Shown: positions 1 to 64,000 of the stretch, piece after piece
How the letters are laid out: each line of letters begins with the position of its first letter
Position numbering within the stretch: position 1 is the stretch's first letter
DNA from: Cystobacter fuscus
GTDB lineage: Bacteria; Myxococcota; Myxococcia; Myxococcales; Myxococcaceae
Assembly: GCF_002305875.1 (NCBI RefSeq)
Contig: NZ_CP022098.1
Coordinates: 4,154,001 to 4,218,000 of the forward strand
Length of the DNA stretch: 64,000 bases
Direction of reading: 5' to 3'
Program-made: the position numbers and the translations under genes
Notes under the pieces: model-generated
What the model was told of the DNA's origin: nothing
Seen by the model: only the letters and a program-made list of their open reading frames with translations
Database searches by the model: none

Positions 1-1009
1 TGTCCGCCGCCATCCAGGCGCCAGGAGCGGCCAGACGGGCGCGGGTGCTGTCGAAGTGTCTGGGCTGCTTCAGGTAGGGCTCGAAGGCCGCGGTGCGGGC
101 ACGCAACAGGGTCTCGATCGGATCGAGCGCCACGCCTTCGCCTGCCCATTCGAGCTTCAACCCTGTCACCGATCCGAGGAACTGGCCGAGTTGATCCAGC
201 GAGCACCCCTCCGGGCTCACGAGGTGGAAGAAGCCATCCACCAGGGCCGGGTCGCGCGAGAGCTGGCACATCCACTCCAGAGCCTGCTTCACCCCGAGGA
301 CGTCCGGGCCGACCCCTGGAGCGGCCACGAGCCGGAGGGAGCGCTGCTGGAGGTAGCCGGGCGACTTGGCGTCGAGGAGTTCCTTGAAGCGCAAGAGCGC
401 CGCGAGGAAACCCTGGAGCCCACCTGGGGCGTGGCGGGTGAGCGGGACACCGAGTGGAATCGAGGGACGGAAGATCCGACAGGGAATGCCTGCCTCCCGG
501 CACCACGCCACCACCTCCCGCTCCGCGGCACGCTCGGCGTCCTCGTCGGGAGTGTTCGCCGGGTACCCCGCGTCGAAGGGCTCCTCCCGGATCGTCCCGG
601 GCTTGCTTCCGGCCACGTGGAGGGTGCTGACATGGTTGAAGGCGCCCACCGGCTGCCCACGCAGCGGGACGAGGAACCGGTGCGGCGAGGCCGGTGGGAT
701 GCCGTCACAGGCCAGGGTGAGGCCTTGCGTGGGTCCAAGGCTCCAGACCTCGTCGAACCGCTCCTGTCCGAGGGAGAGACCCTCGAGCGAGCGCAGGCCC
801 TGGGAGAAGGTCCCGGGTAGGGGCATCCGGGCACCGAGCGCGGACCCCGCCCACAGGGAGCGCAGCCGCTGCTCGAGTGCGTCCTTCGTCGTGCCCGGTG
901 CATCCGGGGCCCAGCAGACGACGGTGTCCCGGCTCGTGGCAAGCAACCACGCGGCCAGCAGCCCACCGAGGGGCTTGTCGACGTCCGCTACCAGAATCGT
1001 TCTCGGCAT
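1..1009 (-). CDS. Degenerate NAD(P)-binding SDR / thioester-reductase-like protein (partial, 3' end off window)
   Basis: The minus-strand frame is open from an ATG at 1009-1007 to the window edge, giving 336 residues without a stop. It begins MPRTILVADVDKPLGG, where an extended SDR would have a glycine-rich GxxGxxG loop; here only the tail of that loop is glycine. A segment 'FNHVSTLHVAG' followed by 'CRIFRPSIPLG' matches the strand order of extended SDRs such as thioester reductases and male-sterility-type reductases. The catalytic YxxxK is not visible: the corresponding stretch near residues 149-165 reads YPANTPDEDAERAAE. It lies head-to-head with the ligase/ACP operon, 204 bp away. It could be a reductase releasing an ACP-bound acyl group, or an inactive scaffold. 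The fold call is fairly sure; the activity is unknown. Confidence 0.7.
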   Translation of the reverse strand, partial: MPRTILVADVDKPLGGLLAAWLLATSRDTVVCWAPDAPGTTKDALEQRLRSLWAGSALGARMPLPGTFSQGLRSLEGLSLGQERFDEVWSLGPTQGLTLACDGIPPASPHRFLVPLRGQPVGAFNHVSTLHVAGSKPGTIREEPFDAGYPANTPDEDAERAAEREVVAWCREAGIPCRIFRPSIPLGVPLTRHAPGGLQGFLAALLRFKELLDAKSPGYLQQRSLRLVAAPGVGPDVLGVKQALEWMCQLSRDPALVDGFFHLVSPEGCSLDQLGQFLGSVTGLKLEWAGEGVALDPIETLLRARTAAFEPYLKQPRHFDSTRARLAAPGAWMAAD

Positions 1010-1213
1010 GAGTTGTCTCGGGGGCCGCCCGCGAGGGGAACCGCTCCGGGGGAATTGATGAATCTTTATGGGAAGGTCATGAAACCCTATCAATCCATTT
1101 CGTGGTTCGTCAATGCGAGGGTCGGACTCGGGTTTTCATGTATAGGGTAATCATGTATTGAAAAGCCACGGTCGCCAGCGTATCGGTAACGGGTCCCAAT
1201 CCAGCGGGGTTTT
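1010..1213. promoter_or_regulatory. Divergent promoter region with a split inverted repeat
   Basis: This AT-richer gap separates the minus-strand SDR-like gene from the plus-strand ligase operon. CATGAAACCC at 1078-1087 is the inverted copy of GGGTTTTCATG at 1130-1140, apart from one extra base. Just downstream, TGTATAGGG at 1139-1147 recurs upstream of the membrane methyltransferase gene (4064-4072). CATGTAT is also directly repeated at 1137-1143 and near 1152-1158. These may be binding sites for the cluster's LuxR-type regulator or parts of promoters; the sequence alone does not decide. Confidence 0.4.
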
Positions 1214-2836
1214 TTGTCATTGGCTGAGCTCATGAAATTGGTGGAGTGTCTGGGTGATCATCCAGCGGCGCGGATCACCACGTGGGGCCGGATGGGGTTG
1301 GTGAGCCATTCCTTCGCTCAATTCCAGCAGGACGTGCGGGAGAAGGTGAGCGAGCTGCGCTGCCGCGGGCTCGACGAGTCCATGCGTGTCGGCGTGCTCG
1401 CGGCCAACACCTACGAGTGGCTCGTCCTGGATCTCGCGCTGGTGTCGCTCCGCTGCGAGATCGTCACCCTCACGGCCGCCCAGCTCGAGGGAGACCTCGA
1501 GCGGTTCGCGGCGGAGCAGGAACTCGCCGCGCTGTTCGTGCTGGAGAGCGGCCCGCCTGTCTCCCGCTTCGCTCACCTGGGGTGGGTCGTGGCCGCGGAT
1601 GCTCGCGAGCCAATCCTCCCGCGGGCCGGTGGTGCGTCGCGAGCCGGGCCGGAGTGGACTACTCCCTTCCGCGTCTTCTCCTCGGGGAGCACCGGGACGC
1701 CCCGGTGTATCTCCGTGCCCCGCTCCGGCCTCGAACAGGTGGTCGACGAGCTGCGGGACACGTATGCCTTCGACTCCTCCGACACCGTGCTGCTGTTCCT
1801 GCCGGTGTCCAACCTCCAGCAGCGCTTCCTCGTCTACTCGGCGCTCTGGTACGGCATCTCGTTCGTCCTCGTCGAGCCGCTACACCTGCTGCCCGCGCTG
1901 AAGCGGACGAGCCCCACCGTCCTCCTCGCGCCACCTCTGTTTTTCGAGACCATCGCCCGGAGGGTGACGCGATCCGCGCCGCTCCGGTGGTTGATGCGCA
2001 TGATGGCCCGGCTCCGGCCCGGGAGCCTCTTGGCCGGACCACGCCGGAGGGTGCTCGCACCGCTCCGGCGGAGAGTGCTCGCGGAGCTGGGCGGGCGGAT
2101 GCGGTTGATGATCACCGGCATGGCGCCCGTCGCCCGGACGACGCTGGAGGTGTACGAGGCCCTCGAGCTGCCGCTGTTCGAGGCGTATGGGATGACGGAG
2201 TGTGGGATCATCGCCTGTAACACACCCCAGGCCACGCGCTCCGGCAGTGTCGGGCGGCCGGCGCCCGGCGTCCGGCTCGAGCTCGCCCCCGACGGGGAGA
2301 TCATCGTTCACAGAGAGGTTCCACTCACCGCGGGCTATGTGGGCCTCGGGTCCGAGGCCAACGCGGAGACGTACCTGGGAGGCGGCCGGATCGCCACGGG
2401 CGATCTGGGTCGCTTCGACGGTGATGGCTTCCTCCACCTGCTGGGCCGCAAGAAGAACGTCATCGTGCTCGGAGATGGTCGGAAGCTCCACCCGGAGTTG
2501 ATCGAACGGGAGCTGATGGGCCTGCCGTTGATCCACCAGGTCGCGCTCCTGCCCGACGGCAACCTGGGGCTGGCCTGCGTCGTCCATCTCTCGGGGCCGG
2601 GAAGGGATGGCGAGGAGACGGTACGTGGGGAGTTGACGCGGCTCGTCCGGGAGTTGGCGGGCCAGGAGCTGACGCGTGTCGTGTTCACGGGGGAGCCATT
2701 CACTCCTGGCAATGGCCTGCTCACCCAGAACCTCAAGCTCAACCGGTGGGCGCTCCGGGAACTGTTGTCATCGTGGGGGAGGACCCCCGCTCGAAGAGAG
2801 GAGGACGCACACCATGTCAGTGTCAGCCGAGGATGA
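1214..2836 (+). CDS. AMP-forming acyl-CoA/acyl-ACP ligase (adenylation enzyme)
   Basis: An ANL-superfamily adenylating enzyme of 540 residues that would activate a carboxylic acid as an acyl-adenylate, presumably for loading on the ACP encoded next. Visible core motifs are A3 SSGSTGTPR near residue 155, A5 YGMTE near 324, the A7/A8 region TGDLGRF...GRKKN near 395-415, and A10 LTQNLKLNR with its catalytic lysine near 505. In A3 the usual lysine after TGxP is arginine. The longest frame starts at a TTG (1214); an in-frame ATG at 1232 is an alternative, and neither has a strong ribosome-binding site. The 3' end overlaps the ACP gene by 23 bp, so the two are translationally linked. The substrate cannot be read from the sequence. 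Confidence 0.9.
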   Translation: MSLAELMKLVECLGDHPAARITTWGRMGLVSHSFAQFQQDVREKVSELRCRGLDESMRVGVLAANTYEWLVLDLALVSLRCEIVTLTAAQLEGDLERFAAEQELAALFVLESGPPVSRFAHLGWVVAADAREPILPRAGGASRAGPEWTTPFRVFSSGSTGTPRCISVPRSGLEQVVDELRDTYAFDSSDTVLLFLPVSNLQQRFLVYSALWYGISFVLVEPLHLLPALKRTSPTVLLAPPLFFETIARRVTRSAPLRWLMRMMARLRPGSLLAGPRRRVLAPLRRRVLAELGGRMRLMITGMAPVARTTLEVYEALELPLFEAYGMTECGIIACNTPQATRSGSVGRPAPGVRLELAPDGEIIVHREVPLTAGYVGLGSEANAETYLGGGRIATGDLGRFDGDGFLHLLGRKKNVIVLGDGRKLHPELIERELMGLPLIHQVALLPDGNLGLACVVHLSGPGRDGEETVRGELTRLVRELAGQELTRVVFTGEPFTPGNGLLTQNLKLNRWALRELLSSWGRTPARREEDAHHVSVSRG

Positions 2837-3089
2837 GGAGTTGCTCGCCGTCATCGAGGAGGCCTTGCCTCCGGACAGGACCCGGCGCGTCCGTCCCGAG
2901 ACGGCGCTCCGCCAACTGGGAATCGACTCGTTGAATCTGGTGATCATCGTGGGCCGCTTCCTCGAGCGCTACCCGGTGCCGGTGGAGCCACTGCAGGAGC
3001 GGCTCGGCTCGGTCCGGACAGTCGGTGAGTTGCTGGAACTCGGCCGGATGGCCCGGTCGGAGTGGCGTCGCGAGATGGGTCATGCTTGA
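2814..3089 (+). CDS. Acyl carrier protein (free-standing)
   Basis: This 91-residue protein has the phosphopantetheine attachment motif LGIDSLN, with Ser39 as the modified residue, in the typical position for an acyl or peptidyl carrier domain. The ATG at 2814 is chosen because GAGAGGAGG lies just upstream at good spacing and the protein then starts directly before helix 1; longer in-frame versions would run back through the ligase gene. It overlaps the ligase by 23 bp and the amidohydrolase by 8 bp, so the three are almost certainly co-translated. It would hold the ligase's acyl product during modification by the SDRs or oxygenase, which is an inference from context. Confidence 0.9.
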   Translation: MSVSAEDEELLAVIEEALPPDRTRRVRPETALRQLGIDSLNLVIIVGRFLERYPVPVEPLQERLGSVRTVGELLELGRMARSEWRREMGHA

Positions 3090-4017
3090 GCCGGCCGTGG
3101 TTTCGCCTGGAGTGGTGGATGCGCATTGTCATGCGGCCTCGCGGCGTTTCATTCCTCGCTCCTTCGTGGAGGGAGCCATCCGCAACATCACCGTGATGCA
3201 CGAGGCACTGGGGGTGCCGGTCCAGCCCGGGCGCCTGGTGGACCGTGCCCTGGAGGCACTGGGAGACCATGGCTGTGACGAGCTGGTGCGCCAGATGGAC
3301 GAGGCGGGCGTCGACTGGAGTGTCCTCCTGCTCCCGGACTTCACGTACCGCCTGAAGGACTGCGAGCTGACCATCGAGGAGATGTTCGTCGAGCACCGGC
3401 GCATCCTCGAGCGGCACCCGGGCCGCTTCCAGGTCCTGGCGGGAGTGGATCCCCGATGGGGACGCGACGGACTGGCGCTGTTCGAGCGCGGGCTGAAGGA
3501 GTACGGTTTCCGGGGTCTCAAGCTCTATCCCCCGTGCGGCTACCGGGCCGATGACCATCTCCTGTACCCCTTCTATGAACTCTGCGCGGCCTGGAACGTC
3601 CCGGTGCTCCTGCACATGGGGCCGACCTCGTCCAACCTGGACTTCGAGCCCGCGCGCCCTGGCTGTGTCGATGAGCCCGCGCGCCTGTTTCCCAAGGTGA
3701 ACTTCATCCTCGCCCACGCGGCGACGGCCCATGTCGACGAATGCGCCATGCTCTGTGCCTTCCGGCCCAACGTCTACGCGGACGTGAGCGGGTTCCAGGA
3801 GGGGGCTCGGAGCGAGGGGCGGGGGTTGAGCCACCTGCTCCGGAGCGCGCCGGCCCACAAGCTGCTCTTCGGAACGGACTGGCCCGTCTTCCAGGAGGAT
3901 GCGCGCCAGGCCGAGCACCTCGAGTCCTTCCTGGAGGTGGCGCGCGAGGTTCTCGCGGGGCCTCGGTTACGGCTCGTGCTGCGGGAGAACGCGTCCCGTC
4001 TGTTCCGGGGCCGCTGA
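3082..4017 (+). CDS. Amidohydrolase-family (TIM-barrel) metal-dependent hydrolase or decarboxylase
   Basis: A 311-residue protein of the amidohydrolase-2 type, the family that includes aminocarboxymuconate-semialdehyde and gamma-resorcylate decarboxylases. Metal-binding signatures are visible in barrel order: DAHCH at residues 13-17, GLKLYP near 145, LLHMGP near 175, ILAHAATAH near 215, and the terminal GTDWP near 280. The start ATG (3082) lies inside the end of the ACP gene. Its place immediately after the carrier protein suggests that it hydrolyses, cyclises or decarboxylates a pathway intermediate. A hydrolase and a non-oxidative decarboxylase cannot be told apart here. Confidence 0.85.
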   Translation: MLEPAVVSPGVVDAHCHAASRRFIPRSFVEGAIRNITVMHEALGVPVQPGRLVDRALEALGDHGCDELVRQMDEAGVDWSVLLLPDFTYRLKDCELTIEEMFVEHRRILERHPGRFQVLAGVDPRWGRDGLALFERGLKEYGFRGLKLYPPCGYRADDHLLYPFYELCAAWNVPVLLHMGPTSSNLDFEPARPGCVDEPARLFPKVNFILAHAATAHVDECAMLCAFRPNVYADVSGFQEGARSEGRGLSHLLRSAPAHKLLFGTDWPVFQEDARQAEHLESFLEVAREVLAGPRLRLVLRENASRLFRGR

Positions 4018-4050
4018 GCGGGCGGCTTGGGGAGGGCTCCGGCGAACTCC

Positions 4051-4068
4051 ATACAGGCTTTCCTGTAT
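4051..4068. promoter_or_regulatory. Perfect 7-bp inverted repeat with shared TGTATAGGG element
   Basis: ATACAGG (4051-4057) and CCTGTAT (4062-4068) form a perfect dyad with a 4-base spacer in the 195-bp gap between the amidohydrolase and membrane methyltransferase genes. The right arm runs into TGTATAGGG (4064-4072), a 9-mer also present in the divergent promoter region at 1139-1147. It could be an operator or part of an internal promoter for the second half of the operon. It lies too far (about 145 bp) from the next start to be a simple ribosome-binding feature. Confidence 0.4.
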
Positions 4069-4212
4069 AGGGCGCGCTGGTATGTACGGATGGCCTCCCG
4101 GAAAGTACAAACAATTGTGTGGAATGGGGCCGCCAGGCATTCCATTTTCTGTCAAGAACAAATGCTTGCGAGTCATTGGGGCTCGTGCACGACCCGGTCC
4201 CGGGGAGCGCTC

Positions 4213-5304
4213 ATGAATTCACAGTATGTGCTGGATTTGTTGATCGACCTGGCGTTGATCGCCGGTTTCGGGGTGCAGCACTCCATCGTCGCCATGGTGC
4301 GCCTCAAGGCCATCATCCAGAGGCTGACGGGGATTGATCCCATCTCCTGGCGTGGGGTGCAGTCCCTCATCAACGTTTCGTACTTGCTGATGGCGTGCGT
4401 CCTCTGGCGCGAGGTGCCCATCATCATCTGGGATCTGCAAGGGGTCTGGTATTGGGTGGCGGGGGGGACGCTGGTGGCCTCCTGGGCCTGGTACTTCCAG
4501 ATCCACCTCTTCGAGTACGACTGTGGCATGGCGTTCGGTTCGTCGGCGGTGCTGGCGCGCATGCACAACGCGAAGCCGCCGCCGATGGAGATGTGGAAGG
4601 TGGGCACGCGGCGTTGGCTGCGCTTCCCCGTGCACACCGCCTTCTTCCCGATGTTCTTCGCGTTTCCGAGGATGACGGTGAGCCTGTTGCTGCTGGCCAT
4701 GGCGGCGAACGTGGCCAACATCATCGGCACCGTCCTCTACGACAGGCGGATGGTGTTCCTCGTCAAGGATGTCTACCGCGAGTACCAGAAGGTCACCGGC
4801 CTGCTGCTGCCTCCGCTGCTGCGCGCCCCGGGCGGTGCGAAGCACATGCACTTCCCCGAGCCCTGGCACTGGTCCCGTGTGTCCCACAACGTCCCGGGCC
4901 TGCTGCTGGGCCTGCTGGTGGGCACGCTCTTCTGGAAGCTCCTGGGCCCCATCGGCCTCGTCACGGAGGAACTCGTCCGGGCGTGGTTCGGCGCTTTCTT
5001 CGTCGCGGTGACTGGCGGGGCCGTGGTGGGCGTGACGCATGCGTCGCGCGGCGCCGTGCTGGAACTCACGTATCAGCGGCTGCTCACGATGCTCGCCACC
5101 AACACGGCCCTGATGAGCGCGGTGTCGCTCCTCACGTGGACGGGGCTGTGCTTCGCCACCCACGGGAGTCTGCCCATGCTCTTCATCTTCTTCCCCATGT
5201 GGATGACCATGCTGTGGCTGGGTCACTTCGTGGCGTCGACCGTCTTCTTCGGGCTGCGGCCCGCGCTCGTCCCGGGCCATGCCACCGGCATCGTATCCGC
5301 CTAG
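4213..5304 (+). CDS. MddA/NnrU-like integral membrane methyltransferase with extra C-terminal membrane domain
   Basis: A 363-residue polytopic membrane protein. The N-terminal ~215 residues follow the NnrU/isoprenylcysteine-methyltransferase-like pattern of MddA (methanethiol S-methyltransferase): a first helix ending GVQHSI, then a helix pair, then [15 protein letters not shown] and a late YREYQKVTG before LLLP. In the family the central motif is usually RHPxY and a later ExR; here these are RFPVH and DRR, so SAM chemistry is not assured. About 130 further residues add roughly three more membrane helices, which MddA lacks. Start ATG 4213 follows CGGGGAGCGC; a longer upstream frame is unlikely because it has no hydrophobic pattern. 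It probably acts on a membrane-associated or volatile pathway product. Confidence 0.65.
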
Positions 5305-5333
5305 GCCATCCCCTGAGCATCCGGAGCCACGCC

Positions 5334-6194
5334 ATGCCCTCCTTTTCGGCACTCGCCCGTCCCTTCAACGTCAAACCCACCCTCCTCCCGCTCTCGCGCG
5401 GCTACCGCGGCGCCTGCTGGGCACCGCCCTTCGCGCTGGACGCCTCGCATAAGCAGGCCATCTACGGCGCGCTCCGCGAGGTCTCCACGCTCGCCTTCGG
5501 CGCCGACATGGCGCCCTACTGGCGCGACCGCTCCCTCGACGGTTACCTGGACAAGCTCACCCGCTTCTATTTCATCCACGGCGCGGATGACCGGATCGTC
5601 GGCTGGACGGGCTACCACCGGCTGACGCTGGCCGGGCAGACGTGCCTGTACCTGGACTCGACGGGGGTGCTCCCCGAGTTGCAGAACACCGGCATCATGA
5701 CGGGGCTTTTCAGTCAGTTCCTCCTGGCGGAACTGCTGCGCGCGGGACCGCGGGATCTCTACGTCGCCATGCGCACGGAGAACCCCGTCGTCTATCAGTC
5801 CTTCTACAAGGTGGCGGGAGAGCGCAACACCTTTCCCAGCCTCTCCATGCCGGTGCCGGACAAGGTCCAGGAGATGGGCCGCCAGCTCGCCGCGTGGCTC
5901 AAGCAGGGCGACAAGCTGGAGGCGCCGTCGCTGCGGGTGAAGGGCGCGTACGACAACCTGGACGCGCTCTACGGCGAGCTGCCCACCTGCGACGACGACA
6001 ACATCAACCGCTACTTCCGCCAACACCTGCGGCCCGTGGACGCCTTCCTCGTGCTGGCCCGGTTGTCCCTGCCGGGCATCCTGTTCTTCCTCACCACCAG
6101 GAAGCTGGGCAGGGCGCTGCGTGGGAGTCGCGCGCGGGCCGAGCGCAAGGCCGCTCGAGCAACCGGCTCTCACCTCTGGAATGCACGCCCATGA
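5334..6194 (+). CDS. GNAT-like acetyltransferase domain protein
   Basis: A 286-residue protein whose middle section, YFIHGADDRIVGWTGYHR followed by LYLDSTGVLP and LQNTGIMTGL, has the beta4-loop-alpha3 layout of GNAT acyltransferases; QNTGIM stands in the acetyl-CoA pyrophosphate-binding position (usually Q/RxxGxG/A). The C-terminal third contains a hydrophobic stretch near residues 248-262 that may lie on the membrane. ATG 5334 has GGAG eight bases upstream. The gene starts 29 bp after the membrane methyltransferase and its stop overlaps the next start (ATGA). A role in N- or O-acylating the pathway product is inferred. GNAT assignment is by pattern only and moderately sure. Confidence 0.55.
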   Translation: MPSFSALARPFNVKPTLLPLSRGYRGACWAPPFALDASHKQAIYGALREVSTLAFGADMAPYWRDRSLDGYLDKLTRFYFIHGADDRIVGWTGYHRLTLAGQTCLYLDSTGVLPELQNTGIMTGLFSQFLLAELLRAGPRDLYVAMRTENPVVYQSFYKVAGERNTFPSLSMPVPDKVQEMGRQLAAWLKQGDKLEAPSLRVKGAYDNLDALYGELPTCDDDNINRYFRQHLRPVDAFLVLARLSLPGILFFLTTRKLGRALRGSRARAERKAARATGSHLWNARP

Positions 6195-7504
6195 TCCTCG
6201 ATGACGTCGAACGCAGTTTCTGGGCGACGGACGGGTGCGGGAACATCCCCGAACTGGGGCTGAACCTGTCCGCGCTCAAGCAATACCTTCCGCGGGGCTG
6301 GCATCACCTCGTCCACCTGGCCCGGCTCGCCAACACCCTCCGCTCACTGCAGCGCAACGACGGCTCGATGGCGGACCAGGACCTGGCACGGCGGCTCTAC
6401 GAGCAGTCCGCGCTCGCCCTGGAGTCGGCGGCCAGCGGCTGCCCGGACGAGGATATCGCGGAGCTGATGCGTCTGCGGGCCGTGGGGTTGCGGCGCCATG
6501 ACACCCGTGAGGCCGCCACGGCCCTGGCCCGCGCGGCGAACGACCGGCTGGTGGTGCTGTGCGGACCGCTCGTCACCTGGCCCGGCAAGAGCGGTGCCTA
6601 TCTTCACTCCACCTGTGTCGCCCTGGAGGACGAGCGGCTCACGCGGCGCGTCCGTGCGCTCGAGGCGGAGCTGGGCGCGCTGCGCGGCTACTACGAGAAG
6701 CTCCTCGGTTTGCAGGGGCTGGAGCTGGCGGAGATCCCCTCCTTCACCGTCAGCGAGCTGGTGCTCTGTGGCGGCGAGGCCAATGGCTTTCCCAAGCACT
6801 TCACCTACTTCCTCCCCGAGGACGAGGGGCACCGCAAGCTCAAGCCGCGCAAGACGCTCATCTTCCACAACATCTACCTGGAGCGCACCCGCTGCCTGAG
6901 CCTGCCGCTGCTCCGGCGACTGTGTCCGGAGCTGCCGGTGAAGGACGAGGACGTCTGCGACTCGATGGTGGCACTCACCTGGTTTCGTGGGCACGATGTG
7001 GGGCACTACTGGCGCCACCGCGATGCCGCCTTCGGCAGGCTGAAGGAACTCGGCACGGCCCGTTCCTACGCGCTCCAGGAGGCGCTCTGCGACGTGCTCG
7101 GCTACCTGGCGCTGCACGGGCCGTGGCGGCAGGAGGCACGGCAGGCCGCGCCCACGGGCTTCTACCTCGCGGAGATGCTCCGCTTCCTCGGTCGCGGCGA
7201 CCAGACCATCCACCCGGACTTCGAGGCCGCGCACCTGGTGCTCTCCTACCTGGTGAAGAAGGACTTCGTCTCCCTGGACGCGGAGCGCGGCGAGCTGCGC
7301 GTCACCCTGGAGCGCTTCCAGGAGGGCGTGACGGAGGTGGCCGGGCAACTCATGCGCGCCGTGCTCGGCGGTGACGTGGACGAGGCGCGCCACCTGCTCG
7401 CGGAGCACGGGCTGGCGGCGGATTCCCGCCACAGCCACCTGGAGCCGGTCATCCGCCGGGCCGCGAGCATGGGCAATGACATCCGCTACACCTACGAGGG
7501 CTGA
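6191..7504 (+). CDS. Unrecognised protein with zincin-like HDxxH...E motif
   Basis: A 437-residue soluble protein that I do not recognise. The first half is helical and leucine/arginine-rich. The second half has HDVGH at residues 268-272 and, 24 residues later, a glutamate (Glu297) in YALQEALCDVLGYL. This spacing is like gluzincin metalloproteases (HExxH...E), except that aspartate replaces the general-base glutamate. It could be a metalloenzyme with altered chemistry or a helical metal-binding fold that matches by chance. The start overlaps the preceding stop in ATGA, and four bases separate it from the following SDR, so it is an integral member of the operon. No signal peptide is visible. 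Confidence 0.75.
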   Translation: MILDDVERSFWATDGCGNIPELGLNLSALKQYLPRGWHHLVHLARLANTLRSLQRNDGSMADQDLARRLYEQSALALESAASGCPDEDIAELMRLRAVGLRRHDTREAATALARAANDRLVVLCGPLVTWPGKSGAYLHSTCVALEDERLTRRVRALEAELGALRGYYEKLLGLQGLELAEIPSFTVSELVLCGGEANGFPKHFTYFLPEDEGHRKLKPRKTLIFHNIYLERTRCLSLPLLRRLCPELPVKDEDVCDSMVALTWFRGHDVGHYWRHRDAAFGRLKELGTARSYALQEALCDVLGYLALHGPWRQEARQAAPTGFYLAEMLRFLGRGDQTIHPDFEAAHLVLSYLVKKDFVSLDAERGELRVTLERFQEGVTEVAGQLMRAVLGGDVDEARHLLAEHGLAADSRHSHLEPVIRRAASMGNDIRYTYEG

Positions 7505-7508
7505 CAAG

Positions 7509-8291
7509 ATGGGCAATGACAATCTGGAAGGCAAGCGTGTGGTGCTCACGGGCGGAGCCAGTGGCATCGGCCGGGTGACGGCCGAGGCGTTCCTCCGCGC
7601 GGGGAGCCGGGTGGCCATCATCGACCGTGACGAGGAGGCCCTGTGGCGGGTGTTGGAGGAACTGGGGCCTGGCGTGTCTGGCTTCGCCGCGGACGTGTCG
7701 GAGCCGGCCTCGCTCCGGGAGGCTTTCGTCGGCGTGGACCGGGTGCTGGGGAGCGTGGACGTGCTCGTCGCCAACGCCGGTATCAGTGTGCGGCGTCCTT
7801 TCCTGGAGTGCTCCCCGGAGGAGTGGCGGCGGGTCATCTCCGTCAACCTGGACGGCGTCTTCTTCTGCGCGCGCGAGGCGGCCATACGGATGATGGCGGG
7901 AGCGGGGGGCGTCCTTCTGCTGATGGGCTCCACCAACGGGCTCGTGGGTTACCCCTATTACGCCTCGTACAACGCCTCGAAGGCGGGCGTCATCGAGCTG
8001 GCGCGCTCGCTCGCCATCGAGCTGGCCCCGAAGGTGCGGGTGAACGCCATCTGCCCCGGCTACGTGATGACGCCGATGCAGGAGCGCGAGTACACGCCCG
8101 CGATGCTGGAGCAGGTGAACGCGAAGATTCCCCTTCGCCGCCACGCGCGTCCCGAGGAAATCTCCGAACTCTTCCTCTTCCTCGCCTCGGACCGGGCCCG
8201 CTACATCCACGGGCAGGCGCTCGTCATCGACGGAGGCGAGCTGGCGGGCGGGCTGGCCAGCTCGGGGGTGAGCAGCGAGGGACGGACATGA
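7509..8291 (+). CDS. Classical short-chain dehydrogenase/reductase
   Basis: A 260-residue classical SDR, the typical size. It has TGGASGIG at residues 15-22 for NAD(P) binding, NAG near 89-91, a catalytic serine in LLMGSTNG, and the active-site YxxxK as YNASK near residue 158. An aspartate after beta2 (IIDRD) favours NAD over NADP. PGYVMTPM follows the usual substrate-loop pattern. It would reduce a ketone or oxidise an alcohol in the pathway, either on the carrier protein or on the released product. GAGGG lies upstream of ATG 7509 within the end of the previous gene. Confidence 0.93.
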   Translation: MGNDNLEGKRVVLTGGASGIGRVTAEAFLRAGSRVAIIDRDEEALWRVLEELGPGVSGFAADVSEPASLREAFVGVDRVLGSVDVLVANAGISVRRPFLECSPEEWRRVISVNLDGVFFCAREAAIRMMAGAGGVLLLMGSTNGLVGYPYYASYNASKAGVIELARSLAIELAPKVRVNAICPGYVMTPMQEREYTPAMLEQVNAKIPLRRHARPEEISELFLFLASDRARYIHGQALVIDGGELAGGLASSGVSSEGRT

Positions 8292-8359
8292 GTGGCCTGG
8301 GCACTGTCTGGGCCGCCCGGTCTCAATCCTTGTCAATGTCTGTCGAAGTGCCCGGCCAC
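8292..8359 (+). promoter_or_regulatory. Long inverted repeat between SDR and oxygenase-cupin genes
   Basis: GTGGCCTGGGCAC (8292-8304) and GTGCCCGGCCAC (8348-8359) are inverted copies with a single extra base, separated by 43 bases that contain a smaller GC hairpin. The element starts right at the SDR stop codon and ends about 60 bp before the oxygenase-cupin start. It could attenuate or partly terminate transcription. No T-run follows. Confidence 0.4.
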
Positions 8360-8418
8360 TGGATTCCCGGTGGGCCGGTCTGATGTCGGATCATCCCTAT
8401 CATCTCGTAGGAATCAAC

Positions 8419-9684
8419 ATGATGAGCGAACACCGAGTGGACACCGGGTCCGAACCCTCTCGCACTCCCGGAGCGCGGGAATTCATCCAGCAGCTCGAGC
8501 GGGAGGTGGGCGGGCACAGGGCAATCCATCATCCCTATCTGCGGGCGCTCGCGAGTGGCGAGTTGCCGGATCCGGTGGGCGCGCTACGGGATTACGCGCA
8601 CCAGTACTACGCCTACAGCATCAACTTCCAAAGGTATCTGACGGCCACCATCTCGCAGCTCGACAGCTCGGAGCACCGGCGCGCATTGCTGGCCAACCTG
8701 CTGGAGGAGGCGCACGGGGTGAGCCCGGACGAGGCGGAGTTGATGCGCCGCCACGGCATCGAGCTGGAGTGGGTGGAGAACGTGCCCCATCCGGTGCTCT
8801 ACCGGCGCTACCTCGAGGCGCTGCGCATGGACGAGGCCTGGCTGCGGGCGCACCCCTTCTGCGACGAGGCCGTGCAATGGAGCCAGCTCTTCCTCCAGTG
8901 TTGCAGCTCGTTGGGGGCGCCCGTCGCGGTGGGGGCGATGGGCCTTGGCACGGAGCTGGTTGTCCGCCGCGTGTACACGCCCATCCTGGAGGCCATCAAG
9001 ACATACATGGATGTGTCACCCAGGGACAGGGTGTTCTTCGATCTGCACCAGAAGATCGACGATGAGCACGGAGAGGTGTTGCTGCGCATCGCGGAGGAGC
9101 TGGCGGAAGACCCCACGAAGCGCGCGCTGCTGCGCACGGGCGCGTTGATGGCGCTCAACCTGCGGGCGGGCTTCTACGACAGCCTGCTGTGCCGCGCCCG
9201 GGAGATGCCGTGCGTCACCCGGAGCGGCTCGTCGGGTTTCGTGGACACCACGCGCAACCGGGACTCGCTGGAGCCGCGGCCGGTGGAGCACGCGCTGGAG
9301 ACGCTCATCCACCGGCAGGTGGGACGCGAGGGTGTAGCGGAGGAGTTCAGTCGCTCGCGGGGGCACCCGGTGTACGAGGTGTCGCTGCCCTCACGCGCGG
9401 TGAGCTTCAGCGTCGGAGAGCTGGCGCCCGGCCATGCGACGTCCAACCACCGCCACGCCTACGAGTCTCTCATCTACGTGCTGGAGGGCTCGGGCTGGTC
9501 CATCATCGAGGGCCAGCGCGTGGAGTGGCGCGCGGGCGATGCGCTCTATGTCCCGCCCTGGAACTGGCACCAGCACGTCGCCGGCGGGGAGAAGGCGCTC
9601 TACCTCACGGGGACGAACCTGCCCCTGCTGCACCAGCTCGGCCAGACGGTGCTTCGTCAGGAGCAGGGGCCGGCCAATCACTGA
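8419..9684 (+). CDS. Haem-oxygenase-like di-iron oxygenase fused to a cupin (SznF-like architecture)
   Basis: A 421-residue two-domain enzyme. Residues ~20-260 are a helical PqqC/TenA/CADD-like domain with ligand-type residues Glu96/97 (NLLEEAHG), Glu179 (GLGTELVV) and the hallmark H-x3-D-x2-H at His210, Asp214 and His217. That pattern marks haem-oxygenase-like di-iron oxidases (UndA, CADD, SznF). Residues ~315-400 form a cupin with His344, His346, Glu349 and His384. The order di-iron oxygenase then cupin is that of SznF, which N-hydroxylates methyl-arginine and then rearranges it to an N-nitroso group. ATG 8419 is preferred over ATG 8383 because TAGGA lies at correct spacing. Strong hairpins flank the gene. 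Similar chemistry is a hypothesis; the substrate is unknown. Confidence 0.82.
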   Translation: MMSEHRVDTGSEPSRTPGAREFIQQLEREVGGHRAIHHPYLRALASGELPDPVGALRDYAHQYYAYSINFQRYLTATISQLDSSEHRRALLANLLEEAHGVSPDEAELMRRHGIELEWVENVPHPVLYRRYLEALRMDEAWLRAHPFCDEAVQWSQLFLQCCSSLGAPVAVGAMGLGTELVVRRVYTPILEAIKTYMDVSPRDRVFFDLHQKIDDEHGEVLLRIAEELAEDPTKRALLRTGALMALNLRAGFYDSLLCRAREMPCVTRSGSSGFVDTTRNRDSLEPRPVEHALETLIHRQVGREGVAEEFSRSRGHPVYEVSLPSRAVSFSVGELAPGHATSNHRHAYESLIYVLEGSGWSIIEGQRVEWRAGDALYVPPWNWHQHVAGGEKALYLTGTNLPLLHQLGQTVLRQEQGPANH

Positions 9685-9715
9685 CGGGTGGTTGCTTCCA
9701 CGGCTCATGTGAGTT

Positions 9716-9756
9716 CACGGCTCGTGGGTGGCGCTCGTGGCCGCCCACGAGCCGTG
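9716..9756 (+). terminator. Strong 17-bp hairpin after the oxygenase-cupin gene
   Basis: Bases 9716-9732 pair with 9740-9756 across a 7-base loop with only one wobble position. The hairpin sits 32 bp after the oxygenase-cupin stop and 80 bp before the LuxR-type regulator gene. The downstream sequence has only a short TATTT, so it may be a transcription terminator or a 3'-end-stabilising element; it probably separates regulator expression from the operon. Confidence 0.6.
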
Positions 9757-9836
9757 GGTATTTCCCATCATGCACATGCCTCCGGTGTCGCCGAGGGGAC
9801 CCGGGGCATCCCTTTCCATTCGTCCGGGTTGAAATT

Positions 9837-11021
9837 ATGGGCCTCGTCAAGGGTTCCCTCCTGCAGCACACGAAACACTTCGTGCATGAGCGGTTCGGTC
9901 AAGACGCCTGGAGGATGCAGGTGGAGGCGTTGCCGGCGGTGGGCCGTACCGGCGTGCTGCGGCCGGTGCCCGCGTGCTGGTACGATCTGGGCCTCTTCCG
10001 GTTGCTGCTCCGAGCGCTGTGCGAATACACCGGCTGCGGGAGTGGCTTCGTCATGGGAGAGCTGGGCCGCTTCACGGTGGAGCGGGAGCTGTTGGGAGAG
10101 CAGCGGTGGGGGCTCCACCTGGCGAGGCCGTCCTTCGCGGTGCGCAACCTGGACCTGTGCTGGCGGCGCATGTTCGACGTGGGCCGGTGGGACTCGCAGC
10201 ACGAGGATGGAGCGCTCGAGTTGCGGCTGACGGAGTGGGAGGGGGCGCCAGCGCTATGTGATTGGATTGGCGGCTATGTCCGCCGGACGCTCGAGCTGTT
10301 CGGTTGGCAGGTGGAGGGGTTGGAGCACTCGGACGGGCTCTCGCACGACGCCGCCACCTGTGCCTTCCGGGCCGAGGGGCACCAGCGTCCCGAGGTCGCC
10401 CGGGTGCACAAACTCGCCTCCCGGGCCGAGGTGCTCCAGGCGGCGCGCGTGCTCGCGCACTGCTCGCGCGCGGAGGTGCTGGCGCGCTTCGTGGTGGAGC
10501 TGAGCCGGGTGCAGCTCGGTTGTAGTGGCGCGCAGCTCTGGGTGACGGGGGATGAGGGGGAGGGAATGCGGCTGCTGTACTCGGCCGGGGAGTGGGGACG
10601 GGACGGCCAGCGCAGCTGCTTCCTGCTGGAGACGAGCGGGCGCAAGGTGGGGCGCATCGAGGTGTGGCATGTGCAGAAGCAGCTCGAGGAGTCCTCGGCC
10701 ACCCTGCTGGACGAGCTGATGCCGTTCATTGCCGAGAGACTGGTGGGCCTGCTGGAGTCACGCCATTCGCAGTTGGCCGTGCTGCGCAACGAGGACGATG
10801 CCTTCCGCCAGCGGTTGCAGGCGGCCCGGCACCTGTGGGGGCTCACCGCGCGTCAGGCGGATGTCGTCGCGCTGGCGGTGCAGGGACAGACGAACAAGGA
10901 GATCGCCGGGGCGCTCGGCTGCCAGAAGAGCACCGTGGAATTGCACATGTCTCACATCCTCAAGAAGTGTGGGGCGGACAATCGGAGCATGCTCGCGGCC
11001 AGCTTCTGGACGTTGTGCTGA
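9837..11021 (+). CDS. LuxR-family transcriptional regulator with myxobacterial sensor region
   Basis: A 394-residue cytoplasmic regulator. The C-terminus (about residues 335-394) is a LuxR/FixJ helix-turn-helix with LTARQADVVALAVQG, NKEIAGALG and STVELHMSHILKK. The N-terminal ~180 residues begin MGLVKGSLLQHTKHFVHERFG and resemble the DUF2378/H-NOX-like sensors common in myxobacteria; a GAF-like segment (FVVELSRVQLGCSGAQLWV) lies between. No phosphoacceptor receiver domain is present, so it probably responds to a ligand or partner protein. As the only regulator in the cluster it is the natural candidate for controlling it. ATG 9837 is the first good start after the hairpin. The HTH is certain; the sensor assignment is tentative. 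Confidence 0.82.
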   Translation: MGLVKGSLLQHTKHFVHERFGQDAWRMQVEALPAVGRTGVLRPVPACWYDLGLFRLLLRALCEYTGCGSGFVMGELGRFTVERELLGEQRWGLHLARPSFAVRNLDLCWRRMFDVGRWDSQHEDGALELRLTEWEGAPALCDWIGGYVRRTLELFGWQVEGLEHSDGLSHDAATCAFRAEGHQRPEVARVHKLASRAEVLQAARVLAHCSRAEVLARFVVELSRVQLGCSGAQLWVTGDEGEGMRLLYSAGEWGRDGQRSCFLLETSGRKVGRIEVWHVQKQLEESSATLLDELMPFIAERLVGLLESRHSQLAVLRNEDDAFRQRLQAARHLWGLTARQADVVALAVQGQTNKEIAGALGCQKSTVELHMSHILKKCGADNRSMLAASFWTLC

Positions 11022-11089
11022 GCACCGGGGAGCAGGGAGTTTTCCGAGGAGGGGCGGAGCCTCCGATGGCGATCTCCGTTGAAGAGTAC

Positions 11090-11128
11090 GGCGGGAGGGC
11101 TCGCACTTTTCGTGTGTGCCCTCCCGCC
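11090..11128. terminator. Bidirectional hairpin between convergent genes
   Basis: GGCGGGAGGGC (11090-11100) and GCCCTCCCGCC (11118-11128) are a perfect 11-bp inverted repeat with a 17-base loop that can pair further (CGCAC with GTGTG). It lies between the LuxR-type gene (ending 11021) and the oppositely oriented kelch lipoprotein gene (ending 11145), as expected for a shared terminator. Confidence 0.7.
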
Positions 11129-11144
11129 TCGCTTCTCCAGGGCG

Positions 11145-12818
11145 TCAGCGACTGGCCGGAAAGTACAGGTCGACCGAGGCCTGGTCCTCGTTGCTGACTC
11201 CGCCGGCGATCAGCACCCGCTCGGGTCCAGACAGCAGCGTGGCGGTGGTCCCCCACCGGCTCACGCTCGAGCAGCCGGCGGACTTCCAGACTCCCGAGCG
11301 GGCATCGAACAGCTCCGCGAGGGACAGGATCCCCTCCCTGTCGTTGTACCCACCCACGACGAACACCTGACCGTCAGGCAGCAACAGCGCGGTGTGATGG
11401 CGACGTGCCCTCAACATGTCCCCCGTGGCCGTCCAGGTTCCGTGCGCGGGGTCATACAACTCGGACGTCTGGCTTTTTTCATGGGACTCGGCCCCACCCG
11501 CGATGAGCACCCGGCCGTCCGGCAGCAACGTCGCGGTGTGGTCGCCGCGCGCGACCGCCATGTCCCCGGTCCTCGTCCAGGTTCCAAGCGTGGGATCATA
11601 CACCTCGGCGGACGCGAGCCGCTTGCCGCTGACCTCGCGGCCACCCGTGACGAGCACCCGGCCGTCGTGCAGCAAGGTGGACGTATGGGTCTGACGCGCC
11701 GTGGTCATGGGGTGGGTGGGTGACCACTGATGGGTGGTGGGTTCATACAGCTCGGCCGAGTCGCGAACGGCGCCAGAGTCGGTGTCACCGCCGCCCGTGA
11801 CGAGCACCCGGCCATCGGGAAGCAGCGTGGCGGAGTGATCCTGCCGCGCTGAATTCATGGGCGTGCCAGGCATCCACAGCCGGGTGGTGGGGTCGTACAA
11901 CTGTGTGAAGCTTCCCGGTTGGCTTCCATCGCCGCCAGCCATGAGCACCTGTCCGTCGGGAAGCCGCGTGGTGGTGTGGTGGCGTTGGTCGGCCCGGGCA
12001 TTCGCTCCAGGAGACCAGGTCCCCAGGAGCGGATCATACAATTCAGTGGATTTGTTGAATCCCCCGGACACGAGCACCTGGCCGTCCTCGAGGAGGGTGG
12101 CGGCATGCCCGATTCGAGGCCCACCCAGGCTTCCCGTGGAGACCCATCGGCCCGCGAACTCCATACACGCTCCGTCGTTGACGACCACGATGGAGACCGT
12201 CGCGGTGTTCCCATGGGTCGTGGAGTCGAGGGCCCGGAACGTGAACGAGTCCGCTCCCGTGAAGCCGGTCTCGGGAGTGTAGAGCACCCTGGCTCCGGTC
12301 TGTCGCAGGGTCCCATGGCCAGGGCTCTTGACGAGCGCGTAGGTCAGCTCCTCTCCATCCGCATCCGTGGCCGACAGCGTGATGGATTTGGACCCGTTCT
12401 TCTGAGCCCAGGTCAGTTGATAGTGGGCCACGGGGGGGACGTTGATGACCTGGAGGTGAACCGTCGCGACAGCACCCTGGGCACTCGCCCGGTAGGTAAA
12501 GGAGTCGCTGCCCGCGAAACCGGGGTTGGGGATGTAGGTCACCGATGCGCCGTTCTGCTCCACTCTGCCGGAGGCTGGCCCCGTGACGATGGTGTAGCTG
12601 AGGGGGCCTTCCTCCGTACCACTCGCCGAGAGGGTGACCGACGCCGGAGTGTTCTTCCGGGTGGAAATCCACTGATCGTCGGCGACGAGCGCGGAGGCTC
12701 GCATGGGCGCATGCTTCGAGGAGGTGTGGACCGCCAGGGATGCGGGAGGGTGCTCCCTGGGCTCGCCTTCACACGCGGTGACGAAGACCGCGAGCGAAAG
12801 AAGCGTGATGCGATACAT
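11145..12818 (-). CDS. Kelch-repeat lipoprotein with two cadherin/VCBS-like Ig domains
   Basis: A 557-residue exported lipoprotein. The signal peptide MYRITLLSLAVFVTAC ends in a lipobox with Cys16. Two similar Ig-like repeats follow (each with GFxGxDSFTxRA), then about seven kelch units sharing the pattern 'HTATLLPDGRVLVTGG ... ELYDPxxGTW', which would fold as a beta-propeller. The start is the ATG at 12818 because GCAGGAG precedes it and the signal peptide begins there; the frame stays open further upstream but encodes no export signal. A surface-exposed binding or adhesion role is typical for such proteins. Nothing links it to the cluster on its left except position. Confidence 0.88.
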   Translation of the reverse strand: MYRITLLSLAVFVTACEGEPREHPPASLAVHTSSKHAPMRASALVADDQWISTRKNTPASVTLSASGTEEGPLSYTIVTGPASGRVEQNGASVTYIPNPGFAGSDSFTYRASAQGAVATVHLQVINVPPVAHYQLTWAQKNGSKSITLSATDADGEELTYALVKSPGHGTLRQTGARVLYTPETGFTGADSFTFRALDSTTHGNTATVSIVVVNDGACMEFAGRWVSTGSLGGPRIGHAATLLEDGQVLVSGGFNKSTELYDPLLGTWSPGANARADQRHHTTTRLPDGQVLMAGGDGSQPGSFTQLYDPTTRLWMPGTPMNSARQDHSATLLPDGRVLVTGGGDTDSGAVRDSAELYEPTTHQWSPTHPMTTARQTHTSTLLHDGRVLVTGGREVSGKRLASAEVYDPTLGTWTRTGDMAVARGDHTATLLPDGRVLIAGGAESHEKSQTSELYDPAHGTWTATGDMLRARRHHTALLLPDGQVFVVGGYNDREGILSLAELFDARSGVWKSAGCSSVSRWGTTATLLSGPERVLIAGGVSNEDQASVDLYFPASR

Positions 12819-13204
12819 GAAGACTCCTGCCGTGATGTTTGAAGAGCGTTTCCGCTCCGCGCGTGGACGAGTCCCCGGGTGCCCGGGAACCTTGCCGCAC
12901 AGACTCTGACGTGGATTCCCACCGGGCAAGAGGGTGTCCCCCCCTTGAGCAACACCCTCCTGCCCGTAGGAAACGAAATGCCTGGCCCGTCCGCTCGTGA
13001 TGTCGCCTTGCGTGATGTGGCGTACGTCCAGCTCCTGAGAGAGCCGTGTGGATATAGCAATCCACGCGCCAACACCCCCGCCAAGGCCCTTTCGGCGGAA
13101 CACTCGCTTGGAAATCACTCCCGCCCTGGACGATTCCGGCCAGGGGGTGGAGGGTGATGGACGAAATCGTCCACGCTCTTCACGAAGCAGGTGCGCCCGA
13201 GGTG
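12819..13204. other. 386-bp intergenic region with a hairpin
   Basis: Between the sigma-54 activator gene (ending 13205) and the kelch gene (starting 12818), both on the minus strand. The only structure I see is the inverted repeat at 12924-12965, listed separately. The rest is expected to carry the kelch gene promoter. No convincing small gene is present. Confidence 0.6.
12924..12965 (-). terminator. 14-bp imperfect hairpin downstream of the two-component operon
   Basis: GGGCAAGAGGGTGT (12924-12937) and ACACCCTCCTGCCC (12952-12965) pair with one mismatch across a 14-base loop. On the minus strand it comes about 240 bp after the sigma-54 activator stop and about 105 bp before the kelch start, so it may terminate the upstream operon or lie in the kelch leader. 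Confidence 0.5.
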
Positions 13205-14662
13205 CTACGAATCCTCCTCGTCCTCATCCTCCGGGGACGTGTCCTTGCCTCCCTTGGCGAGCTTCTTGAGGTAGCGCTCCACGAACTTGCGGCTGCGGCC
13301 GAGCACCTTGCCGGCCTCCGTGTTGTTGCCCCGGGCCTGCTCCACGGCCGCGAGGACGATGGCCTTGGTGATGGCGTCGAGCCTGTCCTTCATCGGAAGT
13401 GCCAGGAGCTTGCGCACCATCTGCCCCAGTTCATCCGAGAGCGCGCCTCCCAGCGAGAGCTCGGCGGACTCCAGCGGCAGGTAGAGCTCGAGGGTGTCCA
13501 CGTCGATGCTCTCGGACTCGGCGAGGATGGCCAGCCGGGTGATGGCGTTGCGCAGCTCACGCACGTTGCCCGGCCAGGGTCGTCGGCTGAGCTGCTCGAT
13601 GGCCCGCTGGGTGAACTGCATGGGCCGGTGCTGCCGGGCGGCGAAGTGCTGGACGAGCGCCGGGATGTCCTCTCGATGATCCGACAGCGGCGGCACGAGG
13701 ATGCGCAGCACGTTGAGCCGGTGGAAGAGATCCTCCCGGAAGAGCTTCTCCCGGACCCGCTCCTTGAGGTCGACATGCGTCGCGGCGACGATCCTCCCCT
13801 GGAAGAGCTGCTCGCGCGCCGTGGGGCCCACGGGCCGGAAGCGCCGGGTCTCCAGCACGCGCAGCAGCTTCGCCTGGAGCGACAGGCTCAACTCCGCCAC
13901 CTCGTCCAGGAAGAGCGTGCCCCGCCGCACCAGCGAGAAGTACCCCTCCTTGTCCGTATGGGCGTCCGTGAAGGCCCCGCGCACGTGGCCGAAGAGTTGA
14001 TCCTCGATCAGCGTCTCGGCGAGCGCGCCACAGTTCACGTCGAAGAAGGGATCCGAGGGGTGGGGGCCGAGCTTGTGGATGGCCTGGGCCACCAGCTCCT
14101 TTCCCGAGCCCGTGGGTCCATGGATGAGCACCGGAAACAGCTCCTGGCTGTTGGCCGTGGCCACCCGCTGGATCAGCGCGCGCAGGTTCTGGATGGGCAC
14201 CGAGGTGCCCACCAGGCCCAGTGTCGTGTCGGCGGGGCCCCTCGCCCGGAGGTCCAGCAACTCCTCCTTGAGTTCGAGCTTGCGGCGCAGGGCATTGAGG
14301 ATGATCGAGACCCGTTGCTCGAGCTCCGTCTTGAGCACGTAGTCCTCGGCCCCCAACTTCATGGCCTCGCGGACCTCGTGGACCTGGCTGTGCCCGCTCA
14401 CCACGACGGGCACCGTCTGGTAGCGCTCGCGAAGCTCCTGGATGAGCGTGAGGCCATCCCGGTTGCGGAAGTCCGGCGAGAGCTGCAGGTCGATGAACGC
14501 GATGTCGATGAGGACTTCCTCGAGGATCTGCCGAGCTTCCTCCAGCGAGCTGGCCCGGTAGGGGACGGCGTTCCCTAGGGATTCCAGGAGGTTGGCGAAA
14601 CTCCTGAGCGCGATGCGCTCGTCATCGACGATCAAGACCCGGAGTGACTGCTGTTCGTTCAT
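13205..14662 (-). CDS. NtrC-type sigma-54-dependent response regulator
   Basis: A 485-residue activator with three domains. The receiver at residues 1-125 has acidic pocket Asp13/14, phosphoacceptor Asp58 (FIDLQL) and the conserved lysine in YVLKTE. The AAA+ domain at about 155-390 has Walker A GPTGSGKE, Walker B GTLFLDE and a sigma-54 contact loop that reads GAFTDA instead of GAFTGA. A Fis-type DNA-binding helix-turn-helix lies near 435-470, before an acidic tail. ATG 14662 is preferred; an in-frame TTG at 14674 overlaps the kinase stop. It is coupled to the histidine kinase upstream, its likely phosphodonor. It would activate sigma-54 promoters, possibly including those of the neighbouring protease locus. 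Confidence 0.93.
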   Translation of the reverse strand: MNEQQSLRVLIVDDERIALRSFANLLESLGNAVPYRASSLEEARQILEEVLIDIAFIDLQLSPDFRNRDGLTLIQELRERYQTVPVVVSGHSQVHEVREAMKLGAEDYVLKTELEQRVSIILNALRRKLELKEELLDLRARGPADTTLGLVGTSVPIQNLRALIQRVATANSQELFPVLIHGPTGSGKELVAQAIHKLGPHPSDPFFDVNCGALAETLIEDQLFGHVRGAFTDAHTDKEGYFSLVRRGTLFLDEVAELSLSLQAKLLRVLETRRFRPVGPTAREQLFQGRIVAATHVDLKERVREKLFREDLFHRLNVLRILVPPLSDHREDIPALVQHFAARQHRPMQFTQRAIEQLSRRPWPGNVRELRNAITRLAILAESESIDVDTLELYLPLESAELSLGGALSDELGQMVRKLLALPMKDRLDAITKAIVLAAVEQARGNNTEAGKVLGRSRKFVERYLKKLAKGGKDTSPEDEDEEDS

Positions 14663-14670
14663 GGGGGTGG

Positions 14671-17025
14671 TCAAGGCGAAGGGGGAAGGGTCAGGCGAAA
14701 GAGAGTGCGATCGGACTCTCGTAAGTAGAAGACCTGCCAGCGGAAGTTATGCGCGATGCGTTGAACCACGGTCAGTCCGATGCCATAGCCGTCCTGCTTC
14801 GTGGTGACGCGGCGATGGGTGAAGAGCGCCTGGGCGACCTCCTCCGGGATGCCGGGCCCCGTGTCCCAGATCTCGATGAGCTGCCCTTCTGCGTCCCATC
14901 GGGCTCGGATGCCCATGGCGCCCTCCTCGGGTGCCGCCTGGGCCGCGTTGCGCAGGAGGTTGCTGAGCAGTTGGACCAGGGAGTCTCCTTCCGCGCGGAC
15001 GGTCAGCTCGGGGTCGATCTCCACCATGACGGACAGCCGCTTGCGCTGGATGGACTCCCGGATGAGATGCAGCGCCCGCTGGGTATGGCCGAGCAGGGGG
15101 AGCGGACCGACTTCGGGCCGGGGCAGTTGGAGCCGTCGCAGGGAGTCCAGCATCCGCTTCATGCGCTCGACCTCTTCTCTCGCGAAGGAGAGATCCTCCT
15201 CCCCGAGCGCCTGGCCATCGGCGCCCCGCCGGAGCAGATCCTGCAGGAAGCTCAGCGGGTAGACCATCTCGTGGCAGACCTCCTCGCTGATCGCGCTGAG
15301 GGTCAGCTGCTTCTCCTTGTGCGCCGCCCCCACCTCGAGGCGCCGGAGGGACTCCAGCTCCTGGACGGCCTCGACGTTGTGGAGCGCCAGGGCGCCCAGG
15401 CTGGCGAGGGTCTCCAGCAGTTGGAGATCCTCCTGGGTATAGAGGGCGCCCTCTCGCTTGGGGGCGATGAACAGCACGGCCCGCAGCTCCCCCCGTGAGC
15501 GCATGGGAATCAGCAGGTGCCGCTCGCGGGGGCTCTGCGCCGTCCAGACATGGGTGCCCCGCGCGAGTTCCTCCAGGGCTTCCGGGGGCAGATGGGGGAG
15601 CTCACCCAGGGCCGAGGGCTCGAGGATCCGGGCCGAGTGGGTGGGCACGGCATTCATCACCTCCTCCTCCAGGGTCCGCCGGATGGTGGGCGCGTCACGC
15701 AGGGCCGCCAGCCGATCACTGAGTCCCTCGATGGTGCCGCGGAACGCCAGGGTGGCGGGAAAGAACAGGCGTACCGCCAGCCCATGGGCGAGCACCATCA
15801 ACGCGCTGAAGAGCGCTCCGCCGATGAGGAGGAGCAGCATGAGCTGTGTCGGTCCGGTCCGGGTCACCAGATGGAACAGGTACGTCCCGAGCACGGACAG
15901 GAGCAGGGCGCCGAGGAAGAGCGGAACCCGCAGCATCCTCGGGGTGAGCACGACCCGGGCCTCCAGGATGTTGTGGCGGATCAGCGCGTAGCCGATGGAC
16001 AGCGGGAGGACGAGGACGATGAAGGGCAGCGCCAGGTGCCGGATCTCCCTGCCGGTCCACAGGGAGAACACCTGCATGAGCGCGATCAGCAGGGGGGTCA
16101 CGACGAGGCCACCGGAGGCGGTGAGCAACTCGGCGCGTTCCAGTCCCGTGCTGCGGCGCAGCCGGAGGAGGACGACGAGCGCCAGTGTCGCGATGCAGAG
16201 AGCCAGCAACAGATCGGTGGTATTGCGCACGGGCTCGATGTCCGTTCCCGTGAAGCGCGCGGCCACGAGGCCCAGCGCCGTCGCGGCCCCCAGCACCGTC
16301 AGCGCGGAGAGCAGGCGGCGCAGGCCCACCGTCCTCCACGCGGGAGGCGAGGGAAAGGCGTAGGCGAGCCAGAGCGCGCTGAGCATGAGGCCCACCTTCG
16401 AGACGGAGAAGAGCGGCGCGAGCCACGCGGTCGTGTGGTAGTCGTAGAAGGACAGCAGGAAGAGGAAGGTCACGGCCGACCACCCCACGAAGGCCCGGCG
16501 GGCGGCGGTGCGGCTGCTCAGCGTCAGGACCAGTCCGCCGGACCAGAGCACCATCCAGGCCGCCAGCACGTAGGTGACGAAGAAGAGCAAGACCTCGTCG
16601 AAGTCCAGGCAGCCGCCTTTCACGTCCACGGAAAGGCGTTGACCTTGTGGGCTCTCGAAGAGCAGGGAAACCCTGGCGTCGGAGCAGGTTTCCCCCGCGA
16701 GTGCGTAGAGCGCCAGGGGGGCGCTCAGCGGCATGTGTTTGGGGAGGGATTCTCCATTCACGGAGACCAATCGGTGGCGCGCCAGCGGGAGGGGCTCGGT
16801 GGACGGCCACGGGTGGCCCCCGATCGATGTCTGTGGATCCCACGAGGGCAGCAGCACCAACGAATAGAAGTGATGGGCGTCCACCAGCAGGGAGGGAAAG
16901 GGCTTTGCCTGGGTGCTCCAGGCCCCGTGGGCCGCGAGCCCCGTGAGCACGAGAGCGAGGACTCCCGGTACGAGCAGCCACGGGCCGCCCTGGTGTCGTC
17001 CTCGAGAACTCGGTGCTGGGTTCAT
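14671..17025 (-). CDS. Multi-pass membrane sensor histidine kinase with GAF domain
   Basis: A 784-residue sensor. An N-terminal membrane helix, an exported segment to about residue 125, then around nine further hydrophobic helices to residue ~410 make the membrane sensor. A GAF-like domain follows (about 430-560). The phosphoacceptor histidine lies near residue 584 in VCHEMVYPL, with the ATPase N-box LLSNLLRNAAQAA, G1 DTGPGIP and G2 GYGIGLTVV. ATG 17025 has AGGAGCGAGGA upstream. It starts only 30 bp after the subtilase gene stop on the same strand, so it may be co-transcribed with the protease operon. It pairs with the sigma-54 activator that follows. Confidence 0.92.
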   Translation of the reverse strand: MNPAPSSRGRHQGGPWLLVPGVLALVLTGLAAHGAWSTQAKPFPSLLVDAHHFYSLVLLPSWDPQTSIGGHPWPSTEPLPLARHRLVSVNGESLPKHMPLSAPLALYALAGETCSDARVSLLFESPQGQRLSVDVKGGCLDFDEVLLFFVTYVLAAWMVLWSGGLVLTLSSRTAARRAFVGWSAVTFLFLLSFYDYHTTAWLAPLFSVSKVGLMLSALWLAYAFPSPPAWRTVGLRRLLSALTVLGAATALGLVAARFTGTDIEPVRNTTDLLLALCIATLALVVLLRLRRSTGLERAELLTASGGLVVTPLLIALMQVFSLWTGREIRHLALPFIVLVLPLSIGYALIRHNILEARVVLTPRMLRVPLFLGALLLSVLGTYLFHLVTRTGPTQLMLLLLIGGALFSALMVLAHGLAVRLFFPATLAFRGTIEGLSDRLAALRDAPTIRRTLEEEVMNAVPTHSARILEPSALGELPHLPPEALEELARGTHVWTAQSPRERHLLIPMRSRGELRAVLFIAPKREGALYTQEDLQLLETLASLGALALHNVEAVQELESLRRLEVGAAHKEKQLTLSAISEEVCHEMVYPLSFLQDLLRRGADGQALGEEDLSFAREEVERMKRMLDSLRRLQLPRPEVGPLPLLGHTQRALHLIRESIQRKRLSVMVEIDPELTVRAEGDSLVQLLSNLLRNAAQAAPEEGAMGIRARWDAEGQLIEIWDTGPGIPEEVAQALFTHRRVTTKQDGYGIGLTVVQRIAHNFRWQVFYLRESDRTLFRLTLPPSP

Positions 17026-17055
17026 TCCTCGCTCCTGGGTAGAGACGAGTGGAGT

Positions 17056-18924
17056 CTAGCCGGACGTTCCCGATGGAAAGGCGAGGGCTTTGGCGAGGAA
17101 CCGCGCGATGGTCTGGGACGGTGTGGCCTCCAACCGACGCATCAGGGTGTAGAGCCAGCGCGACGCCTCGCTGGCGGGGACTTCCGGAGGGGATTGTTCG
17201 AGTGCCTCACCCAGCAGCTCCAACACGTGGAGGCACCGGTCCTTCAGGGCTCCGTGGTCGGTTTCGTCCACGGGCCACGTCGCGAGGCCGTGCCGTCGCA
17301 GGGCACGCAGGTGGCGCGCGAGCCAGAAGAGCGCGTCCTTCAGCGGGCTGTCACGCAGGACGAGGGGGACGAAACAACCCCGCAGGGACAGGTAGCGTCG
17401 GAGCAGGGGTTCATGGGGAGCACTGCTCCACAATGCGGCCTCCCAGCTCCGAGCCGCCTCCTGTTCCATTTCCACTTCAGCGGGGGACCCTGGGACGGAC
17501 AGTGGCGCACGCGTGGCCAGCAAGGCGAAGCAGAAGGGATCCGCGGCGGCCAGACATGCCCCCAGGGCATCGAGCCGTCCATGGCCCAGCTTGAAGTTGT
17601 GCCCGCCCTGATCCCAGTCGTTGAAATGACGGGCCTCCAAGCCCGGGGCCGACGGTGCCTCCTCTGGAGGCGTCTTCACGGCGGTCGCTCGCAGGAGCTG
17701 GCGGAGCTCGGCGAGGCGCAACTCCGGATGGGTGGCGACCATGCGAGCGGCGGTGCCAGCCACCAGCGCCGCGGCGAGGCTCGAATCGTCCGCCGCCCCG
17801 ATGGCCGGAAACGTGACGAGTTCCCCGGGCGCGCACAGCTCGACGGAGGGCCCCAGGCGCCCGAGGGGCGTGCCGTGAAGCCGGTACCAGCCGCCTCCGA
17901 GGCCACAGGCCGCCACGGGAATGACCCAGGGCTGCGCGTTGAAGTCGTCGCTCGCGAGCACCGCGCTGTCTCCGTGAACGTCGCGGTTCTGATCGATGCG
18001 CCCCGTGCAGCACACGATGAGCGCGCCCCGTCCTCCCCGGCCACTCCGGGCGCACCCGCGAAGGATGGCCCGCAGGTGGGCGGGAACGCCCCAGCTTCCA
18101 TGGGCCATGGCCACCAGGACGACATCCGCCCCCCACTCCCCCACCGCCCGGGCCAGTGCCGCCGCCAGGTCGGTGACATGGAGGAACGAGTCATGGGCGA
18201 GGGGAATCTCGAACAAGCCCAGGCGTACGCCGGGCGCGACCGCCTCGACCGCCGCGGCCATCACCACGCCATGGCCCGCCACGGTCCGCGAGGGCTCTGG
18301 TGGATGGGGACTCCGGGGAAACCCCAACCCCTGTTCCGAGGCGGCGTGAAGGAGGGAGGTTTCATCCAGGCCGCGCAGCACGTCCCATCCGCCGCAATCC
18401 GTGTCGATGACGGCCACCCGCACCGGAGCGCCCTCGTGTCCATCCCAGTGCCGGGCGGCGAGGTGTGGTGAGGGAAGCCCGAGGCCATGCAGCAGGGCCT
18501 CGACGGAGAGCCGGGGGCGGGGCAAACCGATCTCGGGCTGCTCCAGCTCCGGGGAGGGAGTGCCTGGGAGGGGCGTCGGCTCGCCCGTGTAGCGCTCGTC
18601 CATCCAGACCCGGCTGTCCACGCCGATGTAGCCCACCCCGGGCGTGGGATGACCCCGCCCGCGGCAGACCAGGGGTTGGATGAAGCGCGCCGGCAGTGCG
18701 CCCTCGTCGACGGAGGGAGACACATACAGCCGCTCCTGGCCCACGGAGGGAAAGGGCACCCAGCTCGCGGGAACGGACAGTGGACGGCCGTCCGCCCCGG
18801 GCAGTGGCGAGACGATCGAGAAGTCCAGATAGGACAACTCGTCGCGTGAGGGGACTACATCGAGCTGACGGAGGAGCTGGTACCCACGGTGTTGTCTTGG
18901 GTAGGCCCGGCCACGGAGAGACAT
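17056..18924 (-). CDS. Subtilase-family (S8) serine protease, atypical active-site surroundings
   Basis: A 622-residue protein without an obvious signal peptide. The S8 triad is visible: Asp in VAVIDTDCGG near residue 173, His in AGHGVV near 215, and Ser in DDSSLAAALVAG near 378. The usual GTSMAAP is altered to DSSLAAA, and the segment where the oxyanion asparagine (AAGN) normally lies reads VCCTGRID. An N-terminal ~160-residue domain and a ~200-residue helical C-terminal region match nothing I know. ATG 18924 is chosen for its excellent GGAGG ribosome-binding site; this overlaps the preceding gene by 70 bp. It would act in the cytoplasm on a partner or substrate, perhaps the duplicated-domain protein of the same operon. 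Confidence 0.85.
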   Translation of the reverse strand: MSLRGRAYPRQHRGYQLLRQLDVVPSRDELSYLDFSIVSPLPGADGRPLSVPASWVPFPSVGQERLYVSPSVDEGALPARFIQPLVCRGRGHPTPGVGYIGVDSRVWMDERYTGEPTPLPGTPSPELEQPEIGLPRPRLSVEALLHGLGLPSPHLAARHWDGHEGAPVRVAVIDTDCGGWDVLRGLDETSLLHAASEQGLGFPRSPHPPEPSRTVAGHGVVMAAAVEAVAPGVRLGLFEIPLAHDSFLHVTDLAAALARAVGEWGADVVLVAMAHGSWGVPAHLRAILRGCARSGRGGRGALIVCCTGRIDQNRDVHGDSAVLASDDFNAQPWVIPVAACGLGGGWYRLHGTPLGRLGPSVELCAPGELVTFPAIGAADDSSLAAALVAGTAARMVATHPELRLAELRQLLRATAVKTPPEEAPSAPGLEARHFNDWDQGGHNFKLGHGRLDALGACLAAADPFCFALLATRAPLSVPGSPAEVEMEQEAARSWEAALWSSAPHEPLLRRYLSLRGCFVPLVLRDSPLKDALFWLARHLRALRRHGLATWPVDETDHGALKDRCLHVLELLGEALEQSPPEVPASEASRWLYTLMRRLEATPSQTIARFLAKALAFPSGTSG

Positions 18925-19793
18925 ACGGCCTCCAATGAGGATGCGATGACCATTCCCGCGAGGTTGTCCTCGGGGCGGATGCGCCGCGCGCGAATCCCTT
19001 CCAACTCCTGCGCGCGGTGGGACAGCCAGTGGGCGAAGTGCTCGAACCCCCCCCGCGCCGCCGCGGCTCCGGCGGCTCTGGTCAGCAGGGCTCCGGCACT
19101 GAAGAGCGCGGGGGGTGGAAAGCCCAGCGCGGTGGGAAGGCTCACGCCATGGACGGCCTCGTCCTCGGCGCTGTCCGCCGCGTCGTCCACGCACTGCATG
19201 CCCACCGCGAGCAGGAAGAAGGCGCGCCGGAAGTACGGACTCCGGTGCGACTCCCCCCGCTGGTGCAACAGACTCTCGCTGGCCAGTCCCGCCCACCCGA
19301 GCTTGAGCAGGATGGAGCGGCCATAGCGCGCGAGGCGGAGTGTCCGGCGGGCCAGCGCCGCCTGCTCGAGCCCGACGCCCAGGCGCCAGGCCCTGATGCT
19401 CCGCTCGATGGACTCCACCCGGGGGCTCGTTCCCCCCTCCGCCTCGGCGAGGCTCCGCCGCCAGTACGCCAGGAAATGGGCCGCCAGACGCTCCCGCTCG
19501 GGCGTGGCGGCGGCCTGGTGGTCGGCCAGGCGATCCACCAGCACGTTGTAGAAACACGCGCCGTGGTGGGCCCTCCGAAACGCCTCGAGCGCGGGCTCGG
19601 AGGGGGCGTGCTCGGAGGACAGGGCGAAGAGGGGCAGATCCCTGCTGGGCGGGAGCTGGAAGACGTCCGCCCATCCCATGTCGGGAGCGCGGGCGAGTCC
19701 CAGCTCGAACAACAGCCCCCGCGCCGAATCGCGAAGCTCCAGGGGGAGCTGGGCCACTACCCCCTGGTAGGTGGAGTCAATCGTGGCGTTCAT
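18855..19793 (-). CDS. Class I isoprenoid-synthase-fold protein
   Basis: A 312-residue all-helical protein. Near residue 201 it has an aspartate-rich motif, QCVDDAADSAEDE, followed by LPTALGF, which resembles the Mg2+-binding DDxxD helix and flexible loop of polyprenyl synthetases and terpene synthases. An earlier VLVDRLADH near residue 84 may correspond to the first metal-binding helix but lacks a full DDxxD. It lies between the duplicated-domain gene (12 bp upstream) and the subtilase gene (70-bp overlap). It could be a prenyl-chain or terpene enzyme, or a non-catalytic relative. A lipid-handling role in a protease operon is unexpected. Fold assignment is tentative. Confidence 0.6.
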   Translation of the reverse strand: MNATIDSTYQGVVAQLPLELRDSARGLLFELGLARAPDMGWADVFQLPPSRDLPLFALSSEHAPSEPALEAFRRAHHGACFYNVLVDRLADHQAAATPERERLAAHFLAYWRRSLAEAEGGTSPRVESIERSIRAWRLGVGLEQAALARRTLRLARYGRSILLKLGWAGLASESLLHQRGESHRSPYFRRAFFLLAVGMQCVDDAADSAEDEAVHGVSLPTALGFPPPALFSAGALLTRAAGAAAARGGFEHFAHWLSHRAQELEGIRARRIRPEDNLAGMVIASSLEAVCLSVAGPTQDNTVGTSSSVSSM

Positions 19794-19805
19794 GGCGGCG
19801 CGGTC

Positions 19806-20411
19806 TCACCAGCTCGCGGTGAGATCCTCCCAGGGCGCGATATGGGCGAAGGCGGGCTCATCCACGAGCAGCTCCTTGAAGCAGCGCAACTGCGGCTCGC
19901 TGAGCCGCACGGGCCGCCCGATGAGCCGGGACAGCTCCTGCTCCAGCGTGTCGCCGCTGCCGGGCGTGCCCGGCTCGTAGAGGGCGGCGGCGGCCTGGAC
20001 CGCCTTGAACCGCTTCATGAGGCCGCCGTCTGGTTTGAGCAGCGCCAGGTAGATGTCATACAGGCTCGAGGCGGAGACCATCTCCCTCACTTCCTCGTGT
20101 CGCACCTGGCCGCTCCAGGGAGACAGCGTGGCGAGCTCCGGCAGCTCCGCGAGGCGCTTGAAGGCGTGGCGTTGAGGCTCGCTCAGCCGCACCTCCCGCC
20201 CGAGGAGCTGGGACAGGCATTGCTCCAGCGCGCCGTCTCCGCCAGGGGCGGCGTCCGGAGTGGCCGCGGCGATGCCCAGCTTCTGGAGGCGGTTGCCGCC
20301 AGGGCCACGCGGACTCAGCAATTGAAGGTAGAGATCGGCGAACGCCACGTTGAAAGGATTCCCCCGCGTCGAGCGCGAGGAGACGGCGGACAGGGCTGGA
20401 TTGAGAGTCAT
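19806..20411 (-). CDS. Unrecognised protein with an internally duplicated ~80-residue domain
   Basis: This 201-residue protein consists of a short leader and two copies of one domain. Copy 1 spans about residues 25-100 and copy 2 about 116-195. The clearest shared segment is GREVRLSEPQRHAFKRL (71-87) against GRPVRLSEPQLRCFKEL (165-181), each ending in a [SA]PW motif (97-99 and 192-194). Each copy also begins with a similar helix (LYLQLLSP; IYLALLKP). I recognise no known family. It is the first gene of the minus-strand protease/sensor operon and is divergent from the caspase gene. It could be an adaptor domain pair, a death-effector-like module or a protease substrate. ATG 20411 follows AACGAGGCC. 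Confidence 0.75.
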   Translation of the reverse strand: MTLNPALSAVSSRSTRGNPFNVAFADLYLQLLSPRGPGGNRLQKLGIAAATPDAAPGGDGALEQCLSQLLGREVRLSEPQRHAFKRLAELPELATLSPWSGQVRHEEVREMVSASSLYDIYLALLKPDGGLMKRFKAVQAAAALYEPGTPGSGDTLEQELSRLIGRPVRLSEPQLRCFKELLVDEPAFAHIAPWEDLTASW

Positions 20412-20712
20412 ATGAGAGGCCTCGTTGAGATGTCTGGGTGGATGACGACGTGCCAGTGATGGCGTGGGGAGACATGAGCAACCTCCGTGCCGCTCGCGCG
20501 GGCTCCCATGTGAACCTGTCGTCCCTGCTTCCCTGGGCCGGCCCACCCATGGCCCATGGATTCACCCGGCGAGGGGCTCCGCCTGGTTTCCACGCGGTGG
20601 ACGAAAACGACCACGGCGGCGTGTATTCGCACGAGGGGAATGGATGCTTTCATCCCTCGGTGGACGCCCATGCCCGCCCTCGAGGCATGGTGTTTGCTTG
20701 GCACGCCCGGCG
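20412..20712. promoter_or_regulatory. 301-bp divergent promoter region of the protease locus
   Basis: This gap lies between the oppositely oriented duplicated-domain and caspase genes and must hold both promoters. It contains GC palindromes such as GGGCCGGCCC near 20534 and CCATGGCCCATGG near 20547, but no clear consensus promoter. I looked for a sigma-54 site near the caspase start and did not find correct -24/-12 spacing. Confidence 0.45.
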
Positions 20713-22539
20713 ATGCGTGGACAGGCCCTCATCCTCGGATGCCAGACCTATGGACTGACCGGCGTGTTGGGAGACGCGCGGCGGGTCGCGGAGGCGCTCG
20801 GTGCGCTCGGCTTCGACGTCACCGTGTGCATGGGAGAAGAGGCGACGCGCGAGCGCATCCTCCAGCTCTACCGCCACCTCATCGAGCGGTGTGCTCCGGA
20901 CGAGGCGGCCTTCGTCTATTACGCGGGGCACGGGGCCTGGGCTCCCGCACCGGGCTCCGGCGTCCAGTTCATCGTGCCGGCGGACTTCGAGCTCTCCACG
21001 GAAGAGGATTTCCGCGGCATCACCGCCCTCGAGCTGTCGGCGCTCTTGGAGGAGCTGACGTCGAGGACACGCAACGTGACCGTCGTGCTCGACTGTTGCT
21101 TCGCGTCGCGCATGTTCCGGAGCGTGGACCTGGTGCCGAGGGCGCTCCCCGTGGTGCCGCTGCCCGTCGTGTGCGCGCACCTGAAGCGGCTCCAGGCCCG
21201 GGGTCAGGCGCTGGGGGGCCGCCACATCGAGAGCAACCCGCATGCGGTGCGGCTGGTGGCCGCGGCGCTCGACGAACAGGCCTACGAGTACACCAACGCT
21301 CGCGGCGTGCGCACCGGGTTGCTGACCGATGCCTTCCTCGAGGTGCTCGACGAGGCGCGCGGGCTCCGGGTGTCCTGGGGTCAGCTCGGCCGACGCATCC
21401 GGGAGCGGGTGCTCGCCCGTTGTTCCCATCAACGGCCCGAGCTCGAGGGCCCCGAGCGGCGATTGTTGTTCCAGCTCGAGGAACTCGAGCACGAGTCCTC
21501 CCTCGCCTACTACCCCGAGCACGGCCACCACTGGCTGCGGGGAGGGCGTCTGCACGGGGTGCGGGAGGGCGATGAATACGCGGTCATGCCCCTGGGCGCC
21601 GACGGCCCGGACGAGGCCCGCGCCCTGGCCTCCGCCCGGGTCCTCGAGGTGCTGGGCGGCTCGAGCCGGGTGGCGCTGGTGCGGAGGAGCTCGGCCCTCG
21701 TTCCCACGGGGGCTCCCGCCTTCCCGCGCCGCTCCCAGCAACCCCGGCGCGCCGTGGTGTTGGAGGGCTCCTGGGACGCCCATGCGCCGCTTCTCTCCCG
21801 CCTGCGGGAAGCATTTCGGACCTCGTTCTTCGTGCGTCAGGCGTCCATGGAGGAGCGGGAGCCCGTGCTCGCCCACGTCCGGCTCGGCGAGCGAGGCGTG
21901 GACGTTCTTGACTCGGGACTGGACGGAATCGTCCATCCCCTGCCGCTCACCCCCTCCAGCGTCCCAGGGGTGCTCCACGCCCTGGAGGTCCTGGCCCGGG
22001 CCCAGTCACTGCGCGAGCTCGGCGACGGCGGCGACTCGGAGCGCTTCACGCAGTGGCTCGAACTCGAGTGGGGTCGGGTGTCCGCTCGCCGTGCCTTTCC
22101 GCTTCCCACGGCGGGGGCCTGCCTTCACGCGGGAGAGCGCGTCTATGTCCGCCTCCAAGCTCGTGGCCACACCCGCCTCCACGTCTCGGTCCTCGACGTG
22201 GGCGTCGGGGGGGCCATCTCCTTGCTGAATGCCTCGCAGCCCTCGGGGATGGTGCTGGGGAGCGGCCGGGTCGAGACCCTGGGCGCCGGGCCGGATGGGA
22301 CGCTCGTGGGCTTGGAGCTCGAATGGCCCGAGGTCACGCCCCGTCAGGACGCGCGCCCCGAGTCCCTCGTGGTCATCGCCTCGGAGTTTCCCGTGGACCT
22401 GCGCCTGCTCGGCACTTCCCACTCCCGGCTCACCCGCGCACCGCCGGTCTCCCTGGAACAGTTGATGCAGAGTGGCGGTCGGGACAGGTACGCGGTGAAG
22501 CACATCCGGTTCTGGTTGGACCCCCGTCCACCCCCTTGA
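20713..22539 (+). CDS. Caspase-like (C14) protease with C-terminal DUF4384-like domain
   Basis: A 608-residue protein. It opens directly into a caspase/metacaspase fold (ALILGCQTYG), with the catalytic His in YYAGHG near residue 73 and Cys in VLDCCFASRM near 129. The middle section is unknown. The last ~180 residues, with VYVRLQARGHTRLHVSVLDVG and ISLLNASQPSG, resemble the DUF4384 domain often attached to bacterial caspases. ATG 20713 has only a weak ribosome-binding site; the open frame upstream is basic and low-quality, so a longer protein is unlikely. It is followed after 20 bp by the trypsin-like protease gene, probably as one transcript. It would cleave after basic residues if metacaspase-like. 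Confidence 0.85.
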   Translation: MRGQALILGCQTYGLTGVLGDARRVAEALGALGFDVTVCMGEEATRERILQLYRHLIERCAPDEAAFVYYAGHGAWAPAPGSGVQFIVPADFELSTEEDFRGITALELSALLEELTSRTRNVTVVLDCCFASRMFRSVDLVPRALPVVPLPVVCAHLKRLQARGQALGGRHIESNPHAVRLVAAALDEQAYEYTNARGVRTGLLTDAFLEVLDEARGLRVSWGQLGRRIRERVLARCSHQRPELEGPERRLLFQLEELEHESSLAYYPEHGHHWLRGGRLHGVREGDEYAVMPLGADGPDEARALASARVLEVLGGSSRVALVRRSSALVPTGAPAFPRRSQQPRRAVVLEGSWDAHAPLLSRLREAFRTSFFVRQASMEEREPVLAHVRLGERGVDVLDSGLDGIVHPLPLTPSSVPGVLHALEVLARAQSLRELGDGGDSERFTQWLELEWGRVSARRAFPLPTAGACLHAGERVYVRLQARGHTRLHVSVLDVGVGGAISLLNASQPSGMVLGSGRVETLGAGPDGTLVGLELEWPEVTPRQDARPESLVVIASEFPVDLRLLGTSHSRLTRAPPVSLEQLMQSGGRDRYAVKHIRFWLDPRPPP

Positions 22540-22559
22540 ATGGAGGAAACAGCGCGCCC

Positions 22560-23492
22560 ATGGATGAGATGACTTCGCTCCGGCACCGGTTGGAGCGCGC
22601 CCTGGGAGGCAGGGCCATCGAGGAGCTCTGGCCGGAGCCCCGGGCGCTCGTCGGCTTCGAGGCCGCGGTGGCGTTGAGTGTGGACCGGGCGCTGGCTCGG
22701 AGGGCGTTCGACAAGCTGCGCGCGGGCAGCCGGCTGCTGCCCGTCGAGTCCGCGGTACTGGAGGTGGCCATCCGCATGGCGCGGCCGGCCTTGCGCATCG
22801 AGCGGGGGCGCTTGCCGCCCCATTCCTTCCTGGAGATGGAGGAGGCGGTGCGGGCCATCCTCCTGGCGCAACTGCCGGGGATCGCCTCGCTCGGTTTTCG
22901 CTGGGGGATTCCCCTGGCGACGGCGTTCCAGGTCGCGCCCCGGGTGCTGGTGACCAGCGCCCACGTGGCGGACAGGCTGGAGCAGGAGCGCGAGGATCTG
23001 ACGCGAGGGAACTTCGTCGCCCACTTCGACGCGGATGACCGGCACGAGGAGCGCATCGTGTCGATCACGGGTGTTCTGGTCCGTCATCCCTCGGAGGACG
23101 TGGCCCTGCTGGAGATGGAGGCCGAGGGGCCGCTGGACGGGGGGTTGAGGCTGGCGCGGCGACCCGCGGACTCGCGCGCCCGGCGGGTGCTCGGAGTGGG
23201 CTATCCGCTCTACGGCGATGGGCACCTTCCCTGGGTGGACTCGCTCTTCGAGCACGTCTACGGCGTGTTGCGGGCCTCGCCGGGGGAACTGATGGGAGCC
23301 GAGGGCGAGCGGTTGTTCCACGACTGCACGACCCTGTCGGGCAACTCGGGCTCACCCCTGTTCGACTTGAGCACGGGATTGGTCATTGGCGTCCACTCCT
23401 CGGGGAAGTTCGCCTGGCGCAACACCGCCGTGAGCACGCGAGCCCTACTCTCCAACGAATTCATCCGGGCCCGGGCATCTTGCTGGGACTGA
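22560..23492 (+). CDS. Trypsin-like serine protease with N-terminal helical domain
   Basis: A 310-residue protein. The C-terminal ~210 residues are a chymotrypsin-fold protease with catalytic His in VTSAHVAD near residue 134, Asp in SEDVALLEM near 180 and Ser in SGNSGSPLF near 263. There is no signal peptide, so it acts in the cytoplasm. The first ~85 residues form a small helical domain (LRHRLERALGG...FDKLRAGSRLLPVE), which resembles the effector-associated adaptor domains placed before trypsin, caspase and NTPase effectors in bacterial conflict systems. ATG 22560 follows GGAGG. It sits directly after the caspase gene and ends 5 bp from the convergent caspase/WD40 gene. Confidence 0.88.
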   Translation: MDEMTSLRHRLERALGGRAIEELWPEPRALVGFEAAVALSVDRALARRAFDKLRAGSRLLPVESAVLEVAIRMARPALRIERGRLPPHSFLEMEEAVRAILLAQLPGIASLGFRWGIPLATAFQVAPRVLVTSAHVADRLEQEREDLTRGNFVAHFDADDRHEERIVSITGVLVRHPSEDVALLEMEAEGPLDGGLRLARRPADSRARRVLGVGYPLYGDGHLPWVDSLFEHVYGVLRASPGELMGAEGERLFHDCTTLSGNSGSPLFDLSTGLVIGVHSSGKFAWRNTAVSTRALLSNEFIRARASCWD

Positions 23493-23497
23493 GTGGT

Positions 23498-26400
23498 TCA
23501 CGGCAGCCGCCCATGCGAGTGTTCACAGCGCTCGTATTCCTCTTGTGCCTGGGTGGGAGTCTCGAGGAGGTTCTGTTCGCGCTCGGGGGCGGTGAGACAC
23601 ACGGTGGTCATCTTCTTGAGCTCATCGGTCAGGATGTCGGGATCAAGAGGCCAGACGCGGAACATGCCGTCGGAGAAGGTGACAAGGCGTGTGCCATTTC
23701 GCATGAGTAACGCACCTGGGGTCGAGTCATTGTTGAAGATCAAGGGCGTGGTCTTCTTGTCGATTGGCCACAGGCGGGCGGTGCCATCACCGGAGGTGGT
23801 GAGGATCCGGGTGCCATCGGGGGTGAATTTCGCCGAGAAAACCCCACTTTGATGACCTGGATAGCGATGCAACTCCTTTCCGGTGTCGGCACTCCAGAGG
23901 ATGGCCGTGTTGTCGTCCGACGCGGTGAGAAGATAAGCGCCATCGTTACTGAAGACCGCGGAGTTCACTTTGTCCTTGTGTCCTGAAAGAACAATGGACT
24001 TATTTGGCTCATGGACACGCCAGAGGCGGGCTGTCCAATCGTCGGACGTGATGATGAGCCGGGAGCCGTCGGGGCTGAAGACAGCGGAGTTCACCTGGCC
24101 TTGATGACCCGAGAAGACAACGGGAGCGCCTGAACCACGGGTGGGCCAGAGGCGGATGACGTTGTCTTCGGAAATGATGAGGATGTGGGTGCCATCCGGG
24201 CTGAATATGGCGGGGGGATGAGCTTCGCCTGGGCTAGGGAAGACGAAGGAGGTCGCCTCGCCGTTGGCGCGCCAGAGGCGGGCGGTGCTGCTGGACGCGG
24301 TGAGGATGTGCGTGCCATCCGGGCTGAATATGGCGGAGGTGAGCTCCTGTCGAGAGTGCTGGAAGACGAGAGGTGTTCCCGTTCCATCGGCGCGCCAGAG
24401 GCGGGCGCTTCCATCGTCCGATGCAGTGAGGATCTGGGTCCCGTCGGGGCTGAAAACAGCGCTGTTCACCAGAGCCTTATGGTCCGGCAAGACGGCGAGT
24501 CGTTTCTTGTCCTCGATGCGCCAGATTTCAGCGGTGTTGTTGGTGGCGATGGCGATGAGGGATCCATCGGGGCTGGGTGTGGCGTCAGGCGAGCCATTGA
24601 TATCGACGTCGAAGAAGGGGGGCGGGGGATCGCCATGAATGCGCCAGATGCGGATGGTGCTGTCGTCCGACGCGGTGAGGACTTTGGTTCCATCTGGGCT
24701 GAAGGCGACGATTTTCACCGTCTGAGTATGCCCAAGGAAGGTGATGGGTGTTCCCGTGCCATCCGCGCGCCAGAGACGGGCGGTGCCATCGTCCGACGCG
24801 GTGAAGACATAGGCTCCATCCGGGCTGAATGCCGCGAAGGTCAACACGTCTCCACGACCATAGAGCACGGCGGGCAGGGTGGGGTGCTCGAGTTCTTCGA
24901 CGAGCCAGCGGTAGGCGCTGTCGTCGTCCGACGTGGTGAGGATCTGGGTCCCATCCGGGCTGAAGGTCGCGAAGTTCACCGACTTTTCGTGTGCCTTGAA
25001 ATGGAGCTTCAGGGAGCCATTGATACGCCAGAGACGGGCGTCTCCTTGCGCGGATGCAGTGAGGATGGAGGAGCCGTCGGGACTGAAGGTGGCTGAGAGC
25101 ACCTGCTCGTTCTTGCCTGGAAAGACGAGTGGCTGCCCCATCCCGTTGGCGTTCCAAAGATAGACGGTTCCATTGCCCGTGAGGGTGAGGACATGGCGCT
25201 CGTCGGGGCTGAAGCTCGCGGAGTTCGCTCCCTTGAAATGACCTCTGAAGACGACGGGCTGCTCCGTCCCGTCGATCCGCCAGCGGCGTACCGTGCCATC
25301 GGCCGAGGCGGAGAGGATGTACGAGCCATCGGAACTGAAGACTGCGGAGTTCACCGAGTCCTTATGGACCGGGAAGTTGACGGGCGGTCTCGTGCCGTCG
25401 GCCCGCCAGAGGCGGACGATGCCATCGTCCGAGGCGGTGAGGATGTGCGATTCATCGGGGCTGAAGACTGCGGAGTTCACGCTCTCTTCATTGGCCGAAA
25501 AGACGATGGGAGTCCCAGTGCCATCGGAACGCCAGAGGCGGACGGTGCCGTCGGCGGATGCGGTGAGGACGCGGGTGCCATCGGCGCTGAACCGGGCCGA
25601 GTAGATTTCTGAGCTGTGTCCGGTGAGGATGGCGCTGCTGATGGCGTGCTGGCTGGTGTCCAGCGCGGTCTGCATCCATTCGCTGTCCGGAAACTCCTTC
25701 CGGGTATTCATCGCCAGGAGAACCAACATCGCCCTGGTGGGATCCGTCGGCAGGAGGCTCCGGGCATGCGGTATCTGCGCGCTGAGCAGGGCCAGGTTCT
25801 TCTGTCGGAGTGACTCCCGGGCGTTGTCCTCGGCGATTCGTTGTTGGCGTTGTGCTTCCCGGGCGTTGTTTGTCGCCTTGTTGGCCTGGAAGAGAGCCGC
25901 CACGGTGAGCGCGACGAGCAGGGTGGCTACGGTGAGCACGAGCGATGCGCGGAAATTGCGCAGGGAGCGTCGGCGCCGCGCGCTGGCGTGGAGGAACCCG
26001 CTCTCGGCGGCATTGAAGTCCAGCAGCTCGGTGGAGGCACCGCCGGGTGGGTGGACGGGCAGCGCCAGGGGGCCTCCGGTGCCGCGCGGGAGGTCCGGCG
26101 CCAGACCGAGCTGATCCAGGCGCGCATCTGCCCAGAGGAAGTCATGGGCGCGGTGGTGACGGTGCCATTCGGCGGAGGCATGAGAGACCCGGCGCAGCAG
26201 CAGCAGCTCGCGCTGGGCGTGGCGGGCCCAGTCATGGAGCCGGGGCCAGGAGGAGAGCAGGGCATCGTGCGCGGGCTCGACACAGGGCCCCTCTTCGTCG
26301 CTGGCCACCACCAGGCGGCAGGTCTCCAGGGTGTGGAGGACCCGCTGGACGCGGGCATTCTCCTCCGGGAGGGGATACTCCAGCTCGGCGCGAGGCACCC

Positions 26401-28282
26401 TGCGGCGCGCCAGCTCTCCTCCCTCGGGGGACACCATGCGCAGCAGCACATTGTGCAGCGTGCGCTGGAAGGCGGGGAGTTCCCACGGGCTCATGGGCGG
26501 CGGCGACGTGTCCGCCTCGGCCGTGGACGGGACGGTTCCGTGGAAGATGAGTTCGGCCCGGCGTTGGAGGGCTCCCGCGATGCCTCCCATCTGGCGGTAG
26601 TCCTCGAAGGAGAGGGTGCGGTCGTCCCGGCCACTGGCGAGGTAGGCGTCGAACAGCTCGCTGAGCGCCACGGAGAGCAGGGGCAGCGCGCCCGGCATCT
26701 GCTCGACGTCATCCAGCAGGCGCTCGACGAGGCCCGCATCGAAGAAGAGCACGCACGTCTCCGCGGGCTTCTCGATGCAGCGGCGCAGCTCGTCGCGGTT
26801 CATGAGCGGGAGCTGGAAGCGCCCGCCGTGCCAGCGCTCGGGGGCGAGGTCCGCGGCGACGAGCCGGGGGAGGAAGTGGGGCTCGAAGTCGGAGCGCAGC
26901 AGCAGCAACAGGTGGAGGCGTGGATGCGAGAGCTGGAGCAGACAGGACAGCGCTCGAAGAAAGGCCAGGCGCGCCGAGTCGTCGAGGCAGGCGGTGACCA
27001 GTTCCTCGAGTGGATCGACTACGAGCACGACGGAGCGGAGGGCGTCGTGGGAGAGCCAGTCACGCAGGATATCGGCGGCGCGATGAGGTTGGGAGGCGAG
27101 GTCATCGGCCGACGGGGTGGGGGTGCCGGGAGCCAACGAGGCGAGCCAGGAGGACAGCGCCTGGAGGGGCTGCGCCGAGGGGCGCAGCGAGGGAGGGATG
27201 TTCCAGGCGCCGTTCTCGCCCAGGCGGGGGAGGAGACCCGCGTGGACGATGCTGGACTTGCCCGCTCCGGAAGGGCCGCACAGCAGGAGCAGGGCCTGGG
27301 AGCGCAGGCGGGTCAGCAGGAGGTCGACGAGACGCTCCCGGCCGAAGAACAGGTGGCGGTGCTCCGAGGTGAAGGGCCGCAGGCCGAGGTAGGGATTGGC
27401 GTGCTGGGAGAGTGGCGCGGCGGGGGGAAGCGCGGGGAATGTGTCCGCGAGGAGGAAGAGGAACTCGCCTCCGTCGTGCCAGTCCAGATGCCACAGGGCC
27501 GGGGTCTGCGAGGCATGAGGAGGGAGCCGCTGGAGGAGCCGGTCGCGCAGGAAGGTGTAGAGCTCGGTGGCGGTGAGCAGTCCGTCCCGATTGGTATCGG
27601 CGGGAGAGGAGGCGCGAATCGCCTCGAGGAAGGCCAGGGCGAAGGGCGAGTGGAGGCCATCGCCGAGCGATTCCTGGGAGGGCTTCGCCAGGAGCCTGTC
27701 CGAGGCCAGCTCGTCGTGAGCGGTGGAGAGCAGGAGCTGGAAGGAGCGGCGGGAGGAGAAGTGGCGGAAGCGCTCGAGGAAGAGGGGCGCAGGAGGAGCC
27801 GGGGCGCGGATGTCTCGCGAGAGGGAATGGGGAAAGGCCCCCGCGAAGCAGCAATCGAGGATGAGCAGCAGGTGGCCGCAGGGGAGCTGGCGCAGCGCCT
27901 CGTGAAGGGCGGCCATGGGCCAGTAGGACGAAGGTTCGTCGCGGCGCGCGTCGGAGGGCAGCAGGTAGCCGGCGAGGTGCAGCCGGGGATCCGTGTGCGC
28001 CAGGCCATGTCCGGCGAAGTAGATGAGGAGCCGGTCGGGCGGAGGCTGGAGGGTCGGAAGCTGGTGGGAAAACAGGTGGGTGAGCGAGGCGAGGGAGGCC
28101 TCGTCATCGAGGAGCCGCAGGGTCTCGAAGCCCTGGAGCCGCAAGGTCTCCGCGACCGTGTGGGCGTCGCGCACGGCATTGAGGAGCGGGGGAATGCCGT
28201 GCGCGTAGTCATCGATGCCGATGACGATGGCCAGGCTGCGAGCGAAGCCGGGTGGAGAACTCTCGGAGTCAGGGAGGCCCAT
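23498..28282 (-). CDS. Caspase - STAND NTPase - transmembrane - WD40 protein
   Basis: A 1594-residue multidomain protein. Residues ~15-270 are a caspase with His in YFAGHG near 91 and Cys in LILDCCFAG near 142; a full EF-hand-type loop, DTNRDGLLTATE, lies near 228-239. Residues ~296-700 are a STAND-type ATPase starting PYLGLRPF, with Walker A GPSGAGKSS near 335 and Walker B LVVDPLEE near 421. A single membrane helix lies near 775-800, followed by a charged coiled-coil. From ~880 to ~1560 come 15-16 WD40 repeats, enough for two propellers. The known logic is that the WD40 region senses, the NTPase switches and the caspase executes. Neighbouring caspase and trypsin genes are likely partners. 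The gene is intact. Confidence 0.93.
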   Translation of the reverse strand: MGLPDSESSPPGFARSLAIVIGIDDYAHGIPPLLNAVRDAHTVAETLRLQGFETLRLLDDEASLASLTHLFSHQLPTLQPPPDRLLIYFAGHGLAHTDPRLHLAGYLLPSDARRDEPSSYWPMAALHEALRQLPCGHLLLILDCCFAGAFPHSLSRDIRAPAPPAPLFLERFRHFSSRRSFQLLLSTAHDELASDRLLAKPSQESLGDGLHSPFALAFLEAIRASSPADTNRDGLLTATELYTFLRDRLLQRLPPHASQTPALWHLDWHDGGEFLFLLADTFPALPPAAPLSQHANPYLGLRPFTSEHRHLFFGRERLVDLLLTRLRSQALLLLCGPSGAGKSSIVHAGLLPRLGENGAWNIPPSLRPSAQPLQALSSWLASLAPGTPTPSADDLASQPHRAADILRDWLSHDALRSVVLVVDPLEELVTACLDDSARLAFLRALSCLLQLSHPRLHLLLLLRSDFEPHFLPRLVAADLAPERWHGGRFQLPLMNRDELRRCIEKPAETCVLFFDAGLVERLLDDVEQMPGALPLLSVALSELFDAYLASGRDDRTLSFEDYRQMGGIAGALQRRAELIFHGTVPSTAEADTSPPPMSPWELPAFQRTLHNVLLRMVSPEGGELARRRVPRAELEYPLPEENARVQRVLHTLETCRLVVASDEEGPCVEPAHDALLSSWPRLHDWARHAQRELLLLRRVSHASAEWHRHHRAHDFLWADARLDQLGLAPDLPRGTGGPLALPVHPPGGASTELLDFNAAESGFLHASARRRRSLRNFRASLVLTVATLLVALTVAALFQANKATNNAREAQRQQRIAEDNARESLRQKNLALLSAQIPHARSLLPTDPTRAMLVLLAMNTRKEFPDSEWMQTALDTSQHAISSAILTGHSSEIYSARFSADGTRVLTASADGTVRLWRSDGTGTPIVFSANEESVNSAVFSPDESHILTASDDGIVRLWRADGTRPPVNFPVHKDSVNSAVFSSDGSYILSASADGTVRRWRIDGTEQPVVFRGHFKGANSASFSPDERHVLTLTGNGTVYLWNANGMGQPLVFPGKNEQVLSATFSPDGSSILTASAQGDARLWRINGSLKLHFKAHEKSVNFATFSPDGTQILTTSDDDSAYRWLVEELEHPTLPAVLYGRGDVLTFAAFSPDGAYVFTASDDGTARLWRADGTGTPITFLGHTQTVKIVAFSPDGTKVLTASDDSTIRIWRIHGDPPPPFFDVDINGSPDATPSPDGSLIAIATNNTAEIWRIEDKKRLAVLPDHKALVNSAVFSPDGTQILTASDDGSARLWRADGTGTPLVFQHSRQELTSAIFSPDGTHILTASSSTARLWRANGEATSFVFPSPGEAHPPAIFSPDGTHILIISEDNVIRLWPTRGSGAPVVFSGHQGQVNSAVFSPDGSRLIITSDDWTARLWRVHEPNKSIVLSGHKDKVNSAVFSNDGAYLLTASDDNTAILWSADTGKELHRYPGHQSGVFSAKFTPDGTRILTTSGDGTARLWPIDKKTTPLIFNNDSTPGALLMRNGTRLVTFSDGMFRVWPLDPDILTDELKKMTTVCLTAPEREQNLLETPTQAQEEYERCEHSHGRLP
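23660..25640 (-). repeat. WD40-coding tandem DNA repeats
   Basis: About 15 units of roughly 120-130 bp encode the WD40 blades. Blocks such as 'ccatccgggctgaa', 'gcgccagaggcgg' and 'gcggagttcac' recur with high identity. The blades with HKDSVNSAVF, HKALVNSAVF and HKDKVNSAVF are especially alike, suggesting recent duplication or gene conversion within the array. Confidence 0.7.
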
Positions 28283-28379
28283 TCACGTGCACCACGGACC
28301 GAGGGGCGCCCCGGCATCCCGAGGCCCCATACTGTCCGTGAAGCGGTGGCCTATCAGTCCTCGAGTCGGGAGTCTCGGT

Positions 28380-28739
28380 TCACACTCCCTGGGCGGCGGG
28401 AGCCTTCATGGCCGCGTGCACCTTCTGGCGGAATGCCTGCCGACGCTGCTTGAACTGGTCCTTCTGCTCCGGGGTGAGCTGGCCTCCATTGGCCTCGCGC
28501 TGCGCGCGCGCCTCCTCGCGCAACTGCTTCGCCTCGGCGGCGAACTGATCGGCCTGCTCTCGCGTGAGGCGGCCATCCTGGACGGCGCGGTCGAACCGGT
28601 GCTCCATGCGCTTGAAGCCGTGGTGCTTCCGCTCGCCCCGGCACTCCTGGGGAGCGGCGGGCGGCGTCTCGGCGGCGAACACGGGAGCGGCGAACAACAG
28701 CGAGGCAACGGCGGCGGACAGGGTGAGCTTCGAGAGCAT
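28380..28739 (-). CDS. Small secreted Spy/CpxP-like protein
   Basis: A 119-residue exported protein. The signal peptide MLSKLTLSAAVASLLFAAPVFA would be cut before ETPP. The mature part is short, very charged and helical, with REQADQFAAEAKQLREEARAQRE and LTPEQKDQFKQRRQAF, the pattern of Spy/CpxP-type periplasmic chaperones and heavy-metal sensor proteins. A single cysteine (ECRGE) is present. It stands alone between the caspase/WD40 gene and a methyltransferase gene on the same strand. A stress-related periplasmic role is likely by analogy; the family match is by composition and motif only. Confidence 0.72.
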   Translation of the reverse strand: MLSKLTLSAAVASLLFAAPVFAAETPPAAPQECRGERKHHGFKRMEHRFDRAVQDGRLTREQADQFAAEAKQLREEARAQREANGGQLTPEQKDQFKQRRQAFRQKVHAAMKAPAAQGV

Positions 28740-28797
28740 GCTGTGGACTCCTCGACGGCGGGTTTCTGTCCCTTGAAACCCCCGAGGCCGCCGGAGG

Positions 28798-29376
28798 TTA
28801 AATTCCCCCGGAAGCGCCCGGCTCCGTCCTCGCCGGGACCTCGTAGAGGTAGACGCGGGTGCGGTACAGGTCCGGGACCACCAGGGTGCGCGAGGGCATC
28901 CAGCCGCGCAGCGCGAAGGTGTTGCTGACGATGAGGGCTCCGGGGGCGAGCTCTTCCCTCAGCTTCGTCGCCAGGCGGCGCATGGCCTCGCGGTGCACAT
29001 AGCAGACGACGGCCGAGGCCCCCGTGAAGGAGGCCTGGAAGAAGTCCCCGCGCACCAGTCGCAGGTTGGGCCGGGGCGCGAGGCGCTGGCGCAGGCGCGA
29101 GAAGGCATACGGCAGGGGAGACCACTCGTAGGCCACCACGTTCGCCCGGGGGCAGTGGTCCGCGAGCGCGAAGGCCAGGTTCCCCCAGCCCGAGCCCAGC
29201 TCCAGGAGCGTGCCCTCCTGGGTCTCGGGGAGGAGCGAGAGCATCTGTCGGCGCACCTTCCCCGTGGTGGGCATGGGGGTGATGCCGATGCGCAGCGAGT
29301 AGAGGACGATGGACAGCATGGCCCCCAGCAGCAGGGTCAAGAGGAGCAGGTAGAGGAAGGTGCCCATCGCGCTCAC
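28798..29376 (-). CDS. Membrane-anchored class I SAM-dependent methyltransferase
   Basis: A 192-residue protein that starts with one membrane helix (about residues 5-27), followed by a Rossmann methyltransferase with motif I LLELGSGWG near residue 57 and an acidic residue after beta2 (AYEWS). RGDFFQ and VVCYVHRE follow in the expected order. The frame starts at GTG 29376; an ATG at 29367 is an alternative, and neither has a clear ribosome-binding site. Small helix-anchored methyltransferases like this are common single genes in myxobacteria; the substrate is unknown. It is divergent from the opine-dehydrogenase-like gene. Confidence 0.8.
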   Translation of the reverse strand: MSAMGTFLYLLLLTLLLGAMLSIVLYSLRIGITPMPTTGKVRRQMLSLLPETQEGTLLELGSGWGNLAFALADHCPRANVVAYEWSPLPYAFSRLRQRLAPRPNLRLVRGDFFQASFTGASAVVCYVHREAMRRLATKLREELAPGALIVSNTFALRGWMPSRTLVVPDLYRTRVYLYEVPARTEPGASGGI

Positions 29377-29532
29377 GGCGTTGCGTACCAGTTCGGTGGC
29401 CAGCGGTTCGCCGACGATTGTGGACCGGCCGGGCCAGGCGGGCGAGGGCCACGTGCGACACCGTGCCGCATCCCGTGTGAGTGGCGTCGCTTGCTATGAC
29501 AGGTGGCAGTCGTCTCCAGGGGGGGTGAAGTC

Positions 29533-30606
29533 ATGGTTTCCGACCGCATCGGGGTCATCGGCTCCGGCAATACCGCGAGGGCCCTCGCGGCCTACCTGTC
29601 CCAACAGGGACATCCCGTCTGCGTCTACACACGCCATCCGGAGAAGCTCGACACCATCCGCCGCCGGGGGCGCATCGAGGTCACGGGCCTGTTCGAGGGC
29701 TCGTTTCCCATCGAGCAGGTGACGAACGAGCCGGAGCGCCTGGCGCGCCAGTGCGGGATTGTCTTCGTGGCCAGCGTCACCACCGCCTACCTGGACGTGG
29801 CGGCGGCCCTGGCGCCCTACCTGCGCGACCACCATGTCCTCGTGCTCTTCTCCAGCAAGCTGTGTGGCAGCCTGGAGATGACGCGCGCGCTTCACGGGCA
29901 CGGCGTCCACGGAGTGCCCATCATCGAGACGGATGCGCTCTTCGCCTGCCGGGCACGCGAGGACCATGGCATCTGGATCGCCGGCCTCAAGGGCTGGACG
30001 TTCCTGGCCTGTCCCCAGCGCTCGGAAACGCTGTGCCACGGCCCGCTGTTGCGCCGCTTCTTTCCGGGCCTCGAGGACGCGAGCAACCTGGTGCAGCGGG
30101 GGCTCACCGACTTCGGCGCGCTCGCGCACGCTCTCGTGTCGCTCATCAACCTGGGCCCCATCGATCGGGGAGAGCGTCTGCGCTTCTACGTGGATGGAAT
30201 GTCCGAGCGCACCATCGTCCTGCTGGAGCGGATGGAGGAGGAGTTCCACCTGGTGGCCCGGGCGTACGGGACGCGCCTGCTGCCCATGAAGGAACTGCTC
30301 AACCGCTACTATGGCTGTGAGACGGGGAGCCTGTTGGAGGCCATGCGGACCGTGCCTGGCTACCGGGAACTCTACGCCCCCACCAGCCTGGAGCACCGCT
30401 TCCTCACCGAGGACATCGCCAACAGTCTGGTGCCGCTCCAGGGACTGGCGCGCAAGGCGGGGGTGGAGGTGCCCATGGTGGACGCCGTCATCACCCTCAC
30501 CTCGGTGCTCTGCGGCCAGGACCTGAGCGCCACGGGGCGCACCCTGGATCGGTTGGGGTGGGGCGGCCTCAGCCACGAAGCCATCGTGCGGTGGATGGCG
30601 CAGTGA
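29533..30606 (+). CDS. Octopine/nopaline-dehydrogenase-family NAD(P) enzyme
   Basis: A 357-residue protein with an N-terminal Rossmann fold (GVIGSGNTARALAAYL at about residues 6-21) followed by the all-helical C-terminal domain typical of opine dehydrogenases and related 2-ketoacid/amine reductases. ATG 29533 lies after GGGGTGAAG. Opine dehydrogenases reductively join an amino acid to an alpha-ketoacid; the enzymes of opine-type metallophores use the same chemistry, though here no nicotianamine-synthase-like gene is next to it. A class I methyltransferase gene follows 35 bp downstream, suggesting a small two-gene pathway. Substrate is unknown. Confidence 0.82.
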   Translation: MVSDRIGVIGSGNTARALAAYLSQQGHPVCVYTRHPEKLDTIRRRGRIEVTGLFEGSFPIEQVTNEPERLARQCGIVFVASVTTAYLDVAAALAPYLRDHHVLVLFSSKLCGSLEMTRALHGHGVHGVPIIETDALFACRAREDHGIWIAGLKGWTFLACPQRSETLCHGPLLRRFFPGLEDASNLVQRGLTDFGALAHALVSLINLGPIDRGERLRFYVDGMSERTIVLLERMEEEFHLVARAYGTRLLPMKELLNRYYGCETGSLLEAMRTVPGYRELYAPTSLEHRFLTEDIANSLVPLQGLARKAGVEVPMVDAVITLTSVLCGQDLSATGRTLDRLGWGGLSHEAIVRWMAQ

Positions 30607-30641
30607 GTGGACAGCTCGAACGGACCCCAGGAGAAGACACC

Positions 30642-31415
30642 ATGACGCAGTCCCCTTCCTCGCTGGATTGGAGGAGCTGGCTGAGGCGCTGGGACGCGCA
30701 GCAGACGGGCTACCTGCCGCGGCGTGAGCAGCGCTTCGAGGTGATGCTGGACGTGCTCGCGGCCCTGCTGCCGGAGGAGTTCGTGCTGGTGGATCTGGCG
30801 TGTGGGCCGGGCTCCATCAGCCAGCGGGTGCTGGAGCGCTTTCCGAAGGCACGGTGCATCGCGGTGGACCTGGACCCGGTGCTGCTGGTCCTGGGCAGGG
30901 GAGCGCTCGGCGACGGAGGGGGGCGGCTGCGCTGGGTGGAGGCGGACCTGATGACGGTGGACCTGGCGGCGCGGCTGGAGGTGTCGTCGGTGGATGCGGT
31001 GCTGAGCACCACCGCGCTCCACTGGCTGCCGGCCGAGCGGCTCGTGGCGCTCTACCATCAACTGGGGCGGCTGGTGCGCCCGGGGGGCGTGTTTCTCAAC
31101 GGCGACAACATTCCATTCTCGCGTCGGCCGGGTCCCTTCCAGCGGCTGGCGGAGCAGGTGCGCCGCAAGGAGGAGGCGGAGGCTTTCGGGAAGCGGGGAG
31201 TGGAGGACTGGGCGGTCTGGTGGAAGGCGCTGGCGGCGGAGCCGGGGATGGGTCCGCTCATCGACGAGCGCCAGCGGCGCTTCGCCGGTATCCGCCGCGA
31301 CTGGAGCGAGCCGCTGCTGGAGGTGCACGAGGCGGCGCTGCGCGACGCGGGCTTCCAGGACGTGGGGGTGCTCTGGCAGTACCTGGATGACCGCGTCCTC
31401 CTGGCGGTGCGTTAG
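30642..31415 (+). CDS. Class I SAM-dependent methyltransferase
   Basis: A 257-residue soluble methyltransferase with motif I LVDLACGPGS near residue 48, an acidic end of beta2 (AVDLDP), DAVLSTTALHWL as motif IV, and LVRPGGVFL, the usual post-motif. It resembles small-molecule methyltransferases of the UbiE/trans-aconitate type. CCAGGAG lies at good spacing before ATG 30642. The gene follows the opine-dehydrogenase-like gene by 35 bp and is probably co-transcribed, so it may methylate that enzyme's product. Confidence 0.88.
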   Translation: MTQSPSSLDWRSWLRRWDAQQTGYLPRREQRFEVMLDVLAALLPEEFVLVDLACGPGSISQRVLERFPKARCIAVDLDPVLLVLGRGALGDGGGRLRWVEADLMTVDLAARLEVSSVDAVLSTTALHWLPAERLVALYHQLGRLVRPGGVFLNGDNIPFSRRPGPFQRLAEQVRRKEEAEAFGKRGVEDWAVWWKALAAEPGMGPLIDERQRRFAGIRRDWSEPLLEVHEAALRDAGFQDVGVLWQYLDDRVLLAVR

Positions 31416-31575
31416 CCGCGGGTGACACCGCCGCTCGCCGCCTGTCGTGTCGTGTAGGACCTAGCTGGGTCTGGCTCCTCGCTGGACGCCAGCTCCCAAG
31501 CCGTGCATCCGTGCTGGATTCGTCTCCGGACTTTTGGCTACCTCTGGTGGCGCGGGCAGGAGGCGAGCGCGAAAC

Positions 31576-31926
31576 ATGCCGACGACGGAAGTGGAGCTGC
31601 TGCAGGGGACGTTGGATCTCCTCATCCTCAAGACCTTGAGCCTGGGCCCCCGGCATGGCGCCGCCGTGGTGCGCTGGCTCGAGCAGGTGACCGAGGGCGC
31701 GCTCGTGGTGGAGGAAGGCTCGTTGTACCCGGCGCTCCACCGCCTGGAGCGCAAGACGTGGGTCTCCTCGGAGTGGGGCGTGTCGGAGCACAACCGCCGC
31801 GTCCGCTTCTACGCCCTCACCCCCGAGGGCCGCGAGCAACTGCTCGCGCAGATGGAGGAGTTCCGGCGCCTGGTGCGGCTCGTCACGCGCGTGATCGCCC
31901 AGTCGCCGACGAGCACCCCGCGCTAG
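31576..31926 (+). CDS. PadR-family transcriptional regulator
   Basis: A 116-residue winged-helix regulator. TLDLLILKTLSLGPRHGAAVV and the wing segment EEGSLYPALHRLERKTWV are typical PadR features, followed by RFYALTPEGREQL. ATG 31576 follows GGAGG; in-frame sequence upstream is basic and non-homologous in style. The stop codon overlaps that of the convergent histidine kinase in a CTAG palindrome (31923-31926). PadR proteins usually repress nearby transporter or membrane genes, but none is adjacent; the target may be its own gene or the methyltransferase pair upstream. Confidence 0.9.
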   Translation: MPTTEVELLQGTLDLLILKTLSLGPRHGAAVVRWLEQVTEGALVVEEGSLYPALHRLERKTWVSSEWGVSEHNRRVRFYALTPEGREQLLAQMEEFRRLVRLVTRVIAQSPTSTPR

Positions 31927-34172
31927 CCTTGGGCCTCGGTCCGCGCGGCGGGCAGCCGGATGGTGAAGGTGCTGCCCTTGCCGGGCTCGCTCTGCACGTC
32001 GATGCGGCCCTGGTGGCGCGTGATGATGCCGTAGCTCACCGACAGCCCCAGGCCCGTGCCCTGTCCGCGCGGCTTGGTGGTGAAGAAGGGCGTGAAGAGC
32101 TTGGAGAGTGTCTCCGAGTTCATGCCCTTGCCCGTGTCGGCGATCTCCACCACCACCTCGCCCCCCTCCTGCCGCGTGCGGATGCGGATCTCCCCCCGCG
32201 TCTCGATGGCCTGCGCCGCGTTGACGAGCAGGTTGGTGAACACCTGGGAGATCTGCGTGGGATGGCAGCTCACGGGCGGCAGCGGACCGAAGTCCCGCTT
32301 CACCTCGCATTTGTACTTGAGCTCGTTCCACACGATCTTCAACGTGGAGGCCAGCTCCTCGTTCACGTCCACCAGTTGCGGCTCGCCCGAGTCCTCCCGC
32401 GCGAACGAGCGCAGGCTCTGGGCGATCTCCTTGATGCGCCGCGTGCCCGCCAGCGACTCCTCGACGAGCTCGGGCATGTCATCGAGGAGGTAGTCCACGT
32501 CCCCCTGCTCCCACAGCTCGCGCATGTGCTCGATGAGCTCGGGGGCGACCGGGGCGGTGGGCGCGGCCTCGTGGGCGGAGAGCAGCTCGCGCTGGGCGGC
32601 CAGCAGGGGCCGGAGCGCGGAGACGTACTGGTCGAGCGTCCCCAGGTTGCTCATCACGTAGCTCACCGGGTTGTTGATTTCGTGCGCGACGCCCGCGGCC
32701 ATCTGCCCGAGCGAGGCCATCTTCTCCGTCTGGATGAGCTGGGCCTGCTGCTCCTCGAGCTCCAGGGTGGCGCGCAGGAGCTTCTCGCTGCGGTTGCGCA
32801 CCATTTCCTCCAGGCTGTCGCGGTGGCGCCGCAGCTCCTCCTCCCGCTGGCGCAGGCGCTCCTCGGTCTGCTTTCGCTCGGTGATGTTGCGCACGATGGC
32901 CAGCACCTCGTCCGAGCCGCTGCGCATCAGCCGCATCTCGTAATACATGCGGCCCTGGGGGCGCTCCATCGGGTACTCGACGACCTCCGAGGTTCCTTCA
33001 CGGATGGCGCGGCCCAGCTGCAGGAAGATCTTGTCGAGGTACACGGGCGCCAGGGGCAACTGGCGCATGTTCAAGCCGATGACGCGCTCGAGGGGGACGG
33101 CGATATCCGTCTGGTGGGTGATGTAGTGGTCCCGGTAGGTGCCATCCGCGTCGATGCGGAAGACGAGGTCCGGCAGGATCTCCACCAGGGCGCGCAGGCG
33201 CTCCTCGCCGTGCTTGCGCACGGTGATGTCCACGTTGGTGCCCACCAGCCGCGAGGGACGGTCCTGCTCGTCACGCGCCACCACGGTGACGCGGGTCATC
33301 ACCCAGAGCCACCGGCCATCCCGGTGCCGCAGGCGCTGCTCCCACTCCATGGCGTCGAGGTCTTTGCGCTGACGATTCTTGATCTGCTCGGCATAGCGGG
33401 TCGCGTCGTCGGGATGGCACAGGCTCAGCCACGTCTGGAGGGTCGGCTCCAGCTCACCCCGGGCATAGCCGAGCATGCCCAGCCACCGGTGGTTGGCGAA
33501 GATCTCGTGGGTGTCCAGGTCCAGCACCCAGACGCCATCCTCCATGTTGTCCATCACCAGGCGCAGGTTCTCCGCGCTTTCCTGTTGCTGCTGGCGCAGC
33601 GCCTTCTCGGCCTCGCTCCGCCGCTGCTCGTGACGCTCGCCCAGCAGCAGCGCGCCGCAGGCGACGAGGAAGGGCTGGAGGACGTCGGTGAGCCTGGCCT
33701 CGTAGCCACCCGGCCGGCCGGCGAGGCCCACCGCCCCCACCCGGAGTCCCTCCACGTCCAGGGGCAGGACGCACCGCGTGCCCGTGCTCTCGGCCGGGAG
33801 CGGCTCGGTGGATGCGCAGAGGGCTTCCACGCGCGCGCGCAACTCGCGCGTCTCCTGGCTGGGGGCCTCCTCGCCCCGCGCGTCCACGGGAAGACCCACC
33901 AGGCAGCGCGTCTCCCGCACTCCGTTCGCGGCGGGCTTCGCCTCGACGAGACACCCGGAGGTGCTGCCCGTGGCCTCCATCACCTCCGCGAGCAGCCGTT
34001 GCAGCGCCTCGCGGGGATTGCCGCCGCGGATGAGGGTGGATTGGATCTCCACGATCTTGCGCAACAACTGGTGGCTGGCGCGCAGCAGCTCGTCGGGGGG
34101 CTGGGGGGGATCCGGCGGCAGACCGGACCGGTCCCGGGAGCCCGAAGTGGGGTCTGGGGAGAGGGAAGGCAT
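31923..34172 (-). CDS. GAF-PAS-PAS histidine kinase
   Basis: A 749-residue cytoplasmic sensor kinase. A GAF domain covers about residues 30-185, followed by two PAS domains (about 200-330 and 335-460), a coiled-coil linker, the dimerisation domain with phosphoacceptor His near residue 496 in VAHEINNPVSYV, and an HATPase with N-box VFTNLLVNAAQA, G1 DTGKGM and G2 GTGLGLSV. There is no receiver domain and no membrane helix. ATG 34172 is chosen because the frame upstream lacks recognisable sequence. The adjacent membrane Ser/Thr kinase gene and the related histidine kinase at 36039 suggest a mixed signalling group; no cognate regulator is next door. Confidence 0.92.
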   Translation of the reverse strand: MPSLSPDPTSGSRDRSGLPPDPPQPPDELLRASHQLLRKIVEIQSTLIRGGNPREALQRLLAEVMEATGSTSGCLVEAKPAANGVRETRCLVGLPVDARGEEAPSQETRELRARVEALCASTEPLPAESTGTRCVLPLDVEGLRVGAVGLAGRPGGYEARLTDVLQPFLVACGALLLGERHEQRRSEAEKALRQQQQESAENLRLVMDNMEDGVWVLDLDTHEIFANHRWLGMLGYARGELEPTLQTWLSLCHPDDATRYAEQIKNRQRKDLDAMEWEQRLRHRDGRWLWVMTRVTVVARDEQDRPSRLVGTNVDITVRKHGEERLRALVEILPDLVFRIDADGTYRDHYITHQTDIAVPLERVIGLNMRQLPLAPVYLDKIFLQLGRAIREGTSEVVEYPMERPQGRMYYEMRLMRSGSDEVLAIVRNITERKQTEERLRQREEELRRHRDSLEEMVRNRSEKLLRATLELEEQQAQLIQTEKMASLGQMAAGVAHEINNPVSYVMSNLGTLDQYVSALRPLLAAQRELLSAHEAAPTAPVAPELIEHMRELWEQGDVDYLLDDMPELVEESLAGTRRIKEIAQSLRSFAREDSGEPQLVDVNEELASTLKIVWNELKYKCEVKRDFGPLPPVSCHPTQISQVFTNLLVNAAQAIETRGEIRIRTRQEGGEVVVEIADTGKGMNSETLSKLFTPFFTTKPRGQGTGLGLSVSYGIITRHQGRIDVQSEPGKGSTFTIRLPAARTEAQG

Positions 34173-34218
34173 GACGCGGGACCTTGGAGCAGAAGGAGAG
34201 AGAACCCGTCTGGGGTGA

Positions 34219-35472
<1,254 letters not shown>

Positions 35473-35543
35473 GTTTCTTCTGAATAGCAGAAGCCCGACC
35501 TTCATGCCCGGCTGCCTGCTTCAGGGTCCGCCCGCCAGGCGGC

Positions 35544-35834
35544 CTAGAAGGCGGGGAACATGAGCGAGCGTCCCGCCTCGAAGCTCGGCTCCTTCTGCAG
35601 GTGTTCCAGCACCAGCGAGGTGCAGTGCAGCGTCACCAGGGGAATGCTGCCCGCTTCGCTCACCCACTTCACCGCGTCCATTAATTGGTGGGTGTGGAGG
35701 TAGCGCAGCACGGCGTCCCGGAACTGGGAGCCCTCGGCACATGCCGCCGCGTGGGCCTCGCTCCGATCCCTCCGGGGGGAGGGACGCTCATACACGGGCT
35801 CTTCTCGGGGCATGACGATGGTTTCGATCCACAT
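35544..35834 (-). CDS. Small protein of unknown function
   Basis: A 96-residue protein without a recognisable family. The first ~35 residues are charged and probably disordered. The rest contains a plausible folded unit, RDAVLRYLHTHQLMDAVKWV followed by SIPLVTLHCTSLVLEHLQ. AGGAGCAGAGG precedes the ATG at 35834, and the gene lies 71 bp from the longest possible start of the Ser/Thr kinase gene on the same strand, with which it may be expressed. Coding status is likely but not certain. Confidence 0.55.
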   Translation of the reverse strand: MWIETIVMPREEPVYERPSPRRDRSEAHAAACAEGSQFRDAVLRYLHTHQLMDAVKWVSEAGSIPLVTLHCTSLVLEHLQKEPSFEAGRSLMFPAF

Positions 35835-36038
35835 GCGCGCCTCTGCTCCTCAGGGGATGGTGCGGGCGTCGACAGATTATCGTCTGGCGGTCGTTTCGGG
35901 TTGTGCTCCTGCTTCATTTTTCTCACGCACCCTGTGGGGCGCCAGGGGGAGAAGTCGCCTGAGCGGAGGTGGATGTCGGTCAATGACCGGAAAAGGAGCA
36001 CCCGCCACGGCCGGCTTCGGGCGAGCGGGCCCCGGGGC

Positions 36039-37604
36039 TCAGGCGTCCCGGGCGATGGGGAGGCGGACGGTGAAGGTGCTGCCGCGGCCGGGCTGGCTTT
36101 GCGCCTCGATGCGGCCCATGTGGCGCGTGATGATGTCGGCGCTGATGGACAGACCCAGCCCCGCGCCCTTGCCGGGCGCCTTGGTGGTGAAGAAGGGGGT
36201 GAAGGCCTTGGCGAGCACCTCCGGAGTCATTCCATGGCCCGTGTCGGAGATGCGCACGAGCACCTCGTCTCCTTCGTGCCGCGTGGAGACCTCGATGATG
36301 CCCTGCTCGGGCAGGGACTGGACGGCGTTGAGCAGCAGGTGGGTGAACACCTGGTTGAGCTGGGCGGGGCGGCCGAGGATGGGGGGAATGGGCTGCTGGT
36401 AGTCGCAGCGCACCTCGCTGCGGTACTTGAGCTGGTTCCACACCACCTTGAGCGTGGTGGCCAGCTCCCGGTTCACGTCCACCAGTTCCTGGTGTCCGGA
36501 GTCCTCGCGCACGAAGGCCTTCAGGCTGCGCACGATGTCCGCCACGCGGTTGGCGCCCTCGCGCGAGTCCTGGAGCAGATCGTTCACGTCGCCCAGCAGG
36601 TAGTCCAGGTCCTCCTGCTCCTGGTAGGCCCGGATGCGCGAGAGCAGCTCCGCTTGCGGCTCCGACAACGCGGGGCTCGCGGCCTCGGCGAGCTCCCGGT
36701 AGCGGGCGATGAGCTCGGTGAAGACCGCGAGGTACTGGGTGAGCGTGGCCAGGTTGCTCGTGATGTAGCCCAGCGGGTTGTTGATTTCGTGGGCGATGCC
36801 GGCCACGAGCTGTCCGAGCAGGGCCATGCGCTCGGCGTGCAGCAGCTGCGCCTGGCGCTCCTCCAGGGCCACCGTGGTGTACAGCAGGGACTCGGTGCGC
36901 TGGTTGACCAGCGCCTCGAGCTGATCCCGATTGCTCTGCAGCTCCTCCTCCTGACGCCGCAGCAGCGCCTCGTCGCGGTGCCGCCGTTGTTCTCCGCGCC
37001 ACCCCAGCAGGAGGCTGCAACAGGTGGTGACGAAGGGGTGGAAGTGCTCGATGAGCTCGGGCGTGTAGTCGTCGTCGGCGTTGGCGATGACCACCATGCC
37101 CACCACGTCGTCGCCCGACTTGCAGGGCAGCGCCAGGATCGTCCTCGCCGGGAAGAGGTGGAGCAGCAGGGGCTCGCCACGGGGCTCCGCTTCCTGTGCG
37201 TTGAGCAGCAACGGCTCGCCCGTGGTGAGCAGGGTGGCGAGGGGCTCCGAGATCGCGCCTTGCCCCAGGTCCAGGGGAAGGGGCCCTTCCTGTTGTGGCT
37301 CGTGCGCCACCGGGGCCCAGGGCAGGTGGGCGAGGGCATGGAGCCGCAGCGAGGCGGGCTCCCCCGGCGAGTGGAGCACCTCGGCGATGAAGCCGGACTC
37401 GCTCTGGGTGAGGTCGAGCAGCAGCCCGAGCAGTCTGTCGAACAGCCGTTGGAGGTTCTCGCCCCGGGCGAAGTCCAGGTGGGCCGCGCTGAGGGCCTGG
37501 AGCAGACGGTGACTCGTCTCGAGCGCCTGCTGCGCGGTGGGCGTACGCGAGCGGGGACGACCCGGGGCTGTTTCTGATCGGCGACCCGACGCGGCTTTGT
37601 TCAT
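36039..37604 (-). CDS. GAF-domain histidine kinase
   Basis: A 521-residue cytoplasmic kinase with an N-terminal GAF domain (about residues 30-195, including LALPCKSGDDVVGMVVIAN), a coiled-coil, the phosphoacceptor His near residue 270 in IAHEINNPLGYI, and an HATPase with G1 DTGHGM and G2 GAGLGLSI. Its C-terminal half is closely similar to that of the kinase at 31923-34172 (for example, the same FTPFFTTK segment), so the two are probably paralogues that differ in having PAS domains or not. No membrane helix or receiver is present. Partner regulator unknown. Confidence 0.92.
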   Translation of the reverse strand: MNKAASGRRSETAPGRPRSRTPTAQQALETSHRLLQALSAAHLDFARGENLQRLFDRLLGLLLDLTQSESGFIAEVLHSPGEPASLRLHALAHLPWAPVAHEPQQEGPLPLDLGQGAISEPLATLLTTGEPLLLNAQEAEPRGEPLLLHLFPARTILALPCKSGDDVVGMVVIANADDDYTPELIEHFHPFVTTCCSLLLGWRGEQRRHRDEALLRRQEEELQSNRDQLEALVNQRTESLLYTTVALEERQAQLLHAERMALLGQLVAGIAHEINNPLGYITSNLATLTQYLAVFTELIARYRELAEAASPALSEPQAELLSRIRAYQEQEDLDYLLGDVNDLLQDSREGANRVADIVRSLKAFVREDSGHQELVDVNRELATTLKVVWNQLKYRSEVRCDYQQPIPPILGRPAQLNQVFTHLLLNAVQSLPEQGIIEVSTRHEGDEVLVRISDTGHGMTPEVLAKAFTPFFTTKAPGKGAGLGLSISADIITRHMGRIEAQSQPGRGSTFTVRLPIARDA

Positions 37605-37773
37605 CGTTTTCTCATGCTAACGCGTCCGGGTGGGGGCTTCGCTCCAGGTGGCGTCCACGTGGCGGATGTTCATGCCTGTTCGCTCGGGTGGGCACGCCTC
37701 GGCAGGGCTGCTCGTGAATCCGAATTCACTCCAGGCATGTGGCGGGCCGGGGGGGTACCCGGCGCGTAGGGGC

Positions 37774-38415
37774 TCAGAACTTGGGAATGCGCAGGGTCTT
37801 GCTGATCATCGCGCTGCCGCTCAGGAAGTAGAGCAGCACCAGGGGGTGGAGCTGGTAGCCGCCCAGGCTCCAGACGCCGAAGGGGAGGGCGTCGCCGGTG
37901 CGGCCCTGCCAGAAGAAGAAGGCGAGCACCATGACCAGCGCCAGGCTGGTGGGGATGGGGGTGCCCTCGAAGTACTTCACCTTGCCCGTGGCGTCCGCGA
38001 GGGTGCTGAGGGTGGCGTTGAAGCGCGCCAGCCGGCTGATGCCGCAGCCCACGAAGTAGAGGAGCACCAGCACGTCCAGCCCCCCGCGCAGTCCCATGGC
38101 GAAGGCGAGCGCCGCGGGCGCCATGCCGAAGGAGATGACGTCCGCCAGCGAGTCCAGGTCCGCGCCCAGCGGGGAGGAGCGGAAGCGCCAGCGCGCGATG
38201 CGTCCGTCCAGGGCATCGAAGAGGAAGGCCAGGGGCATCAGGCCGAAGGCCAGCCACAACCAGGAGGGCTGGTGCGTGGCCAGGTACTGCATCTGCGCCA
38301 GGATGGCGCCCGAGCCCGCGAAGGCGTTGCCCAGGGTGACGAAGTCCGCCGGGGTGAAGGTGCGGATCATCGAGAAGTGGCGGGGTTCTCGTTTGTGCTG
38401 CGACTCCGTCGGCAT
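37774..38415 (-). CDS. pssA: CDP-diacylglycerol-serine O-phosphatidyltransferase
   Basis: A 213-residue integral membrane enzyme of the CDP-alcohol phosphatidyltransferase family. The catalytic signature is complete: DALDGRIAR, then the GADLDSLAD half, near residues 67-92. About six hydrophobic helices follow. It makes phosphatidylserine, the precursor of phosphatidylethanolamine, from CDP-diacylglycerol and serine. Family members with the FxTPANxxTxxN-type start (here FTPADFVTLGN) and DISFGxAP-like helix (here VISFGMAP) are mostly phosphatidylserine synthases. It stands alone, divergent from the large lipoprotein gene. Confidence 0.88.
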   Translation of the reverse strand: MPTESQHKREPRHFSMIRTFTPADFVTLGNAFAGSGAILAQMQYLATHQPSWLWLAFGLMPLAFLFDALDGRIARWRFRSSPLGADLDSLADVISFGMAPAALAFAMGLRGGLDVLVLLYFVGCGISRLARFNATLSTLADATGKVKYFEGTPIPTSLALVMVLAFFFWQGRTGDALPFGVWSLGGYQLHPLVLLYFLSGSAMISKTLRIPKF

Positions 38416-38735
38416 GCAATCCCTCCGCGGCCCCTCGGGGCGTACACCCCTCGGCTTAGCGCATCTCGGGGCGTTCTCCCGAGTTTTTCCCGGACGCGGC
38501 GCTGTGTCTCATGGATGCGCTCCCCCCCGGCCCGGGGGTGGGGAGAAGAAGACTTCTGACGATGGGTATCGAACAGCATCCTCGTGGGAAGGGGCGAGGG
38601 AAGAGGGAACGATGGACAGGGTCGTGGACAGGACGTTGCCCACCCCCGGATAGGTGCCTAGTTTCGCAACGTGACTCCATAGGGTTCACGCGTGTGGGTT
38701 TCCTCGGTGGATGGGCGTGCAGGTGGGGAAGGGAC
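38416..38735. other. 320-bp divergent intergenic region with a terminator-like hairpin
   Basis: This gap between pssA and the large lipoprotein gene must contain both promoters. On the plus strand CTCGGG (38465-38470) and CCCGAG (38478-38483) form a short hairpin followed directly by five T residues, like a weak intrinsic terminator. No gene is known to end there on that strand, so it may end a short leader RNA or be chance. A GC palindrome (CCCCCCCGGCCCGGGGG) lies near 38523. Nothing else stands out. Confidence 0.4.
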
Positions 38736-41699
38736 ATGGCTGCGATGAGCAAGCGCTGGAGGCTGTGGGTCCTCGCGGTGCTGGTGGTTCTGACGGGGTG
38801 TGAGGACAGGGATCGCCCCGTCATCGCCGATGGTCGGTTGACGGCGACACCAGGGGGAGTGGATTTGCAGAGGGTCGCGATGTTCGACGGGCGCGAGGTG
38901 GAGGTGGTCCTGCGCAACGTCGGGCGGGCCCGCCTCAATGTGGACGAGGCCTGGGTGGAGGGGGCCGCGGGCGCCTGGCAGGTGGCGTTCACCCATGAGG
39001 GGCCGCATGCGCTCGTGCCGGGCAGCGAGTGCGTGCTGCGCGTGCGCTTCAATCCCCAACAGGAGGGGCCGATGCCCGCCACGCTCGTGGTGCGCTCGGA
39101 CGCGCTGAAGGAGCCCGTGGTGCGCGTGCCCCTGCAGGGGGTGGGTGTGGATGCCTGGGCGCGGGTGACGCCGCGCAAGCTGGACTTCGGCCGCATCGAG
39201 CTGGAGTCGACCAAGACGCTCGCGCTCACCGTCTCCAATCCGACGGATCTCCCGGTGGAGGTGACGCCGAAGCTGCTGGGGGTGCAGAAGGACGAGTTCG
39301 TCGCGGAGCCGCTCGTGCTCGGGCCGAGCGAGGAGCGCGAGCTGCCCATCACCTTCGTTCCGACGAAGGCGGGCCCCAAGCAGGTGGCGCTCGCGGTGTC
39401 CCCCTGCAAGGGGTGCGCGGACGTGGCGGTCCAGGTGTCGGCCGAGGGGTTGGATCGGGCGGTGGTGGCCGAGCCGGCCGAGCTCGACTTCGGCTCGATT
39501 CCAGTGGATCAGGAGCGCGTGCGGCCCCTGCGCCTGCACAACCTCAGCACCGAGCCCATGACGGTCACCTCGCTCACGCTGACGAGCACGGAGGCCTCCT
39601 TCAGCCATGGGCCGCCGACGCTGCCCCTGGTGCTGGGGCCCGGGGAGGTGCGCACGTGGGACTTCCGCTACAGCCCCGGACACATGGGCCCGGCCGAGAA
39701 CCTGGCGTCGTTTCGAGTGGAGAGCCGGCGCAATCCGACCACGGACGTGCCGCTGCGCGGCTTTGGCGGCGCGGCGGAGCTGTGCGTGTCGCCGCTCAGC
39801 CGGAACTTCGGCCGCCAGCCGCTCGGCTCGAAGACGGCGCAGATCATCAACGTGAAGAACTGCGGCTCGGTCAACGGCGGGCCCCTGACGATCCACGGGC
39901 TCGAGCTCCAGCCGACGGACGGCTCCACGGGCGCGGGCAATGGCCTGTACATGGTGCCCGTCACGCTGCCCTACCGGTTGCGGCCCGGCGAGGAGGTGAA
40001 CCTCAAGGTCTTCTTCGAGCCCATGCGCGAGGGCGCCGCGGCGAGCCGGCTGGTGATGCGCACGGATGTGTACTCGGGCGACACCACGACCCTGACCTTC
40101 CAGGGGGAGGGTGAGCAGCACGGGCCCTGCCGTGTCTCCTACACCCCGGTGGCCGTGGACTTCGGCACGGTGCAGCCCGGACGGGGCGCCGTGCTGGGCG
40201 TGAAGGTGGACAACCCGGGTGAAGACCTGTGCGCGGTGAAGAACATCCGCATGCGCGACACCGGGGGCGGGGTGTTCAGCCTGCCCGGTGGCGAGCTGGA
40301 TGGCGTCGTCGTGTATCCGGGGGACTCGTTCAGCTTCATGGTCGCCTTCGCCGCGCCCCTGACGGGCGGGGACTTCCTGGGCTCGGTGCAGATCGAGCAG
40401 TGGGATCCGGCCAACCCCCTGGTGCTCATCCCGTTGAGGGCCCACACGCAGGACACGTGCCTGGTGGTGTCGCCGCGCTACGTGGACTTCGGCGTCTCGC
40501 GCCCGGATTGTTCGCCCGCGCCGCGCGAGGTGAACTACATCAATGGATGCCAGGCGCCGCTGACGGTGTCGGACGTGCGCATCGGCCCGGGCACCACGGA
40601 TGGTGAGTTCGTGCTGCGCGACTCGCCCGTGCCGCCCTTCATGCTCGCGCCGGGTGAGGCGTTCACGGTGTCGGTGGGCTACCTCGCCCAGGTGTTCGGG
40701 ATGAATCTGTCGCCCCTGTTCGTGGCGTCCTCGGATCTACCCGCGCCGATGCTGGTGCCGCTCGTGGGCGAGTCCTCCAAGCGCCTGGACAAGACGGACC
40801 AGTTCATCCAGCAGGACGGCTCCAAGGTGGATGTGCTCCTCGTGGTGGACAACACCGCGTCCATGGTGGAGGAGCAGCCGCGCCTGGTGGCGGCCATGCC
40901 CGCCTTCGTCGAGGCGGCGCTGGCCAAGGGCGTGGACCTGAACATCGCGGTCACCACCACCGGCATCGATCCAGGTGGCACCAACACCTGCCCGGGTGGT
41001 GCGCAGGGCGCGGAGGCGGGCCGCTTCTTCCCGGTGGATGGCAGCCGGCCGCGCATCCTGAACCGTCAGACGCCGGACCTGGCGGCGGTGCTGCAGAACA
41101 ACGTGAACGTGGGCCAGTGTGCCGCGCTGGAGCAGGGCTTCGAGGCGGTGCGGCGGGCGCTGTCGCCTCCGCTGGTGACGAGCGCGGACGACGTGCGCAC
41201 CCCGCAGCCCAACGATGGCAACCAGGGCTTCCTGCGCGACGAGGCGGCGCTGGTGGTCGTCTTCGTGGGCGACGAGGATGACCACTCGCCGGACAGCGTG
41301 GAGACCTACGTGCGCTTCCTGCAGGCGCGCAAGGGCGAGAACCAGCCGCAGCGCATGACGCTCTACGCGATCGCCCCCACGGCCGAGGGCTGCCCCACGT
41401 CGGGTGGTGGCGGCACGCGCTACGCCGAGGCGGCGGCCCGCACGGGGGGCGAGGTGCTCTCCATCTGCTCGGCCGACTACTCGCCGCTGATGCGCTCGGT
41501 GGCCAACAAGGCGTTCTCTGCGCAGGACCGCTTCCCGCTGAGCGAGCTGCCGGACGCGGGCAGCATCGCCGTGTCCGTGAACGGCGCGCCCGTCACCGGG
41601 GGGTGGAGCTACGACGGAGCCACCAACAGCGTCGTGTTCACCACGGCGCCCGCGGCGGGCGCGAAGGTGGAGATCTACTACCGCCGGGCGTGCGAGTAG
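38736..41699 (+). CDS. Large choice-of-anchor/ASH-repeat lipoprotein with VWA-like domain
   Basis: A 987-residue exported lipoprotein. The signal peptide ends in LTGC with the lipidated cysteine at residue 22 (19 if translation starts at the second Met). At least six Ig-like ASPM-SPD2-Hydin/choice-of-anchor-D repeats follow, each with the [LVN]DFG or NFG core, such as KLDFGRIELES, ELDFGSIPVD, SRNFGRQPLG, AVDFGTVQPG and YVDFGVSRPD. From about residue 695 comes a VWA-like domain with VLLVVDNTASM, a variant MIDAS motif. A short beta domain closes the protein (SIAVSVNGAPVTGGW). GGGGAAGGG precedes ATG 38736. Such proteins lie on the outer membrane and probably bind partners; the exact role is unknown. 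Confidence 0.88.
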   Translation: MAAMSKRWRLWVLAVLVVLTGCEDRDRPVIADGRLTATPGGVDLQRVAMFDGREVEVVLRNVGRARLNVDEAWVEGAAGAWQVAFTHEGPHALVPGSECVLRVRFNPQQEGPMPATLVVRSDALKEPVVRVPLQGVGVDAWARVTPRKLDFGRIELESTKTLALTVSNPTDLPVEVTPKLLGVQKDEFVAEPLVLGPSEERELPITFVPTKAGPKQVALAVSPCKGCADVAVQVSAEGLDRAVVAEPAELDFGSIPVDQERVRPLRLHNLSTEPMTVTSLTLTSTEASFSHGPPTLPLVLGPGEVRTWDFRYSPGHMGPAENLASFRVESRRNPTTDVPLRGFGGAAELCVSPLSRNFGRQPLGSKTAQIINVKNCGSVNGGPLTIHGLELQPTDGSTGAGNGLYMVPVTLPYRLRPGEEVNLKVFFEPMREGAAASRLVMRTDVYSGDTTTLTFQGEGEQHGPCRVSYTPVAVDFGTVQPGRGAVLGVKVDNPGEDLCAVKNIRMRDTGGGVFSLPGGELDGVVVYPGDSFSFMVAFAAPLTGGDFLGSVQIEQWDPANPLVLIPLRAHTQDTCLVVSPRYVDFGVSRPDCSPAPREVNYINGCQAPLTVSDVRIGPGTTDGEFVLRDSPVPPFMLAPGEAFTVSVGYLAQVFGMNLSPLFVASSDLPAPMLVPLVGESSKRLDKTDQFIQQDGSKVDVLLVVDNTASMVEEQPRLVAAMPAFVEAALAKGVDLNIAVTTTGIDPGGTNTCPGGAQGAEAGRFFPVDGSRPRILNRQTPDLAAVLQNNVNVGQCAALEQGFEAVRRALSPPLVTSADDVRTPQPNDGNQGFLRDEAALVVVFVGDEDDHSPDSVETYVRFLQARKGENQPQRMTLYAIAPTAEGCPTSGGGGTRYAEAAARTGGEVLSICSADYSPLMRSVANKAFSAQDRFPLSELPDAGSIAVSVNGAPVTGGWSYDGATNSVVFTTAPAAGAKVEIYYRRACE

Positions 41700-41827
41700 G
41701 CACGCGGGGGACGGGGGTTGGGGGGAGCGCCGGAGCCGGAAGATCGGCCTCCGGCGGACATGTCGGGCCCGGATGCTACAGCTCCAGATCGGTCTGTGCG
41801 GTTGACCGGAAAATTGGAGGGTTACCC

Positions 41828-42247
41828 ATGCTGAGTACCCTGGGGGCATCTCGGCGGCAGGAGGCATCCGTGAGTACCCGACAGCACGACGACAACTCTA
41901 CTTCCGGGCAGCCGTCCGGTCGTCGCGCGCCATCTCCGGTGCGGCCGCCCGCTGGCGGTCTGCGCGTCATCAAGGGTGGGGGGCAGCGGCGGCAGGACGA
42001 GCCCCTGACGTCCCGTGACGCGGTGGCGCGCGTGCTCATGGAGGCGGGCGTGGACCTGCTGTTGCGCCGCATCAGCCCGGCGCGCGCCGCGGAGATCGAG
42101 CACAAGGTGGACCGGGTGCTGGATCTCTTCGATCGGGTGGATGCCGCCCCCCTGCTCATGCCCGTGTTGCAGCGGCACCTGGACGACCTGGAGGCGCTCA
42201 TGCGAGAGACCCGCCAGGTCCGCTCGCCCGTGCGCCGCGGGGGGTAG
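41828..42247 (+). CDS. Hypothetical protein, helical C-terminal half
   Basis: A 139-residue protein. The first ~65 residues are polar, rich in Ser, Arg and Pro, and probably disordered. The second half, from RDAVARVLMEAGVDLLLRRISP to LQRHLDDLEALMRET, looks like three amphipathic helices. TTGGAGGG six bases before ATG 41828 gives strong support for translation. It lies 113 bp before the first of two PEGA-domain Ser/Thr kinases on the same strand and may be a small partner of them. No family recognised. Confidence 0.72.
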   Translation: MLSTLGASRRQEASVSTRQHDDNSTSGQPSGRRAPSPVRPPAGGLRVIKGGGQRRQDEPLTSRDAVARVLMEAGVDLLLRRISPARAAEIEHKVDRVLDLFDRVDAAPLLMPVLQRHLDDLEALMRETRQVRSPVRRGG

Positions 42248-42360
42248 GCAGGGAAGAGTGTGACAGGAGGTTTGACCCTCCGCGCCGGGCCGCTTACGCT
42301 CGTGGCCCTTGTCCGGGCGCTCCGCGTCCCTGGGTCTCCGCCGTGGGGGCATGTCGCACT

Positions 42361-44292
42361 GTGTCAATCGAGAGCTACGGCAAATACCAGCTCCTCAAGA
42401 GGATCGCCACGGGTGGCATGGCTCAGATCTTCCTCGCGCGTGAGCGGGGACAGAATCGGCTGCTGGTCATCAAGCGAATCCTCCCGCACCTGGCGGACAA
42501 CGAGGAATTCGTCCAGATGTTCCTGGACGAGGCGCGCATCGCGGCTCGGCTTGATCATCCCCACATCGTGCAGATCTACGATCTGGGCTCCCAGGACGAC
42601 AGCTTCTTCATCGCCATGGAGTACATCCATGGAGAGGATCTGCGCCGGGTGTGGAAGCGCGCCGAGCGCTCCGGGCAGCTCATCCCCGTGCCCTTCGTGT
42701 GCCGGGCGCTCAGCGAGGCGTGCGCGGGCCTGGATCATGCGCACAAGAAGGTGGACGCGAACGGCAAGCCGCTCAACATCGTCCACCGGGACATCTCGCC
42801 GCAGAACATCCTGCTGACGTTCGATGGGCGCACGAAGGTGGTGGACTTCGGAATCGCCAAGGCGGCGGACCAGGCCACCGAGACGCGCTCGGGCGTGCTC
42901 AAGGGCAAGTACTCGTACATGTCGCCGGAGCAGGCCGCGGGCGAGAAGGTGGACCGCCGCAGCGACATCTTCGCCCTGGGCGTGGTGCTCTACGAGCTGC
43001 TCACCGGGACGCGGCTGTTCAAGCGCTCCAACGACGTCATCACGCTGCAGGCGGTGATCGAGTGCAAGGTGCTCCCGCCCTCGCAGGTCAACCCCCGCGT
43101 GCCGAGGGATCTGGATCCCATCGTCATGAAGGCCCTGGAGCGCGAGCCGGGTGATCGCTACCCGGAGGCGGTGCAGCTGCAGCGGGCCCTGGAGCAGTGG
43201 CTCGACACCTATTCGCAGCCCTCGTCCACGGCGCACCTGGCGGCCTACATGAAGGATCTCTACGCCACGCGCCTGGCCGAGGAAGCGCGGCTGGGAGACG
43301 TGCTCGTGGAGGAGGCCGAGGCGCACTCGCCCTCGATCGCGCCGAAGTCACCCGATCGCACGGGGAGATCCTCCATCGAGACGATGGCCGCGCCGCGCCC
43401 GGACGCGGCCGGTGTGCCGCCGCGCCCGCCGCGCGCCTCCCTGAGCAGCCCGCGCGCCGAGCTGGATCGCAAGCGCACGGTGGATCTGCGCCGGTCTCCG
43501 GGCGAGCCCACCCTGGAGGCGTCCGAGGCGGGGGCCCTGTCCGAGACGGAGATGAGGGACCCGGGGCAACCCTCCGCCCAGCCCCGGTCCCACCGCCGCG
43601 CCGTGCTGGGAATCGGCGCGGGGGTGCTGGTGGGGTTGTTGCTCGGCGGCGTGTGGGCCCTGCGCTCCGAGCCCGTTCCTCCGCCCTCCGCTCCGTTGGC
43701 GCCCGCGGTGGTCGAGGCGCGGCCGACCGAGCCCACTCCCGCCGAGCCCGAGCCCGCGAAGCCCACTCCCACCGAGCCCGAGCCCGCGAAGCCCGCTCTG
43801 GTGCAGGTCACCTTGAAGGCGACGCCCGCGCAGGCCGCGCTGACGGTGGACGGCACGCCGTACGAGAAGTCGCCGGTGGTGGTGTCCGCCACGCCGGGAC
43901 AGGAGCTGCTCGTGCTGGCGCGGGCGCCCCGCTACCAGGAGCTGTCCCGGAAGGTGACGGTGGGGCAGGGCCCCTCGCAGGAGGAGTCCCTGCGGCTGGA
44001 GCCCCTGCCCGAGTCGCGCAAGTCCGAGTCGCGCAAGCCCGATTCGCGCGTGTCCCCGCAGCAGGTGGAGCGCACGCCCGTGGGCAAGGGCACGGTGCGC
44101 TTCGCGGTGACGCCCTGGGCCGAGGTGACGTGTGGGGGGCGCAACCTGGGCAGCACGCCCCTGGGGGGAGATGTCAGCTTCAACGCGGGCGTGTATGAGT
44201 GCCGGTTCTGGAACCCGGACCTCAAGGAGAGCCGCACGGAGCGCGTCGAGGTGAAGCCCAACCGACACACCACCGTGGTCGTGAAGTTCTAG
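42361..44292 (+). CDS. Membrane Ser/Thr protein kinase with PEGA-like C-terminal domains
   Basis: A 643-residue kinase. The catalytic domain spans about residues 7-275, with [11 protein letters not shown] as glycine loop, VIKRIL with the ATP lysine, HRDISPQN as catalytic loop, DFGIAKA and YMSPEQ. A disordered linker leads to a single membrane helix near residues 415-435, followed by Pro/Glu repeats ([22 protein letters not shown]) and a PEGA-like domain pair ([28 protein letters not shown]) outside the cytoplasm. GTG 42361 gives the typical short leader [12 protein letters not shown]; a GTG at 42343 is also in frame. The next gene is a paralogue with the same layout. Confidence 0.92.
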
Positions 44293-44316
44293 CTCGTAGC
44301 CCCGGGACGCTCCGCC

Positions 44317-46260
44317 GTGACCCTCGAAGCAGGTACCCCCATTGGCAAGTACGTCGTCAAGAGCAAGCTCGCCGAGGGGGGCATGGCGGAGATCTACCTG
44401 GCCACCGCCCGGGGGCCGGAGGGATTCGAGAAGGAAGTCGTCATCAAGCGCGTGCGCTCGTTCCTGTCGGACGACGAGGGCTTCGTGCGGATGTTCATCC
44501 AGGAGGCGCGGCTGGCCTCGCGGCTCAACCACGCCAACGTGGTGCAGATCTTCGACTTCGACAAGCACGAGGACTCGTACTACCTGGCCATGGAGTACGT
44601 GCGTGGCACCTCGCTGTGGAACCTGCGCAAGCGCTGCCGCGAGAAGGGCATCCGCATCCCCCCGGTGCTGGTGGCGTACATCGGCTCCCAGGTGGCGGCG
44701 GGGCTGCACTACGCGCACCGCACGCGCTCCCCGGAGGGCGAGACGCTGGGGCTGGTGCACCGCGACGTCACGCCGCACAACGTGCTCCTGTCCTTCGATG
44801 GGGCGGTGAAGCTCACCGACTTCGGCATCGCCAAGGCGGGCAACAAGCTCACCCAGCCGGGCGTGCTCAAGGGGAAGTTCGCGTACATGGCCCCGGAGCA
44901 GGCGCGCGGGGAAGAGGTGGACGCGCGCACGGACGTGTTCGCGCTCGGCGTGGTGCTCTGGGAGATGCTCACCGGAGGCCGCTTGTTCGACGGCGAGTCG
45001 GACGTGGCCGTGCTCCGGGCGGTGCAGGAGAGCGTCATCGTGCCGCCGGCCCGGCTCAATCCGGACGTGCCGGAGGGGCTCGACGAGGTGGTGTGCACCG
45101 CCCTGGAGCGGGAGCCGGCGGCGCGCTACCAGTCGGCCGGCGAGCTGGAGCGCGCGCTGGCCCAGTGCGTGCTGCGCGGCGCCACCAGCGTGGACGACAC
45201 CGACCTGGGCACCTTCGTGCGGCGGCTCTTCGACGTGCCGCTCACCCAGTTCATGCTGTCGCCGGCCGTGCTGCAGGACCGCTCCCAGCGCCATCGCTCC
45301 GGCAGCACCGCCGTGGCGCCGGGGGAGTCCGTGTCCGAGCGTCCCGAGCCGCCGTCCGCCTCCAGGGTGGCGCCCGAGCCCCAGGCCGGGAGCGCGCCCG
45401 CCGCCCCGCGTGAAGCCACCGCCGTGATGCCGGGAAGCACTCCGTCCTCCGGTTCCCTGCGGCTCGCACCGGGCAACGAGCCCGAGGCGTCCCTGGTGTC
45501 CGCGCCCACCCTCGTCCTCGCCCGCGACGTTCCGGGCGGGCAGGAGGCGAAGGCCAGTGCCGCTTCCCCGCGGGCGCTGACGACTCCAGCGGCCCCGCTC
45601 CCCGCGGTGAGGCAGTCGAGTTCCCTGCCGTCGGTGGGCGTGCCCTCTCCGGAGGTGTCGGTGGTGAAGGCTCCGGAACCGGCCGTGGCGGCACAGGCCA
45701 GCGAGGTGGCGCGTCCGCTCCCGGGCTCGAGCCGTGGACGCCTGGCCGGATGGGTGGGCCTGGGCGTGGGCGTCCTCGTGCTCCTGGGTGGGGGGCTGAT
45801 GTGGCGGTCGTCCACCGCGCCGTCTCCGGCGGGGGCTCCCGTGCCCGAGCCTGCTCCTGCCCCTGCCAATAAGGAGGTGGCCGGGTCCTCCCCAAGGTCT
45901 GGAGTGGAGGCTCCCCCGGCGTCCCCTCCGGCCCGGGAGGCCGTGGTGGCCGCTCCACCGGCCACGGGCGCGCCGTCCGTTCCGGAGCCGTCCGCGCCGG
46001 TCCAGTCGTCCGAGGCGACCCCACAGGCCGCGCCCGCCGTGAAGGCCAAGGGGACCCTCGTCGTCCAGGCCATCCCGTATGCCGACGTCTACCTGGACGG
46101 CAAGCTCGTCAGGCGCGAGGTGCAGGGGACCTGGACCACGTCACTCGCCGCGGGCACCTACCAGTTGAAGTTCGTCCACCCCAACCACTCCGACTCCTCC
46201 AAGGTCACCATCACCGCCAACGGCCGGACGATGAAGAGCTTCCGCCTGCCCGGGCGCTGA
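44317..46260 (+). CDS. Membrane Ser/Thr protein kinase with PEGA domain (paralogue)
   Basis: A 647-residue kinase that starts at GTG 44317, 24 bp after the preceding kinase gene. Its catalytic domain (about residues 10-280) has [35 protein letters not shown] and YMAPEQ. A long Pro/Ala/Ser-rich linker precedes one membrane helix near residues 485-505, then a short extracytoplasmic region ending in a single PEGA domain ([16 protein letters not shown]). The close match of domain order and motifs to the kinase just upstream shows tandem duplication with divergence of the linker. The two may phosphorylate each other or share substrates; this is inference. Confidence 0.92.
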
Positions 46261-46411
46261 GTTCGCTCGCGGTGACGGAGCGCGCGTGATTGTTCACTGC
46301 TGATCATGGCCAGGGCGCGGCGTTCTCCCTCGTGAAGGCACGAAAACCTGCATTCCCAATAGGCTGAAGGGCAGGGGACGGGTTAGAGTGGACTCATCCT
46401 TTGGAGGGGAC

Positions 46412-46906
<495 letters not shown>

Positions 46907-47017
46907 GGTGCTGGCTGGGAAGCACGGCGCCCATCCGGTGCTGGCCGCTTCGTTGACACCCCGGGGGGTGGTTGCTAGAGGGACGCCTTCTCCCTCTAGG
47001 CGGAGGCACGCAAACCC

Positions 47018-48562
47018 GTGCTGGCTCTCCTCAGCGTCTCCGATAAACGCGGTCTGGTTCCCTTCGCTCAAGGACTCGTCCGGCTCGGTTTCGAGCTGCT
47101 GTCCACCGGAGGCACGCTCGCGGCGCTCCAAGCGGCGGGTGTTCCCGCCCGGAAGGTCTCCGAGCACACCCAGAGCCCGGAGATCCTCGGCGGCCGGGTG
47201 AAGACGCTCCACCCCCGCATCCACGGCGGCATCCTCGGTCGGCTGGAACTGGAGGAGGATCGCGCGGAGATGGCCGCTCATGGCATCTCGCCCATCTCCC
47301 TCGTGGCGGTCAACCTCTACCCCTTCCGCCAGACGGTGGCCTCCGGTGCCCCCGAGGCCGACGTCATCGAGCAGATCGACATCGGCGGGCCGGCCATGGT
47401 GCGTGCCTCGGCCAAGAACTTCCGCCACGTGACGGTGGTGGTGGACCCCGAGGACTACCCGGCCGTGCTGTCCGAGCTCGAGGCGTCCCGCGCCACGAGC
47501 GAGCAGACGCGCCGGCGGCTCATGCGCAAGGCGTTCGCGCACACAGCCGCCTATGACGCCTCCATCGCGGGCTGGCTGGCGGAGCAGGCCACCGAGCCCT
47601 TCCCCCAGGAGCTGTCGCTCACGTACCAGAAGGTGCAGAGCCTGCGCTACGGGGAGAACCCGCACCAGCGCGGTGCCTTCTACCGCGAGCACGCCGCGCC
47701 CTCCGAGCCCACCGTGGCCTTCTCGCGCGTGCTGCAGGGCAAGGAGCTGTCCTACAACAACATCCTGGACCTGGATGCGGCGCTGGGGCTGGTGCTGGAG
47801 TTCCCCGAGCAGCCCTGCGCGGTCATCATCAAGCACAACACGCCCTGCGGCGTGGCGCTGGATGGCTCGCTGGTGGCGGCCTACCGCACGGCGCGCGCCA
47901 TCGACGAGGTGTCCGCCTTCGGCGGCATCGTGGCGCTCAACCGCGAGGTGGACTCGGCGTGCGCCGAGGCCCTGGCGGAGACCTTCCTCGAGGCCGTCAT
48001 CGCCCCGTCCTACTCGGCCGAGGCCCTGCGGTTGCTCGCGGCCAAGAAGAACCTGCGCCTGCTGGAGGCGGGCCCCGGGCTGGCCTCGCCCACGGCCCGT
48101 CCCCGGGCGCAGCTCGAGGCGCGCAGCGTGTCCGGTGGCCTCGTGGTGCACGACCGGGACGCGGTGGAGCCGCCGCTGGAGTGGAAGGTGGTCAGCAAGC
48201 GGGCTCCCACCCAGGAAGAGGAGAAGGCCCTGCGCTTCGCCTGGCGGGTGTGCAAGCACGTGAAGAGCAACGCCATCGTCTTCTCCAATGGCCAGAAGCT
48301 GCTGGCCGCGGGCGGCGGACAGACGAGCCGCGTGGACTCGGCGAAGATCGCCACCGCGCGAGGCGGCGCGGCCCTCAAGGGCAGTGCCGTGGCCTCGGAC
48401 GCCTTCTTCCCCTTCCGCGACGGACTCGACGAGGCGGCCCGCGCCGGAGCCACCTGCGTGGTGCAGCCTGGCGGCTCGGTGCGTGACGCGGAATTGATCG
48501 CCGCCGCGGATGAACATGGCATGGCAATGGTTCTCACGGGAGTGAGACACTTCCGGCACTGA
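47018..48562 (+). CDS. purH: Bifunctional AICAR transformylase / IMP cyclohydrolase
   Basis: This 514-residue enzyme, the normal length for PurH, carries out the last two steps of de novo purine synthesis: formylation of AICAR with 10-formyl-tetrahydrofolate and ring closure to IMP. The N-terminal cyclohydrolase domain has [19 protein letters not shown] and [12 protein letters not shown]. The C-terminal transformylase shows [18 protein letters not shown] and KSNAIVF. GTG 47018 is preceded by GGCGGAGG at suitable distance. It begins a compact run of co-directional genes that includes purD, separated from it by the MJ0042/TPR protein gene. Confidence 0.97.
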
Positions 48563-48568
48563 GCCCTC

Positions 48569-51500
48569 ATGCGGATTACCTGCCAAAAATGCGCGGCGGC
48601 CTACGCCATCGATGACCGGGTCATCACCCCCAAGGGCGTGCGTGCGCAGTGCCCACGCTGCCGCCATCTGCAGTTGGTGAAGCGAGAGGAGTCCGCGTCT
48701 TCCGCGGAGCCCGCTCCGGAGCCCGCTCCGGCCGCCAAACCCGCCGCCAAGCCCGCCGCCGCGGCCGCCAAGCCCGCGGCCACCGCCAAGCCCGCCGCAG
48801 CCGCTGCCAAACCAGCCGCCGCGGCCGCCAAGCCCGCTGCGGCCGCCAAACCCGCTGCGGCTGCCGCCAAACCCGCCGCCGCAGCCAAGCCCGCCACGGC
48901 CGCCGCCAAGCCCGCCGCCGCGGCCGCCAGGTCGGCGGGTTCGTCGCGTCCCGCGACCCTCTCCGACGAGCTGTTTGGTGACCTGAGCCAGCTCTCCCCT
49001 GCTACTGGCGATTTCCCCACGGGCTCACTGCAGGATGAGGTCTCACCCTCCAGCGGACCTCCGCCGTCGCCCTTTCCGCCCGCCTCCAAGGACTCGCTGT
49101 TCGGAGACATCGGGGAGCTCACCCAGTCGTCGCCGTCCAATCCGACGCTCGATACCGAGGAGGAGGGCCGGCAGCACACTCCAAGCTATTCGCTGCCGTC
49201 GGGAGACCTGCTGTTCGACGAGCCCGAGCCGCCTCCTCCCGCGCCCGCTCCACCTCCGTCGAGGCCCGCTCCCAAGCCCGCCGTGCAGGCCAGGCAGGAG
49301 GTGGCGCCGGCCGCCCCCGCCTTTCCGGCGCCGTCGGACGACGCCCTGTTCGACTTCAACGCGCCTCCCGGCTTCGACGCCCCTCCCCCCGCGCCGCCTC
49401 CTCCTGCCCGGCCGGCCGCTCAGGCCAGGCCAGCGCCTCAGCCCGCTCCGGCGCCGTCGGACGACGCCCTGTTCGACTTCAACGCTCCTCCGGGCTTCGA
49501 CGCGCCTCCCCCCGCGGAGGCGCCCGCGGCCGGGGGAGATCCCCTCCTCGACTTCTTCGGAGCTCCCCCCGACGCCGAGCCCGCCGCCGCGCCCGTCAGG
49601 TCCGCTCCGGCTCCAGCGCCCGTGCTCGCTCCCGCTCCGGTGGCCAAGGGGTGCCGTGAGTGTGGCAAGCCGCTCGTGGATCCCTTCGATCAGGCGCTCG
49701 GCGCGTGCGAGGACTGCCGGCACCGGGGCCAGAAGGCCGAGCCCCAGCCCGCGCAGGAGGCGGCACCTTCCGTCGAAGTCATCGACCTGCCGCCCATGGA
49801 CTCGTCCATGCCCGTGCCCGAGGCGGGACGTTCCATTCCCGCCGCTCCCCCGTTGCCTCCCGAGCCTCGAAGCGCCGCGCGCGCCGCGGCCGCCCGCACG
49901 GGCGTCGTGGCCGTGTCGGCGTCCAGTGGCCGGAGCAAGGGGCCGCTGGTGGCCGCGGTGGTGGTGTTGTTGCTCGCTGGCGCCGGCGCGGCCGCGTACT
50001 TCCTCTCTCCCGACGTCAAGACGCTCGTGGAGAAGCCGCTGGCCGCGGCGGGGTCGGGGTCGGGGTCGGGGTCGGGATCAGCGTCGGCCCCCAAGAAGCA
50101 GGACCCTTCGGAACCGTTGCCTCCCGCGGTCGCGGCCGTGTTGCCGCGCTGGCAGTTGTTGTTCGTGGACAACGACAGCAAGGAGGGCGACAGCCCGCGG
50201 TTGATCGAGGAGGGCCAGGCCCTGCTCGCCAAGGATCAACGCTTCGCCTACGCGCAAGCGGCGGAGCTGTTCCAGCGCGCGCTGCTGGCGGATCCCAGGA
50301 GTGACGCGGCCATTGGCGGCTATGTCCAGGCGCTCGCGCTGGGGCGTGGCTCCCTGATGGACGATACGAGCTTCCAGGAAGCGCGCTCGCTCATCGAGGC
50401 CGCGGAGCAGCGTGACCCGGGCAACGCCGACCTGCGGGTCGCCCACGCCAACCTGCTGCTGTCCCACCCCGAGGAGTCGGGGAACCTGGAGCAGGCGCGC
50501 AAGATCGCCGAGGACGTGCTCGCCGATACCAAGGAGGGCACCGGGGCCCAGAAGGCCGAGGCCCATCTGGTGATGGGCCGCACCTTCATGGCGTCCTCCC
50601 GCGAGCTGGCCATCGAGCATTTCGAGTCCGCGCTGGCCATCTCGTCGGAGCTGGAGCGGGTGCACTACTACCGGGCGCTGTTGGATGAGTCCTCGGGAGA
50701 CTACTCGGCGGCGATCGGCCGCCTGCAGAAGCGGCTCGAGCAGGATCCGGAGCATTGGGAGACGATCAGCACCCTGGTGCGCATCTACCTCGAGGTGGGG
50801 GAGCCGCAGCTGGCGCGTCAGCTCTACGAGACCCGGCTCAAGGCCGCCCCGAACGACTTCCAGACGCTCCTGGCGAGCGCGGTGATGCGCTACCAGGCCG
50901 AGGGCTCCCTCCAGGGCGCGTTGAAGGCCCTGCGCGGCATGCTGGACAATCGCGACAAGTACGATCAGCGCCAGGTCGCGGAGCTGCTGCTGCACCTGTC
51001 CATCACCGAGCGCCTGGCCAACAACCTGGATGCCTCGGCCAAGGCCGGCCGCGAGGCCCTGCAACTGGACAAGAACAACCCCGCGGTCCACCTCCAGCTC
51101 TTCTTCGTGTCCCTGGCGCGCAAGGATGCCGCCGAGGCCACCAGCCACCTCGCCATCCTCAAGGGGCATCTGGGCGAGCCCGCCCTGGAGAAGATCCTCG
51201 AGGGCCGCCTGCGGCTGCTCGAGCGCAAGCCCGCGGAGGCGATGACGCTCTTCACCGAGGCCGCCCGGCTGGATCCGCGCCACACGGACGCCCTGCTGCT
51301 CGCGGGCGTGGCCGCCGCCCAGGACGGACGCCGGGAAGAGGCCTTCCGGGTGCTCGCCCAGGCGCTGCTGGGAGATCCCCACCGGGTCGCCCCGAGGCCC
51401 GTCCTCACGCCCTTCTATCAGCGCCCCGGAGAGCTCATCCAGGGCATGGATGGCTCCATCGCGGGGATCGCCCGCGGGGATGACGACCTGTTGCCCTTCC

Positions 51501-51946
51501 TCTACGAGGGGCTGCTGCGCTACCACCAGGGCGAAGGCGCGGCCGCGGAGAAGATGTTCAAGAAGGTGTCCGAGGTGGATGCCAGCAATGCCCAGGCGTC
51601 CTCCTTCCGCGCGCTGATCGCCCTCGCCCGCAAGGACCGCAAGAGCGCGGACGAGGCCAAGGGACAGGCCGCGCGCGCGGTGGCGGGAGGGCGACAGGTG
51701 GCGCTCGCCCACTACGTCCAGGGGCTCGTGCTGGCCAACGCCAAGCAGGTGGAGCCCGCCCGCAAGTCCCTGCGCGAGGCGGTGATGCTCGCCCCGAAGC
51801 TGTACGCGGCCGAGGTGAAGCTGGGCGAGCTGGAGGCCCCCTCCAGTCCCGGTCCGGTGCGCGAGCGCCTGGTCCGGCTGTTGGGGATCGATCCCTCGTA
51901 CCTGCCCGCCAAGCGCGTGCTCTACCTGATCGACAAACGAGGTTGA
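48569..51946 (+). CDS. MJ0042 zinc-finger / TPR membrane protein
   Basis: A 1125-residue protein. It starts with an MJ0042-type zinc ribbon ([12 protein letters not shown]...CPRC). A long Ala/Lys/Pro-rich tract (about residues 50-125) and acidic [16 protein letters not shown] repeats follow. A second double-CxxC knuckle (CRECGK...CEDCRH) lies near residue 360, a membrane helix near 468-488, a Gly/Ser tract, then from about residue 530 to the end a run of TPR-like helical repeats. The topology suggests the N-terminal finger part in the cytoplasm and the TPR part outside it. Proteins of this layout are typical of myxobacteria; the function is not established. It is 6 bp after purH and 1 bp before purD. 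Confidence 0.88.
48720..48940 (+). repeat. KPAAAA-coding low-complexity tandem repeat
   Basis: About a dozen imperfect copies of a short unit of the type 'gccgcc(aa)gcccgcc' encode a repeating Ala-Lys-Pro tract within the MJ0042/TPR protein. The unit is in frame and likely to vary in copy number between strains; the polypeptide resembles the positively charged tails of H1-like or linker proteins. Confidence 0.8.
50050..50077 (+). repeat. Six-base GGGGTC microsatellite
   Basis: Four to five copies of GGGGTC in frame encode a Gly-Ser repeat just after the membrane helix of the MJ0042/TPR protein. Because the unit is six bases long, changes in copy number would keep the frame and only change linker length. 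Confidence 0.8.
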
Positions 51947-51947
51947 C

Positions 51948-53207
51948 GTGAAGGTTCTTCTCCTCGGCTCCGGCGCGCGCGAGCATGCGCTCGCGTGGAA
52001 GCTGTCCCAGAGCCCACGGCTCACGAAGCTATGGGTGGGACCGGGCAATGTGGGCACCGCGCGCGTGGGCACCAACGTGCCGCTGGACGCGCAGGATCCC
52101 TCCGCGGTGGTGGCGTTCGCCCGCCGCGAATCGGTGGACCTGGTGGTGGTGGGTCCCGAGGCGCCGCTGGTGGCGGGCGTGGCGGATGCGCTCGCCGTGG
52201 CGGGCATCCCGTGCTTCGGGCCGGTGGAGGCCGCCGCGCGTGTCGAGGGCTCCAAGGCCTTCGCCAAGGAGATCATGGTGGAGGCGGGCGTGCCCACCGC
52301 GGACTACCGCGTGTTCACCGACCTGGCCGAGGCCGAGGCCCATGCGGTGGCGCAGGGCCGCATCGTCGTCAAGGCGGATGGGCTGGCCGCGGGCAAGGGC
52401 GTCATCGTGGCGCACGATGCCAACGCCGCGCGCGAGGCGGTGCGGGCGGTGGGCGCCATGGGCAGCGCCGGCCAGCGGCTGGTGCTGGAAGAGCTGCTCG
52501 AGGGCGAGGAGGTGTCCGTCATCGCCCTGTGCGACGGCGAGCGCTACGTGCTCCTGCCTCCCGCGCAGGACCACAAGCGCGTGGGAGAAGGGGACACCGG
52601 CCCCAACACCGGAGGCATGGGCGCGTACGCTCCCGCGCCCTTCCTGTCCGCCGCGCGGCTCGCCGAGGTGGGTGAGCAGGTGATCGCTCCGACGCTGGCG
52701 ACGCTGCGGCGCCGGGGCACGCCCTTCCGGGGTGCGCTGTACGCGGGGCTGATGCTCACCCCGCGCGGCCCCAGGGTGCTGGAGTTCAACGCGCGCTTCG
52801 GCGACCCCGAGACGCAGGTGTTGATGATGCAGCTCGCCGAGGACGTACTGCCGCTGCTGGACGCGTGCGCGCGGGGCAAGCTGGAGCCGCGGGTGCTCGC
52901 GGTGCATCCCGGCGCCTCGGTGGGTGTGGTGCTCGCCGCCGAGGGCTATCCGGAAGCGCCCCGGAAGGGAGCCCGCATCGAGGGGGTCGACACGGTCGCC
53001 TCCGACTGCCCGGTGTTCGTCGCGGGCGTGGACGGCGAGTGGCGGACGGCGGGAGGCCGGGTGCTCACCGTGTGCGCGCGGGGCACGGACCTCGCCCAGG
53101 CGCGCGCCCAGGCCTACTCCGCCGTGGGGCGCATCCACTTCGAGGGCATGCACTTCCGCCGGGACATCGGAGCCAAGGGGCTTGGCGCGCCCGCCGTGAC
53201 GCCGTGA
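51948..53207 (+). CDS. purD: Phosphoribosylamine-glycine ligase (GARS)
   Basis: A 419-residue ATP-grasp enzyme that joins glycine to phosphoribosylamine, the second step of purine synthesis. It begins [19 protein letters not shown], has [12 protein letters not shown], the ATP-grasp loop [15 protein letters not shown], the family signature [11 protein letters not shown] near residue 283, and the C-terminal domain with [11 protein letters not shown] 51948 starts one base after the previous stop, and the gene end overlaps the LptF start in GTGA. Placement with purH is functionally consistent; linkage to lipopolysaccharide-transport genes reflects a dense housekeeping operon. Confidence 0.97.
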
Positions 53208-54316
53208 ACCTGCTCTCGCGCTACCTGCTGAAGGAGCTGGTCATCCCCCTGGTGGTGTGGGTGGCCTTCCTCTTCCTCCTGCTGTTCGTCATGCAGTTCC
53301 TGCGCGGCACGGATGTGCTCCTCGGCTCGGCGGTGACGCTCGGGGACATGGGGTGGTTGCTCGTCTACCTGTCACCCCACTTCCTGGTGATGGCGCTGCC
53401 CATCGCCTTCCTGCTGGCCATCCTCCTGGGGCTGGGCCGCCTGTCCGAGGATCGGGAGATCACCGCCCTGCAGGCGCTCGGCATCGGTCCGGTGCGGCTG
53501 ATCGCCGGGCCCCTGTTCATCGGCGCCGTGCTCTCCGCGTTGATGCTGCTCATCACCTGCACCGCCGAGCCCTGGGGGCTCACCAGCGTGAAGGAGTTCG
53601 TCGCGGAGATCATCAAGAAGAACGTGGTGGGCGACGTGAAGCCCGGCGTCTTCTACGAGGATCTCTCCAACCTCACCCTCTACGCCGAGCAGGTGGAGGG
53701 CGAGGAGCACCAGTGGAAGCACGTGCTGTTGCACGATGACCGGGAGCCGTCCGCGCCGCTGTTGATGCTCGCGCACCAGGGCCAGGTGAACACGAACACC
53801 TCCGGGCAGGTGCTGACGCTGGTGCTCGGCGATGGCGAGGCACACCGGGCCAATCGCGGCGCGGCGTCCTACTCCGTCGTCACCTTCGAGAAGGCGGAGA
53901 TCGCCGTGGGCGTGGAGGGCAGCATGGGCCGGCGCAACCGGTTCCGCTCCCCCAAGGAGGAGCTCACCCCGGTCGAGTTGCTGGAGGCCGCGGAAGAAGC
54001 CGAGCGCACGGGGGGCGATCCCCGGCCCTTCCGCATGGCGCTGCACACCCGGGTGGGCAACGCGCTCGCGCCGCTGTCCTTCGCGCTGCTGGGCACGCCG
54101 CTGGCCATCGGCCGCCGCCAGGGCGGACGCGCCTGGGGCTTCCTGCTCACGCTGGCCGGCTACGTGCTCTTCTACCTGCTCACGCGGGTCTTCGAGCAGA
54201 TGGGGCAGCAGGGGCGGTTGCCGATCCCCCTGGCGGGCCAGCTCACCAACCTCATCTTCTGCGCGGTGGGCGCCGTGGCCCTCTACCGCGTCAACCGCTC
54301 GGGGACGGTGCGGTGA
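53204..54316 (+). CDS. lptF: LPS export ABC transporter permease LptF
   Basis: A 370-residue inner-membrane permease of the YjgP/YjgQ family. N-terminal helices (LLSRYLLKELVIPLVVWVAFLFLLLFVMQFL) are followed by the coupling segment LSEDREITALQALGIGPVRL, a periplasmic beta-jellyroll (about residues 125-275), and C-terminal helices. With LptG and the ATPase LptB it extracts lipopolysaccharide from the inner membrane and hands it to the periplasmic bridge. GTG 53204 overlaps the purD stop (GTGA), and the gene's own stop overlaps the lptG start, so translation is coupled. Assignment as F rather than G rests on gene order and is the usual convention. Confidence 0.92.
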   Translation: MNLLSRYLLKELVIPLVVWVAFLFLLLFVMQFLRGTDVLLGSAVTLGDMGWLLVYLSPHFLVMALPIAFLLAILLGLGRLSEDREITALQALGIGPVRLIAGPLFIGAVLSALMLLITCTAEPWGLTSVKEFVAEIIKKNVVGDVKPGVFYEDLSNLTLYAEQVEGEEHQWKHVLLHDDREPSAPLLMLAHQGQVNTNTSGQVLTLVLGDGEAHRANRGAASYSVVTFEKAEIAVGVEGSMGRRNRFRSPKEELTPVELLEAAEEAERTGGDPRPFRMALHTRVGNALAPLSFALLGTPLAIGRRQGGRAWGFLLTLAGYVLFYLLTRVFEQMGQQGRLPIPLAGQLTNLIFCAVGAVALYRVNRSGTVR

Positions 54317-55413
54317 GCACCACGCTCTTCCGCTACGTGGTCCGCACGTACGTGGGCTTCGCGGTGGGCATCCTCTGCGCCCTGGTCACGGTGTTCCTGG
54401 TGGTGGACTTCGTGGACCGCTCGCGCAGCTACACGGGCGAGGGCTGGGTGTGGAGTGTCCTCGAGCTCTACGCGAACAAGGCGCTGCTCTCCGTGCAGCA
54501 GCTCGGGCCGGCGGCGCTGCTGCTCGCGGCGGGGGCGGCGGTGTCCTCGCTGCGCAAGCGCGGCGAGGTGACGGCGATGCGCGCCTTGTCCTTCGGTCCC
54601 AAGGCCCTCTACCTGCCCGTGGGAGTGAGCGTGGGTCTGGCGTGCGTGGGGCTCATCGCCTTCGACGAGTGGGTGGTGGTGCCCGCGGGCATCCGCGTGG
54701 ATGAGATCACCACCCAGCGCTTCAACCGCTGGGGCGACTGGGGCATGTACCACACGCCCAAGCAGTGGTTCCGCCGGGGAGACCACATCTTCTACCTGCG
54801 CAGCGGCAGCGCACAGGAGGGTTTCGTGGACGTGGCCATCCTCACCGTGACGTCGGACTTCCGGCTCGCGCGGCGCGTGGATGCCCGGAGCATGCGCTCC
54901 GTGGAGGGCACGCGCTGGATGCTGGAGGGCGTGGTGGAGCGCACCTTCACGCGCGACGGCCAGTCCTCGGTGCGCGAGCTGGACGAGGTGGAGTACGACC
55001 TGGGTGCCAGCGCGAGAACCTTCCGCATCCGTCCGGGCCGGCCCGAGCAGATGCGGGTGCCGGTGCTGCGCGAGCAGATCGCCGCGCGCGGCGAGGTGGG
55101 ACTGGCGACGCGGCAGTTCTCGCTCGTGCTCCACAACCGCTTCGCCTATCCGCTGGCGGGTCTGCCCGCGGCGCTGCTGGCGGTGGGCCTGGCGCTGAGG
55201 CCGGGACGCAAGGGCAACCTGACGGTGGCGCTCGTCGAGGGGCTGCTCATCTCGGTGATCATGTGGGGACTGATGGTGGTGGCCCGGACGCTGGTGCTCT
55301 CCGAGCGGCTGTCGCCCGTGCTGGCGGCGTGGTTCCCCGTCGCCCTGCTCGTCGTGGCCGCGGTCCTGCTGTGGTTGCGCGGCGAGGGCCGCCTGGGCAG
55401 GAGTGGGGGATGA
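54313..55413 (+). CDS. lptG: LPS export ABC transporter permease LptG
   Basis: A 366-residue permease, second of the LptFG pair. It begins STTLFRYVVRTYVGFAVGI, has the coupling region SSLRKRGEVTAMRALSFGPKAL near residue 80, a periplasmic jellyroll domain including MYHTPKQWFRRGDHIFYLR, and a C-terminal helix set starting RFAYPLAGLPAALLAVGLALR. It forms the transmembrane channel with LptF. GTG 54313 overlaps the preceding stop (GTGA) and its stop overlaps the O-antigen-ligase start (ATGA). Confidence 0.92.
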   Translation: MSTTLFRYVVRTYVGFAVGILCALVTVFLVVDFVDRSRSYTGEGWVWSVLELYANKALLSVQQLGPAALLLAAGAAVSSLRKRGEVTAMRALSFGPKALYLPVGVSVGLACVGLIAFDEWVVVPAGIRVDEITTQRFNRWGDWGMYHTPKQWFRRGDHIFYLRSGSAQEGFVDVAILTVTSDFRLARRVDARSMRSVEGTRWMLEGVVERTFTRDGQSSVRELDEVEYDLGASARTFRIRPGRPEQMRVPVLREQIAARGEVGLATRQFSLVLHNRFAYPLAGLPAALLAVGLALRPGRKGNLTVALVEGLLISVIMWGLMVVARTLVLSERLSPVLAAWFPVALLVVAAVLLWLRGEGRLGRSGG

Positions 55414-56657
55414 ACGTGCGCCGGGACGTGCTCGAGCGCGTGCTGCTCGTGTTCATGCTGCTCTGGGGCGTGGGGTGCCTCTTCCTGGAGGGCCTCGCGG
55501 TGGTGGGGCTCGCGGGCAGTGCGTTGGGGGCGCTCGTGGTGGCCCGGCAGGAGGGGGTCACGGTGCGCGGAGCCGTGCTCGCCTGGGTGCCGCTCGTCGT
55601 GTTCCTCGCGTGGTCGTTGCTCATCCCCACGCTGGCCGGACACCCGCCGCGCGGCACGGGCGTGGCGCGCCTGCTGGACTTCGTGGGCATCCCCGTGGCG
55701 GCGGTGGCCTTCGGCTTCCTGTCGGACGCGCGGCGGATGCGGCTCGCGTGGGTCGTGGGGGGGCTGTTCCTCGTGTCGTGCGCGGTGGCGGGACTCCAGC
55801 ACTTCGGCGTGTGGCCTCCACTGGAGGCCTGGGCCCCCCTGGCCTGGACGCGCCTGCCCTTCGATCGGGTCTACGAACCCGTCGTCGGCGCGGAGCACCG
55901 CTTCATGGCCGGAGGGCTGCTCTTCCACCGGCTGAAGTTCTCCCACATCGGGGGCATGGCGGCGGTCTTCGCCCTGGGCGTGGGCCTGCGCCTGCGAGGG
56001 CGGAGGCAATGGGCGGCGCTCGTGGTGGCGGGCGTGGGGCTCGTCTCCGTGGGCCTCTTTCCCTATGCCCGCGCGGGCAGCGTGGCGCTGGTGGCGGTGA
56101 TGGGCGGGGTGGTGCTGCTCGGCCTGCCCCGGCGCGTGGCCCTGCCCACGTGCGCCGCCGTGCTGGCGCTGGCCGTGTTGGCGCTGGCGCTCGACCGGCC
56201 CCTGCGCGAGCGCTTCCTCGACAGTGGTACCGATTCGGGCTCGGGCAACCGGCCGGCGCTGCGGGAGACGGGCCTGCGCGCGCTGCGTCAACACCCGCTG
56301 ACGGGGGTGGGCCCGGGACGCTTCCAGGCGAAGAAGTACGCCACCCCGGACATGCCCGAGCAGGCGCGCGAACACCCCGGCAAGTCCCACAACCAGTACC
56401 TCAGCATGGCCGCCGAGACGGGCGTGCCGGGGGCGCTGCTCTTCGTGGCGCTGCTCGGCTGGCTCGCCTGGCGCATGCCCCGGGGCCGCCCCGAGGGACT
56501 GGGGGCACTCGGAGCGCTCGGGTTCTTCTGTCTGCTGTCCCTGCTGCATGATCCGCTCTTCCACGTCCAGGCCTCCCAGGCGCTGGTGCTCTTGCTGGGC
56601 ATTGGCCTGAGCGCGCGCCGCGGGGTCGACTGGCGCAGCGGGACGCAGGCGGGCTAA
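55410..56657 (+). CDS. O-antigen ligase / Wzy_C-family membrane protein
   Basis: A 415-residue protein with about ten to twelve membrane helices and the large periplasmic loop typical of the O-antigen ligase family: YARAGSVALV, then RPALRETGLRALRQHPLTGVGPGRF and HNQYLSMAAETGVPGAL, the conserved periplasmic arginine/histidine segment. Members are WaaL-type ligases that join O-antigen to lipid A-core, or Wzy polymerases. Placement directly after lptF-lptG, with overlapping stop and start, favours a role in lipopolysaccharide. WaaL and Wzy cannot be distinguished from sequence alone. Confidence 0.85.
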   Translation: MNVRRDVLERVLLVFMLLWGVGCLFLEGLAVVGLAGSALGALVVARQEGVTVRGAVLAWVPLVVFLAWSLLIPTLAGHPPRGTGVARLLDFVGIPVAAVAFGFLSDARRMRLAWVVGGLFLVSCAVAGLQHFGVWPPLEAWAPLAWTRLPFDRVYEPVVGAEHRFMAGGLLFHRLKFSHIGGMAAVFALGVGLRLRGRRQWAALVVAGVGLVSVGLFPYARAGSVALVAVMGGVVLLGLPRRVALPTCAAVLALAVLALALDRPLRERFLDSGTDSGSGNRPALRETGLRALRQHPLTGVGPGRFQAKKYATPDMPEQAREHPGKSHNQYLSMAAETGVPGALLFVALLGWLAWRMPRGRPEGLGALGALGFFCLLSLLHDPLFHVQASQALVLLLGIGLSARRGVDWRSGTQAG

Positions 56658-56699
56658 GTCTTCGGGGAGCGAGTCCTGGGGAGGGCCCGCGTTCCTTCC

Positions 56700-57950
56700 A
56701 TGACTCATCCTGCTGCCAATGACGTGCGCGTGGGCTCGGTGCTGCGGGGCACGTATGAAATCACCTCGTTGCTCGGCAAGGGGGGCATGGGCGCCGTCTA
56801 CCTCGCGAGCCATCGCCGGCTTCCCAGCAAGCAGGTCGCCGTCAAGGTGCTGCGCGGCGGGGCGGACCTCTCCCCAGAGCAGTACGCGCGCTTCCGCCGG
56901 GAGGCGGAGATCGCCTCGCGGCTCGGCCATCCGAACATCGTCGAGGTGCTCGACTTCGACACCCTGGAGGACGGCACGCCCTTCCTGGTGATGGAGTACC
57001 TGCGCGGAGAGAGCCTCGAACAGCGGCTGGCGCGCGGCCCCCTGTCGCTCGAGGAGACGATGTCCCTCACGCGGCAGATCGGCTCGGGGCTCACGGCGGC
57101 CCACCGCGCGGGCGTGGTGCACCGGGACCTCAAGCCCGCCAACGTGTGGCTCGTCCCCATGGACTTGGGGAGCAGCGTGGGCACGCGGGTGAAGCTGCTC
57201 GATTTCGGCATCTCGAAGATGCTCGACTCCCAGACGATCCAGACGCAGGACTCGGTGTTGATGGGCACGCCCCAGTACATGGCGCCCGAGCAGGCCATGG
57301 GCAGGAATCGCGAGGTGGACGCGCGCACGGATCTCTTCGCGCTCGGGTGCATCGTGTACGAGATGCTGTCGGGCCGGTCTCCGTTCGAGGGAGAGGACAA
57401 CGGCATCCTCCAGGTGATTGACCGCATCGTCCACTCGCAACCCGAGCCCCTCATGCTCCTGCGCCCCGGGCTGCCCGAGCACGTGCTCTCCGCGGTGGGG
57501 CGCGCCCTGGCGAAGAGCGCGCGGGACCGTCACGCGGATGTCGCGGCCTTCATCCAGGAGCTGACGGGAAGGCCGCTCCTGTCCCTGTCCAGGACCGCGA
57601 TGCCCAGGGTGTTCATGCCCTCGAACCCGAGAATGGCGGCGGTGGTGGCGGCAACGGATCGTTCCAGCAAGGACGGGGAGGGGGAGGAGCCCACGCTCGT
57701 GCCCGCGTCGACGGTGCGCTTCGCGGCGCCCGTGCCACCCGCGAGTGCCTCCGAGCGTCCTGAAAACCCTCCCGGGGAAATCCGCCGGGCCCGCCGACCG
57801 GTGCCGAAGTGGGTCGTGGGCGTGGGCTGGGCGGTCGTGGTGGTGGGTTTCTCGGCCGCCGCGTGGTGGATGCGGTCGCCGCCTCTCACGCCCGAGCGGC
57901 CCTCCGCTCCGGCTCCCGTGAGAGAGCCGCTCCCGGAGGCGCCGCGGTAA
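56700..57950 (+). CDS. Ser/Thr protein kinase with single membrane helix
   Basis: A 416-residue Hanks-type kinase. The catalytic domain (about residues 18-280) has GKGGMGAVYLA, VAVKVLRGG, HRDLKPANVWL, DFGISKM and YMAPEQ, all canonical. A disordered linker leads to a membrane helix near residues 373-392 (VPKWVVGVGWAVVVVGFSAAAWWM), leaving only a short tail outside. Unlike the kinases at 42361 and 44317, it has no PEGA domain. It begins 42 bp after the O-antigen-ligase gene and may be co-transcribed, which would place it for sensing envelope assembly; this is inference. Confidence 0.93.
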   Translation: MTHPAANDVRVGSVLRGTYEITSLLGKGGMGAVYLASHRRLPSKQVAVKVLRGGADLSPEQYARFRREAEIASRLGHPNIVEVLDFDTLEDGTPFLVMEYLRGESLEQRLARGPLSLEETMSLTRQIGSGLTAAHRAGVVHRDLKPANVWLVPMDLGSSVGTRVKLLDFGISKMLDSQTIQTQDSVLMGTPQYMAPEQAMGRNREVDARTDLFALGCIVYEMLSGRSPFEGEDNGILQVIDRIVHSQPEPLMLLRPGLPEHVLSAVGRALAKSARDRHADVAAFIQELTGRPLLSLSRTAMPRVFMPSNPRMAAVVAATDRSSKDGEGEEPTLVPASTVRFAAPVPPASASERPENPPGEIRRARRPVPKWVVGVGWAVVVVGFSAAAWWMRSPPLTPERPSAPAPVREPLPEAPR

Positions 57951-58023
57951 CAATCCATCGAGTTCTGATCACCCGCGCCAGCCGGGACTCCTCCCCTGGC
58001 GCCTTACCCCACAGGAGACAGAC

Positions 58024-59577
58024 GTGAGAGTCATCGTGGCGATGTTGGCCGTGGTCGCGGTACTGGAAGCAGGTCATGCCCGGGCGGCCGCGCCCGTGGA
58101 GCCGGGCAAGGTGTTCGCCGGTCAGAACGGCGAGTTGGTGACGGCGATCCCGCTCTCGCCCGCGGACGAGAAGAAGGCCATCGTCCTCGTGCAGGGCACC
58201 GACAGCGAGCTCGACGGCAAGGTGCTCCCCTATGACGTGGAGACGTCGGGCCAGGACGTGCGCTACGTCACCCAGTTGCATGGCCGCCGCTATGTCACCC
58301 TGTACCTGCTCGCCACGGGCTCGCGCCGGAACTACTACGTGAACGTGCCGGGCCGACGCGACGACACCGTGGTGACCTTCGATGACGCGCGCACCCGCGC
58401 GCTCAAGGGCGAGGAGGTGTACGCGCTGCATCAGAAGCAGAAGTCGCAGGGGGTGCTCACCCGCCTGATGGCCTTCGATCGCAAGGGCGAGGAGGCCGAG
58501 GTCGAGCGCGCGCTGGCCGCGTCGGTGAAGCGCATGAACGAGGCGTGCGGCTCGCAGACGGTGGGGCTCGTGGAGTGGGCGAGCATCCCGGACGAGCTGA
58601 TCAAGGAATACAGCATCGCCTCCTACTGCGAGGCCCCGCTCGATTCGCTGCGCAAGCTGTGCGCGTCGGCCGAGGCGAAGAAGGTGGTGCAGACGCGCAT
58701 CAAGGAGGCGAGCTGCCGCTTCGGGGACGCGCCGGCCGTGAAGGTGGAGTCGGGCCGGCTGACGTGGACGACGGCCAAGGACGCGTCCAACCAGGAGGAG
58801 TTCGCCACGAAGGCCTTCCTGGACACGCTCGAGTCCACCCGGGGCCAGGGCGAGAAGCTCGTCGCGAGGATGCAACTGGAGAAGACCCACGTGTGCACGG
58901 ATGGCAAGGGGCACTACGTGCTCGTGCGGCCCGACGAGACGCACACCGTGCAACTGGCCTACGGAGACGGCCAGCGCTTCGTCGAGGTCGCCTCGCCGCC
59001 CTGGGTCCTCAACGGCCACTACTTCCTGGAGCCGCGCTTCTACCACAAGACGATGAACCACTCGTTCCGGGGGCTCGACATGGGCCTGTACTCGGAGGTG
59101 GAAGTGGACGAGGAGAAGAACACCTGCGCGGTGCGCTGTGGCGAGCGCACCATCCCGTTCACCTGGGTCGACGGGGAGCAGAAGGAGACGCTGGTGTCCA
59201 AGGCCACCTTCGAGCCCAATCCCCAGAAGTACGTGCCCTACGCGCTGCTGCGCGATCAGAAGGGGCGCTATTACCTGGTGGAGCGCGGCTTCAAGAAGGA
59301 AGAGGAGCGCAACTTCCGTGTCTCCATCGGGCCCAAGGGCAATCTCCAGGTCCAGAAGATGAAGGACGTGGTCTCCGACTCGGAGGGGGAGATCTTCTCG
59401 ACGAAGCGGGGTGATCTGCGGCTCGTCGTGCAGAAGGATCTGCCCTCGCTGTGGATCGAGAACAAGAAGCGGACGGAGCTGCGCACGGTGCCCGTCGAGG
59501 AGAACCTGCCGCTCATCTACAACGAGCTCGGGGTGTACACGGGCGCCCGTCTGGGCACGCCGTGCGACGACCAGTGA
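58024..59577 (+). CDS. Secreted protein of unknown function
   Basis: A 517-residue exported protein with signal peptide MRVIVAMLAVVAVLEAGHARA. I do not recognise the family. The mature chain is mixed alpha/beta and charged, with about eight cysteines, including SYCEAPLDSLRKLC and TCAVRCGERTI, that may form disulphides in the periplasm. The C-terminal ~200 residues read as repeated beta strands (YYLVERGFKKE, LRLVVQKDLPSLWIENKK). GTG 58024 is well supported by CACAGGAGACAGAC. It follows the Ser/Thr kinase by 73 bp on the same strand. A periplasmic or surface role is all that can be said. Confidence 0.82.
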   Translation: MRVIVAMLAVVAVLEAGHARAAAPVEPGKVFAGQNGELVTAIPLSPADEKKAIVLVQGTDSELDGKVLPYDVETSGQDVRYVTQLHGRRYVTLYLLATGSRRNYYVNVPGRRDDTVVTFDDARTRALKGEEVYALHQKQKSQGVLTRLMAFDRKGEEAEVERALAASVKRMNEACGSQTVGLVEWASIPDELIKEYSIASYCEAPLDSLRKLCASAEAKKVVQTRIKEASCRFGDAPAVKVESGRLTWTTAKDASNQEEFATKAFLDTLESTRGQGEKLVARMQLEKTHVCTDGKGHYVLVRPDETHTVQLAYGDGQRFVEVASPPWVLNGHYFLEPRFYHKTMNHSFRGLDMGLYSEVEVDEEKNTCAVRCGERTIPFTWVDGEQKETLVSKATFEPNPQKYVPYALLRDQKGRYYLVERGFKKEEERNFRVSIGPKGNLQVQKMKDVVSDSEGEIFSTKRGDLRLVVQKDLPSLWIENKKRTELRTVPVEENLPLIYNELGVYTGARLGTPCDDQ

Positions 59578-59645
59578 GCCCAGGGCCCGTCCTCCCGCCT
59601 GCCCGGATGTGCTGAGGGAGCAGGTTATAGGTGCGCTCTTCGGTC

Positions 59646-60749
59646 ATGAGCGCATCACGCGTCGAACAACTGCGCGCGGACGTTCGCGCGCGCGCGGAGA
59701 ACCGTCCCGGGGTGTACCGCATGCGCGGGCCCTCGGGAGAGGTGCTCTACGTGGGCAAGTCCGTGCGCGTGCGCACCCGGCTGCTGTCCTACTTCCGGGC
59801 GCGGCGTGGGGAGAAGGCGGCGGAGATCATCGGGTACGCGCACGGCGTGGAGTGGGAGTACACGCCGAGCGAGTTCGCCGCCCTGCTGCAGGAGTTCCGC
59901 CACATCAAGCGCTGGCGGCCTCCGTACAACGTGGAGCACAAGCGGGACAACTCGCTGTGCTTCATCAAGCTCACGCGCGAGCCGGTGCCCCGGCTGCTGG
60001 TGGCCAGCCACGTCATCCACGATGGGGCCGAGTACTTCGGGCCCATCCGCGGCCGGCACCGCGTCACCGAGGCGGTGCGCGCGGTGAGCGACTTGCTGGA
60101 GCTGCGCGACTGCGCGTCGGACACGCCCATGCGGCTGGCGGATCAATTCGAGCTGTTCCGCGTCCAGGAGGATCCCCGCTGCATGCGGGGACAGACGGGC
60201 CGTTGCATCGCTCCGTGCGCGGGAGGCTGCACGCGCGCCGAGTACCAGACGCGCATCTCGCTCGCGCGTGACTTCTTGAATGGGCTGACGGACCAGCCGC
60301 TCGTCCTGGTGCGCGAGCGCATGGCGCTGGCCTCCCGGCGCTTGCAGTTCGAGTACGCGGCCGAGCTGAGAGATCGCTCGGAGTCGCTCGGGGGCGTGAG
60401 GGACGAGTTGCTGCGGGTGGGCCAGTTCGTGGAGCGGCTGTCCTTCGTCTACACGGTGCCCGGGGAGGCGGGAGAGGATCGGGTCTACGTCATCCGCCGG
60501 GGCAGCGTGCGTGCGGAGTTCGCGGTGCCCGGTTCGCCCGAGGCGCGGCGCGACCTGGAACAGCAGGTGCGAGGGATTTTCGAGAGGCCGGAGCCCCGGA
60601 TGATCGGCCTGCGCGCCCACGAGGCCCAGGAGGTGCTGCTCGTGGCGAAGTGGTTCCGCCTGCACCCCGAGGAACTGGAGCGCACCGTGCCCGTCGTGCT
60701 GAACGTGCTCGTGGAAGCCTCGGGCGAGGAGCCGGGGAGGGCGGGTTAA
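59646..60749 (+). CDS. Short UvrC-like GIY-YIG nuclease with Fe-S-type cysteines
   Basis: A 367-residue protein. It starts with a GIY-YIG domain (GVYRMRG...VLYVGKSVRVRTRL, with a catalytic-type Glu further on) like UvrC and Cho. A cysteine group, RDC then PRCMRGQTGRCIAPC, matches the C...C-x7-C-x3-C of the UvrC Fe-S cluster. A UVR-like helix (ASRRLQFEYAAELRDR) follows near residue 235. The RNase-H-like second nuclease and HhH domains of full UvrC (about 600 residues) are missing, so only the 3'-side-type incision is expected. ATG 59646 is taken; an in-frame GTG at 59631 is possible. It could serve DNA repair as a Cho-like protein. Confidence 0.85.
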   Translation: MSASRVEQLRADVRARAENRPGVYRMRGPSGEVLYVGKSVRVRTRLLSYFRARRGEKAAEIIGYAHGVEWEYTPSEFAALLQEFRHIKRWRPPYNVEHKRDNSLCFIKLTREPVPRLLVASHVIHDGAEYFGPIRGRHRVTEAVRAVSDLLELRDCASDTPMRLADQFELFRVQEDPRCMRGQTGRCIAPCAGGCTRAEYQTRISLARDFLNGLTDQPLVLVRERMALASRRLQFEYAAELRDRSESLGGVRDELLRVGQFVERLSFVYTVPGEAGEDRVYVIRRGSVRAEFAVPGSPEARRDLEQQVRGIFERPEPRMIGLRAHEAQEVLLVAKWFRLHPEELERTVPVVLNVLVEASGEEPGRAG

Positions 60750-61843
60750 CGGGCCTCGAGTGCCCGTCGGTAGGTGGCCAGCGTCCGCTGGGCGCAGTCC
60801 TCCCAGGTGAAGCGCGCGGCGCGCTCGCGGCCCTTCGCCGAGAGATCCCGGCGCAGCGACTCGTCGCGCGCGAGCTTCATCGCCGTCTCCTTCCAGGCCC
60901 GGGCGTCGTCGGGGGGCAGCAGCAGCGCCGCCTCGCCCACCACCTCCGGCAGGGACGTGGCGCGCGCGGCCACCACCGGGGTGCCACACGCCATGGCCTC
61001 CAGCGCGGGCAGGCCAAAGCCCTCGTAGCGCGAGGGCATGAGCAGCGCCGTGGCGGCGCCGTAGAGGCGCGGCATGTCGTCCTCGGGCAGCTCGGACAGC
61101 TCGAGGGTGGAGTCCGGAAAGCCCAGCTCCCACGCCGCGCGTTTGCCCGCCAGCAGCACGAGCGGCTCGGGCAGGGATTCGGCCACGGTCGCCAGCATCC
61201 CCAGGTTCTTGAAGGGCTTGGTGTTGCCCACCGCGAGCAGGAAGCGCGGTGGCAGGCCCCGGCGCTCGCGGAAGTCCTTCAGCTCCGAGGCCGTCTGCGG
61301 CTGGTAGCGCGCGTCCACCCCGTTGGGGATGACCTGGAGGCGGTAGGGCGACAGGTTCAGCTCCCGCGCGAGCTCCTCCCGGGAGAACTCGGACACGGTG
61401 ATGAGCGCCCGGGCCGTCTTCGCGCGGGGGCCCACGACGAGCTGGTAGTAGAGGCGGCGGCCCGGGCCGTACTCCTCGGAGAGCACCAGGTGGTTGGCGT
61501 CGTGGAGCGTGGCCACGAGCCGTCCCGGCCACAGCGCGGGCAGCGAGAAGGAGGTGGCGTGGAACAGGTCCGGCTTGAGCCGCGCCAGCCACGCGCCGAG
61601 CACGGGCTGCTCCAGGGGCGAGAGGAACGGGGCGGGGCAGCGGTGCAGGGGGATGCGCGGGGTGAGGGTGCCCAGGCCCGCGGGGAGCCCCTCGGGCGCG
61701 GTGAGGGCGCTGAAGCGCAGGTCCGGTGCGAGCACGGGCAACCGGCACGCCAGCTCCAGCGCGTAACGCGCGATGCCGTGCAGCCGGCCACGAACCATGC
61801 GCAGATCGATGAGGATGCTCGCCACGAGAGCTGGCACTACCAC
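60746..61843 (-). CDS. Glycosyltransferase family 4 (GT-B)
   Basis: A 365-residue retaining glycosyltransferase. The acceptor half includes HGIARYALELA and FHATSFSLP. The donor half has VIPNGVD, LLAVGNTKPFKN, LMPSRYEGFGLPALEAMACG with the EX7E motif, and TSLPEVVGEAALL. It transfers a sugar from an activated donor to a lipid-linked or polysaccharide acceptor in the cytoplasm. The frame starts at GTG 61843; an in-frame GTG a few codons later is possible. It is head-to-head with the next glycosyltransferase (44 bp) and its stop shares TTAA with the UvrC-like gene. Confidence 0.92.
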   Translation of the reverse strand: MVVPALVASILIDLRMVRGRLHGIARYALELACRLPVLAPDLRFSALTAPEGLPAGLGTLTPRIPLHRCPAPFLSPLEQPVLGAWLARLKPDLFHATSFSLPALWPGRLVATLHDANHLVLSEEYGPGRRLYYQLVVGPRAKTARALITVSEFSREELARELNLSPYRLQVIPNGVDARYQPQTASELKDFRERRGLPPRFLLAVGNTKPFKNLGMLATVAESLPEPLVLLAGKRAAWELGFPDSTLELSELPEDDMPRLYGAATALLMPSRYEGFGLPALEAMACGTPVVAARATSLPEVVGEAALLLPPDDARAWKETAMKLARDESLRRDLSAKGRERAARFTWEDCAQRTLATYRRALEAR

Positions 61844-61887
61844 ACCCCGGGGACGCGGCGGGGACTCGCGTGCTACAAGGCCGCCCC

Positions 61888-62997
61888 GTGAAGGTCGCCC
61901 TCGTCCATGACTGGCTCGTCACCCAGCGAGGCGGCGAGCACGTGCTCGAGGCACTGTGCGAGCTGTTCCCGCGGGCCGACATCCATACCCTCGTCCATCG
62001 CCCCGGCGCCGTGCACCCGCGCATCGAGTCCCATCCCATCCACACGTCGCTGCTCCAGCGGGTGCCGCGCATCCACGAGCTCTACCGGCACTTCCTTCCG
62101 GTGCTCCCCCAGGTCATCGAGTCCATGCGTCTGACGGACTACGAGCTGGTCATCTCCTCCAGCCACTGCGTGGCCAAGGGCATCCGCAAGCCGCCCGGGG
62201 CGAAGCACCTGTCCTACGTGCACGCGCCCATGCGCTACATGTGGGACTTGTTCGACGACTACTTCGGACCGGGCCGGGCGTCCGCGCCGGTGCGCGTGGC
62301 GGCGCACGCGGTGCGGCCCTGGCTCCAGAAGTGGGATCGCGAGAGCACCGCCGGGGTGGATCGGCTGCTCGTCAACAGCCAGCACATCGCCGGCAAGGTG
62401 CGGCGCTTCTGGGGCCGCGAGGCCAAGGTGGTGTACCCGCCCGTGGCCCTGGAGCGCTTCTGTCGGCATCCGCTCACGGGGCTCGGCCAGGGGGGCTACT
62501 ACCTGTGGCTGGGCGCCTTCGCTCCCTACAAGCGGCTCGACATCGCGCTGGAGGCCTTCCGCCACCTGGACGCGCCCCTGTGGGTGGTGGGCACGGGGCA
62601 GGAGGCGGCGCGGCACACCTCGGGGCCGCCGCCCGCCAACATCCGCTTCCTCGGCTCGGTGGCGGACGAGGCGCTGCCCGGGCTGTACCGCGACGCGCGC
62701 GCGCTCGTCTTCACCGCCGAGGAGGACTTCGGCATCGTCCCGCTGGAGGCCCAGGCGTGTGGCCGTCCCGTCATCGCCTACGGGCGGGGTGGGGCGCTGG
62801 AGACGGTCAACCCCCGCACGGGCCTCTTCTTCGACGCGCAGACCCCCGAGGCGCTCGCGGACGCCGTGCGCCGCTTCGAGGCGTGGGAGCCGGGCTTCCA
62901 GCCCTCGGATGCTCGCTCGCAGGCCGAGCGCTTCAGCCGGGCCGCCTTCCAGCGCGCGGTGATGGCCGAGGTGGACGCGCTCCTGTCGAAGGCATGA
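61888..62997 (+). CDS. Glycosyltransferase family 4 (GT-B)
   Basis: A 369-residue glycosyltransferase. It starts MKVALVHDWLVTQRGGEHVLEAL, typical of GT4 mannosyl- or rhamnosyl-transferases of polysaccharide loci, and has YVHAPMRYMWDL, NSQHIAGKVRRFWGREAKVVYPPV, YYLWLGAFAPYKRLD, and FTAEEDFGIVPLEAQACGRPVIAY with the EX7E motif. GTG 61888 is chosen because the conserved N-terminus begins there; an upstream in-frame GTG (61870) adds six residues. It faces away from the previous GT4 gene and toward the glycosylphosphotransferase gene, so it belongs to the polysaccharide locus beginning here. Confidence 0.93.
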   Translation: MKVALVHDWLVTQRGGEHVLEALCELFPRADIHTLVHRPGAVHPRIESHPIHTSLLQRVPRIHELYRHFLPVLPQVIESMRLTDYELVISSSHCVAKGIRKPPGAKHLSYVHAPMRYMWDLFDDYFGPGRASAPVRVAAHAVRPWLQKWDRESTAGVDRLLVNSQHIAGKVRRFWGREAKVVYPPVALERFCRHPLTGLGQGGYYLWLGAFAPYKRLDIALEAFRHLDAPLWVVGTGQEAARHTSGPPPANIRFLGSVADEALPGLYRDARALVFTAEEDFGIVPLEAQACGRPVIAYGRGGALETVNPRTGLFFDAQTPEALADAVRRFEAWEPGFQPSDARSQAERFSRAAFQRAVMAEVDALLSKA

Positions 62998-63000
62998 CGC

Positions 63001-63022
63001 CCCCTGACAGGGCTGTCAGGGG
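63001..63022. terminator. GC hairpin after glycosyltransferase gene
   Basis: CCCCTGACA and TGTCAGGGG are perfect inverted copies around a 4-base loop, immediately after the stop of the GT4 gene (62997) and 196 bp before the glycosylphosphotransferase gene. No T-run follows, so this is either a terminator of a GC-rich genome or an operator for the downstream polysaccharide genes. Confidence 0.5.
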
Positions 63023-63217
63023 GGACACGCATCCCCGAGGCGAGGCACACGGTCCGGGAACCGGGTGGGGTGGAGCCAGGGGGGGCAACCCCTTGGATTC
63101 CGGGCGCTTTCCATGCTACGAGCGCACCGGCTGTGAGGGTGTCCGGTAGCGGACGGGCCGTGGGTGTGGGGCGCGAGGATTGCAGCTCGCGCGCGGGTCC
63201 GAGAGAAGGAGCTTCAC

Positions 63218-64000
63218 GTGTTCAGCCGGTTCCAGCGCTTCTACACGTCCATCAAGGTGGCCGCGGATGTGGTGATGCTGACGGGCGCGTTCGCGCTCGC
63301 GTACGCCACGCGTTTCGAGGGGCCGATTCCGGTGATGTACGGACTGCCGGCCTGGGAGGAGACGCTGCTGTCGTTGGCGACGGTGCTCCTGGTCTTCCCC
63401 TTCACCTACCAGCAGGCGCGGCTGTACGTGACCAACCGGGCGCGCACGCACATCGGCGAGGTGTTCGAGGTCTTCAAGGCCACCGTCATGGCCACGCTCA
63501 TCGTGGTGGCGCTGACGTACTTCACGCGCGAGCGCTACTCGCGTCTCATGCTGGCGTTCTTCTCGGGCTATGCGTTCGTGGGGGTGTCCGCGGTGCGGCT
63601 GGCGCTGCGCGCGGTGCTCAGTGAGGTGCGCCGACGCGGCTACAACCTCAAGTCCGTGCTCGTCATCGGCACGGGGGAGCTGGGCCAGCGCGTCATCGAC
63701 ACGGTGGAGGGCCACAAGGAGCTGGGCTTCCGGGTGACGGGGGTGCTCACGCTGGGCGACGAGCGCCCGGGTGCGCGGGTGCGGGACATCCCCGTGGTGG
63801 GCCACGTGAAGGACGTGGACGCGGTGCTGGACGCGCATCCGGTGGATCAGGTCGTCATCGCGGTGCCGCTCGAGCAGCAGGCCGCCGTCAAGCCGCTCAT
63901 GGAGCAGCTCGCGCTGCGCACGGTGGACGTGAAGGTGGTGCCGGACCTCTACCAGTACGTCACCCTGTACGGCGGCCTGGAGGAGTTTGGGGGTCTGCCC
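63218..64000 (+). CDS. Undecaprenyl-phosphate sugar phosphotransferase (WcaJ/EpsZ-like), partial
   Basis: The first 261 residues of a polyprenyl glycosylphosphotransferase, cut by the right window edge. Four to five membrane helices come first (VAADVVMLTGAFALAYATRF; LSLATVLLVFPFTY and so on). Then a Rossmann-like domain with VLVIGTGELGQRVIDTV, GVLTLGDE and DQVVIAVPLEQ, the CoA-binding-like domain found in WcaJ-type enzymes before the catalytic part. These enzymes start exopolysaccharide or O-antigen synthesis by moving a sugar phosphate onto undecaprenyl phosphate. GTG 63218 has AAGGAG at ideal spacing. The catalytic domain lies beyond the window. Confidence 0.9.
   Translation, partial: MFSRFQRFYTSIKVAADVVMLTGAFALAYATRFEGPIPVMYGLPAWEETLLSLATVLLVFPFTYQQARLYVTNRARTHIGEVFEVFKATVMATLIVVALTYFTRERYSRLMLAFFSGYAFVGVSAVRLALRAVLSEVRRRGYNLKSVLVIGTGELGQRVIDTVEGHKELGFRVTGVLTLGDERPGARVRDIPVVGHVKDVDAVLDAHPVDQVVIAVPLEQQAAVKPLMEQLALRTVDVKVVPDLYQYVTLYGGLEEFGGLP

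Follow-up and report, generated by a model that had tools for sequence, protein, structure and literature searches.

A conserved fusion of a heme-oxygenase-like dimetal oxygenase and a cupin in Cystobacter fuscus, with unfused relatives among 3-amino-4-hydroxybenzoate-type genes

A single chain with two oxygenase domains

The window analysed here, a stretch of 64,000 nucleotides from the genome of Cystobacter fuscus, contains an open reading frame at positions 8419-9684 whose product joins a heme-oxygenase-like dimetal oxygenase (HDO) and a cupin in one chain. Pfam assigns residues 57-249 to Haem_oxygenas_2 (PF14518; 5.9e-23) and residues 334-394 to Cupin_2 (3.1e-15), and orthologues of the whole fusion are found in five other genomes of the family at 99, 90, 82, 81 and 78% identity, so that close orthologues are present in 6 of the 96 family genomes when the window genome is counted. 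These domain matches and this conservation bear out a preliminary description of the window, which had proposed such a chain. The frame is open from an ATG at 8383, and the second in-frame ATG, at 8419, has GTAGGA ahead of it. The features of the locus are collected in Table 1.

Table 1. Genes and domains at the fusion locus (positions in the window)
Feature	Position	Strand	Remarks
AMP-binding ligase	1214..2836	+	seen beside 3/6 fusion loci
Acyl carrier protein (ACP)	2820..3089	+	seen beside 3/6 fusion loci
Amidohydro_2 protein	3082..4017	+	seen beside 3/6 fusion loci
Membrane protein (probable)	4213..5304	+	kept at 6/6 fusion loci
GNAT acetyltransferase-like protein	5334..6194	+	kept at 6/6 fusion loci
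437-aa protein without family match	6191..7504	+	HDVGH at 268-272; kept at 6/6 fusion loci
SDR oxidoreductase	7509..8291	+	kept at 6/6 fusion loci
HDO-cupin fusion gene	8419..9684	+	421 aa; alternative start 8383 gives 433 aa
HDO domain	8461..9210	+	ligands E97, H124, E179, H210, D214, H217
Variable linker and gentisate-type cupin	9214..9681	+	H344, H346, E349, H384, H386
LuxR-type (GerE) regulator	9837..11021	+	kept at 6/6 fusion loci

The window genome (G000) has eight PF14518 matches, including that of the window; those outside it are at G000:C1:10461026-10461541 and six further places, and one of the eight lies within a 535-aa open frame. Among the relatives, L037 sits on contig NZ_JABBJJ010000138.1 of a genome (G056) taken as Pyxidicoccus fallax DSM 14698. 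One viral_contigs scan found no relative.

Conservation of the metal sites

None of the six HDO ligands listed in Table 1 varies among the 16 aligned sequences, which include the window protein, and E96 is likewise invariant. This alignment excludes the distant fusions L055-L058 and also the L053 HDO, since its gene call starts late. In a second set of 15 sequences, which adds the cyanobacterial L073, D214 is nearly invariant, L073 having Glu there. When the domain is aligned to CADD (1rcw), E97 falls on E81 and H124 on H88, while E179, H210, D214 and H217 fall on E142, H174, D178 and H181, positions that we take to be CADD's metal ligands. Both the PF14518 match and the fold of the domain model place this half of the protein among the HDOs, and its three histidines and three carboxylates, with HxxxDxxH on core helix alpha3, form the 3H/3C ligand set, which the available part of a review describes as the majority HDO class (PMC13108848). 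A seventh ligand of the SznF kind, a fourth carboxylate supplied by an auxiliary helix (3H/4C), might be sought at residues 50-83. No acid in this region is invariant across the 16 HDO sequences, SznF's own residue lying outside the direct alignment; each of the six fusion sequences nevertheless has Asp at position 58 (D58), and at 51, 58 and 82 an acid is found in 10 or 11 sequences of the set.

The five cupin residues of Table 1 are invariant in 18 of 18 aligned sequences, an alignment from which the cupins of another subfamily (L046, L055-L058 and L071) were left out. The residues that the preliminary description had named as ligands or ligand candidates (H210, D214, H217, E96 or E97 and E179 in the HDO, and His344, His346 and His384 in the cupin) are therefore all present and invariant, but its list of HDO ligands omitted the alpha1 histidine, H124. 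With these ligands in place, the window protein is likely to work as a coupled O2-activating enzyme.

Nearest relatives of each half

Searched as a profile against the PDB, the HDO half is closest to CADD, a 4-aminobenzoate (pABA) synthase (2.5e-20), followed by BesC (1.4e-14) and HrmI (8.4e-7), and reaches SznF only at a borderline E of 0.13-1.1. The cupin half is closest to gentisate 1,2-dioxygenase 3bu7 (1.2e-32), then 5-nitrosalicylate dioxygenase (3.5e-7), and has no SznF match at E <= 1; its top NCBIfam match is 5-aminosalicylate 1,2-dioxygenase (2e-15, far below the cut-off). Both the HxH...H metal site and the sequence relation expected of a gentisate-type cupin are present.

An AF2 model of the HDO alone (mean pLDDT 70, pTM 0.67) gives, among the matches listed, fold Z values of 19.5 for CADD, 19.3 for HrmI, 18.0 for BesC and 16.5 for UndA, where values less than 1 Z apart are counted as tied. 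The full-length AF2 model is poor (mean pLDDT 47.8); its Foldseek matches include HDOs. SznF is among neither the best 50 of these nor the 50 VIA matches listed for the HDO-only model, and in both cases its absence is uninformative.

Because each half has nearer relatives elsewhere, we reject membership of the window protein in the SznF group. The preliminary description had called the protein SznF-like: in its domain order, an N-terminal HDO and a C-terminal cupin in one chain, the likeness stands, as the Pfam matches confirm, but in the evolutionary sense it fails, given an E of 0.13 to SznF against 2.5e-20 to CADD for the HDO half and the missing cupin match. The likeness is thus one of domain order, and it is probably convergent. 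A separate candidate for an SznF relative, on a Tistrella plasmid, was also rejected: it is a cupin gene adjoining a fumarylacetoacetate hydrolase gene, a setting that resembles a gentisate pathway.

The identity of the HDO as a pABA synthase was rejected too, on residue grounds. CADD sacrifices Tyr27 and Lys152 according to the available part of PMC11965152. In our alignment Tyr27 corresponds to Leu41 (Leu in 16/16) and Lys152 to Ile189 (I, V, L or F in 16/16). As these sacrificial residues are missing, the window HDO is not a pABA synthase of the known kind, and that identity could be upheld only if some other pair of residues were sacrificed.

The neighbourhood of the fusion gene

All six fusion genomes share one gene order, membrane protein - GNAT - 437-aa protein - SDR - HDO-cupin - LuxR regulator, interrupted in two of them by a DUF2817 gene between the SDR and the fusion. 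The probable membrane protein is weakly like the methanethiol S-methyltransferase MddA (1e-17; 64 bits against a cut-off of 270). The 437-aa protein has no Pfam match at E <= 0.05 and no NCBIfam match at E <= 0.001; its HDVGH motif is invariant and E297 is conserved, and it may be a new metal enzyme. A consensus scan of the gaps between 4018 and 9836 found neither a terminator-like hairpin nor a sigma-70-like promoter.

The ligase, ACP and amidohydrolase, seen at only half of the fusion loci, are rejected as part of the defining block and look like a variable addition to it. In G056 the set points the opposite way relative to the fusion. At the other three loci the upstream stretches that were read, of 3.1, 5.2 and 5.7 kb, do not contain it, though it may lie further off. 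Two of the fusion genomes outside the ligase-set three have condensation-domain genes upstream of the fusion, and one has a flavin monooxygenase-like gene. A closoxazole-type condensing role for the window amidohydrolase was also rejected: the protein keeps DAHCH and GTDWP, with 23-28% identity to the closoxazole-type amidohydrolases, which have GSEYP or GSEFP in place of the latter motif. Gene ends at the fetched loci are approximate, having been called by a simple codon-usage caller, and in most neighbourhoods a single representative was scanned with Pfam, its assignments being carried over to the others through BLAST clusters.

The preliminary description had placed the gene in an operon with an acyl ligase, an ACP, an amidohydrolase and SDRs. 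Of these partners the AMP ligase, the ACP, the Amidohydro_2 protein and one SDR (7509-8291) are confirmed, but a second SDR is not: Pfam gives nothing at E <= 0.001 for the leftmost ORF on the minus strand. In the genome-neighbourhood comparison that it had called for, the six-gene block is kept at all six loci and the ligase set was seen beside three. Its view that the setting differs from that of streptozotocin biosynthesis holds, no gene of the neighbourhood having been identified as arginine-modifying, and an amine substrate is plausible. Its idea of a possible new pathway in myxobacteria takes on a more definite shape through the 3,4-AHBA association described below, but its suggestion of N-N bond formation gains no direct support.

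Unfused pairs and 3-amino-4-hydroxybenzoate-type clusters

An HDO and a cupin of the same subfamilies also occur together as separate genes. We found them fused at six loci, as adjacent separate ORFs at four (L045, L047, L048 and L049) and as adjacent overlapping ORFs at five (L050-L054, among them the second locus of the window genome, at 8.05 Mb). Since all three forms occur, the partnership of HDO and cupin is independent of fusion.

Seven of these nine unfused pairs lie with 3-amino-4-hydroxybenzoate (3,4-AHBA)-type genes. The neighbours in the five-locus group L050-L054 are AA_kinase, DHQS II, aldolase and Amidohydro_2 genes and two ligases; at the 8.05 Mb locus they are AA_kinase, DHQS II, an aldolase like ADTH synthase, Amidohydro_2, a BagE/FevW-like and a second ligase, and OsmC. 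An NCBIfam scan was run on L050 alone, whose proteins the other four loci match at 82-99%. Its DHQS II protein matches 3-dehydroquinate synthase II (3.5e-83) and then BagC/FevH 3,4-AHBA synthase (5.5e-69), and further matches are to ADTH synthase (2.2e-57) and BagE/FevW ligase (4.5e-126), all below the curated cut-offs. The genes of this group look like those of 3,4-AHBA and closoxazole-like biosynthesis. L045 and L049 have an aldolase, an aspartokinase (AA_kinase and ACT) and ligases, with DHQS II some 15 kb further upstream, at the far end of a series of genes that continues on one strand without a break. The contigs of L047 and L048 carry no DHQS II gene. A DHQS II and a DhnA-type aldolase in one cluster are thus present at seven unfused loci but absent at the window locus; the two DHQS II genes of the window genome are at 8.05 and 9.00 Mb.

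The association can also be counted by genome. DHQS II genes are present in 11 of the 12 genomes that hold these HDOs, against 13 of the 96 family genomes overall, an overlap with a hypergeometric P of 1e-11 that is inflated by relatedness; within-genus shuffles, with the groups set by hand, reached an overlap of 11 in 43 of 200,000 cases. The count of 12 excludes G083 and G040, which have more distant HDO-cupin genes and no DHQS II; with both counted in, the overlap is 11/14 and was reached in 114 of 100,000 within-genus shuffles. The association is weak when only the fusion genomes are taken, of which 5/6 have DHQS II, G073 being the exception (2,650 of 200,000 within-genus shuffles), and also for the six genomes with all HDO copies outside DHQS II loci, again with an overlap of 5/6 (1,335 of 100,000 shuffles).

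Among the 22 DHQS II matches of the family, 21 loci were read, that of G080 being left out. At the seven with an HDO and a cupin the sequence read contains no multicopper oxidase gene, whereas 13 of the 14 without the pair have one, and the remaining locus (L088, from P. fallax) is cut short by the end of its contig. Such exclusivity would follow if the pair takes the oxidative position in the cluster, but two separate cluster lineages, with no replacement, would give the same picture. The loci with the multicopper oxidase, which are of the closoxazole 3,4-AHBA type, are L084-L087, L089, L091 and L093-L099, and four of them (L085, L094, L096 and L097) have an FAD monooxygenase as well. The pfxA-E genes of P. 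fallax are described in PMC12118335; in its available text neither the multicopper oxidase nor the FAD monooxygenase is mentioned, and a term search of that text returned zero words starting with 'cupin' or 'oxygenase'. The open-licence PMC literature that we searched yielded no paper linking an HDO and a cupin to 3,4-AHBA or to myxobacteria.

Lone cupins, trees and distant relatives

Cupins of this kind also occur alone. Among the 15 lone cupins listed, nine myxobacterial loci were fetched, and at these the cupin is followed by a DHDPS-family gene, identified by Pfam at one locus and by homology at the others; the same arrangement is found at 3/3 plasmid loci, from Pseudomonadota, Bacteroidota and Cyanobacteriota. 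This arrangement has the gene logic of ring cleavage followed by release through a hydratase-aldolase, as in PhdI/PhdJ. In the cupin tree the five-locus group joins the DHDPS-linked cupins (99/99), and the cupins of the fusion and of L045-L049 lie outside that clade; the HDO tree sets the five-locus group apart from the fusion as well. Long branches make the deeper joins of these trees unsure. Because the five-locus cupins group with the DHDPS-linked cupins and not with that of the fusion, the HDO-cupin pairings may have arisen separately, more than once, and function may not carry over from one to another.

Whole-genome searches of Myxococcota and of 386 sampled cyanobacterial genomes returned several more distant arrangements. 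A 503-aa HDO-cupin fusion with a cupin of a different subfamily (L071:706-2217, cyanobacterial G432) adjoins dndE (L071:2412-2810; PF08870, 4e-45) of a DNA phosphorothioation system, and L072-L074 have the L071-type HDO in 505-aa open frames. In Microseira wollei (L038:9473-10714) an HDO is preceded by EF-hand-like repeats and has an in-frame stop which, judged by eye, falls at the position of E97; either the gene is broken or the sequence contains an error. At L046:3435-5072 (G083) the HDO stands behind a domain that by eye is cyclic-nucleotide-binding-like, and a separate cupin of another subfamily follows. Distant fusions of 383-404 aa are found at L055, L056, L057 and L058 (G035, G037, G036 and G040), where they adjoin crotonase and M1 peptidase genes; judged by eye, HxxxDxxH looks degenerate in all four, and the second cupin histidine is missing in L055-L057.

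Possible functions of the HDO-cupin pair

We tentatively favour, while granting it somewhat less than an even chance, an account in which the two domains are a diiron and a mononuclear-iron oxygenase acting in turn on an aryl amine of the o-aminophenol type, with N-oxidation followed by a cupin step. The HDO site, with two irons or iron and manganese, would react with O2 to give a peroxo intermediate and would oxidise the amine of the substrate, 3,4-AHBA or a compound derived from it, to the hydroxylamine or nitroso stage. The Fe(II) of the cupin, held by H344, H346 and H384, would then chelate the ortho O/N pair, and a second O2-dependent step would open or rearrange the ring, after which the SDR, the acetyltransferase and the membrane methyltransferase-like protein could tailor or export the product. 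That the HDO acts first is suggested by domain and gene order. Both metal sites are complete, and the domain model is equally close to the N-oxygenase HrmI and to CADD, which speaks for the aryl-amine account, as does the association of the unfused pairs with 3,4-AHBA-type genes; against it, CADD, to which the HDO is most similar in sequence, does not act as an N-oxygenase, and the closest cupins with a name are ring-cleaving enzymes. For the family, the guess at a substrate with most support is an o-aminophenol-type aryl amine; for the window copy, which lies outside the 3,4-AHBA clusters, it is a weaker one.

The same cupin relationships lead to a rather unlikely but substantial alternative, a ring-cleavage cascade with no N-oxygenation, in which the HDO would oxidise a ring or side chain, by hydroxylation or decarboxylation, and the cupin would serve as a gentisate-type ring-cleaver. 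The gentisate, 5-nitrosalicylate and 5-aminosalicylate dioxygenase matches favour it, as do the DHDPS-family genes behind the nine myxobacterial and three plasmid lone cupins, but no such gene, nor any other obvious gene for handling a ring-fission product, was identified in the fusion block, two of whose proteins lack a Pfam match. If CADD rather than the dioxygenases is taken as the guide, the HDO would make p-aminobenzoate or another aryl amine by self-sacrifice and the cupin would modify it afterwards. Of the solved HDOs, CADD is the nearest in sequence and, among the matches listed, shares first place in fold with HrmI; with Leu41 and Ile189 in place of the known residue pair, which is thereby ruled out, we consider this very improbable.

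Chemistry of the SznF kind would have the HDO hydroxylate nitrogen and the cupin form an N-N bond (N-nitroso or diazeniumdiolate) on guanidine or another nitrogen-rich substrate. The common domain order and the two intact metal sites are in keeping with it, and SznF alone among the characterised HDOs has a C-terminal cupin, as stated in the available part of PMC13108848; yet the borderline HDO match, the cupin without a match at E <= 1 and the neighbourhood with no identified arginine-modifying gene all tell against such chemistry, as may the want of an invariant acid at residues 50-83, and we think it improbable. Little credence is also given to a protective or sensory oxygen/redox protein outside biosynthesis, comparable to DtpC of desiccation tolerance, although DtpC demonstrates that an HDO can be protective (PMC13232832, available part) and relatives have N-terminal regions that by eye are cyclic-nucleotide-binding-like or EF-hand-like: the fusion sits in a conserved enzyme-rich block, with the ligase, ACP and amidohydrolase beside three and condensation-domain genes beside two of the six loci.

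The account based on an aryl amine can be extended, speculatively and with the balance of probability against it, to a previously undescribed family of coupled diiron HDOs and mononuclear-iron cupins, assembled separately from SznF. Its members would oxidise the nitrogen of o-aminophenol units (3,4-AHBA and derivatives) and then remodel them to nitroso-, azoxy-, diazo-type or ring-opened aromatics in myxobacteria, with a multicopper oxidase in their place in many 3,4-AHBA-type clusters. The gene arrangements suggest a putative new oxidation step in myxobacterial natural products. About a dozen HDOs among more than 10,000 are functionally validated, according to the available part of a 2026 review (PMC13108848), and a second HDO-cupin lineage would tell whether the joining of diiron and mononuclear iron sites is a recurrent solution. 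Relatives tied to a defined aromatic amine provide a concrete substrate to test, and the loci with HDO and cupin suggest that the closoxazole pathway of myxobacteria, described only recently, has tailoring branches yet to be characterised.

Comparison with known systems

SznF, the N-nitrosourea synthase of streptozotocin biosynthesis, resembles the window protein in having an HDO and then a cupin in one chain, with the complete HDO ligand motif and the cupin histidines; it differs in its borderline profile match, in the nearest relatives of both halves, which lie elsewhere, and in its gene setting. The pABA synthases CADD and NePabS are closest to the window HDO by sequence, with a fold Z of 19.5 and the same six ligands, but the window protein lacks both sacrificial residues and has an attached cupin, and an insert separates E97 from H124 by 27 positions where their CADD equivalents are 7 apart. 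HrmI, a lysine N-oxygenase that the available part of PMC13108848 assigns to the 3H/3C ligand class, is as near in fold (Z 19.3), but acts on an aliphatic amine, has no cupin and matches in sequence only at 8.4e-7. Gentisate 1,2-dioxygenase and 5-nitrosalicylate dioxygenase, the closest relatives of the cupin, have the HxH and WHxH motifs in common with it, but they are ring-cleaving enzymes without a fused HDO. Finally, the closoxazole clusters pfx (Pyxidicoccus fallax) and clx (Clostridium cavendishii) can be compared at the level of gene content: G056 has both the fusion and, elsewhere, L088 with the pfxA-E order, and the HDO and cupin pairs belong to 3,4-AHBA-type clusters of variant composition, which include ligases and, for the five-locus group, an amidohydrolase too, whereas the fusion of the window lies outside any 3,4-AHBA cluster.
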